Shown here: positions 1 through 34,137 of the stretch, piece by piece | Layout: each line of letters starts with the position of its first letter | Numbering within the stretch: the first letter of the stretch is position 1 | Assembly (NCBI GenBank): GCA_027451265.1 | Contig: DAIDJT010000003.1 | Span: 1-34,137, forward strand | Length of the DNA: 34,137 bases | Source: Bacteroidales bacterium | Lineage (GTDB): Bacteria; Bacteroidota; Bacteroidia; Bacteroidales; VadinHA17 | Direction of reading: 5' to 3' | Position numbers and translations under genes: made by a program | Notes under the pieces: model-generated | Databases searched by the model: none | The model's input: the letters and a program-made list of their open reading frames with translations, nothing else | Told to the model about the DNA's origin: nothing

Positions 1-468
1 CCTCAGGTCCATCATGCTGGTACTGTCGGCCTGAAGGCCGATAAAGAAAATTTCGCCCATAACGCTTGACTGCGGTGCAAGGACGGGCTGGCCGACACCA
101 AGCGGCATCTGTGACGTGACGGTGATGAGCTTCTCGCTCACTATCTGACGGGCCCTGAAAATATCAGTGCCCCAGTCGAACTCAACCCATACAAATGAAT
201 AACCCTGCGATGAGGCCGACCGGACCCTTCGCACGCCGGTAGCACCGTTGACAGATGTCTCTATCGGGAATGTAACCAGTCGCTCAACCTCCTCCGAGGC
301 CATCCCGTGGGCGTCAGTCATGACAACCACCGTTGGAGCCGTCAGATCGGGAAAAACATCGATATCCATGTTCAGGGCGGTTCGCACACCGAAAACCACC
401 AGGGCCACTGAAAGGAGTATTATCAGATACTTGTTGTTCAGTGAGAACTTAATGATATTGTTTATCAT
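1..468 (-). CDS. CusA/CzcA-family heavy-metal efflux RND transporter, N-terminal 156 residues (cut by window edge)
   Basis: Reading the minus strand from the ATG at 468 gives an open frame to the window edge, so the ORF track, which needs a stop, omits it. The start MINNIIKFSLNNKYLIILL is the first transmembrane helix of an RND pump. The following DVFPDLTAPTVVVMT, HGMASEEVERLVTFPIE and NGATGVRRVRS stretches are typical of the porter domain of the CusA/CzcA heavy-metal subfamily, as opposed to drug pumps of the AcrB type. Family knowledge: these proton-driven inner-membrane pumps export monovalent or divalent metal ions (Cu/Ag or Co/Zn/Cd) through a periplasmic adaptor and an outer-membrane channel. 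The adaptor gene lies 12 bases upstream on the same strand, so the two form an operon. The metal cannot be read from this fragment because the metal-binding Met residues lie outside the window. Confidence 0.9.
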   Translation of the reverse strand, partial: MINNIIKFSLNNKYLIILLSVALVVFGVRTALNMDIDVFPDLTAPTVVVMTDAHGMASEEVERLVTFPIETSVNGATGVRRVRSASSQGYSFVWVEFDWGTDIFRARQIVSEKLITVTSQMPLGVGQPVLAPQSSVMGEIFFIGLQADSTSMMDLR

Positions 469-480
469 GGCTGCCGGCTT

Positions 481-1983
481 TTAATGTACGTGACCCGAAT
501 GTGCATCCAGTGCCCCGGTAGCCTGGGCAAGCTTGATAAGGATTGCACCCTTTGTCACTATGCGTTCATCATCCTTCAGGCCGCCGGTGACCTCCGTCCT
601 GATCCCGTCAGTTGCGCCGGCCTGTATCACCCTCTTCTCAAACCGTTCAGGCGTGACCTGCACAAACACGAAAAAGGCACCCTGCTCTTCAATCAATGCA
701 GTGTTTGGCACTGTAAGTGCTTCGGCATCCGAAACCGTTTTCAGCCAAAGTTCCACGAAGCTGCCCGGAACAAAACCGGCAATATTCTTAACCTGTATGC
801 TGACGGGGATAAGATAACTGTCTGCAGTGGCAGCTTTCCCGACGGAGAGAATTCTTCCTCCGAGCTCTTCGAGTGTATAGGCTTTATTATCGTCCGCACA
901 CTTAATGGTTGCTGTGGATATTGAGTTCAGAAACCGTGCATACCTTTGCTGCACTTCAGCCCGCAGCATGACAGTGCTGTTTTGTGAAATCACCATTAAC
1001 GGCTGCCCGGCCTCAACATATTGCCCGTTCTCAACCATCAGCTGCCTGACAAATCCTGTTATCGGGCTTGTCACAGTCTGCCCTGACCGGCTGAAATTCT
1101 GCTGCAGGTTCTCATAAACAGACCTGGCGTTTTCAAAACGCGTTTTTGCCTCCAGCAACTGCTTGCCAGACACTATTTTATCTGCCGCAAGAATCACCGC
1201 CCGGTCATATTCAGCCTTCGCCTGTTCATAGTTGTTTTGCGCCTCCGCGAACCTGACTCCGGAGTTGTCTTCTGCAAGACCGCTGCCCCTGATGGTAAGC
1301 AATGGCTGGCCGGATGAAACCTTTATCCCCTCCAGGATATTCTTGCCAGTAAAAGAGATTACTCCGGATGACCGTGCTGTCACCACAGATTCATTTCCCT
1401 GTGCGGGCTCCACCAGGGCAGTTGTTTTTATCACCTGGCCGAAGGGCTCACGCGAAGGATTCCCGGTTGAGAAATCTATTTTCCATGACTGCTCCTTTGT
1501 GAATGCAGTTGTGTTTACAGAGGCAGCTGCATTTTTTTCCACATCCTCCTCTGCCTCGCCGGCACCTGCATATACTGTCACCTCGGGGACAATGATCCTT
1601 GACTCTCCCGTTTCGGTTCTGATCAGGAATTCCATAGTTCCTTTCCCGGCTCCGGCCGGGGTCACATCAAAGCTGTAAATCCCCCTGCGGACGGGGTTCT
1701 CAACCGCCTCTTCCACCGTCTGCCCGTTGACTGTCAGTCTTATTGTCACAGAGCCTGATGGAAGTGGCTTGAAACCGGGAAGTGCAGTAAAGTGTGACAG
1801 AACGTTTGATGAGACGCCTGTCACAAAAGGATCAGCTTCAGCGAACAGCTCGAATTCATCACTGTAAACCGTATAATAAACCTTGAGATCTTCGTGGCTT
1901 GTCTCCGGGCTGACTGTTTTGCTGTTATTGCAGGCTGCCAGAAGCAGTAAGATAACAGGGACCATGAAATATTTAAAGTACAT
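481..1983 (-). CDS. Heavy-metal RND efflux periplasmic adaptor (CusB/CzcB-like) lipoprotein
   Basis: 500 residues. The N-terminus MYFKYFMVPVILLLLAAC is a lipoprotein signal with lipobox LAAC, so the protein should be anchored by Cys18. After a signal-proximal domain of about 120 residues comes a membrane-fusion-protein core: a lipoyl-like half (SSGVISFTGKNILEGIKVSSG), a helical hairpin (EQAKAEYDRAVILAADK, QLLEAKTRFENARSVYENL), the second lipoyl half (SPITGFVRQLMVENGQYVEAGQ), and beta-barrel and membrane-proximal domains. The C-terminus ends in a short His-containing tail, HSGHVH, which could bind metal (inference). It directly precedes the CusA-like pump gene and follows a His-rich exported protein, which fits a Cu/Ag or Zn/Co/Cd efflux operon. 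No TolC-like gene of this operon is visible here; it may lie beyond the pump gene, or the TolC at 6929-8413 may be shared. Confidence 0.9.
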   Translation of the reverse strand: MYFKYFMVPVILLLLAACNNSKTVSPETSHEDLKVYYTVYSDEFELFAEADPFVTGVSSNVLSHFTALPGFKPLPSGSVTIRLTVNGQTVEEAVENPVRRGIYSFDVTPAGAGKGTMEFLIRTETGESRIIVPEVTVYAGAGEAEEDVEKNAAASVNTTAFTKEQSWKIDFSTGNPSREPFGQVIKTTALVEPAQGNESVVTARSSGVISFTGKNILEGIKVSSGQPLLTIRGSGLAEDNSGVRFAEAQNNYEQAKAEYDRAVILAADKIVSGKQLLEAKTRFENARSVYENLQQNFSRSGQTVTSPITGFVRQLMVENGQYVEAGQPLMVISQNSTVMLRAEVQQRYARFLNSISTATIKCADDNKAYTLEELGGRILSVGKAATADSYLIPVSIQVKNIAGFVPGSFVELWLKTVSDAEALTVPNTALIEEQGAFFVFVQVTPERFEKRVIQAGATDGIRTEVTGGLKDDERIVTKGAILIKLAQATGALDAHSGHVH

Positions 1984-2089
1984 TATAATTACTGTTTAAG
2001 ATTGGATTAAAAAGAATGATATCGCAGAAGTTTAATTTCCTGCAAATTGCGGCTATTCTCGGAATAAAACCTTATACAGTTGGAGGGGC

Positions 2090-2503
2090 TCAAAGCCCTG
2101 ATGAATGTGATGAAAGTGAAGAGTAGAGAAATATAGCCGGAGGCGCTGATAACGAATACAATAACTTAGTTCCCGGCGAGCCGGTTTCATTGGCCTGCAA
2201 GCCAACAAAAAGGTTTTCGCCCCATGGCTGGCTGCACTTTTTATCAATTAATTTCAAACCGGCAGTAAGCTGGTTTGAGCTCACAACCACAGGGTCTTTC
2301 AGAACACAATGACCGTCACCGTCTTCGCCATCGTGATGGTGATTATCGGGGCTGGAACCATGGTCACCTGCAGGCTCCTCACCTGTGCAGTGTGATTTTA
2401 TAAAACAGATCAGGTTACCGTGATGATGATGGGGTACAACAGCATGACCCAGGAACAGTAATCCTGCCATTAATAAAAATGATGCTGCTGTGTGTTTAAT
2501 CAT
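2090..2503 (-). CDS. Small His-rich exported protein, probable metal-efflux accessory
   Basis: 137 residues. A hydrophobic N-terminus (MIKHTAASFLLMAGLLFLGHAVV) looks like a signal peptide or single anchor. It is followed by two His clusters, PHHHHGN and DNHHHDGEDGDGH, and Cys residues (LICFIK, SHCTGE, GHCVLK) in the first half. The second half lacks His and ends in a moderately hydrophobic stretch (LLYSLSAPPAIFLYSSL). It lies about 106 bases before the RND adaptor on the same strand, which suggests a periplasmic metal-binding or metal-buffering role in the efflux operon; this is inference from composition and context. Small His-rich proteins beside RND metal pumps are common in Bacteroidetes. 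It resembles what I remember of the DUF6769 group, but I cannot confirm that assignment. A near-match to the -7 promoter box (GATATTTG) lies upstream. Confidence 0.75.
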   Translation of the reverse strand: MIKHTAASFLLMAGLLFLGHAVVPHHHHGNLICFIKSHCTGEEPAGDHGSSPDNHHHDGEDGDGHCVLKDPVVVSSNQLTAGLKLIDKKCSQPWGENLFVGLQANETGSPGTKLLYSLSAPPAIFLYSSLSSHSSGL

Positions 2504-2551
2504 AATCTCCCCGGGAACCCGTGCAATTATAACGAAATATCAAATATCATG

Positions 2552-2587
2552 TTCATTCACTGCCGGCAAATTGCATTCATTCACTGC
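2552..2587. repeat. 12-bp direct repeat spanning the LolD-like gene stop codon, period 24
   Basis: TTCATTCACTGC occurs at 2552-2563 and again at 2576-2587. The second copy contains the end of the LolD-like gene (minus-strand CAG TGA ATGAA), so the downstream copy repeats the last codon and stop codon. Confidence 0.7.
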
Positions 2588-3234
2588 ATTATCAGACCGT
2601 CCTTGATCCTGATCGTCCGGTCAGACATCGATGCCAGTTGCGGGTCATGGGTCACAATGATGAATGTATGCCCGAAAGTGTCACGCAGCCTGAAGAAGAG
2701 ATTGTGAAGCTCCTTCTTGTTTTCGGTGTCAAGGTTACCGGAAGGTTCGTCTGCCAGTATCAGTGACGGACTGTTTACAATAGCCCGTGCCACGGCAACA
2801 CGCTGCTGTTCGCCTCCGCTCAGCTGTGAAGGCTTATGGTCAAGCCTGTCACTCATTCCCAGGAAATCTAGGAGTTCTGTAGCCCTGGCTGCCGCCTCGG
2901 CACGTGATTTCCCCGCAATGAGCGCCGGGATACAAACATTCTCAAGCGCTGTGAACTCAGGAAGCAACTGGTGAAACTGGAAAATAAAGCCGATGTGCTT
3001 ATTCCTGAAGGCAGCCAGGGCCCGCTGTGAAAGCTGCCCGGGATCCTGTCCGTTGATAAGGACCGTCCCTGCATCAGCCCTGTCAAGTGTTCCGATAATC
3101 TGAAGCAGTGTGGTTTTACCGGCGCCGCTGGCCCCGACAATGGCAACCACCTCTTTCTCTTCCACCTCAAGGTTAATGCCTTTGAGCACCCTGAGGTCAC
3201 CGTATGACTTCATTATGCCGGTTGCCCTTATCAT
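2581..3234 (-). CDS. LolD/MacB-type ABC transporter ATP-binding protein
   Basis: 217 residues, the usual length of a LolD-type ATPase. Walker [10 protein letters not shown] sits near residue 34, the Q-loop is [18 protein letters not shown], the signature is [14 protein letters not shown], Walker B is [12 protein letters not shown] and the switch His is in IIVTHDP. The [16 protein letters not shown] stretch and GNLD are typical of the LolD/MacB/FtsE group, which powers extrusion of lipoproteins or envelope substrates through FtsX-like permeases. Its ATG overlaps the tatA stop as ATGA (four bases), so translation is probably coupled. No LolC/E permease lies next to it; the nearest FtsX-fold permease is the MacB-like protein at 8423-9793, which lacks an ATPase domain. 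It could serve that permease or a distant LolCE, and the sequence cannot decide. Confidence 0.9.
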
Positions 3235-3593
3235 CTTGATTCCTGGTTTAGGTCGCGTGCCGTATCATTTATCTCATCAGAGAGAGGCGAGGCAGCCTCA
3301 GTAAAGTCCTTCCTCACGCTGTTAGTCACGTCATTGATATCGCGCCTCACCGAATTTGTCACATCATTGATATCGCGCCTTACCGAGCTTGTCACATCAT
3401 TGATATCTTTCCTTATATCCTCGGTACTCTCATCAAACTCCTTCTTTATTTCGTCAGTGGCTTTCCGGACCTCCCGCATCCCTTTGCCCATGGCACGAGC
3501 TATCTCCGGCAGCTTGTCAGCTCCGAAAAGCAGCAGAACCGCAATCAGAATGAAGATTATCTCCTGTCCGCTTATGAATAGCAATGTTCCCAT
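3231..3593 (-). CDS. tatA: TatA/TatE-like twin-arginine translocase subunit with hendecad-repeat tail
   Basis: 120 residues. The N-terminus [38 protein letters not shown] has the short single transmembrane helix, the FG hinge and the amphipathic helix of TatA-family proteins, which form the pore of the Tat system for folded proteins. The tail is unusual: an 11-residue unit ([44 protein letters not shown]) is repeated about four times, encoded by exact 33-bp spacing. An 11-residue period fits a long amphipathic or right-handed coiled helix. The gene lies downstream of secDF and overlaps the LolD-like gene. No TatC is in the window, so which Tat system it serves is open. A TAACTTTG promoter-like box lies at 3616-3623. 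Confidence 0.88.
3292..3420. repeat. 33-bp tandem repeat inside tatA
   Basis: Units beginning gtcacRtcattgatat start at 3325, 3358 and 3391, an exact 33-bp period; a more diverged unit precedes them (about 3292-3324). The repeat is in frame and encodes the 11-residue unit [11 protein letters not shown]. Confidence 0.9.
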
Positions 3594-3615
3594 CAGGGTT
3601 GCTTTTTATGCCCGG

Positions 3616-3623
3616 CAAAGTTA
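3616..3623 (-). promoter_or_regulatory. Bacteroidetes -7 promoter box upstream of tatA
   Basis: The minus strand reads TAACTTTG, a full match to TAnnTTTG, 23 bases before the tatA start. No convincing -33 TTTG is seen. Together with the hairpin at 3666-3693 it suggests tatA-lolD can be transcribed separately from secDF. Confidence 0.4.
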
Positions 3624-3665
3624 GTAAAGAATAAGATAAGATATGAAGCAGCCGGCAATAAATGG

Positions 3666-3693
3666 CTGAGGCTGCCTTTCGGGGCAGCCTCAG
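3666..3693 (-). terminator. Hairpin between secDF and tatA, possible terminator
   Basis: CTGAGGCTGCC and GGCAGCCTCAG form a perfect 11-bp stem with a six-base loop. On the minus strand the stem is followed only by CCATTTATTG, a weak T-run, so it may be an attenuating or processing hairpin instead of a full intrinsic terminator. Confidence 0.55.
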
Positions 3694-3704
3694 TTCCGGA
3701 GCCG

Positions 3705-3784
3705 TTAACCGGCTATTTGTTTCTTAATTGGGTCATCGCGGTGAAAATCCGCTCCCGGGCTCTTAACCGGCTATCTTTTTCTTT
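3705..3784. repeat. Imperfect direct repeat of the secDF 3' end including the stop codon
   Basis: TTAACCGGCTAT followed by a near-identical pyrimidine-rich stretch occurs at 3705-3725 and 3763-3783, about 19 of 21 bases identical, offset 58. The second copy is the true end of secDF (KKKIAG, TAA); the first would read KKQIAG and a TAA downstream of the gene. Confidence 0.75.
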
Positions 3785-6783
3785 TCGGTCTCACCTGGAT
3801 GAGCATCAGCTTCTCCACCTTTCTCCTTTGTTGTTTCATAGAGAACCGGGGTTGAAATGAAGAGCGATGAGTAAGTCCCGAAAACTATACCGAATAGCAG
3901 GGCAAAGATAAATCCTCTGATCACCTCCCCTCCGAATATGAAGATCACAATAAGCACGAAGATGGTTGCCATACCGGTGTTGAGTGTTCGGGCCAGCGTG
4001 CTGTTCAGGGCAAGGTTGTAAATTTCCTTCTTGGACCTCTTCCTGTATATCGGCAGATACTCCCTGACCCTGTCGAATATAACCACCGTGTCGTTCAGAG
4101 AATATCCCACCACGGTAAGTATAGCTGCAATAAACGATTGGTCAATATCCATCGAGAACGGCATCACCCCCTGAAGTATCGAATAGAGACCCAGCACAAT
4201 GATCACGTCATGAGCCAGGGCAACAATGGATCCGACTCCATATTGCCACTTGCGGAACCTGATAAAGATATAGAGGAACATCCCCACAAGTGCAAGGAGT
4301 ATGGCCCAGATAGCCTTCGAAGCCTGGTCCTTCGCAATTGTGGGACCGACAGTTTCAGAACTGACAATATTGTTCGCAATGAAACTCTGCTGGTCAACAC
4401 CCGGAACAAGATCCTTAAGACCGGTGTACAGCAGTCCGTTGACCTCGTCTGTTGCAGCAGGGTCCTCAACCTTGTACTTGGTGCTGATCTTTACCTGGTT
4501 ATCGGAACCAAAGGTCACCACCACCGGGTCTCCGCCAAGCTTGTCTGAGAGGAGGTTGGCAATCTCACCTGTATTGACGGGCTGCTCGAACCTTACAACA
4601 TAGGTACGGCCGCCGGTGAAGTCTATGCCCCTGCTCAGCCCCTTGGTTGAAAGACTGACAATGGCGAGTATCGAGAGTGAAATTGAGAAAATGTACCCGT
4701 ACTTTCTCAGGCTTACAAAGTCAATGTGCATGTTCTCAAGGAAATTCTCGGTATAGGGTGCAGAGAACTTAAGGTGAACATTTTTCTTCAGCAGCCACTC
4801 ATAAATGAGTCGTGAGACAAGCACTGCCGAGAAAAGTGAAGTAATGATACCGATAACCAGTGTTGAGGCAAAACCCTTTATAGGACCGGTACCGAAATAA
4901 TACAGAATCACACCGGTAACCAGCGTTGTCAGGTTACTGTCAATGATTGCAGAAGATGCTCCCTTGTAACCGTCAGCTATGGCCTGTTTGACCCCCTTGC
5001 CTCCGCGAAGCTCTTCCTTGATCCTCTCGAAGATAAGCACGTTGGCGTCAACCGACATACCGATCGTAAGCACTATACCGGCGATACCGGGAAGCGTCAG
5101 AACGGCGTTAAGGGAGACAAGAACTCCCATCATGAAGAAGAGGTTGACAGTCATTGCAATATCTGCCACTGTACCGGCTGACCGGCTGTAGTAGAAGATC
5201 ATGTAAATGAGCACGATGATGAAGGCAATGACGAATGATTTCATACCGCTGTTGATAGCCTCCTTGCCAAGGGAGGGACCCACAACCGTATCCTGTATGA
5301 TGTGTGCAGGAGCGGGCATCTTTCCTGACTTGAGGATATTGGCAAGGTCCTCAGCCTCCTCAAGGGTGAAGTCGCCGGTAATTTCGGTGTTTCCTCCGGC
5401 GATTTCATTCTGTACGCGCGGGTATGACCTTACATAGTCATCAAGCACAACTGCTATGCACCTGTTGATGTTGTCACGTGTCATGCGCTGCCATATCTTG
5501 GCTCCCTCGGCATTCATTGAAAAGTCAACCTTGATGTCAGAGCCTGTGACACCGGTTGAAGGACGAGCACTGGTGACGACGTCACCTGTAAGCGGTGCAC
5601 GGCCGTCACGGGTGGTTATTTTTATTGCATGGAGTTCAAACAGGGTATGCGTCGGATCCCACTTATGAGGATTCTGGCTCCAGTAGAACCTCAGTTCCCT
5701 GGGGAAGAGTGACTTGATCTGGTTCATGGCCAGGTAACCATTGACCCTTGCAGTGTCCTTGCCTGCGGCGAAGCCGACTATGCTGCTGGGCTCAGGCTGA
5801 CCTTCTGCTGAAACGTTTGGTCTGAGCAAACCGAAGAGCGGATTCTGGCGGGTAAACTCCTCGATATTGGAAGCTTCGGCTGCGGCGGAAGTGTCACTGC
5901 TTACCATATCAAGGAGTGACTTGTCGCCGGTTGTCGTGTCACGAACTGCACCGGCTGTCCCTCCTGAAGCAATGCTGTCTGTTGCGGCAGCAATTGCATC
6001 GGTTGGCATCACTGACCTCAGAAAGTCATTGGCCTGAATCAGGTAACCGATTACCTCCGGGTTTTCATATGTCTCCCAGAACTCCAGGTTGGCTGTTCCC
6101 TGCAGGAGGTCACGCACCCTCTCAGGGTCTTTCACGCCAGGAAGTTCAACGAGGATACGGCCGCGTGGCTGAAGGTGGGAAATGTTTGGCTGTACAACGC
6201 CGAAACGGTCAATCCTGTTCCTGAGAACATTAAAAGCGTTGTCTATGGCCGAGTTGGTTTCAGTCTCAAGCACCTTCTGCACATCTGCATTGGTGGAATT
6301 GAAGTTGATGCGGTCTTTCAGCTCAACAGTGCCAAAAACACCTGCAAGCCTGGCATTCGGGTCCAGTTCTTCAAAGGACCGTACAAACAGGGTAATGAAG
6401 TCCTCGTTGCTGCCTCCGCGCTGTTTCTGCTTTGCCACTGCAAGCGCCTCATTGAATGTCTTGTCTGTACTGTAGTTTGAAAGAGCCCTGACGATGTCCT
6501 CAACTGAAATCTCAAGCACCACGTTCATTCCGCCCTTGAGGTCAAGACCCAGGTTGATCTCCTTGGTCTGCACCTCCTTGTAAGTATTGCCGAGGAACCC
6601 CCACTGATCCTTTGGCAGGGAGGCAACCGAGTCAATGTATGCCACCTCCTTGTTAAGATCACCTGCTGCATATTCCCTCGCTTCCTTCTTGACCTTGAAT
6701 GAGGCCGCGGTGAAGGAGAGCTGGTAAATGCAAACAAGGGTCAGGGCAATAGCCAGAGCTGAAATTAATCCTTTGTTCTGCAT
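3763..6783 (-). CDS. secDF: Fused SecDF protein translocase subunit
   Basis: 1006 residues, the usual size of the Bacteroidetes SecD-SecF fusion. It uses the proton-motive force to drive late steps of Sec-dependent export. The SecD half has the N-terminal helix, LDLKGGMNVVLEI near residue 80, the large periplasmic P1 region, and the helix cluster with GMSVDANVLIFERIKEEL. The SecF half begins near residue 690 (LRKYGYIFSISLS, GIDFTGGRTYVVRF) and has GYSLNDTVVIFDRVREYL. A Ser/Thr/Ala/Asp-rich insert around residues 260-310 looks like a flexible spacer inside P1. It starts at ATG 6783 after an approximately 50-base leader with a TATATTTG box. Neighbours are tatA and a LolD-like ATPase, all envelope-export functions. 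Its last codons are partly duplicated downstream. Confidence 0.97.
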   Translation of the reverse strand: MQNKGLISALAIALTLVCIYQLSFTAASFKVKKEAREYAAGDLNKEVAYIDSVASLPKDQWGFLGNTYKEVQTKEINLGLDLKGGMNVVLEISVEDIVRALSNYSTDKTFNEALAVAKQKQRGGSNEDFITLFVRSFEELDPNARLAGVFGTVELKDRINFNSTNADVQKVLETETNSAIDNAFNVLRNRIDRFGVVQPNISHLQPRGRILVELPGVKDPERVRDLLQGTANLEFWETYENPEVIGYLIQANDFLRSVMPTDAIAAATDSIASGGTAGAVRDTTTGDKSLLDMVSSDTSAAAEASNIEEFTRQNPLFGLLRPNVSAEGQPEPSSIVGFAAGKDTARVNGYLAMNQIKSLFPRELRFYWSQNPHKWDPTHTLFELHAIKITTRDGRAPLTGDVVTSARPSTGVTGSDIKVDFSMNAEGAKIWQRMTRDNINRCIAVVLDDYVRSYPRVQNEIAGGNTEITGDFTLEEAEDLANILKSGKMPAPAHIIQDTVVGPSLGKEAINSGMKSFVIAFIIVLIYMIFYYSRSAGTVADIAMTVNLFFMMGVLVSLNAVLTLPGIAGIVLTIGMSVDANVLIFERIKEELRGGKGVKQAIADGYKGASSAIIDSNLTTLVTGVILYYFGTGPIKGFASTLVIGIITSLFSAVLVSRLIYEWLLKKNVHLKFSAPYTENFLENMHIDFVSLRKYGYIFSISLSILAIVSLSTKGLSRGIDFTGGRTYVVRFEQPVNTGEIANLLSDKLGGDPVVVTFGSDNQVKISTKYKVEDPAATDEVNGLLYTGLKDLVPGVDQQSFIANNIVSSETVGPTIAKDQASKAIWAILLALVGMFLYIFIRFRKWQYGVGSIVALAHDVIIVLGLYSILQGVMPFSMDIDQSFIAAILTVVGYSLNDTVVIFDRVREYLPIYRKRSKKEIYNLALNSTLARTLNTGMATIFVLIVIFIFGGEVIRGFIFALLFGIVFGTYSSLFISTPVLYETTKEKGGEADAHPGETEKKKIAG

Positions 6784-6840
6784 CTGTATCCTCTTTTAAA
6801 ATTATGATTGTATGTGAAACGGTTTGATATTTACGAGGCG

Positions 6841-6848
6841 CAAATATA
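6841..6848 (-). promoter_or_regulatory. Bacteroidetes -7 promoter box for secDF
   Basis: The minus strand reads TATATTTG, matching TAnnTTTG, about 57 bases before the secDF ATG. About 20 bases further upstream is GTTTAAG, a weak -33 candidate. It lies between the tolC terminator and secDF, where a promoter is expected. Confidence 0.5.
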
Positions 6849-6886
6849 AAACAATATTTTCTTAAACCATATGATTAATAAGCAAA

Positions 6887-6908
6887 ACTGCCGGCGTAAA
6901 CCGGCAGT
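6887..6908 (-). terminator. Intrinsic terminator after the tolC gene
   Basis: ACTGCCGG-CGTAAA-CCGGCAGT is a perfect 8-bp stem with a six-base loop. On the minus strand it is followed by TTTTGCTTATTAATC, a T-rich tail. It lies 20 bases past the tolC stop and upstream of the secDF promoter, so it separates the two transcription units. Confidence 0.75.
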
Positions 6909-6928
6909 CTCATATTATCCTTTCAGGT

Positions 6929-8413
6929 TTATTCAACCAGTTTTTCGTAGTCGGTATCCAGCGGCTTGCGCGTTATGAAATCATAAAGGGTGAGCGCCCT
7001 CATATTGTAATAGTAGCTCCAGTAATTGTTAAGGGCCTGGATATAATTACGCTTGTTCTGGTCCTTCTTTGTATCTGCATTGTTTAATTCAAGGACATCA
7101 ATCTTTCCTATAAGAAAGCGCTGTTTGGTCACCTCAAACATCTTGGCAGCAACAGTATCAGACTTGGCAGCAATGACAACCTGGTCATCCTGCATGTTGA
7201 ACTGCTGCACATCAAGCAGAAGACTCTGTTCAAAATCGCTTCGCGACTGCTCGACCTGGACACGTGTAAGCTCCTCGCTCGACTTTGCCATCTTGTAACG
7301 GCCGCGCCCCTGTCCCCAGTCAAGTATCGGGAGGGAGAACGAGACCCTGATTGTCTGCTGCTGGTTGGGCTTGTCATAGGCCATGTTGAGCAAAGGGTCC
7401 TGGTCACGCAAACCATATGATGCCGTCAGGTTGGCGTTGAGACCCTTCTCAGCCTTTGCCTGTGCAACAGAACTCTGGGCCTCAACCAGCTGACGCTCCA
7501 TGGCAATCATTTCAGGATTGTTCTGTTCTGCAAGCTTCAGAACCTCACTTACCTCAACCTGAAGATCGGGAATCTTACTCGGGACGAGCAGCTCAAGGCG
7601 GACTGACTGGTTAAACCCAAGGAATGACCTGAGCTTAAGCTCACGGTCACGGAGGTTCATCTCAGACTCATTGATAGCTGTCCCGGCATTGAGATATGAC
7701 AGTTCCATCTGCAGGAGCTCATCTTCCGCGATTGTTCCCAGGTTGTAACGCCCCTTGGCAATCTGATACAGTGTATCAGCATTCTGCATGTTGGTCTCAG
7801 CTATCTCCTTGTTTATCTGTGCAAGCGCCAGGTTGAAGAAGTACTGCACGGCCATCATATGGACATTCTCCACATCCCTCAGGTATGTCTTGCGTGCCTC
7901 CTCATACTTGAGCGGCTCAATCTTCTTCTGCCATCTCAGCTCATTGTACCTGAAGAGTGGCTGTGTCAGCCTGACGTTCAGAGGAGAAGTAATATACCTC
8001 TCGCCTTCTGTCTCGAAGTTCTTCTCATAAGTCATATCAGAGTAAAGCGATATGGAACCGCCAGTAAAACCGATGTTCTGAGCCAGCGAGAGGTTGCCGG
8101 TAGTCTGAAGAACGTTTGTGGAGGCATACTCCCACTGCTGTGACACTGAGTTCCAGACCCTGTTGTAAGCCGTGCTGTAATCAGGCAGGCTGCCCGAAAG
8201 TGAAAGGATCGGCCTGTAGTCTGCTACAAATGTGCGGTACTGCCAGTAACTTGCACGGAAACGGTGCTTGGCAATCAGGGCATTGGGCGACTGCTCCGAC
8301 GCAAGCCTGACAACCTCATCAAGGGTAAGACGCTTTACCTCCTGTGGCATCGCCGGCAGGGCAATGAGTCCTGAAAATAATACTGCCAGTGAAAGTGCTT
8401 TTATGCTTTTCAT
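6929..8413 (-). CDS. TolC-family outer-membrane efflux channel
   Basis: 494 residues with a signal peptide (MKSIKALSLAVLFSGLIALPAMPQ). The mature start LTLDEVVRLASEQSPNALIAK is the first helix of an outer-membrane efflux protein (OEP) repeat. The second repeat begins around EVSEVLKLAEQNNPEMIAMERQLVEAQ, and long coiled-coil helices with heptad Leu/Ala fill the rest, as in the periplasmic tunnel of TolC-like channels. The C-terminal helices (RFLIGKIDVLELNNADTKKDQNKRNYIQALNNYW) are typical. It is the last gene of a MacA-like adaptor, MacB-like permease, TolC operon, nine bases after the permease, so it most likely forms the outer-membrane exit of that tripartite machine. It may also serve the metal RND pump nearby (inference). 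Confidence 0.93.
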   Translation of the reverse strand: MKSIKALSLAVLFSGLIALPAMPQEVKRLTLDEVVRLASEQSPNALIAKHRFRASYWQYRTFVADYRPILSLSGSLPDYSTAYNRVWNSVSQQWEYASTNVLQTTGNLSLAQNIGFTGGSISLYSDMTYEKNFETEGERYITSPLNVRLTQPLFRYNELRWQKKIEPLKYEEARKTYLRDVENVHMMAVQYFFNLALAQINKEIAETNMQNADTLYQIAKGRYNLGTIAEDELLQMELSYLNAGTAINESEMNLRDRELKLRSFLGFNQSVRLELLVPSKIPDLQVEVSEVLKLAEQNNPEMIAMERQLVEAQSSVAQAKAEKGLNANLTASYGLRDQDPLLNMAYDKPNQQQTIRVSFSLPILDWGQGRGRYKMAKSSEELTRVQVEQSRSDFEQSLLLDVQQFNMQDDQVVIAAKSDTVAAKMFEVTKQRFLIGKIDVLELNNADTKKDQNKRNYIQALNNYWSYYYNMRALTLYDFITRKPLDTDYEKLVE

Positions 8414-8422
8414 ATAATCTTA

Positions 8423-9793
8423 TTATTCATAACGAAGTGATTCAATCGGGTCTCTTTCTGAGGCTCTCTTTGCCGGCGAATAGCCGAAGATGACCCCAAC
8501 CGCGGCTGATACCCCGAAGGCAATCACAATAGAAAAGAGTGAAACAATTGTTGTTATGCCCGCTATCTTCTGTATCAGTACTGCCAGGATTATTCCGAGG
8601 AATACACCTATGAAGCCTCCAGAGACACTGATAAGCACTGCCTCTGAGAGGAACTGAACGACAATATCCATCTTCTTTGCACCGATGGCCATCCTCGTTC
8701 CTATCTCCTTAATTCTTTCCATTACAGAGGCGAACATGATATTCATGATTCCGATGCCGCCTACTATCAGGGAGATACTTGCAATTGCACCCAGCACAAT
8801 GTTGAAGATATCCTTGGTCCTCTGCTGCTGTTTCAGAAGCAGCTCCGGGACGGTTATCTCAAAGTCCTTCACGCCGGAGTGCCTCCTCAGCATCATCCTG
8901 CTGAGAACCTCGGTGGTGGGAGTTAGCTGTTCGGTCTCGGCAACCTGAACCACAATCTTGTCGAGCTGGTTATAGTTGGTCTCGGTGTTGGTGGTGGAAG
9001 CGCTCGCACCGCTGACAACCACCCTTCCATGCATGCCTCCGCCACCGAAAACCTGGACTGATGTTGCCTCAGTTGCCAGCTTGGTGTTGACAAGTGCCCT
9101 GTTCTGGTAACGCATGAGCATAGTCTTGATCGGGATATAAACGTTGTCATTGTAAACGTTTACCCCCTGTTCCTCGAACCCGGTCAGGGAAACGTTGGTC
9201 TTTTCGAGTACGCCTATCACCTTCAGCCACACATTGTCAAACTTGAGATACTGGCCGATGGGGTCAACCTGGCTGAAGAATTTGGCCCTGATGTTGGCAC
9301 CGATGATGCAAACCTGTATCCCGTATTCTTCCTGGTAGTCGTTAAAGAAGACACCCTGCGAAAGCGGGAGATTGTAAAGCTCAAAATAGTCATTCGATAC
9401 CCCTACCAGCTTGGCGGTATAGCGCATGCCGCTCAGCACTATTGTAGAGTTGAATGCAATCTCCGGGCTTATTCTCTTCACTGCGGGGATGGTGCTGCGG
9501 ATTGCCTCCACATCAAGCAGTGTCAGCCCTCTTGAGAATTTGTTCAACTGTTTCTCTCCTTCATTCTGGGAAGCATCCTTCTCCTGCACGATGGGGCTGA
9601 TGAGTATGTTGTTAACCCCTACCATCTTGATCTGGTCAAGGATCTCCTGCTGAGCACCCTTGCCTATTGCAAGCATGCTGATGACAGCCGCCACCCCGAA
9701 GATGATCCCGAGGGCGGTCAGTATCGACTTGAGCTTGTTTGAAAGAATCGACTCAAGGGCGATGCGTATGTCGTGTCCGTATCTTTTGAACAT
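8423..9793 (-). CDS. MacB-like ABC transporter permease (FtsX fold, no ATPase domain)
   Basis: 456 residues. Residues 1-45 hold a cytoplasmic start and the first helix (SILTALGIIFGVAAVISMLAIG), followed by the periplasmic core domain (GAQQEILDQIKMVGVNNILI onward). Three C-terminal helices follow: LGAIASISLIVGGIGIMNIM, an Ala/Val/Leu helix after MDIVVQFLSEAVL, and IVIAFGVSAAVGVIFGYSPAKRA. The coupling motif MERIKEIGTRMAIGAKK and the end DPIESLRYE are classic for MacB-type permeases, which act as mechanotransmitters pumping periplasmic substrates through TolC. Canonical MacB carries an N-terminal ATPase of about 220 residues that is absent here. No ATPase gene is in the operon, so the ATPase must be supplied elsewhere, possibly by the LolD-like protein at 2581-3234. 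Confidence 0.92.
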   Translation of the reverse strand: MFKRYGHDIRIALESILSNKLKSILTALGIIFGVAAVISMLAIGKGAQQEILDQIKMVGVNNILISPIVQEKDASQNEGEKQLNKFSRGLTLLDVEAIRSTIPAVKRISPEIAFNSTIVLSGMRYTAKLVGVSNDYFELYNLPLSQGVFFNDYQEEYGIQVCIIGANIRAKFFSQVDPIGQYLKFDNVWLKVIGVLEKTNVSLTGFEEQGVNVYNDNVYIPIKTMLMRYQNRALVNTKLATEATSVQVFGGGGMHGRVVVSGASASTTNTETNYNQLDKIVVQVAETEQLTPTTEVLSRMMLRRHSGVKDFEITVPELLLKQQQRTKDIFNIVLGAIASISLIVGGIGIMNIMFASVMERIKEIGTRMAIGAKKMDIVVQFLSEAVLISVSGGFIGVFLGIILAVLIQKIAGITTIVSLFSIVIAFGVSAAVGVIFGYSPAKRASERDPIESLRYE

Positions 9794-9833
9794 GTTATTC
9801 CATGTTTATTTGCCTCAGAATCCTTTATCCCTG

Positions 9834-11348
9834 TTACTGGTTTGGCGTTCTTACCCTCTGCACCCTGACAGTGGTGTCACTTCCGCTTCCGGCCGGTCTG
9901 CCCTGCATCTGTCCGGGGCGTCCTGCTCCGCGCATCTGACGCATCGCCTCACGCTGCTCGGGAGTAAGGTTTTGCATGAATTCACGCATCTGCTCCGGGG
10001 TCATGTTGCCCGGCATCATGCCCGGTCGCTGGTTGCCATTCTGCTGACGCTTTGCCTCTTCGGCAGCCTGCTGCTTCTTCCTCTCCTTGATAACGCTTAT
10101 CAGCTCCTCACCGTGAAGCTTGAATTTTTCAGCGTTCTCGGGAATAGAAAGATAGAGCTTCTGGCCTTTTTCAAGACCCTGCTCCACAATTATGTCATTT
10201 TCATTAGACTCACCAAGGACAACCACCTGGCGTGACCCGTCCTTCATATAAACAAACGGGACACTGTCTGCTGTGGCGAATACTGTCTCAAGCGGAATAA
10301 ATGTCACATCGGTGAATGTTTTGGTGATTATCTGGTTTCCCGTGGTCATTGAAGGCCTGAGAATAGGATCAGAACCGTCAATCTTGGTTATAACCTCGAA
10401 TACCTTTGCATCGGTATTTGGAAGCTGCTCGCCGATATTGGCAACACTGAGCACAACACCGGTGTATGTTTTCTCAGGGAAGGCGTCAACGGTAAGCCTT
10501 ACACGCTGCCCGGCCTTTACCTTGCTTACATCAATCTCATTGACATAAGTCTTGGAGATCATTGATGCAAGGTCAGGAAGAGTGGCAACCACCGGGTCCC
10601 ACGGACTGATTTCCGAGCCAACCTTGCGTTTCGCACCGCCCCATTCCCTTTTGTATATTACCATCCCGTCAGACGGGGCTGTGATTATGAATTTCTGGAT
10701 TATCTCCTGCATCTCGGCAACTTTTCTCTGCTGCTTGGCTACCTGTAATTCAGTGTCCTTTATATCAGCCCTTGCCTGCCTGACTTTCAGGTCATAGTTG
10801 CTGAGTGACTGTTCATATGACCGCTGGGCCTTGTCAAGGGTTATCCTTGCCTGCCTGATTGTTGTAGGAGGCTCATACTTCGACTGCTCAAGGGTTATTT
10901 CGGCCTCCTCCATGTTAAACTTAAGGTTGAGGAGATCATCCCTCAGGTTACCAAGGGTTATGGTGGTATCAAGCTGCTTTTTAAGCAGGTCGGTCTGATA
11001 TGACTCCAGCCTGTCCTGTTCATCCTTTAACGTGTTGTCAACGCTTGAACGGTCAAGGGTGGCTACATAATCGCCTGCCTTCACCTCAGTACCTTCCGGC
11101 ACCAGGTCCGAGATCTTGATTGACCCGAACCTCATGTTGCGGCTGCTGAGACCCTCAGGCCCCTTGATATCTGTTGAAACCTCTGCCTGCAGTTCCCCGG
11201 TGGTTGTGACAACCACCTCAAAATCACCCTTCCGCACTTCAGTAAACAGTGTGCTAAGATCTTCCTTGCCTGTAAGTTTGCTGATGATGATCATGGCGAT
11301 TACTGCCAGCAATACAACGACTGAGGTAATGATAATAGTCCTTTTCAT
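9834..11348 (-). CDS. MacA/HlyD-like periplasmic adaptor of an ABC efflux system
   Basis: 504 residues. An N-terminal membrane anchor (IIITSVVVLLAVIAMIIISKL) is followed by a barrel-sandwich domain with the first lipoyl half (KISDLVPEGTEVKAGDYVATLDRS). A helical hairpin of about 120 residues rich in Lys/Glu/Leu follows, then the second half (KFIITAPSDGMVIYKREWGG), and beta-barrel and membrane-proximal domains ending near residue 415. The family links an inner-membrane transporter to a TolC channel. The last 80 or so residues are unusual: a Lys/Gln/Arg helix, then PGMMPGNMTPEQMREFMQN and LTPEQREAMRQM in tandem, then a Gly/Arg/Gln-rich tail. The two TPEQ units resemble the LTxxQ motif of Spy/CpxP proteins, though the tail may simply be low complexity. 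It is the first gene of its operon, 40 bases before the permease. Confidence 0.9.
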   Translation of the reverse strand: MKRTIIITSVVVLLAVIAMIIISKLTGKEDLSTLFTEVRKGDFEVVVTTTGELQAEVSTDIKGPEGLSSRNMRFGSIKISDLVPEGTEVKAGDYVATLDRSSVDNTLKDEQDRLESYQTDLLKKQLDTTITLGNLRDDLLNLKFNMEEAEITLEQSKYEPPTTIRQARITLDKAQRSYEQSLSNYDLKVRQARADIKDTELQVAKQQRKVAEMQEIIQKFIITAPSDGMVIYKREWGGAKRKVGSEISPWDPVVATLPDLASMISKTYVNEIDVSKVKAGQRVRLTVDAFPEKTYTGVVLSVANIGEQLPNTDAKVFEVITKIDGSDPILRPSMTTGNQIITKTFTDVTFIPLETVFATADSVPFVYMKDGSRQVVVLGESNENDIIVEQGLEKGQKLYLSIPENAEKFKLHGEELISVIKERKKQQAAEEAKRQQNGNQRPGMMPGNMTPEQMREFMQNLTPEQREAMRQMRGAGRPGQMQGRPAGSGSDTTVRVQRVRTPNQ

Positions 11349-11392
11349 CTGCCAAATTATCTGTTTGTTTTATTAAAGGCGTGAAATTATTA

Positions 11393-11400
11393 CAAATTTA
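11393..11400 (-). promoter_or_regulatory. Bacteroidetes -7 promoter box for the MacA-MacB-TolC operon
   Basis: The minus strand reads TAAATTTG, a full match to TAnnTTTG, 44 bases before the adaptor ATG in an AT-rich intergenic region. GTTTAC lies 20 bases upstream as a possible, imperfect -33 element. Confidence 0.5.
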
Positions 11401-11509
11401 GATTTATGTATTCGTTTTAAGTAAACATTAACTTTCATTAACTTAAACCTGTTTGTAGTGCATAAAAACCGTTCAAAAAAGAGGTGTAAATAGTACCCGG
11501 GTGAAATAA

Positions 11510-12889
11510 TTATAAATTTTTAACAATGACTGTAACGCTGTCAGCCAGTCTTTCTGCCTGCTCCATTGTTTTCTCCTCGGCATAAATCCTCATTATCGGT
11601 TCGGTGTTTGATTTCCTGACCTGGACCCATCCTGAAGGCAGGTCAAGCTTAATCCCGTCACGCGTGTCACATGATGCTTCAGGATATGCCTTTACCAGGT
11701 TTTCACGAAGCTTGTCCATGTCAACAATGCCCTGGAGGTCAATCTTTTTTTTCGCAATGAAGTAGTTCGGATATTTGCTTCGCAGTTCACTGCATTTGAC
11801 TCCCTGTTTTGCGAGGTGGGTCAGGAAGAGGGCAATTCCTGCCAGTGCATCACGGCCGTAATGAAGTGCCGGATATATGACACCGCCGTTGCCTTCACCC
11901 CCAATGACGGCGCCGGTACGCTTCATCTCAGCCACAACATTGACCTCTCCCACCGGTGCGGAGGTATAGGTGCAACCATGCTTTTCACTGACATCCCGTA
12001 ACGCCCTTGTTGATGACATGTTGGATACGGTGGGTCCCTTGACATGGCCAAGCACATAATCAGAAACAGACACCAGGGTGTACTCCTCTCCGAACATTAA
12101 CCCGTCTTCGCATACAATGGCCAGCCTGTCAACGTCAGGGTCAACCACGAAGCCAAGATGGGCTCCGCTTTCCTTCACGGTTCGGGAGATATCTGAAAGA
12201 TGTTCCGGCAACGGTTCCGGGTTATGCGGAAAGAGACCGGTAGGTTCACAGTAAAGCTCAATCACATTATTTACACCCAGCGCCTTCAGAAGTGCAGGTA
12301 TTGCAATGCCTCCCACCGAGTTGACTGCATCAACGGCTATTGTAAACCCGGCCTTTCGGATAGCATCACAATCGGTCAGCTTCATCCCGGCCACCATGGC
12401 GATATGCTTTTCAGTCCAGCTGTCATCACGTGTTTCCTTTCCCAACTTATCGTAAGTCACATAGTCAAAGTCTTCCGCTGCTGCCAGGGCCAGAACCTCC
12501 CTGCCGTCAGCATCACTCAGGAACTCACCCTCTTCATTGAGGAGCTTGAGAGCATTCCACTGGGCCGGGTTATGACTCGCTGTCAGTATGATTCCTCCCC
12601 CGGCACCCAGCCCCGTCACAGCCACCTCAACCGTTGGGGTGGTGACCAGTCCGGCATCAATGACATCTATCCCTGCACTCCTGAGTGATGAGTTGACCAG
12701 CGCAGCAACCACCGGGCCGGATACCCGGGCATCACGTCCGGTTACGACACGAAGCGGTCCTCTGCCCCTTCTCCTGAGCCATGTGCCGTAAGCAGATGCA
12801 AATTTTACAATATCAACGGGTGTAAGCGACTCGCCCGGTTTCCCGCCAATTGTTCCCCTGATGCCTGAGATGGATTTGATAAGTGCCAT
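11510..12889 (-). CDS. glmM: Phosphoglucosamine mutase / phosphomannomutase family protein
   Basis: 459 residues, full length for the alpha-D-phosphohexomutase family. The active-site serine loop is TASHNPAQWNALK near residue 100. The metal loop is DPDVDRLAIV near 245, the sugar-recognition loop is GGEGNGGVIYP near 330, and the phosphate loop near the end is RKSNTEPIMRIYAE. Such enzymes move phosphate between C6 and C1 of a hexose; in Bacteroidetes the copy of this size is usually assigned as GlmM, converting glucosamine-6-phosphate to glucosamine-1-phosphate for UDP-GlcNAc and cell-wall synthesis. The GEGNGG loop differs from the GEQSGH of proteobacterial GlmM and looks more like archaeal-type phosphomutases, so phosphomannomutase activity cannot be excluded. 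It stands alone, divergent from the pseudouridine synthase gene. Confidence 0.88.
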   Translation of the reverse strand: MALIKSISGIRGTIGGKPGESLTPVDIVKFASAYGTWLRRRGRGPLRVVTGRDARVSGPVVAALVNSSLRSAGIDVIDAGLVTTPTVEVAVTGLGAGGGIILTASHNPAQWNALKLLNEEGEFLSDADGREVLALAAAEDFDYVTYDKLGKETRDDSWTEKHIAMVAGMKLTDCDAIRKAGFTIAVDAVNSVGGIAIPALLKALGVNNVIELYCEPTGLFPHNPEPLPEHLSDISRTVKESGAHLGFVVDPDVDRLAIVCEDGLMFGEEYTLVSVSDYVLGHVKGPTVSNMSSTRALRDVSEKHGCTYTSAPVGEVNVVAEMKRTGAVIGGEGNGGVIYPALHYGRDALAGIALFLTHLAKQGVKCSELRSKYPNYFIAKKKIDLQGIVDMDKLRENLVKAYPEASCDTRDGIKLDLPSGWVQVRKSNTEPIMRIYAEEKTMEQAERLADSVTVIVKNL

Positions 12890-12912
12890 ATAATGCCAGT
12901 TTTAGTAAAATG

Positions 12913-12920
12913 CAAAGGTG
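12913..12920 (-). promoter_or_regulatory. Near-match -7 promoter box upstream of glmM
   Basis: The minus strand reads CACCTTTG, then CA, one mismatch from TAnnTTTG, about 24 bases before the glmM ATG. No clear -33 element is seen. Confidence 0.25.
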
Positions 12921-12955
12921 CAAAAAAGATCGGGGATAAAACCGGTAAATAGTTG

Positions 12956-12963
12956 TAAATTTG
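12956..12963 (+). promoter_or_regulatory. Bacteroidetes -7 promoter box for the pseudouridine synthase gene
   Basis: TAAATTTG matches TAnnTTTG and lies 16 bases before the ATG at 12979. It overlaps the TTG at 12961 that the ORF track uses as start, which argues that translation begins downstream at 12979 or 12982. Confidence 0.5.
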
Positions 12964-12978
12964 CACGCTGAAAGAATA

Positions 12979-13818
12979 ATGATGGAAAAAAAGACGGCCG
13001 GGCCACGTAAAGAATTCAGAAAAAGGGAAGTGACCCCGGGGGCTGCTGCCGGGCCACGTAAAGCTTTTAAGAAAGGCAAAGGCACCCCGAAACCGGAGGC
13101 CGAACCTGTCAGGCTCAATAAATTCATAGCTAACAGCGGCGTCTGCGCAAGGCGTGAAGCTGACGAGCTGATTAAACAGGGATACATATCTGTCAATGGA
13201 AAGAAGGTGACCGATATGGGTATCAAGGTACTGCCGTCTGACAAAGTGGAGTACAGGGGTAAACTGCTTACCCCCGGGAAGAAGGTATACATACTGCTCA
13301 ACAAGCCGAAAGGATATGTAACCACAGTCAGGGATCCTCATGCCGACTTCACCGTCCTGGACCTTGTGAAGGATGCCACCACCGAACGGATCTACCCTGT
13401 GGGAAGGCTTGACAAGGCAACCACCGGCGTTCTCCTTCTGACCAATGACGGTGACCTGGCAGGAAAACTAACCCACCCCTCATACGGCGCCGGAAAGGTT
13501 TATCATGTCTTCCTCGACAGGGAGGTTACCAGAAACGATATGGAGACCATTGTCAACGGGGTGGAGCTTGAGGAGGGAAAGGTCAGCGCAGATGCCATCT
13601 CCTATGCTGACCCGGAGGATCGCACCCAGGTTGGCGTCGAAATTCACTCGGGCCAGAACAGGGTGGTAAGACGCATCTTTGAAAAACTGGGCTATAAGGT
13701 CAGAAAACTCGACCGTGTCAGCTTTGCAGGCCTGACAAAAAAGAACCTGCAACGAGGGCACTGGAGACACCTGACACCGAAGGAGATCAGCCTTCTTAAA
13801 CGGGGCAACCGGAAATAA
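12979..13818 (+). CDS. RsuA/RluB-family ribosomal pseudouridine synthase
   Basis: 279 residues from ATG 12979 (ATG 12982 is equally possible). The track start at TTG 12961 lies inside a promoter-like box. A basic N-terminal extension of about 40 residues contains a 17-residue duplication (AGPRKEFRKREVTPG, AGPRKAFKKGKGTPK). It is followed by an S4 RNA-binding domain (RLNKFIANSGVCARREADELIKQGYISVNGK). The catalytic domain has the catalytic Asp loop YPVGRLDKATTGVLLLTNDGDLAGKL and ends with QNRVVRRIFEKLGYKVRKLDRVSFAG. This family converts specific uridines of 16S or 23S rRNA to pseudouridine; RluB (23S U2605) or RluE/RsuA-like specificity cannot be decided here. It starts a run with era and der, all ribosome-maturation factors. 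Confidence 0.9.
   Translation: MMEKKTAGPRKEFRKREVTPGAAAGPRKAFKKGKGTPKPEAEPVRLNKFIANSGVCARREADELIKQGYISVNGKKVTDMGIKVLPSDKVEYRGKLLTPGKKVYILLNKPKGYVTTVRDPHADFTVLDLVKDATTERIYPVGRLDKATTGVLLLTNDGDLAGKLTHPSYGAGKVYHVFLDREVTRNDMETIVNGVELEEGKVSADAISYADPEDRTQVGVEIHSGQNRVVRRIFEKLGYKVRKLDRVSFAGLTKKNLQRGHWRHLTPKEISLLKRGNRK
12997..13063. repeat. 51-bp in-frame duplication in the pseudouridine synthase N-terminus
   Basis: GCCGGGCCACGTAAAG occurs exactly at 12997-13012 and 13048-13063, offset 51 (17 codons). The codons that follow are similar at the protein level (EFRKREVTP against AFKKGKGTP), so the whole unit appears duplicated and diverged. Confidence 0.85.
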
Positions 13819-13827
13819 CACCACCCG

Positions 13828-14706
13828 ATGGAACACAGGTCTGGCTTTGTAAATATCCTCGGAAACCCCAACGTCGGGAAATCGACGCTGATGAACGTAC
13901 TCGTCGGCCAGAAGCTTTCAGTTACCACCCCGAAGGCACAGACCACCCGCCACAGGATCATGGGTATCCTCAACGGCGAGGGATACCAGGTTGTATATTC
14001 TGACACGCCGGGCATCCTGAACCCGAAGTATAAACTGCAGTCGGCCATGATGAAATCAGTCGAGTCTGCCCTTGATGATGCTGACCTGATCCTTTACGTC
14101 ACCGACGTCGTTGAGACTGCCTCCAAGCACAGCGGGCACCTCAGCCGCATACTTGCCTCTGCCGTACAGAAGATCATTGTCATAAACAAGATTGACCTTA
14201 CAAACCAGGCAGACCTGGAAAAGCTTGTGGAGAAGTGGAATGTGATGGCTCCAGGAATCCCGGCGCTTCCCGTGTCAGCCACCAACAGGTTCAATACTGA
14301 CCTCCTGCTGAAAGAAATAATCAGCCGCCTCCCGGAAGGGCCGCCATATTTCCCGGAAGATCAGCTGACTGACCGTTATGAGCGTTTCTTTGTCACAGAG
14401 ATCATCAGGGGAAAGATATTTGAGACATACCAGAAGGAGATTCCCTATTCGGTTGAAGTTGAGATTGAGAGTTACCGCGAAGAGCCGGGCATTAACCGGA
14501 TTGCGGCGATAATTTATGTTGCCAGGGAAAGCCAGAAGGGAATCATCATAGGCCATAAAGGCTCGATGCTTAAGCGGGCAGGCACCGCAGCAAGAAAGGA
14601 AATGGAAGAGTTCCTTGGCAAAAAAGTCTTCCTGGAACTTTATGTCAGGGTGGCCCCTGAGTGGCGTGACAATCCCCGCATGCTTAAAAAATTCGGATAC
14701 CTGTAG
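13828..14706 (+). CDS. era: GTPase Era
   Basis: 292 residues, typical for Era. The GTPase domain has G1 GNPNVGKST (residues 11-19), switch region TTPKAQTTRHRIMG, G3 DTPGIL and G4 NKID. The C-terminal KH domain carries ESQKGIIIGHKGSMLKRAGTAARKEME followed by LGKKVFLELYVRVAPEWRDN, the standard Era signature. Era binds the 3' end of 16S rRNA and acts in 30S subunit maturation. It lies nine bases after the pseudouridine synthase gene and nine bases before der, so the three are probably co-transcribed. Confidence 0.97.
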   Translation: MEHRSGFVNILGNPNVGKSTLMNVLVGQKLSVTTPKAQTTRHRIMGILNGEGYQVVYSDTPGILNPKYKLQSAMMKSVESALDDADLILYVTDVVETASKHSGHLSRILASAVQKIIVINKIDLTNQADLEKLVEKWNVMAPGIPALPVSATNRFNTDLLLKEIISRLPEGPPYFPEDQLTDRYERFFVTEIIRGKIFETYQKEIPYSVEVEIESYREEPGINRIAAIIYVARESQKGIIIGHKGSMLKRAGTAARKEMEEFLGKKVFLELYVRVAPEWRDNPRMLKKFGYL

Positions 14707-14715
14707 CATTTGATT

Positions 14716-16020
14716 ATGAGTAAGATAGCAGCAATAGTAGGAAGACCAAATGTTGGCAAGTCAACCCTCTTCAACCGCCTGACGGAGAGTCGTGCGGCAA
14801 TCGTGAACGAGGAGAGCGGTGTGACCCGTGACAGGCATTATGGCAGGGTATCATGGAACGGGGTGGAATTTTCGGTGGTTGACACCGGAGGGTTCGTGGA
14901 AAACTCCGACGACGTCTTCGAGAGCGAGATAAACAGGCAGGTCAAACTCGCCATCAGTGAGGCTGACGTGATACTCTTCATGGTTGACGTTGAGACCGGA
15001 GTACATGAACTTGACAGGTCAGTGGCATCGCTGCTGCGCAAGGTTCAGAAAAAGGTGATCACCATCGTCAACAAGGTTGACAATAACAAGCGCCTCCTTG
15101 ATGCTGCCGAATTCTATGGGCTGGGGCTGGGCGATTACTTCCCGGTAAGCTCCGTCAACGGAAGCGGCACAGGCGAGCTCCTTGACGAGATAGTAAAACA
15201 CCTTCCGGACACCCCTGACGAGACCGGTGAGGAGATACCAAAGGTGGCGGTGGTTGGCCGTCCCAACGTTGGCAAATCATCACTGGCAAATACACTCCTT
15301 GGTGAAGAGAGAAACATTGTGACACCCGTGGCCGGCACAACACGTGACTCAATTCACAGCCTGTACAACAAATTTAACTACCGGTTCCTTCTCATTGACA
15401 CCGCCGGGCTCAGAAAAAAAGCAAAAGTGGAGGAGGATATCGAGTTCTACTCAACCCTCAGGTCAGTGAGAGCCATCGAGGAGAGCGATGTGTGCCTGCT
15501 GCTCATTGATGCCACACGCGGGATCGAATCACAGGATCTCAGCATCCTGAGCATAATCCAGAAAAACAATAAGGGACTGATCATCCTGGTAAACAAATGG
15601 GACCTGGTGGAGAAGGACCAGAACAGCACCAAGCGCTTTGAGGATGAGATCAGGTCAAAGACAGCTCCATTCACCGACTACCCTGTACTGTTTATTTCAG
15701 CAATTACCAAACAAAGGGTGCATAAGGTTCTGGAACTCATCATGACCGTCTATGAAAACAGGAGAAGAAAGATCTCCACGTCACAGCTGAATGAGGTGAT
15801 GCTCAGGATCATCGGCGAAACTCCGCCGCCGGCTACAAAGGGGAAGCATATCAAAATCAAATATGTAACCCAGCTCCCTTCAGCCTCCCCGGCCTTTGCC
15901 TTCTTCTGCAACCTGCCGCAATACATCAGGGAACCATATAAAAGGTTCGTGGAGAACAGACTGAGAGAGAACTTCCCCCTGACCGGCGCTCCCGTAAGGA
16001 TATTTTTCAGAAAAAAATAA
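14716..16020 (+). CDS. der: Ribosome-associated GTPase Der (EngA)
   Basis: 434 residues from ATG 14716; the track start (TTG 14710) adds two residues ahead of the conserved start [20 protein letters not shown] and is less likely. Two tandem GTPase domains are visible. The first has GRPNVGKST near residue 8, DTGG and NKVD; the second has [10 protein letters not shown] near 180, [14 protein letters not shown] and NKWD. The C-terminal KH-like domain contains the [16 protein letters not shown] stretch and [24 protein letters not shown], the usual Der ending. Der acts in 50S subunit assembly. It follows era closely in one transcription unit. Confidence 0.97.
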
Positions 16021-16021
16021 A

Positions 16022-16029
16022 TACATTTG
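16022..16029 (+). promoter_or_regulatory. Bacteroidetes -7 promoter box for the small lipoprotein
   Basis: TACATTTG matches TAnnTTTG one base after the der stop codon and 35 bases before the ATG at 16065. It overlaps the GTG-start extension in the ORF track, supporting the later start. Confidence 0.45.
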
Positions 16030-16064
16030 GTGTGATTTTTGATGCCAGGGAGTATTGCAAGCAT

Positions 16065-16586
16065 ATGAAAAATGCACTTATCATAACGATTCTTGCAGCG
16101 ACGCTGATGATGGCCTCATGCGGACCTATCGAGACGCTTCCCCCGGAACCCAGGATCGAGTTCAGGACCTTCTCGCTTTATGATACAACGGATATTCTGG
16201 GCAATCCAGCCAAAGCCGGCAAACTTACTTTTTACTTCGAAGATGGCGATGGTGACCTTGGCCTCGATCCCCCTCTGACACCTGGTGTTGATCCTTCAAG
16301 CAACCTCTTTTTAAGGTTATTCCGCAAAACGAACGGCACTTTTGAGCTTGCGGAACCGTCAGATCCTCTTTACCCGTCTGAATACCGTATACCTTACATT
16401 GATGCAGAAGGCCAGAACAAAATACTTAAGGGAACAATAGATGTTACACTTTTCTACCTGATTTATGACCCTCAGGATACCCTGTATTACGATTTCTGGA
16501 TCAGGGACAGGGGCGGCAATGAAAGCAATACCGCTACCACCTGCGTAGTTGTCCTGGGCGAAAACGGCACCTGTCAGCCTGAGTGA
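16065..16586 (+). CDS. Small exported lipoprotein of unknown function with a DGDGDLG motif
   Basis: 173 residues from ATG 16065. The track start (GTG 16032) would add 11 residues ahead of a good lipoprotein signal, MKNALIITILAATLMMASC, with lipobox MASC. The mature part has one predicted beta-rich domain with FYFEDGDGDLGLDPP, then a loop and LFLRLFRKTNGTFEL. It ends in YYDFWIRDRGGNESNT before a Cys pair near the C-terminus (TTCVVVLGENGTC). The Asp/Gly motif may bind Ca2+ (inference). Small lipoproteins with this motif occur in Bacteroidetes; I know no experimental function. It follows der, probably from its own promoter, and its stop abuts the convergent phosphatase gene with no spacing. Confidence 0.8.
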   Translation: MKNALIITILAATLMMASCGPIETLPPEPRIEFRTFSLYDTTDILGNPAKAGKLTFYFEDGDGDLGLDPPLTPGVDPSSNLFLRLFRKTNGTFELAEPSDPLYPSEYRIPYIDAEGQNKILKGTIDVTLFYLIYDPQDTLYYDFWIRDRGGNESNTATTCVVVLGENGTCQPE

Positions 16587-19500
16587 TCAGACTCTCATCC
16601 CCATAAAGAGGACGTCATCAACCTGATCATTCTTACCCATCCATTCAAAGAAGAACTCCCTGACTTCCCTCTGCTGTCCCTCAGCGTTCAGCGGTGTTAT
16701 ATCATCAATAAGGGTTTTGAGGCGGCTGATTTTCATCTTCTTCCCGCCATGGCCTCCGAATTGGTCACAGTAGCCGTCAGTAAAGAGAAAGACCATATCT
16801 CCCTCCCTGAGGTGGTACTCCTGGTCATCATAAAACTTTTCGGTAACGGATTCACCTCCCACGGATGACCTGTTTCCCCTGACATAGTGCTGCACTCCGT
16901 CAATAACAAGTATCACGGGCCTCATTGCAGATGAGAAGACCAGCTGCCTGGTGGTGAGGTTGAACTCACACACCACGATGTCCATGCCGTCATTTGAGGC
17001 TTCCATCTCCTGGTTCTGGTTGAGTGTTGAGAATATCTGCCTGTCAAGTTCATGAAGTATCTGTGAGGGCCTGGTTATCTTCTTGACGGTAATGATATCC
17101 TGGAGGAGTGCCGTACCGATCATTGACATGAAAGCGCCAGGCACACCATGGCCCGTTGAGTCAGAGCAGACAACAATGAACCGGTCCTTATCAACCCAGT
17201 CAAACCAGTAGAAGTCACCGCTGACAATATCGCGTGGCTGGAAGAAGACGAATGCCTCCCTGAAGACTGTGCCGAGCCGCGCAGTATCAGGCAGGACACT
17301 GCTCTGGATACGCTTGGCATACTTAATGCTCTCGGTGATGTCAAGGTTTTTCTGGGCCAGCTCTTCCTTCTGTTCGTAAACCTCGGCAGTGCGCTTCTGC
17401 AGCTCATTTTCGAGGTATTCGCGCTGTATCCTGTGAGCCCTTTCGCGAAGCCTTACAATAAGATATACCACTCCCGCGATGAGCGCCAGCACAGACAGGA
17501 AAAACCACCACCTGTCAGTCACGGGTTTCTGTATGATAAGGCTGAATGATGCAGTTGTGGCACGGTCCGGATCATCCCTGGTAAGGGCTTCCACACTGAA
17601 CCGGTAATGCCCGTCACGTAGATTGTAGGTGACAGACCTGTCACCGGTCACCTCACTCCACTCCTCGTCAAAGTTGCCAAGCCTGGTGCGGTAGACAACG
17701 TTCAGCGGGTCGCGAAGGAAGATGCCAGCATAATTAACCTTCACACTGTATGATTTCCTGTAGGGAAGATTGTAACTCTCCCTGTATGGATATACGACAT
17801 CGTTGATAACCACTGAAATGATTCCTGCCTGTGGTGCTGCTGCAGAATCTGGTTCCAGTGACGGGTTGTAAACGACTATTCCTTCGGTTGTTCCTACACA
17901 GACCGTTCCGTCCGGGAGGCCGGCAATAGCATTGGGGAGACAATCACCCCTCACCCCGAATTCCGTACTGTAAGCTCTTACCGAGCCCGTTGCCGGATTG
18001 GTGATTGAAAAGCCCTTCTGATGGCCTGTCCAGACCCTTCCGTCAGAGGCAATCAGGGCACTGTAGCAGAAGTTGGTCAGCAACCCGTCAGCCTCGGTGT
18101 AATTAAGAACCGTGTCACCTGCAAAGAGAAACAGCCCGTTGCCATTTGTCCCGGCGCAGATTGTGCGGTCAGGTGCAACCGAGATGCAGCGGAGCTCGTT
18201 GACCCTGCTTCCTTCCATTATCATCCCTTCCGTGCGTACTCCTCCTGTGACATGGATGTAGCACAGCCGGTCACTCTTGGTGGCCACCAGCACCTCACCC
18301 TCACGGTTGACAACAACCTGTGAAATGTAGTTATGAGGCAGCAGGTCAAGCGTCGTATAGACAGCTTTTTGTCTTCCGGTCGCCCTGTCAAGGAGGATGA
18401 CTCCGTCACTGGTGCCGAGCCACAGGTTGTCACTTTCAACAGCCACAGAGTTGATATGGTTCTGACCGGGATTTCCGGAAAGGTAATACTGTCTGAGGCT
18501 CCCGTCTGGCTTCATGAGCCACAGGCCGTCGCTGACAGTGCCTATCCATATGTTTCCTGTATCATCCGTTGCCCATGATGCAATTCCTGAACCCCCGGTT
18601 CTGGCAGTAAGGGAGCGGAACCGCGTAAAGCTGCCGGTAAGCGGGTTAAAATCATATATCCCGCTCCTGGTGCCTGCAACCACCTGGTCTCCTGCCCGGC
18701 CGATGAAAGTGATCTCCTTGTTAGTCTCCGGTCGGTAAAATGCGAAGGCATTGGTGGTGACAGCCGCAAGTCCGTGGCTGAAAAGGCCTATCCAGAGGTT
18801 CCCCTCACGGTCTGTAAAGAGGGTGCGGACGTTATTGTCAGGGAGGCCTGAAGTGACGTCGTATCTCCCGGTGATTGTCATATCACTGAAATCCTGGCTG
18901 AATGAGGTCTTAAATGCCCCGGCATCCATGGTGGCAACGGTCAGCGACCTTCCGGGACCTGCATTGATAGCGGGGATGTTCATGTTCATAAAAAGGGTGT
19001 CACCCACAGCTGTGGCAGTCATTGTGTCACCGCTTCGCCTGATCATCCAGAGACCTTTGTCGCCGGTACCGGCAAACCATGTGTCATCATCCATCCGGAG
19101 CACCGTCTGGATCCATGTGTAGTCCAGTTCCGGGAAGGTGAGCCGGCTCACCGCACTGTCACCGGAAGCAGCGCAAAGGTGCAGGTTATCCTGAGTTGCA
19201 GCCAGGAATGTTCCGTCCCCGGCAAAGGCTATGTCAAAGAGGTTCATCTCACCGGGCATTTTCATCCGGGTGATTTTGTCACCTTCTCCTTTGCCGGCAA
19301 TAAAGATCCCACTGGTTTGTGTAATTATCCATACGTTGCCGTCAGGGCTCCCTGTGATGCGGTTGACCCTGTCAGACTCCACCAGGCTTCTCCTCTCCAT
19401 TTTGCCTCCCGGTTTCCAGGTAAAGAGGGAACCGTCACTCATCCCCACCCACATTGTACCATTTTTATCATTATACAGGGCACTCACATTGCCGCGCGGC

Positions 19501-19745
19501 ATGGTGTCAGGGAATTGCATGTGATGAAATGAGAAACCGTCATAACGGTAGAGACCTGTGTCAACCCCTGTCCAGAGCAACCCGTCACGGTCCTGCGCAA
19601 TGACGCTGAGATAGCTTCCCGGCAGGCCGGTATATTCATCATACGTACGAAAACTGTAAGTCTGTGCAGATGACACACTCGGATGCAGCACTGTTACAAG
19701 GACTAAGCACAATGCTGTCAATGGAAGTCTGAAGCTTCTGGGCAT
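16587..19745 (-). CDS. Periplasmic beta-propeller / Y_Y_Y sensor with cytoplasmic SpoIIE-type PP2C phosphatase
   Basis: 1052 residues. Signal peptide to about residue 27 (LHPSVSSAQ). Two-component-regulator propeller repeats (LWTGVDTGLYRYDGFSF, MWVGMSDGSLF, LWIGLFSHGLAAV, IWIGTVSDGLWL) fill residues 30-640. A Y_Y_Y domain (NVVYRTRLGNFDEEW to HYRFSVEALTRDD) lies near 675-730, a transmembrane helix near 745-765 (FFLSVLALIAGVVYLIVRL), then a coiled coil. The SpoIIE domain runs from 830 to the end, with intact acidic motifs DIVSGDFYWF, DSTGHGVPGAFMSM and FTDGYCDQFGG. The fold is that of hybrid two-component sensors, but the kinase is replaced by a serine/threonine phosphatase, so the output is probably dephosphorylation of a partner such as an anti-sigma antagonist. 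It is the last gene of the adhesin operon. No partner-switch protein is nearby. Confidence 0.92.
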   Translation of the reverse strand: MPRSFRLPLTALCLVLVTVLHPSVSSAQTYSFRTYDEYTGLPGSYLSVIAQDRDGLLWTGVDTGLYRYDGFSFHHMQFPDTMPRGNVSALYNDKNGTMWVGMSDGSLFTWKPGGKMERRSLVESDRVNRITGSPDGNVWIITQTSGIFIAGKGEGDKITRMKMPGEMNLFDIAFAGDGTFLAATQDNLHLCAASGDSAVSRLTFPELDYTWIQTVLRMDDDTWFAGTGDKGLWMIRRSGDTMTATAVGDTLFMNMNIPAINAGPGRSLTVATMDAGAFKTSFSQDFSDMTITGRYDVTSGLPDNNVRTLFTDREGNLWIGLFSHGLAAVTTNAFAFYRPETNKEITFIGRAGDQVVAGTRSGIYDFNPLTGSFTRFRSLTARTGGSGIASWATDDTGNIWIGTVSDGLWLMKPDGSLRQYYLSGNPGQNHINSVAVESDNLWLGTSDGVILLDRATGRQKAVYTTLDLLPHNYISQVVVNREGEVLVATKSDRLCYIHVTGGVRTEGMIMEGSRVNELRCISVAPDRTICAGTNGNGLFLFAGDTVLNYTEADGLLTNFCYSALIASDGRVWTGHQKGFSITNPATGSVRAYSTEFGVRGDCLPNAIAGLPDGTVCVGTTEGIVVYNPSLEPDSAAAPQAGIISVVINDVVYPYRESYNLPYRKSYSVKVNYAGIFLRDPLNVVYRTRLGNFDEEWSEVTGDRSVTYNLRDGHYRFSVEALTRDDPDRATTASFSLIIQKPVTDRWWFFLSVLALIAGVVYLIVRLRERAHRIQREYLENELQKRTAEVYEQKEELAQKNLDITESIKYAKRIQSSVLPDTARLGTVFREAFVFFQPRDIVSGDFYWFDWVDKDRFIVVCSDSTGHGVPGAFMSMIGTALLQDIITVKKITRPSQILHELDRQIFSTLNQNQEMEASNDGMDIVVCEFNLTTRQLVFSSAMRPVILVIDGVQHYVRGNRSSVGGESVTEKFYDDQEYHLREGDMVFLFTDGYCDQFGGHGGKKMKISRLKTLIDDITPLNAEGQQREVREFFFEWMGKNDQVDDVLFMGMRV

Positions 19746-19747
19746 GA

Positions 19748-20737
19748 TTATTTCTTGGGTATTACCTTTATCCGCGGCTTATAAACCGGCACTCCCCCTA
19801 TAGGGGCGCTGAAGAAGGGAAGATTCTGACCGTACTGGTTCTGAACCGATACAACCACATTATTGTTTTTTACCAGTTCTCCCTTCCTCTTGTAAAAGCG
19901 GAAGTCGAGCGATTTTCCTATCTCCCCCTCGTAGATCTCCATTTTCGATGTCTCCCATTCATCTTCGCCTGAGAGCGGGATTATCTGCCCTTTTCTCTCA
20001 ACGGATACCACCATGGAATTCCCGTCATTGTCCCAGTCGAAGTTACTCTGCTGTACCCATATACAGCCGCTGTCAATAAACGGATATATATGTGAGACAA
20101 ATGAAGTGTCATTGTTATTCCACATCCTGAAGGTATATTCATATGTGAATGCGTTGGCGCCGTCAATGGGCACGTTTGTATCTGGTCTCCTCGAGATTGC
20201 GTACCTGTAAAGATTGCCGTCATCGCCTGATACTCCGTCACAGATTATCTTGAAGATGTTGCTCAGGAACTTCGGGTAATATTCACCGTCAGCCGGGTTG
20301 AACGGCCCGAATGTAAACCAGCGCTCATCAAGCTTGTTATCCATTCCGAATGTGCGGGTTGCCAGCAGCGTTCCGCTCTTGTAATTGCCTCTAGGGTCTA
20401 TTCCGTTTGCCTCCGGATTGGTATAGCAGCCCTTACCCCCATAGATTGAGTATACCATACGGGTGTTCCAGAAGTTGTTTAGTTCATCAGTCTTGCCCCC
20501 GATGTCAGGGTCATACACCCTGATGTAAAACGGATCTTTGTAATCCTTCGGCAGGGCAAAGAAGAACGTCTGCGAAAAATCATCATCTCCCCATGAAGTG
20601 ATACCTCCTTCCCTGCCAAAGGTAATGAGGAACGGTATGTTCTCATCCGGGCCCGGTACTTCCTGGGCTCTCAACCCCGAAGGGGCTGCAGTCAGAACAA
20701 GAATAAAAAGCGGCAATATTAAGCGGGTAACTCTCAT
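19748..20737 (-). CDS. Exported protein of unknown function in the T9SS surface operon
   Basis: 329 residues with a signal peptide (MRVTRLILPLFILVLTAAPSGLRAQ). I recognise no named family. The mature protein is rich in aromatic residues, Asp, Asn and Gly and looks beta-rich. It has ITSWGDDDFSQTFFF near the start, FYIRVYDPDIGGKTDELNNFWNT, and a C-terminal part ending in ISVQ-like strands and VYKPRIKVIPKK. Two Cys (CYTNPEANG and IICDGVSGDD) may form a disulfide. No membrane segment or sorting domain is seen. It lies 22 bases after the PD40/PKD gene and two bases before the propeller-phosphatase gene, so it belongs to the same transcript and probably acts at the cell surface or in the periplasm with them. 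Sugar binding or a structural role is possible but not shown. Confidence 0.8.
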   Translation of the reverse strand: MRVTRLILPLFILVLTAAPSGLRAQEVPGPDENIPFLITFGREGGITSWGDDDFSQTFFFALPKDYKDPFYIRVYDPDIGGKTDELNNFWNTRMVYSIYGGKGCYTNPEANGIDPRGNYKSGTLLATRTFGMDNKLDERWFTFGPFNPADGEYYPKFLSNIFKIICDGVSGDDGNLYRYAISRRPDTNVPIDGANAFTYEYTFRMWNNNDTSFVSHIYPFIDSGCIWVQQSNFDWDNDGNSMVVSVERKGQIIPLSGEDEWETSKMEIYEGEIGKSLDFRFYKRKGELVKNNNVVVSVQNQYGQNLPFFSAPIGGVPVYKPRIKVIPKK

Positions 20738-20759
20738 CTTCCTCCTTCAATAATCATGT

Positions 20760-22199
20760 TTAATCCCCAGATACTTCAATGTCCTTGCAGACACAGACCT
20801 CACGCACAACTCCCCCGGCGTCAGGTACTGAGCTGACTATCAACTGAATATTATATCTTCCCGGAAGGGCAAATACCTTTGATACTTCCAGTCCGGTTGC
20901 AACGGTTTCATCTCCGAAATTCCAGTAGTAACGGGCTATCTTCATCCCGGGCAGGTAGGTGGCACCCGCATTAAGGATCAACGTTTCTCCTGCCTTAATA
21001 GTATCAGGGCAGGTGATCACCGGCTGTTCGATATCCGTAATCTCAAGTTCATAGGAAGCCTGTCTCTTTTCAATGCCTTTGGTAACAAGGTTTACAATGT
21101 CAAGACTGATATCATAGACTCCGGGCCCGCTGAAGCAGTGTTCGGCAGTTATCCCTGTTGCCCTGGTACCGTCGCCAAAGTCCCACTCCCATCTGAAGCC
21201 TGTCTTGAGAGTATCCTGTTTGAGGGCATTTTCCTCAATGAATTCATAACAGTAACTGTTTTTCTGAATGCCGTCACACGCTGACCATCGTATGATGGTT
21301 GATATGAAACTGTAAATGTTATCATTGAAATTCCGGCGGTTTGAGGTGAAATAACCCTGCATGCCTCCCTGTGCAGCATAAAATGCGAAGTCGTCAGCCT
21401 CCGAATTGACCGGCTCATCCATATCTACCGGTTTCGTCCATGAGCCGTATGCAAGGCTTGAGTACCATATATCAAGTCCTCCCTTGCCTCCCGGCCTGTC
21501 TGAGGCAAAGTACAGTCTTCCGGAGCTGTGAAGGAAAGGATGTATCTCGGCTGCGCTGCTGTTGACCTCCGGACCCAGGTTCTGCGGTTTGGTCCAGTGG
21601 CCGTCAATATACTCGCACATGTAAATGTCATATCTTCCCTGGCCTCCGGACATGTCAGAGCAGAAGAAGAGATACCTGCCATCAGCTGAAACATAAGGGA
21701 AGGAGAGGTTGTAATCGGGGTTGTTGAATTCAAAGGGAGTGATATCAGTCCACTGTGAGCCTGAGCGCTTCGCGGTGAAGATACCAAGCCTGTTAGGCTG
21801 ATTTTTGCCAAGCTTTCGACCTTCGCTGTTATTGCGGGTAAACCAGAGCGTGTTGCCGTCAGTTGTCACAGAGGCCGGTCCGATGTTTGCATCCCTGACA
21901 AGGTTTGGCGCAAACCTCACAGGCGAAACAGGCTTACCGTCTCCGTTGAACGGGGCATAATAAAGCTCATAAAGCCTGACGCCTTCAAGGTTCTTTTTGG
22001 TCAGGAAGGGATTGGTTTTCCTGTTCGAGCAGAACAGGATACCGTCACTCATAATTACAGGGGCCATATCATCCGATGAGGAAGAGATGCCCGGGATATT
22101 CGTTACCTCAAAGGTTCCCTTCGCCTGCCCGTTAAGGAGAGCAAAATGGCCCGACAATAAGACCAGCGCGACTGCGATATGTTTCAGAATGCTCCTCAT
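20760..22199 (-). CDS. PD40 beta-propeller and PKD-domain exported protein (T9SS-associated, PorE-like without OmpA domain)
   Basis: 479 residues from ATG 22199 (MRSILKHIAVALVLLSG). The track start at 22229 would overlap the porP gene by 26 bases and places ten residues ahead of the signal peptide, so the inner start is preferred. After the signal, PD40/WD40-like repeats fill residues 35-300 (YLFFCSDMSGGQGRYDIYM, RLYFASDRPGGKGGLDIWY, GYFTSNRRNFNDNIYSF). Two PKD-like domains follow (WEWDFGDGTRATG to VYDISLDIVN; YYWNFGDETVATG to RYNIQLIV). The propeller half resembles the T9SS component PorE and other OmpA-family proteins, but the C-terminal OmpA peptidoglycan-binding domain is missing. No lipobox is seen. 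It sits four bases after porP, which supports a role with the PorP/SprF partner. Confidence 0.85.
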   Translation of the reverse strand: MRSILKHIAVALVLLSGHFALLNGQAKGTFEVTNIPGISSSSDDMAPVIMSDGILFCSNRKTNPFLTKKNLEGVRLYELYYAPFNGDGKPVSPVRFAPNLVRDANIGPASVTTDGNTLWFTRNNSEGRKLGKNQPNRLGIFTAKRSGSQWTDITPFEFNNPDYNLSFPYVSADGRYLFFCSDMSGGQGRYDIYMCEYIDGHWTKPQNLGPEVNSSAAEIHPFLHSSGRLYFASDRPGGKGGLDIWYSSLAYGSWTKPVDMDEPVNSEADDFAFYAAQGGMQGYFTSNRRNFNDNIYSFISTIIRWSACDGIQKNSYCYEFIEENALKQDTLKTGFRWEWDFGDGTRATGITAEHCFSGPGVYDISLDIVNLVTKGIEKRQASYELEITDIEQPVITCPDTIKAGETLILNAGATYLPGMKIARYYWNFGDETVATGLEVSKVFALPGRYNIQLIVSSVPDAGGVVREVCVCKDIEVSGD

Positions 22200-22203
22200 C
22201 TTG

Positions 22204-23133
22204 TCAGAAATACCTTGGCGATGTTGCACTTACGGCAAAGGCAAATTCGTATCTCAGTGACACTTCATGCGTCCCTGATGTATATTTGTTCAGATGCCCC
22301 AGCTGATAGTCAAACGAATACCCCACCTTGAGCTGAGGGGTGACCTGCAAATCAAGCAAAGCCACAGCTGCCTGCTCGGCAATCCTGTATGATCCTCCGA
22401 CCCAGAGCATATCGGCAAAAATGAAGTTGGCATTGAGGTCAACCTCCAGTGGCTCACGCATTGCGTACCGCACCAGCACCGAGGGCTTTACCTTGAAGGC
22501 ATCAGTAAACCTTATCAGCGTGCCGGCGGTCAGATATGTCCTGAACATGGAATAGTCAGGACTGACCCTGAACTGGTCCGTCTCGTCCCTCTTGTATGTC
22601 AGTAGTGAGGGGACGGACAGTCCGGCAAAATACCTGTCAGTGTAGTAGTAGAACCCGACTCCCATGTTGGGCAGAGTGTATTTCATGTTTCCTGTAAGCA
22701 ATGGATCAGCCGGGTTGCCGTCAGGGAATTGCAGGTTGTTGTAGTTGGTGTTGCTGAGGTCAATCCCTCCCTTCAGTCCCATGGAAAGCCTGCCCTGTCC
22801 AATCCTGACGCTGTAGGCGTAAAAGGCATATATGCCCACATCCTTCGTCACCCCGTAGGTGAGGTAGTCAGCCATCAGGCCGAGGGAGACCTTTTCCTTA
22901 TTATTAACCGGGCTATGCAGTGAAAGAGTCTGGAACTGGGGAGCGCCGTTTATGCGGGCCCACTGCTTGCGGTATGAGAGGTTGGCGCTCAGTGCTTCGC
23001 GTGTACCTGCATACGCAGGATTGATCACCAATCCGTTTGTAAGGTACTGGCTGGTAATGGGAACCTGCTGAGCATCTACAGACAGTGTCAGCACAAAGGC
23101 GAGGAGAACTGATATGTACAGGCTTCCTTTCAT
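22204..23133 (-). CDS. PorP/SprF-family type IX secretion outer-membrane protein
   Basis: 309 residues. Signal peptide MKGSLYISVLLAFVLTLSVDAQ is followed by the family's hallmark PITSQYLTNGLVINPAYAGTREALSANLSYRKQW. Alternating amphipathic beta strands and repeated family stretches (SLGLMADYLTYGVTKDVGIYAFYAY, LSMGLKGGIDLSNTNYNNLQ, WVGGSYRIAEQAAVALL) follow, ending in an aromatic residue (SATSPRYF) as in outer-membrane barrels. PorP/SprF proteins are needed for secretion or surface attachment of specific T9SS cargo with type B C-terminal domains; SprF with SprB in Flavobacterium is the known example. It starts one base after the stop of the large cargo gene, which fits a dedicated cargo-PorP pair. 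Confidence 0.93.
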   Translation of the reverse strand: MKGSLYISVLLAFVLTLSVDAQQVPITSQYLTNGLVINPAYAGTREALSANLSYRKQWARINGAPQFQTLSLHSPVNNKEKVSLGLMADYLTYGVTKDVGIYAFYAYSVRIGQGRLSMGLKGGIDLSNTNYNNLQFPDGNPADPLLTGNMKYTLPNMGVGFYYYTDRYFAGLSVPSLLTYKRDETDQFRVSPDYSMFRTYLTAGTLIRFTDAFKVKPSVLVRYAMREPLEVDLNANFIFADMLWVGGSYRIAEQAAVALLDLQVTPQLKVGYSFDYQLGHLNKYTSGTHEVSLRYEFAFAVSATSPRYF

Positions 23134-23134
23134 C

Positions 23135-26100
23135 TTATCTCCTGAGAATGATAAATCCGCTTATATGAGCCGAATATTCAGGAACGTCAAGATCCTGGGC
23201 CCCGTTGATGGTGAGAAGGTAATAATATGTTCCGTCAGGTACTTCCCTGCCGTTCAGATCGAGGCCGTTCCAGGCACCCAGCGGATCATTGCTGCGGTAA
23301 TCAGCAGCCCTGTATACTACAGCGCCTGCGGTGTTAATTATTACAAGTTCATTGCGGGTGAATTCCAGACCCTCCACGTTGAAGAAGTCATTTATGCCAT
23401 CATTGTTTGGCGTCAAACCCTGGGGTATGGTCAGATCAGGCACCGTCAGGGTCACTGACACCTCAGGTGCTATGCATGCTCCGTTTGAGACTGCGAAAAT
23501 AAAAGTATTGTCTCCGAACTCCAGCTTCCTCACCTCGGTAGTCTTTTCAAGGGGAGTTGCCAGGACCGGCTCTGCGTTGCCACTGCCGAAATCATAGCTC
23601 CATACAGATGTTCCTGCACCGTCAAAACTGCCCGCAAGAACGGCAGCAAACTGGTAGGGAAGCAATATCCTGCTGGCTCCGGCACTGATATTCAGAGGCA
23701 TGATGTCAACCGTCACGGTTACCGGTGCCGAAACGGATACACAGCAGTTATTTTCACCGGAAAAAACACTTCTCCTGAACTGTGTGGTTTCCTCAAGCAT
23801 CGGGGGCTGATATGTTGCGGCATTGTTCGAACCGGATGCTGTTACCCAGCCGGGAGACTGGCTATCCATTCTTTCCCATAGGTACCGGAATCTGCCGTCA
23901 CCGCCGGAAAGTGTACCGCCGTTAAGGGCTGCAGCCGTATTGGTGTTGCAGATGGTCTGGTTTGCCGTTATGACATTGCCGGTTATCTGTGGCAGCACTG
24001 TAATGGTGAAAACCGAACTCTCCGTGCAGGCACCTGAAGTGACCGTTCTCCGGAACCATGTGGTTGCCGTAAGGTTGCCCGGCTGGTATGAATTGCCTGT
24101 TTCAGACAGAGGTGTAAAGGTTGTGTTATCTGTTGATGAGGCCCAGGCATAGGTAAACGCACCCAGTCCGCCGCCGGGGGTACCCGAGAGGAGGGCCGGT
24201 GCTGTTCCGGTACAGATTGTATCATGTCCCTGCGCCGGAAGGCTTATTGCAAACCCTGTTATGCGCGGATCAACAGTGATATGAACATTATTGCTGGTGC
24301 TGGTGCAGGCTGATGATGTCACCACGCGCCTGTACCATATGCCGCTTGTAAGAGTTGCACCGGGAAGATCTTCAGACGAAGCGCCGGTGATATTGCTGAA
24401 TGACAACCCGTTGGTGCTGCTCATCCACTGGTATGTATAGGTACCTGCCCCTGCCCCGTCACCAGGAACGGTACCGTCAATGGTGGCCGGAGAAGTTCCC
24501 TCACAAATTGTCTGGTCAGCTGCAACCACATTGTTGGTGATTGAAGGGTGACATACAAGAGTGACGGTGTTGCTCACTGACTGGCAGGTATTCAACGGAC
24601 CACTGTAGACTGTGCGCCTGTAGTATGTTGTTGAAGGTGCGTCATTCTGGGGATCGTAGCCAATCCCGTTATTGGTACCGGCAGCAGCTGACCAGTTGGT
24701 GTTGTCAATGCTGCTCATCCACTGGTAGGTGAATGATGGTGCAGCTCCGCCTGCGGGAGTGCTGCCTGAAAGGTTGCTGAAGAGGGTGCCCTGGCAGATT
24801 GTCTGGTCTGCAGTTACGCTGTTGCCGGATATTGCCGGAAGTATTGTCACTGTTACCGGTATACTTATACTGGTGCAGGCTCCGGAGCTGACTATTCTTT
24901 GATAGTGCATTGTTGAAATCAGGGCCTGGGGGTTATAAACCGCGGCAGTACCGGCGCCGGCAGCATTGACCCATGTGACGTTGTCAGCGCTCTCCTCCCA
25001 CCGGTATGAATACAGGCCATTTCCGCCTGACGGACCTGAGTTCAGCGGGTAAAGCTCCTCCGGATCCATATTGTAACACAGGGTGGTGTCAGAGCCTATG
25101 ATATTTCCGGTTATGCGCGGGTGGACTATTATCCTTACCGGGAGGCTCCGGTCAATGATGCCTGCGCCGTCACTGACCACCCTTCTGAACCAGACGGTAG
25201 CTGATTCAGTTCCAGTTGGCGTATATTCAATGGAAGTGCCGGTCAGGTCTGACCAGGTATTATTGTCATAGCTTCTCTGCCACTGGTAGGTGTAGGTGCC
25301 GCTGCCTCCTGCCGGACGTGTGCCGGTGAGTTTCGGGGGAATCATCCCCTCGCAGATGGAGTCAAGCTGGCTCAGATTGTAGGCTATGTAAATCTCATTA
25401 AAGAGAAATCCGTTCAGCGGCAGGTTGAGATTGCTGCGGACCAGTCCGGGTGAGCCGTCGCGGTTTGGATCGCCACCGCTGTGGATGCCGCCTTGGCCGC
25501 CGGCAACGGTTGCCGTTCCGGCAAAGGGTCCTGTTGTCCAGATCAGGCCGCCGCCACCGCCGCCACCCGCACCATTCTGGTTTACGTTATTGCCTCCCTT
25601 GCCACCATCGGCAGAGAGTACCGGGGTTGAGAGGAAATGTCTTGTGCTTATTATCACTGAGCCGCCTGCACCGCCACCGCCTGCACCGGCATTTGCTGCT
25701 GAATTATTGATTGCGGCGGCGCCACTTGCTGTGATTATCCTGCCGTTACCCACAATGGTGTCAGCATGGATGATCACAATACCCCCGCCGTTTGCACCGG
25801 CAGAGGTCGTAGGCGTGGTCAGGTATACAGAAGCGCCGCCGCCGCTGCCCATATAAACACCTGAATTCAATGTCGAAAAGCCTGCCACGGAAAACCCGCC
25901 ACGGCCACCGGGCATTAGCCCTCCGCACAGATCAGGAGCCATCTCCTGGTCACCCTGGCTGCCGGCACCGTAGTTCGCTCCGCCGCCACCGCCTGAATAA
26001 CGCCCGTTGCCGCCACCGCCACCGGTCATGTTGGCTCCCTTGCCCTTCATAAAACCTGGATTGAGCGGCAGACCAGTCGCAGTTTCAAAGGCAATTCCCT

Positions 26101-26746
26101 CACCCTTGTACCCGGCTGCATATGACCCGATGCTATATGATTCCCAACTGATTGTGTCATCGGATCTCTGGCATGAACCGCTGCCCTGCGAGACAATCCC
26201 TCCCCTGAATCCCGCGCCAGAGACATTAATGTTCTCATTAAGTGTCAGCACACCCTTGACCATGAAAACCAGCACACCACCGGTGACCGAGGCAGAATCC
26301 CATTGCTGACATGAGAGCTGGGTATTTACAACCGCATCACGGTACGTCCTCACCTTCACAAGCTGTACCTTCGCCGCGGGATCATACGCGTTTAGTAAAA
26401 CACGGGTGAAATCAATCCGTCGGGTACCGGTATTGACTGTTGACACGATGATTATTTCATACTTTCCCGGAGTGCCAATTGTATTCTGGTAGTTGCCCTC
26501 AAGAGCGGCGCCGGCATTGATCCCCACGCCATTCATCTGCATGACCATCACGGTATCATTTGCAGCAAAGCCGGTGGCGTCATCAACTATAACGTAACCT
26601 GCGCCAACTGCATTGACCCTGGCGTACCTGTTGACCTGGCCGGTGAGGAGGGGTGTCTGCCCTGATACATAAATACAACCGAATGCTATCATCTGAATAA
26701 CAATCAGAAGATAAATCCTGGCTCTGTGACTGGTAGCAAAGGGCAT
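23135..26746 (-). CDS. Large T9SS cargo: Gly-rich adhesin with Ig-like repeats and type B (CHU_C) sorting domain
   Basis: 1203 residues. An N-terminal signal (IYLLIVIQMIAFGCIYVSG) is followed by a beta-rich region, then a Gly-rich region near residues 230-430 (TGGGGGNGRYSGGGGGANYG, NGAGGGGGGGLIW). Six Ig/PKD-like repeats of about 93 residues each follow. Their shared pattern is ITxNxxxADQTIC near the start, TYQWMSS in the middle and WYRRVVxSxAC near the end, each carrying a Cys pair. One more beta domain leads into the C-terminal sorting domain IPQGLTPNNDGINDFFNVEG, ending in GTYYYLLTING and GFIILRR, the gliding-motility-associated (CHU_C, type B) signal. Family knowledge: such proteins are secreted by T9SS and held at the surface, often as adhesins. 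It is the first gene of the surface operon; no TAnnTTTG box lies just upstream. Confidence 0.93.
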   Translation of the reverse strand: MPFATSHRARIYLLIVIQMIAFGCIYVSGQTPLLTGQVNRYARVNAVGAGYVIVDDATGFAANDTVMVMQMNGVGINAGAALEGNYQNTIGTPGKYEIIIVSTVNTGTRRIDFTRVLLNAYDPAAKVQLVKVRTYRDAVVNTQLSCQQWDSASVTGGVLVFMVKGVLTLNENINVSGAGFRGGIVSQGSGSCQRSDDTISWESYSIGSYAAGYKGEGIAFETATGLPLNPGFMKGKGANMTGGGGGNGRYSGGGGGANYGAGSQGDQEMAPDLCGGLMPGGRGGFSVAGFSTLNSGVYMGSGGGASVYLTTPTTSAGANGGGIVIIHADTIVGNGRIITASGAAAINNSAANAGAGGGGAGGSVIISTRHFLSTPVLSADGGKGGNNVNQNGAGGGGGGGLIWTTGPFAGTATVAGGQGGIHSGGDPNRDGSPGLVRSNLNLPLNGFLFNEIYIAYNLSQLDSICEGMIPPKLTGTRPAGGSGTYTYQWQRSYDNNTWSDLTGTSIEYTPTGTESATVWFRRVVSDGAGIIDRSLPVRIIVHPRITGNIIGSDTTLCYNMDPEELYPLNSGPSGGNGLYSYRWEESADNVTWVNAAGAGTAAVYNPQALISTMHYQRIVSSGACTSISIPVTVTILPAISGNSVTADQTICQGTLFSNLSGSTPAGGAAPSFTYQWMSSIDNTNWSAAAGTNNGIGYDPQNDAPSTTYYRRTVYSGPLNTCQSVSNTVTLVCHPSITNNVVAADQTICEGTSPATIDGTVPGDGAGAGTYTYQWMSSTNGLSFSNITGASSEDLPGATLTSGIWYRRVVTSSACTSTSNNVHITVDPRITGFAISLPAQGHDTICTGTAPALLSGTPGGGLGAFTYAWASSTDNTTFTPLSETGNSYQPGNLTATTWFRRTVTSGACTESSVFTITVLPQITGNVITANQTICNTNTAAALNGGTLSGGDGRFRYLWERMDSQSPGWVTASGSNNAATYQPPMLEETTQFRRSVFSGENNCCVSVSAPVTVTVDIMPLNISAGASRILLPYQFAAVLAGSFDGAGTSVWSYDFGSGNAEPVLATPLEKTTEVRKLEFGDNTFIFAVSNGACIAPEVSVTLTVPDLTIPQGLTPNNDGINDFFNVEGLEFTRNELVIINTAGAVVYRAADYRSNDPLGAWNGLDLNGREVPDGTYYYLLTINGAQDLDVPEYSAHISGFIILRR
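23640..25390. repeat. Six Ig-like protein repeats encoded in the adhesin gene
   Basis: Units of about 280 bases encode ITGN/ITNN...QTIC...YQW...FRR...SGAC modules. DNA identity between units is low but short words recur (for example ctcatccactggtatgt and ctcatccactggtaggt in two units), so the repeats are old or diversified. Confidence 0.7.
25490..26045. repeat. Gly-codon-rich low-complexity stretch in the adhesin gene
   Basis: The plus strand is dominated by gccgccacc and ccgccgcc words, giving runs of Gly on the coding (minus) strand. Local GC is higher than in neighbouring sequence and it creates false Pro/Arg-rich ORFs on the plus strand. Confidence 0.75.
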
Positions 26747-26828
26747 ATTGCGGTATTTGTTTGCTGAAATACTTTTAATTAAACTGATAATCGGGCAGAT
26801 TATTTTAGGAGCCCTGTGTTTATTGAGG

Positions 26829-29800
26829 CTAAACAGTGTAGAGAAGCGGAAACTCCACGGTAAATACCGTCCCTTTGTCCTGCTCCGTTGTAAACCAGAT
26901 TTTGCCTCCTGCTCCTTCTACATACCGCTTGACTATTGACAGACCGAGCCCCATTCCTGAAGATTTGGTAGTGAAATTGGGTGTGAACATTTTGGGAATA
27001 AGTTCACCCGGAATGCCTGTCCCGTTGTCTATAAATTTTACCCTGACGTGGGTATTATCAGCCGAAAGGACTATCCTGATCACGCCGTTTTTCCCGGAAG
27101 GGACAGACTGAATGGCATTCTTGAGTAGGTTGGAGAAGATACTGTTCAGATGTTCCCTGTCAGCCATCACCACTGCCTTATTGATTTTTCCGCTCTCAAG
27201 CGTAATGGTTGTGTTTTCGGCTTGGCCGAACATGGCAACAGTAGTATTGAGCTGGGCAAGTATATCAACCTCGGCCGGTTCTGCTACCGGCAGCTTGGCG
27301 AAGGAGGAGAAGGCGGACGCAATGTTTGACAGGTTCTCTATGTATTCAATCTGGTTGTCCGTAAAGTTCCTGATTCTCCTGTCGAAATCTGGCACCTTGT
27401 CGCTCCATGACTTTAACAATTGCTGCACATTCAGCTTCATCGGGGTGAGAGGGTTCTTGATCTCATGGGCAATCTGCCTGGCCATCTCGCGCCAGGCCAT
27501 CTCACGTTCTGTTTGGGCAAGCTTGCTTGCGCTCTCCTCCAGCTCATCAGTCATGCGGTTGTACTGCCGCACCAGCTCACCTACCTCATCACGGCTGTTA
27601 TAACTGATATGCTCGTTTTTCTTACCGTAGGCTACCGAGGCCATCGCCTGCTGAAGCATATTGAGCGGGCTGGTTATTCTCTCGCTGAGGAACACCGCCA
27701 CCCACATCATTATCAGCAGGAACAGCAGAGCAAAGTTGACAAGGGTAACAAGCAGGTTTGTCGTCTCCCGGGTCAGCAGGTTCTGCATTGTAAAATATGG
27801 TATGTTGAGATATGCAAGGAGCTTGTTGTCTTCATTGTAGAATGGAAGGTAGGCAGAAAGGAAATTCATTGTGCCTATGCTCTCAACGCCAATGTACTCT
27901 TCCCTGCCACCTGATGTAAGCATGCCATAGGCCACAGGATCAATCATACTTCCCTCAAGCTTGCGCGAAAAAACTTCGGGTCTCGATGTGGCTATCAGCC
28001 TGCCTGACGGCGAATAGAGATTGATGTCAGTAAAAAATACGTTTGAGAATTTGACCAGGAGATGGTTCAGTGTGGGATAATCAGGCGCCTGCCACCCTTT
28101 CTCCAGCGTCTCCTCCGAGGCAAGCTTGTGCTCCAGCTCTATTGAAAGTGAAGTGGCCTTCTCGCGTATGATCCTCGTATGATTGTTGCGGAATTGCCTT
28201 GTGCTGAGCATAAGTGCACCTGTTATCACTATAATGAAGACCACAGTAAGTACGGCTGCAAAGGAAAGCTGCAGACGCCTGCGGAAGGTATCAGTCTTCA
28301 AAATCTCCGCGGGCTTAAGTGTGAAGACAACCAGTAAGGTGAACACATAAATAAGTGTGACAATGAAGAGATAGGCAAATGTGATGATCCTGTCAAGCAG
28401 CTTAACTTTGGCAGTGGAAATTGCCAGGGTCATGTCACCAAGAGTATAATACAAATGCCGGTAATCACGGGTATCTTCAAACCTGAACTCTTCCCTCTCT
28501 GACTGACCTTCGGCAATTGATGTTTCATAGGGGTATTCCCCCGACCTCAGAACAAGGGTGCCCCGGCTGTACTTGGCATAAGAAATATCCTTAAGCATCG
28601 GGAAACGCTGATGGCCCCCGTCAAGAAGCAGCTCAGGGTATCCCGCCAGGAAGGTTTCAATATGACTGACGAGCTCAATAAAGAGCCCGTTGGTCACCCC
28701 GGGCGAGAGCTCATAAACGAGCTTTGACATGTACCACGCCCTGCCGGTCCGGTTACGCATGAAATAAAAACCAGTCTGTGTAATGGTGTCACCCTCATTC
28801 CTGATCCGGTTGTCAAACCAGTCAAAACAGCTTTTCGCTTCCGTACCCGTTGATCCCAGGCTGAGAGGAGAGTCATTGCGGCAGATCACGATGTTGATAT
28901 CGTAGTTCTCCCAGTAACCGTAGAAATACCCGTCTTCAAGATACCTGTAAACACCATTTATATCACCGGGAGTGATGATTTCCTTTTTGACCAGCCCCTC
29001 CAGGACGGTATCACCCTCCAGCGCCGGCCACATGTCAATAATCATCCCTTCTGCCACCATATCATTGTCGCTGGCCAGGGAGACGGCCATGACTTTCATG
29101 TTCCTCTCCTCCTTGAGGACCGAGTACCTGATGATCAGGGCTGTGGCAAGCAAGGCGGTGACTACTGAAAAAATAAGGGTTAGCGAAACCTCGGAATAGG
29201 CTTTTCTCTGCCAGATCAGTATGGCAGCAACCATTACAATGACCCACAGGATGCTCCATCCGCTGCAGTCGCTTCCCAGGAAACAGGCCAGCGGAAGCAG
29301 TATCAGTGAGCCGCCGGTAATGGCAATGGTTTCCCGCAGAGACCAGCCCTGTATCATCCGGAATGCACGCATGAAGAGTATCACCGGTACCGTCAGAAGC
29401 AGCATCACTGAGACAATCCCGGCAAGGCTCATGAAAGTCATGTCAAGAATCCTGAATGCTTCGAAGCTGATTGCCGAATTCACCACCAGGTCCCTGAAAT
29501 ATGCCTCCCCCAGGAGGAAGAGAACAAATCCCGATGCCAGCATCAGCAACGGGACCAGCGGCCTGAGCAGGCCCTTTCCGGTCCACGGGAGGTTGAACCT
29601 CCCGCTCCTGAAGGAGAACCTGATACCTGACAGGATCAGGATGCCGAGAAGCAACACATGGCCAACCGTCGGCATCAGCCGGCCTGCTGACCAGTTAAAT
29701 GGTGAAAACAGTTCCATGGAGGTCACCGAATGAGGCAGCCCCGTCAGGAGAAGAACAATGTAAACAGCCAGCAGGGCGAGAAAGGCCACGGCAATGCCAG

Positions 29801-30530
29801 ATGGCGGTTTCGCTTTCCGGTCAACCATGAGAGCGATCAGAACCACACACCTGACAACCAGGAAGAACACAATCATCCAGAGCAAAACAGGAATGGCGAT
29901 GAATATTGTGTTGGGCTTTTTATCAGGGAAAACCAGGCCGAAATGATACTCCTTCTCCGATCCAAACACCCTGAAACCAGAGGCAGAAGGATCAAAGGTG
30001 ATCCTGGTCTCATCCGGCAGATGAAATGTCTCAGGATAACCCGTCTTCAGAATATTGTTGACTATCGGATATTGCCTGTAAACCTTTATCAGTGCCAGCA
30101 TCTCATACCCCGGAAACCCCAGGTGCACCGGGATGAACCATCCGTTGCTGTAGAATACCGGCTTGTGCGTGTCAAAATGTTCCTCATAGATTACCGGGAA
30201 GGCAATGCTGTTGTCAGACCAGTAAGCAATATGTCCCTCCTGATAAACCAGCAGGGTTATTCCTTTCCTGTGTGCAGTGCTGCCCAGAGAACTGCGGAAC
30301 AAGGCTGCAGGATCACCGGTATCCGTGATCTCCTGCTCTGCCATGCGGAGAAGATTCCCGGCTTCATTCTCCAGCGATATAAGCCTGGCATCAACACGGG
30401 CCGTGCGGAACCGCCACTCAAGATCACTGAAATAAACCATGTCGGCAACTGCTGCCAGGGTAAAGGCAACCAGCAGGGCAACTCCTGCAGTCCTGATATT
30501 CTTCAGTCTCTCAGCCATAAGACTATTCAT
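26829..30530 (-). CDS. Large membrane sensor histidine kinase, NtrY-like
   Basis: 1233 residues from ATG 30530, which overlaps the rlmH stop by eight bases; ATG 30518 (MAERLKN), just past that stop, is an equal candidate, while the track start at 30551 is less likely. The N-terminal half has one helix, a sensor loop of about 170 residues, then about eight transmembrane helices (near 210-480). A second extracytoplasmic region, two helices near 730-800, a third loop and a last helix follow. HAMP is near 950-990 (ERITSPLNMLQQAMASVAYG), HisKA has the phospho-acceptor IAHEIKNPLTPMKLN near 1020, and HATPase_c has NLLKNAIQSVP, DNGTGIPG and GMGLGLSIVKRY. The HEIKNPLTPMKLN form is typical of NtrY-type kinases. 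No response regulator is in the window. It lies 82 bases before the adhesin gene on the same strand. Confidence 0.92.
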   Translation of the reverse strand: MNSLMAERLKNIRTAGVALLVAFTLAAVADMVYFSDLEWRFRTARVDARLISLENEAGNLLRMAEQEITDTGDPAALFRSSLGSTAHRKGITLLVYQEGHIAYWSDNSIAFPVIYEEHFDTHKPVFYSNGWFIPVHLGFPGYEMLALIKVYRQYPIVNNILKTGYPETFHLPDETRITFDPSASGFRVFGSEKEYHFGLVFPDKKPNTIFIAIPVLLWMIVFFLVVRCVVLIALMVDRKAKPPSGIAVAFLALLAVYIVLLLTGLPHSVTSMELFSPFNWSAGRLMPTVGHVLLLGILILSGIRFSFRSGRFNLPWTGKGLLRPLVPLLMLASGFVLFLLGEAYFRDLVVNSAISFEAFRILDMTFMSLAGIVSVMLLLTVPVILFMRAFRMIQGWSLRETIAITGGSLILLPLACFLGSDCSGWSILWVIVMVAAILIWQRKAYSEVSLTLIFSVVTALLATALIIRYSVLKEERNMKVMAVSLASDNDMVAEGMIIDMWPALEGDTVLEGLVKKEIITPGDINGVYRYLEDGYFYGYWENYDINIVICRNDSPLSLGSTGTEAKSCFDWFDNRIRNEGDTITQTGFYFMRNRTGRAWYMSKLVYELSPGVTNGLFIELVSHIETFLAGYPELLLDGGHQRFPMLKDISYAKYSRGTLVLRSGEYPYETSIAEGQSEREEFRFEDTRDYRHLYYTLGDMTLAISTAKVKLLDRIITFAYLFIVTLIYVFTLLVVFTLKPAEILKTDTFRRRLQLSFAAVLTVVFIIVITGALMLSTRQFRNNHTRIIREKATSLSIELEHKLASEETLEKGWQAPDYPTLNHLLVKFSNVFFTDINLYSPSGRLIATSRPEVFSRKLEGSMIDPVAYGMLTSGGREEYIGVESIGTMNFLSAYLPFYNEDNKLLAYLNIPYFTMQNLLTRETTNLLVTLVNFALLFLLIMMWVAVFLSERITSPLNMLQQAMASVAYGKKNEHISYNSRDEVGELVRQYNRMTDELEESASKLAQTEREMAWREMARQIAHEIKNPLTPMKLNVQQLLKSWSDKVPDFDRRIRNFTDNQIEYIENLSNIASAFSSFAKLPVAEPAEVDILAQLNTTVAMFGQAENTTITLESGKINKAVVMADREHLNSIFSNLLKNAIQSVPSGKNGVIRIVLSADNTHVRVKFIDNGTGIPGELIPKMFTPNFTTKSSGMGLGLSIVKRYVEGAGGKIWFTTEQDKGTVFTVEFPLLYTV

Positions 30531-30999
30531 GATGATAAGGATCCCCGGCATTGACCGAAAGCACCCTGTATAGTTGTTCCGCGAACAATAATCGTACCAC
30601 CTGGTGCGAGAAGGTGAGCCTCGAGAGCGAAAGCATATGGTCTGCCCTGGCTGTCACCGATGGGTCAAAGCCGTAAGGGCCTCCCACAACAAACACTATT
30701 CTTTTGGACTGTAGCATCATCAGTTTGCGCATCCATTCAGCCATCTCAAGAGTTGAATACAATTTCCCCCGTTCATCAAGCAGAACCACATGATCATCAA
30801 CCCGGAACTGTGCAAGCATCTTCTCCGCCTCCCTGGCTTTCACCCATTCTGCAGGACGGCTGCCCGGATTTTTGACATCAGGCAGGGTGATGATCTCCAG
30901 GCGACAATATTTTGAGATTCTCTTCTCATATTCCGCCACGCCGTCACTTATCCATGACTTATCAGTCTTTCCCGCCAGCAGCAGCGCTATCTTCATCAC
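30523..30999 (-). CDS. rlmH: 23S rRNA (pseudouridine(1915)-N(3))-methyltransferase RlmH
   Basis: 158 residues from MMKIALLLAGKT (the second ATG, one codon later, is equally likely). SPOUT-class methyltransferase features are clear: KIALLLAGKT at the start, VVLLDERGKLYSTLEMAEWM in the middle, and the SAM-binding knot IVFVVGGPYGFDPSV. The conserved end SLSRLTFSHQVVRLLFAEQLYRVLSVNAGDPYHHE follows. The protein methylates pseudouridine 1915 in helix 69 of 23S rRNA on assembled 70S ribosomes. Its stop overlaps the possible start of the histidine kinase gene, so they are probably co-transcribed. It is divergent from the DUF4783-nadC operon. Confidence 0.97.
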   Translation of the reverse strand: MMKIALLLAGKTDKSWISDGVAEYEKRISKYCRLEIITLPDVKNPGSRPAEWVKAREAEKMLAQFRVDDHVVLLDERGKLYSTLEMAEWMRKLMMLQSKRIVFVVGGPYGFDPSVTARADHMLSLSRLTFSHQVVRLLFAEQLYRVLSVNAGDPYHHE

Positions 31000-31023
31000 T
31001 CGCCCGTTTTATATCGGGTATGG

Positions 31024-31031
31024 CAAATATA
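31024..31031 (-). promoter_or_regulatory. Bacteroidetes -7 promoter box for rlmH
   Basis: The minus strand reads TATATTTG, a full match to TAnnTTTG, 25 bases before the rlmH start, in the divergent intergenic region. Confidence 0.5.
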
Positions 31032-31092
31032 GCAATTAAGCCCTTTAATGCAGGTGCGGCGCCGGGATAATTAAAAGTGGTTCGGTTTTTGA

Positions 31093-31110
31093 TATATTTG
31101 GTTAAATTTG
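31093..31110 (+). promoter_or_regulatory. Two adjacent -7 promoter boxes for the DUF4783-nadC-yihY operon
   Basis: TATATTTG (31093-31100) and TAAATTTG (31103-31110) both match TAnnTTTG and are ten bases apart, 36-53 bases before the ATG at 31146. Either could position a start; they may be alternative promoters. Confidence 0.5.
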
Positions 31111-31145
31111 CTTTGTCCTTACAGGGAAAGCATAAAGGAAACAAA

Positions 31146-31547
31146 ATGAGAAAGAAGATTATGGCAACGACGGGGCTGCTGCTCACCATTGCATTCCTGC
31201 TTGCTGCCCAGGATCAGCCAGGTGTACCCGCAGGTATCGCAATCGCGTTCCGGACCGGGAGCGCTTCCGGACTCTCCCAATACCTTAACAAAACCGTTGA
31301 GCTCGTTCTTCCGGGGAAAGAGGATTTCTACAGCAAGAGCGTTGCCGAGACCATACTGAAGGATTTCTTCACCCGCTATCGCTCACGCGAATTTGTCATC
31401 AAGCACCAGGGTGCAAGGGGCGATGCCCAGTATGCCATAGCAAACCTGGAGACTGACAAGGGTAAATTCAGAGTTTACTTCCTGCTGAAAAAGGTTGACG
31501 GCAATCCGCTGATACACCAGATAAGGATTGAGACTGACAATGAATGA
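31146..31547 (+). CDS. DUF4783-family exported protein
   Basis: 133 residues from ATG 31146. The track start (GTG 31077) lies ahead of the promoter boxes and is rejected. A signal peptide (MRKKIMATTGLLLTIAFLLAA) leads to a compact alpha+beta domain. It has IAFRTGSASGLSQYLNKTVEL, YSKSVAETILKDFFTRY, EFVIKHQGARGDAQYAIA and a closing FRVYFLLKKVDGNPLIHQIRIE. This pattern matches what I know of DUF4783, a NTF2-like Bacteroidetes family of unknown function often found beside nadC. It overlaps nadC by eight bases, so the two are probably translationally coupled, although one is exported and the other is cytoplasmic. Confidence 0.87.
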   Translation: MRKKIMATTGLLLTIAFLLAAQDQPGVPAGIAIAFRTGSASGLSQYLNKTVELVLPGKEDFYSKSVAETILKDFFTRYRSREFVIKHQGARGDAQYAIANLETDKGKFRVYFLLKKVDGNPLIHQIRIETDNE

Positions 31548-32382
31548 TAAGCAGCTGCGGTCATTTATAATCAATGCCCTCGCCGAAGACACCGGCGATG
31601 GCGATCACAGTTCCCTTGCTTCAGTCCCTGCCACTTCAACGGGCCGCGCCAGGCTCATAATCAAGGAAAACGGCATCATCTCAGGGCTTCGCGTGGCACG
31701 CGAGGTTTTCAGTATTACCGACCCATCCCTTCTTGTTGAGATCCTGCTTAGCGACGGTGACAGGGTTCAGTATGGCGACATTGCCCTGACAGTGGCAGGG
31801 AAGGCTCAGTCAATCCTGCGGGCCGAGAGACTGGTTCTGAACATAATGCAGAGAATGAGCGGTATTGCCACCAGCACAGCCCTTTATACTGAAAAAATCA
31901 GTGACACTCATTCAAAAATCACTGACACCCGTAAAACAACCCCCGGCATGCGGGCACTGGAAAAGGAGGCTGTACGCACAGGAGGAGGAGTAAACCACCG
32001 GATGGGCCTCTATGACATGATCATGCTGAAGGACAACCATATAGATTACGCAGGGGGAATAGCATCAGCAATCAGGGGCACTAAAAAATACCTTCGTGAG
32101 AAACGGCTTGACCTCAGAATAGAGGTGGAAGCCCGCAACCTGAAAGAGGTCAGGGAAATACTGGAAGCAGGAGACGTTGACCGCATCATGCTTGACAACT
32201 TCAGTACTGCCGACACGATGGAAGCAGTGGCTCTCATCGCCGGGAGAACGGAGACGGAATCATCGGGAGGCATCACCCTCGAAAACGTGAGGGATTATGC
32301 CCTGTGCGGCGTCGATTACATTTCAATAGGGGCTCTGACCCATCACATAAAAAGCCTTGATATGAGCCTGAAAGCCTATTGA
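31540..32382 (+). CDS. nadC: Nicotinate-nucleotide pyrophosphorylase (quinolinate phosphoribosyltransferase)
   Basis: 280 residues from ATG 31540 (MNDKQLRSFI); the track start at TTG 31528 adds four residues and is less likely. The N-terminal open-face domain has LAEDTGDGDHSS and ILRAERLVLNIMQRMSGIAT. The alpha/beta barrel has the signature DTRKTTPGMRALEKEAV, GGGVNHRMGLYDMIMLKDNH, then IEVEARNLKEV, RIMLDNF, SSGGITLENVRDYA and GVDYISIGALTHH. These are the quinolinate- and PRPP-binding residues of NadC. The enzyme makes nicotinate mononucleotide from quinolinate in de novo NAD synthesis. The gene overlaps DUF4783 upstream and is ten bases from the YihY gene downstream. Confidence 0.97.
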   Translation: MNDKQLRSFIINALAEDTGDGDHSSLASVPATSTGRARLIIKENGIISGLRVAREVFSITDPSLLVEILLSDGDRVQYGDIALTVAGKAQSILRAERLVLNIMQRMSGIATSTALYTEKISDTHSKITDTRKTTPGMRALEKEAVRTGGGVNHRMGLYDMIMLKDNHIDYAGGIASAIRGTKKYLREKRLDLRIEVEARNLKEVREILEAGDVDRIMLDNFSTADTMEAVALIAGRTETESSGGITLENVRDYALCGVDYISIGALTHHIKSLDMSLKAY

Positions 32383-32392
32383 AACCTATTTT

Positions 32393-33349
32393 ATGAGCGC
32401 CAGGGAAACGCTGATCGCAAAAACCAACGGGATTAGAAAAGCCGTACTGCCCGGCTTTGACGGAGCACCACTTGAACTGGTGGCAAAACTTATTGTAAAG
32501 GGACTCTTCGGCCGCGGAGTGCTTGTAACCAGGGCCTCCTCAATAGCCTTTAACATGCTGATGGCACTGCTCCCGGCAACAATTTTCCTCTTCACACTGA
32601 TACCGTTTGTGCCTATCCCGAACTTCCAGTCTGAGCTGGTAAAACTCTTTGAGAACTTCCTGCCGGTTTCAGCATACAACCTTTTCGAAACAACAATCAT
32701 CGATGTAATTACCAGAAGAAGCGGCACCCTTCTGGTAGTGATGTTCTTCGCAACGATCATCTTCTCAACCAACGGCATTCATGCGCTGATGCATGCATTC
32801 AACGTGTCGGTGCACGACTTCGCAAGCCGGTCATGGGTACAGCAGAGGAAGATTGCAGTATTCCTTCTCGTCTTTATCCTTATCATGTTCTCAGCTGCCG
32901 GTGCCCTGATCATTCTGAGCAGGCTGGTTGTAAACAGGCTTGTGGATATCGGAGTGCTGGAGATGAACCTGGTCTTCTACATCGTGATGACCTTCAAGTG
33001 GATACTCATCATTGTGATGCTGTTCTTTGCCATCTCTACCCTCTACTATCTTGTTCCGGCCCGCAGGAAGGACTTCAGATACATTTCCCCCGGGTCAATC
33101 CTCGCCACCAGTCTGTTCATCATCACCTCCCTTGCATTCTCGGCCTATGTAAACAATTTCGGCCAGTACAACAAGCTTTATGGCTCGATAGGGACCCTGA
33201 TAGTGATACTTATCTGGCTGTATCTCAACTCGGTGGCATTGCTTGTGGGTTTTGAGCTTAATGTCAGCATCAGGGCCGCCACCTGTAACCATGGAAACGG
33301 ATGCCGGCCGGAACCTCAGCACCCACAGCCTGCCGAAGTTCACGGCTGA
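32393..33349 (+). CDS. YihY/BrkB-family inner-membrane protein
   Basis: 318 residues, ATG 32393. Six hydrophobic helices are visible (IAFNMLMALLPATIFLFTLIPF; LLVVMFFATIIFSTNGIHALM; KIAVFLLVFILIMFSAAGAL; NLVFYIVMTFKWILIIVMLFF; ILATSLFIITSLAFSAYV; IGTLIVILIWLYLNSVALLVG). The family hallmarks are TRASSIAFNMLMALLP, ALMHAFNVS and the closing YNKLYGSIGTLIVILIWLYLNS. YihY proteins were once wrongly called RNase BN; their true function is unknown, with roles in export or envelope integrity proposed. The C-terminal tail after the last helix is short and polar and ends in PAEVHG. The DNA encoding that end, with its stop codon, is repeated twice more downstream. Confidence 0.93.
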   Translation: MSARETLIAKTNGIRKAVLPGFDGAPLELVAKLIVKGLFGRGVLVTRASSIAFNMLMALLPATIFLFTLIPFVPIPNFQSELVKLFENFLPVSAYNLFETTIIDVITRRSGTLLVVMFFATIIFSTNGIHALMHAFNVSVHDFASRSWVQQRKIAVFLLVFILIMFSAAGALIILSRLVVNRLVDIGVLEMNLVFYIVMTFKWILIIVMLFFAISTLYYLVPARRKDFRYISPGSILATSLFIITSLAFSAYVNNFGQYNKLYGSIGTLIVILIWLYLNSVALLVGFELNVSIRAATCNHGNGCRPEPQHPQPAEVHG

Positions 33350-33486
33350 GTATTGCTAGGCCACAGGGAAAAGAGCGACCGGCGGGCTGCCGAAGTTCAC
33401 AGTTGAGCAATCATATGGAAAAGGGCTGCCGGCGGGCTGCCGAAATTCACCACTGAGCTGTCCGCGGGGCAACGGATAAAAGCAGT
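33330..33486. repeat. Three degenerate copies of a 50-57 bp unit covering the yihY 3' end
   Basis: CTGCCGAAGTTCAC occurs at 33330 and 33387, and as CTGCCGAAATTCAC at 33437. The units are 57 and 50 bases apart and share a GGGAAAAG/GGAAAAGG and CCGGCGGG segment. In the yihY frame each copy has a TGA at the same place (VHG, VHS, IHH, then stop). Confidence 0.85.
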
Positions 33487-33488
33487 CC

Positions 33489-34137
33489 TTAATTTCTCTG
33501 CGCCCTGTTCAGATATATCCTCCTCTGATCACTGCTGGCAGCCTTGTTAAGGAATGCGAACAGTTCCCTGGCCCTGTCTCCCGTATAGATACCCTTCCTG
33601 AGGCTCAGCTTCCTCCTGAAAAGGAGAGATCCGTCATTCAGAGTCTCAACAGTGTATCTGTATGATCCGTACGGACCCTCCGCATACACTGGTGACGGGA
33701 TATATTCCGCCCTGTATTCAGCCGGGAATCTGTAGACAATGGAATCTACTATGTCTTCAACCTCATAAATCCTGACTGAAATTGTATCAAAGGGCTGACG
33801 CCGGAAGCCGTTGAGACAGGGGTTGAAGTGTATCCTTGTCCCGGCAACTACAGCAAAATCATTAAGAGTAAGATCAAATGACAGCTCTGAGACAGGATCA
33901 CCCTCCGTTACCTCATTGTATGATGCAGTGTCAGCATTGAATGTGCCGAGGGCCATCCCCTGGTTTATCAGTCTCTTCATCTCAGTGACACTTTTGCCGC
34001 TGAAGATCCGGTTCTTGTCAAATCCGAGTCCCCCGGAGGTCATTGTCAAAGATCCCCTGGCCGGCCCCCTCCTGCCCACGGTGATTATACCTGTGCTCTT
34101 CCTGTAACTGTTGCTGAACTGCGGCGTGCGCACCAGT
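33489..34137 (-). CDS. C-terminal end of a probable DUF3857/DUF3858 transglutaminase-like exported protein (cut by window edge)
   Basis: At least 216 residues are open to the window edge; the M that begins the track ORF is an internal GTG (Val), so the true start lies outside. The fragment reads RGSLTMTSGGLGFDKNRIFSG, later LNDFAVVAGTRIHFNPCLNGF, a beta-rich stretch (YRAEYIPSPVYAEGPYGSYRYTVETL) and the end LSLRKGIYTGDRARELFAFLNKAASSDQRRIYL. The terminal part matches the pattern of DUF3858, the beta-sandwich that follows DUF3857 and a transglutaminase-like core in Bacteroidetes exported proteins: strands, a KKG-Y-Y turn, a helix with FxxFxxxxAxADxxKI. The function of these proteins is unknown. 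It is convergent with yihY, with a repeat block in between. The assignment rests on the C-terminal part only. Confidence 0.7.
   Translation of the reverse strand, partial: LVRTPQFSNSYRKSTGIITVGRRGPARGSLTMTSGGLGFDKNRIFSGKSVTEMKRLINQGMALGTFNADTASYNEVTEGDPVSELSFDLTLNDFAVVAGTRIHFNPCLNGFRRQPFDTISVRIYEVEDIVDSIVYRFPAEYRAEYIPSPVYAEGPYGSYRYTVETLNDGSLLFRRKLSLRKGIYTGDRARELFAFLNKAASSDQRRIYLNRAQRN

Follow-up and report, generated by a model that had tools for sequence, protein, structure and literature searches.

A TatA-family protein of Bacteroidales with a hendecad-repeat tail that differs between species by whole units

We describe a TatA-family protein of 120 amino acids whose tail, built of 11-residue (hendecad) repeats, appears to be an ordered, selected and register-preserving helical extension that is shared family-wide; both sequence comparison and structure models suggest a structural role for it. 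The gene lies in the window, the whole stretch of 34,137 nucleotides that was analysed, which comes from a Bacteroidales genome of 395 contigs. Its named relatives are all metagenome-assembled Bacteroidales or Bacteroidetes. TatA is a component of the Tat translocase, the bacterial exporter of folded proteins. Its COOH-terminal tail is usually regarded as disordered and dispensable, and the build of TatA assemblies is still debated. No description of a hendecad-tailed Tat subunit was found in the literature searched.

The explanation that we put forward, which we hold with about as much belief as doubt, is that a long TatA-family subunit in a TatB-like role packs its hendecad tail against the tails of other protomers, with unit number setting the length of the tail. 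Of the two TatA-family subunits in a Bacteroidales Tat translocase, the gene would encode the longer, whose cytoplasmic amphipathic helix would run on into a hendecad helix, in which 11 residues make three turns. One continuous helix is predicted, of approximately 90 residues in this protein and approximately 125 in a six-unit relative, and changes in length by whole units would never bring its hydrophobic stripe out of phase. The narrow stripe, formed by positions 4, 7 and 11 of each unit, may pack on the tails of neighboring TatA/B protomers, and the tail may thereby act as a stabilizer or spacer on the cytoplasmic face of the Tat core complex or of a TatA assembly. The long protein would most likely be TatB-like and stand beside TatC, with a paralogue of 59 amino acids serving as the bulk TatA, and units would be gained or lost through occasional duplication or loss of 33 bp.

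Domain layout of the long protein

The product was recognized as TatA-like in the earlier note on this DNA, and the match to Pfam TatA_B_E (PF02416), which scores 58.5 bits over residues 7–56 (cut-off, 21), bears this out. The score for TIGR01411 (TatA/TatE) is marginally above its cut-off (54.4 vs 53.9), with orthologues reaching 59.8–62.2. The score for the TatB equivalog TIGR01410 is below its cut-off (42.6 vs 56.5, with orthologues scoring up to 48.9), and the long protein is therefore not classed as TatB. Alignment showed that the long protein and its orthologues retain the residues characteristic of the TatA fold. The bounds of the transmembrane helix (Table 1) were taken from the helix at residues 9–23 in the AlphaFold2 model of a 153-residue orthologue together with a residue count; for its polar residue, the corresponding feature of TatA and TatB is the polar E8/Q8 position (PMC13323110). 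After the amphipathic helix, the tail opens with ...DESTEDI and then proceeds in 11-residue units.

Table 1 Features of the tatA-family locus in the window
Feature	Position	Strand	Remark
LolD-like ABC ATPase gene	2581..3234	-	Start overlaps tatA stop (ATGA)
tatA-family gene, 120 amino acids	3231..3593	-	Transmembrane helix, FG hinge, amphipathic helix, hendecad-repeat tail
Two diverged hendecads	3249..3314	-	Fourth, 3282-3314; fifth, 3249-3281
Hendecad unit 3	3315..3347	-	Residues 83-93
Hendecad unit 2	3348..3380	-	Residues 72-82
Hendecad unit 1	3381..3413	-	Residues 61-71
Basic amphipathic helix	3444..3512	-	Approximately residues 28-50, past hinge F23-G24; Pfam match 7-56
Transmembrane helix	3525..3569	-	Residues 9-23; conserved polar Glu11, 13 residues ahead of hinge Gly
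Conserved block TTATTCTTTA-TAACTTTGCCGGGCA ahead of tatA start	3594-3640		Fits Bacteroidota TAnnTTTG promoter box
Perfect 11-bp stem-loop, terminator-like, after secDF stop	3666..3693	-	CTGAGGCTGCC-CCGAAA-GGCAGCCTCAG
secDF, upstream neighbor of tatA	3763..6783	-	

Repeat units of the tail

The tandem array with a period of 33 bp and 11 residues was confirmed: Tandem Repeats Finder reports 2.5 copies of period 33 with 92% matches at positions 3325-3407, and the self-identity of the tail at lag 11 is 0.46, a value that none of 2000 shuffles equaled. The description of this array as about four copies with near-identical DNA needs revision on both counts. There are three good units, with the consensus [RK][RK]D-I-NDVT-x-S-V, followed by two diverged units that keep only the hydrophobic spacing and are found in all closely related orthologues. 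At the DNA level the identity is 27/33 for units 1 and 2 as well as for units 2 and 3, and 23/33 for units 1 and 3. Six base differences separate units 2 and 3, all of them silent, so that both encode an identical 11-residue sequence. Synonymous divergence (pS) in this genome is 0.34 for units 1 and 2 and 0.48 for units 2 and 3, compared with a genus average of 0.78, and duplication or conversion here is therefore younger than average.

Helix geometry and tail chemistry

An 11-residue period was expected in the earlier note to suit one long helix, and the geometry agrees. The hydrophobic stripe is straight at 98.2 degrees per residue (11/3). For nearly all tails of the genus the hydrophobic-moment spectrum has its maximum at 98.0 degrees, and the phase of the stripe stays within approximately 20 degrees across residues 45–153 of the longest form. 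As in a hendecad helix, the 11-residue period is accompanied by a 3-4-4 spacing of hydrophobic residues. Positions 4, 7 and 11 of the unit are hydrophobic and positions 1 and 2 basic, positions 3 and 6 are always acidic in this genus, and position 9 is mostly acidic. The AlphaFold2 model of the six-unit, 153-residue orthologue consists of the transmembrane helix and a single helix of 125 residues (28–152), with block-mean pLDDT values of 84–96 over residues 61–130. The model for the protein of the window is also all helix, with a mean pLDDT of 64, and is too weak to stand on its own. AlphaFold2 can be overconfident in models of lone long helices.

The earlier note also suggested that such a helix might lie on a surface or membrane. 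In HeliQuest, the lipid-binding score is D = 0.944 muH + 0.33 z, with a threshold of 0.68. The amphipathic helix carries a net charge of +3 to +4 per 18 residues and has D values (HeliQuest type) of 1.5–1.85, whereas in the tail most windows carry a net negative charge (–1 to –4 per 18 residues) and nearly all windows have D below 0.68. Only three residues per 11 are hydrophobic, basic residues flank the stripe on one side and acidic residues on the other, and the tails of a sister genus are likewise strongly acidic. Given the net acidic tail and a narrow stripe flanked by opposite charges, we slightly prefer helix-helix association over a membrane-lying tail.

It is nevertheless possible, though on the unlikely side, that the tail is an extended amphipathic helix that lies on the membrane in the manner of apolipoproteins, alpha-synuclein or perilipin 4 and prolongs the TatA amphipathic helix on the cytoplasmic face, with unit number setting membrane affinity or the area of perturbed membrane. 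The stripe of the amphipathic helix runs on into the tail, drifting by approximately 50 degrees between the two. A period of 11/3 characterizes the 3-11 helices of apolipoproteins, synuclein and perilipins. For perilipin 4 a muH of 0.26 is reported, and the tail has higher values along its length (0.4–0.6); the weak 11-mer helices of perilipin 4 can bind lipid surfaces by virtue of their length (PMC5889406). A profile of the family matches apolipoprotein A-IV over the tail with an E value of 1.2e-9. The apolipoprotein-like period and this match keep the membrane-lying part of the earlier suggestion in play; the acidity of the tail and D values that are for the most part much lower than in the TatA amphipathic helix count against it. 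Assignment of the tail to the apolipoprotein domain itself (PF01442) was rejected: the score is 20.6 against a Pfam cut-off of 90, and the tail shares with that domain only the 11-residue periodicity.

Foldseek searches with the model of the window protein gave no match, and those with the 153-residue model gave only weak matches, to E. coli TatA and TatB.

Long protein and short paralogue in the Tat system

The genome encodes one TatC (G000:C225, 231.6 bits) and a second TatA-family protein, a tail-less one of 59 amino acids whose gene lies downstream of a gene for an RseP-like protease (identified by eye). The short second TatA is found in nearly all of the 22 genomes of the genus; a single TatC is present in 19 of the 22, and a twentieth carries TatC in two pieces. 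The long gene is not adjacent to tatC, which is located elsewhere, and separated tatA and tatC loci are common among bacteria (PMC3827258).

The two TatA-family proteins differ in their affinities. On the TatB model the long protein and its orthologues score 42.6–48.9 bits, compared with 23.9 for the short paralogue. Against the solved proteins of N. salsuginis, the short paralogue scores 45.1 bits with TatA and 16.5 with TatB, and the long protein 33.2 and 33.6, respectively. The hinge of TatB is GP, and that of the long protein is FG, the TatA type. At the position of the FK motif described for TatA (PMC13186574), the short paralogue has FK and the long protein VR. In structures of the core complex, the amphipathic helices of TatB form a cage over TatC and those of TatA are mobile (PMC13323110). 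From these comparisons, the short paralogue appears to behave as a plain TatA. A TatB-like role is plausible for the long protein, which could equally be a bifunctional TatA instead. A more elaborate version of the TatB-like role, which we consider doubtful, is a length-tunable receptor in which the hendecad tails of protomers at the TatB position form a cytoplasmic helical stalk or cage of set length on the Tat core complex, which lineages tune in 11-residue steps to their folded cargo.

Unit number and age of the units

As anticipated in the earlier note, the number of units varies between relatives. Fifteen orthologues of the same genus (uncultured Bacteroidales) with a hendecad tail have 2, 3, 4 or 6 clean units, which correspond to full-length proteins of 109, 120, 131 and 153 amino acids, length classes that ignore a four-residue NH2-terminal difference in two orthologues. 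Four more members of the genus (162 amino acids) have a longer, diverged tail that retains the 11-residue period. Three genomes were not fully usable: G016 has a masked stretch, G012 a contig end, and G009 is 70% complete and gave no long copy. In the protein alignment of the genus members with 2, 3, 4 or 6 units, gaps in the tail were 11 residues or multiples of 11, with no other lengths.

On a tree of secDF DNA, the unit count changed at least five times. The probability that five events are all multiples of 11 is approximately 6e-6 if in-frame indels of 1–44 residues are equally likely, a rough figure given that indels are not uniform and that repeats as such favor whole-unit changes. A change in length other than by a multiple of 11 would rotate the stripe, and this is the likely reason for the strict 11-residue steps.

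Across the genus, units within one gene differ from each other with a pS of 0.78, near saturation, and a pN of 0.25. The same unit compared between species has a pN/pS of 0.16–0.25, a range that covers both the units and the COOH-terminus, with 0.11 for the transmembrane and amphipathic core. A unit is often closer (up to 31/33) to its counterpart at the same position in another species than to its neighbors inside one gene. Near-saturated pS together with low pN indicates that most units are old and that selection maintains them. The repeat tail is thus best read as an old, maintained module with occasional gain or loss of whole units between species, not as an active slippage locus.

These data bear on two further explanations. 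In the first, which we consider improbable, a slippage-prone 33-bp array alters tail length between strains as a fast tuning knob, an idea that the earlier note had based on near-identical units. Closely related species do differ in unit number (three units in G011 vs two in G015; three in G018 vs two in G003), units 1 and 2 of the window are more alike than average, and one protein of the sister genus has two identical neighbors of the SKEAEVSKDNV type. However, in most species the units of one gene have diverged almost to saturation at synonymous sites, which argues against a hypermutable (contingency) locus, as do the cross-species similarity of same-position units and the two-unit tail that is common to many species. 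One genome per species was compared, so that the copy-number differences seen are differences between species. The earlier note would have yielded to a fixed unit number combined with strong codon divergence among relatives; the divergence is indeed strong and the unit number is not fixed.

The second explanation seems still less credible: the tail would be dispensable, like that in E. coli, and duplication of 33 bp would have left the repeats behind as neutral by-products. In E. coli, the COOH-terminal domains of TatA and TatB can be dispensed with and show poor conservation (PMC13186574, PMC4121141), whereas the tail studied here combines the low pN/pS given above with strict 11-residue steps and a stripe unbroken across two genera.

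Genomic context

The gene order secDF–tatA–lolD-like is conserved throughout the family, and the overlap or abutment of tatA and lolD is retained in most of the genus. The sequence of the stem-loop after secDF is conserved across most of the genus, and a conserved promoter sequence of the Bacteroidota type, TAACTTTG, lies between the stem-loop and tatA. Given the terminator-like stem-loop and the promoter sequence, tatA-lolD looks like a transcription unit of its own. The least credible of the explanations considered is that the long protein has left the Tat pathway and works alongside SecDF and the LolD-like ATPase, perhaps as a scaffold in the membrane for export of lipoproteins or outer membrane proteins, which would suit the conserved gene order, the overlapping junction and the remote tatC but fits poorly with the conserved TatA-fold signature residues, the presence of TatC in nearly all genomes and the frequency with which tatA and tatC are separated in bacteria.

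Several other features of the region were noted. In this species the CTGAGGCTGCC arm of the stem-loop has an exact copy within the tatA coding sequence at 3291-3301; a functional link between the two was rejected, given that the copy is absent from the other species inspected. No indication of an RNA or phage origin was apparent. In at least one other genus of the family, a gene resembling sodium/calcium exchangers (by eye) stands between tatA and the lolD-like gene (L026:1768-2715), and several more have a gap of approximately 1 kb at this place. Elsewhere in the window (481-2503), a small His/Asp-rich DUF6769 protein (HHHH, DHGSSPDNHHHDGEDGDGH) adjoins a gene for an RND periplasmic adaptor, and the two may constitute a metal-efflux pair.

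Distribution outside the genus

A large sister genus within the family also has hendecad tails, with the consensus [RKQ][KN]D-V-NE-V-x-D-[NS]-I. The register set by the amphipathic helix is kept in 35 of the 36 tails tested there, with approximately five consecutive strict units on average. The remaining genera of the family have short tails of approximately one unit, in proteins of 75–77 amino acids. In another family of the order, one genome (G042) also encodes a hendecad tail. Among TatA-family proteins sampled from Bacteroidota, only two tails of testable length reached p<0.02 at lag 11. The elaborated hendecad tail thus appears to be mainly a family-level feature and not a phylum-wide one. 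Searches of plasmids at the protein and DNA levels gave no match.

In two proteins of the sister genus, L193 (G083) and L104 (G112), neighboring hendecads are identical or nearly so (SKEAEVSKDN twice and EQQAGEIET twice, respectively), and these identities appear to be independent recent unit duplications. Long TatA-family proteins of other kinds were also seen: five Flavobacteriaceae-like ones (L049, L050, L139, L141, L142) share a conserved GPIKRQ COOH-terminus without hendecads, and one from Marinilabiliaceae (L048) has a different long tail.

Significance and comparison with known systems

The tail offers a case of protein length evolving in steps set by helix geometry, and the natural length variants with 2, 3, 4 and 6 units are ready-made alleles for probing the cytoplasmic part of a Tat subunit.

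With TatA/TatE (TIGR01411; PF02416) the long protein shares an NH2-terminal transmembrane helix with a polar residue, an FG hinge and a basic amphipathic helix. The tail of E. coli TatA is unstructured and can be truncated (PMC4121141, PMC5601993), whereas the tail here is a conserved hendecad helix of two to six or more units. The long protein resembles TatB (TIGR01410; solved chains 9e02, 9e03 and 2mi2) in its longer cytoplasmic helical region and in outscoring the short paralogue by a wide margin, but it falls under the equivalog cut-off, has an FG rather than a GP hinge and is encoded outside any tatABC operon. The 11-mer helices of apolipoproteins, synuclein and perilipin 4 likewise have an 11-residue period, a straight stripe and length differences of whole units; unlike those lipid-binding helices, the present tail is joined to a Tat subunit, is net acidic and has a narrow face. 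Hendecad coiled coils show the same 3-4-4 hydrophobic spacing, here over five to eight units, and the same opposite charges on the two flanks, a likeness known for this tail from its sequence.

Follow-up and report, generated by a model that had tools for sequence, protein, structure and literature searches.

The window, a 34 137-nucleotide stretch of DNA, carries a block of five genes whose inheritance as a fixed unit across many uncultured Bacteroidales is well supported. The block encodes a cargo protein of the type IX secretion system (T9SS), a PorP/SprF-family anchor, a PorE-type exported protein, a further exported protein (EXP), and a transmembrane phosphatase. Because the cargo and anchor genes are inherited as a unit together with that of an inner-membrane-spanning phosphatase, the module probably provides a dedicated line informing the cell interior of the state of the surface complex. 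The reading we favour, with a probability of roughly 55%, is that a cargo–PorP–PorE complex is wired to the cytoplasm, with EXP and the phosphatase reporting the state of the complex via partner switching.

The window is contig C3 of a metagenome-assembled genome (∼80% complete) whose named relatives are uncultured Bacteroidales; the sequences compared with it include metagenome assemblies. Five open reading frames occupy positions 16587–26746 of the (−) strand and run, in transcript order, from the cargo gene through porP, a PD40–PKD gene, and EXP to the phosphatase gene, with intergenic gaps of 1, 4, 22, and 2 bases (start of the third gene at the ATG at 22199). A GTG at 22229 offers an alternative start upstream, which would overlap porP. 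Frames and gaps thus agree with an earlier sequence-only reading of this DNA, and Pfam and NCBIfam profile matches confirm the domains that it had assigned to the five genes. Promoter and terminator scans of the block gave scores near shuffled expectation.

The first gene (23135..26746, (−) strand, 1203 aa) encodes a type B T9SS cargo composed of a signal peptide, a glycine-rich AgmC-like N domain, Ig_7/CHU_C-type repeats, and a C-terminal CHU_C sorting domain. The CHU_C match (2.5e-17) is over its cut-off and Ig_7 is matched at 7e-9, while AgmC_N (9e-48) and the type B CTD (4.7e-8) are both under the NCBIfam cut-offs. Starting 1 base past the cargo gene, porP (22204..23133, (−) strand) encodes a 309-aa outer-membrane shuttle/anchor of the PorP/SprF family, matching PF11751 (PorP_SprF) at 6.4e-69 and TIGR03519 at 7.9e-70.

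The third gene (20760..22199, (−) strand) encodes an exported 479-aa protein with a PD40 propeller and, behind it, two PKD domains (PKD_4). The NCBIfam PorE model covers the propeller (residues 14–300) at 5.8e-44, with a score of 150 bits (full-length cut-off, 600). Judged by this profile match, the propeller belongs to the PorE group and the protein appears to be a PorE-family relative. The C-terminal OmpA domain is missing from the window protein and is kept in 7 of 138 homologues (Pfam-confirmed in two), and no lipobox was found in the gene 3 protein of any of 53 modules. As a PorE relative, gene 3 widens the base of the module: the sequence-only reading had called cargo plus PorP/SprF the known part, and that pair is indeed present, but the known base extends to the cargo–PorP–PorE complex.

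Static wall-held complexes of type B cargo with PorP-like and PorE-like proteins exist, or have been proposed, in Porphyromonas gingivalis and Flavobacterium johnsoniae (PMC9143113, PMC12618676). With these systems (PG1035–PorP–PorE and Fjoh_3952–3951–3950, respectively), the module shares a cargo, a PorP-like gene directly downstream, and a PorE-type propeller next. It differs in that its PorE-type protein has PKD domains, has no lipobox, and usually lacks the peptidoglycan-binding OmpA domain, and in that the operon adds EXP and a transmembrane phosphatase. The module is therefore best seen as a static cargo–PorP–PorE complex plus two parts.

The SprB–SprF gliding adhesin system likewise pairs a type B cargo with a cognate PorP/SprF, and there a C-terminal twin cysteine of SprF is the tie to the GldK gliding track (PMC12635249). 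In contrast, the window PorP has zero cysteines and the SprF-type C-terminal twin cysteine was found in 0 of 53 module PorPs, which therefore fit a static complex; a PorE-type gene in the module is a further difference. A SprB-type gliding adhesin was accordingly rejected as the identity of the cargo, given a PorP without the twin cysteines. The window genome has five PorP matches, and the flanks read around the others hold GldK-L-M-N, a PorU/PorV-like cluster, and a sigma-factor-like neighbour, with no module-type phosphatase among them. The module thus represents a specific PorP operon type rather than a general feature of PorP genes.

The fourth gene (19748..20737, (−) strand) encodes EXP, an exported all-beta protein of 329 aa with no relatives in Pfam, NCBIfam, or PDB sequences. 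It is present in 91 of 147 genomes searched, usually in one copy, and its alignment is marked by the conserved motifs WGDD, NFDWDxDG, NNNVV, and PIGG. The predicted structure is beta-rich (pLDDT 71), and a fold search found no close PDB fold, with very low TM-scores, mostly 0.13–0.25, to beta-rich folds. EXP therefore appears to constitute a new exported family. Distant Bacteroidota have an EXP-like domain at the start of large multi-PKD proteins (15 PKD domains in the protein at locus L185), whose neighbours are FecR/LysM proteins and Cache-HAMP cyclases or histidine kinases; two of these clusters also contain a response regulator–SpoIIE protein (RR-SpoIIE) and one a STAS protein. That transmembrane signalling proteins with several kinds of output accompany the EXP family supports a possible sensory role for it, as far as remote matches and few clusters can indicate.

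The last gene (16587..19745, (−) strand, 1052 aa) encodes the phosphatase (Reg_prop, Y_Y_Y, and SpoIIE domains). Besides a signal peptide, the protein has one further transmembrane segment (∼745–766), which separates two propellers and a Y_Y_Y sandwich (∼31–738) from a helical linker and a PP2C domain (∼820–1052). The large propeller half and PP2C domain proposed from the sequence alone are thus upheld, transmembrane topology included, and refined to two propellers with a sandwich. The expected catalytic residues (Asp844, 862, 922, 990, and 1043) are intact, being invariant in 40 sequences. In the whole-chain model (pLDDT 84), the best fold for the periplasmic part is the BT4663 sensor (4a2m; E 2.5e-40, TMt 0.74), and that for the PP2C part is SiaA-PP2C (6k4e; TMt 0.87–0.89, 29% identity). 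The NCBIfam SiaA model is matched at 7.4e-49 with 167 bits (full-length cut-off, 700), which indicates that the SiaA domain is matched and the whole equivalog is not. By fold, the protein thus joins the two-propeller/Y_Y_Y sensor of Bacteroides hybrid two-component systems (HTCS) to a SiaA-type PP2C domain.

Three known proteins invite comparison. SiaA of the Pseudomonas aeruginosa SiaABCD system is also a membrane-anchored PP2C phosphatase of the same domain type with an extracytoplasmic sensor, and SiaB-like and SiaC genes also occur in the window genome; the module protein differs in sensing through two propellers and Y_Y_Y, and its operon has no siaB, siaC, or siaD. The Bacteroides HTCS sensors BT4663 and BT3049 share the periplasmic two-propeller and Y_Y_Y fold, whereas the output of the module protein is SpoIIE/PP2C instead of a histidine kinase, receiver, and HTH combined in a single polypeptide, and its neighbours are T9SS cargo genes. 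PorZ, a secreted surface component, has two propellers, a beta sandwich, and a T9SS context, but it gives a weaker match (TMt 0.30) and the module protein is an inner-membrane phosphatase; PorZ identity was rejected because the match is weak and generic.

From these parts we propose the following mechanism. The T9SS would secrete the cargo, which its cognate PorP would then retain at the outer membrane, as is known for type B cargo. Beneath PorP, in the periplasm, would sit the PorE-type propeller/PKD protein, like PorE in wall-anchored complexes, and EXP would connect the two-propeller sensor of the inner-membrane phosphatase with this periplasmic side of the complex or with its loading state. 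When occupancy, engagement, or assembly changes, the SiaA-type PP2C domain would be switched and would then dephosphorylate a SiaC-family protein on Ser/Thr, opposing a SiaB-type kinase, and SiaC would switch partner. The most economical interpretation is that the phosphatase reports inward how the surface complex stands, much as the sequence-only reading had suggested, and the full chain of steps has about even odds; the physical contacts, the sensed state, the direction of sensing, the ligand, and SiaC as the substrate are all parts that we infer. A more specific version, in which a T9SS anchoring complex has turned receptor and a PorP/PorE-like/EXP chain reports adhesin display or engagement to the PP2C domain, with a SiaB/SiaC switch and a non-c-di-GMP output, we hold tentatively, at slightly less than even odds.

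Control might instead run inside-out, with the phosphatase regulating the complex, the propellers binding a soluble ligand such as a glycan, and the operon only co-producing cargo and regulator. Such a role would suit a periplasmic fold shared with BT4663, a heparin/heparan-sulphate sensor. It would also suit the turnover of the cargo, whose repeats differ strongly between module copies (the CHU_C/type B sorting domain is retained) while the phosphatase stays. However, glycan sensors of this type usually sit with polysaccharide-utilisation genes, and none are found at the module. Nor would inside-out control explain why the phosphatase is always separated from PorP by the PorE-like protein and EXP, and we consider it unlikely.

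For a reporting complex, the cytoplasmic partners have to be sought elsewhere in the genome, as none of siaB, siaC, and siaD lies within the module. In Pseudomonas, the output of SiaC is a GGDEF cyclase (SiaD). The switch itself works through SiaB, which phosphorylates SiaC at Thr68, and SiaA, which dephosphorylates it (PMC7647112). SiaB and SiaC genes are present outside the module in the window genome, and one SiaC from there can be aligned with that of Pseudomonas across the NTSS motif, with the acceptor Thr conserved. Across 60 genomes searched, SiaC genes occur in 46, with three to twenty copies where present, and SiaB-like genes also in 46; several SpoIIE and SiaC genes per genome are found in the module-bearing lineage, so that more than one pairing is conceivable. 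Among 58 order-level genomes, one per family, SiaC is present in 27 and EXP in 9, all of them within the 27 (one-sided p 4e-4, not tree-corrected and confounded by ancestry). Two arrangements link such genes directly: a propeller-SpoIIE phosphatase gene followed immediately by SiaC in one relative (L247), and another SiaC adjoining a SpoIIE gene in the window genome (L224). Given the SiaA-type phosphatase domain, SiaC-family partner switching is a likely route and the SiaC family the likely substrate. The output would not be of the SiaD type, since GGDEF proteins are nearly absent (none in the ∼80% complete window genome or in 24 of 25 relatives); by gene content, c-di-GMP from a GGDEF protein appears not to be the output in nearly all these genomes.

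The same sensing could feed a different circuit, in which the PP2C domain acts on a STAS anti-anti-sigma protein against an RsbW-type kinase and thereby alters transcription. An RsbW-type kinase (ATPase) gene in the genome, together with STAS-like genes recognised by ORF reading, keeps this circuit alive as a rival, and the distant EXP-domain relative with RR-SpoIIE and a STAS protein in one cluster also speaks for it. The PP2C domain nevertheless matches SiaA far better, in sequence searches of the PDB (6k4e at 1.2e-31, the next solved phosphatase being an RssB-type response regulator at 6e-6, with no RsbU match) as well as in fold, which makes a STAS circuit quite improbable.

The link among the five genes was assessed from the surroundings of 60 EXP matches, 80 GTDB species-genome loci, and one further family, in two retrieval sets that overlap partly, so that the resulting 141 EXP loci are not 141 independent genomes. 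Conserved co-occurrence, which the sequence-only reading had named as the check on its proposal, is borne out: EXP is followed immediately downstream by the phosphatase gene in every one of the 141 loci, and all five genes are consecutive on one strand in 53 loci (G-handle set), with median gaps of 1, 3, 28, and 7 bases. Most loci beyond these 53 are cut by contig ends. At L180, an apparent exception, the phosphatase gene is split by a frame break near a contig end. Conversely, we looked for the phosphatase beside unrelated operons, which would have counted against the sequence-only proposal, and apart from one degraded locus found a near-universal link to porP and cargo: strong phosphatase orthologues in 45 genomes have EXP adjacent, barring contig ends (G005 and G023) and G024, where a degraded Der locus (L243) retains a truncated phosphatase and the other four genes are gone. 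A SpoIIE paralogue in the window genome (L225), considered as PorE-linked because of its TPR start, was rejected when a family search identified it as a TPR-caspase protein.

The module lies next to der and era in most genomes. Nine of the 53 modules have no Der-locus neighbour, some of them on short contigs, and in at least four genomes a Der-locus copy is accompanied by a further module on another contig (L078/L079, L071/L094, L092/L093, and L075/L076/L077). In copies elsewhere, the four non-cargo genes are recognisable and the cargo keeps its type B sorting domain despite very different repeats; at L076, an extra cargo–porP pair is inserted. All 56 module phosphatases form one clade (support 1.0), separate from the paralogues compared, of which nine are TPR-caspase-linked and five are propeller phosphatases of other kinds. 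Tree distances correlate among the five proteins (r 0.73–0.94), partly through common ancestry. On the evidence of gene order and phylogeny, the five-gene link is thus real, and the phosphatase is dedicated to the module.

The same copies delimit the module. An NtrY-like sensor histidine kinase gene (26829..30551, (−) strand; HAMP, HisKA, HATPase_c) lies 82 bases upstream of the cargo gene, but was rejected as a member: it is kept only at the Der locus and, because it is missing from module copies at other sites, probably lies outside the module. That the phosphatase is a mere neighbour, retained at the Der/Era locus through vertical descent, as the usual position beside der and era might suggest, is largely refuted and very improbable, given whole modules elsewhere in the same order, a dedicated phosphatase clade, and an upstream kinase, the true positional neighbour, that is not carried along.

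The open-access literature searched yielded no description of such a module, and nothing on point for SpoIIE with PorP, gliding, or Reg_prop, or for SiaC/DUF1987 in Bacteroidetes. If our reading is true, the module would be the first known case of a T9SS cargo signalling across the envelope through a phosphatase, as judged from that literature. How Bacteroidota sense, inside the cell, the activity of T9SS surface proteins is a largely open question; the known regulator, PorXY–SigP, acts on the expression of the secretion machine and not on single cargo complexes. With cargo, anchor, new periplasmic family, and dedicated phosphatase fixed in one operon, the question can be tested one gene at a time, and the module places the SiaB/SiaC genes, which abound in these bacteria without a GGDEF output, in a cellular context.

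A gap of 82 bases separates the cargo gene from a long NtrY-like sensor histidine kinase gene upstream (26829-30551), which is kept at the der/era locus, the usual chromosomal site of the module; no response regulator was recognised within the 34,137-nt window. In one relative (G024), a truncated module phosphatase still adjoins der/era, and the other four module genes are gone (L243:9431-11302), making this a degraded module locus.

These genomes also have a second conserved pair, in which a TPR-caspase (Peptidase_C14) protein precedes a further phosphatase of the propeller/Y_Y_Y/SiaA type (L225:529-6160 in the own genome; L233-L240); the neighbours of the pair are conserved too. The nine TPR-caspase-linked phosphatases form their own clade.

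In distant Bacteroidota, PKD repeats are fused to N-terminal domains resembling EXP, the exported all-beta protein of the module (L185-L189), with 15 repeats in L185. These fusions are adjoined by FecR/LysM proteins and by Cache-HAMP cyclases or histidine kinases; L185 and L187 also have RR-SpoIIE proteins, and L185 a STAS protein.

On contig C17 of the own genome, a SpoIIE gene immediately follows a SiaC gene and is itself followed by two similar ORFs of ∼800 aa that appear TIR-like by eye (L224:2241-9593). Across the family, a conserved ∼1025-aa gene adjoins a SiaB-like/SiaC pair (L218, L220, L221, L222, and L250). SiaB/SiaC genes are common across the own genome and 25 relatives, and GGDEF proteins are nearly missing; the output of SiaC in these genomes must therefore differ from that in Pseudomonas, where it is the GGDEF cyclase SiaD.
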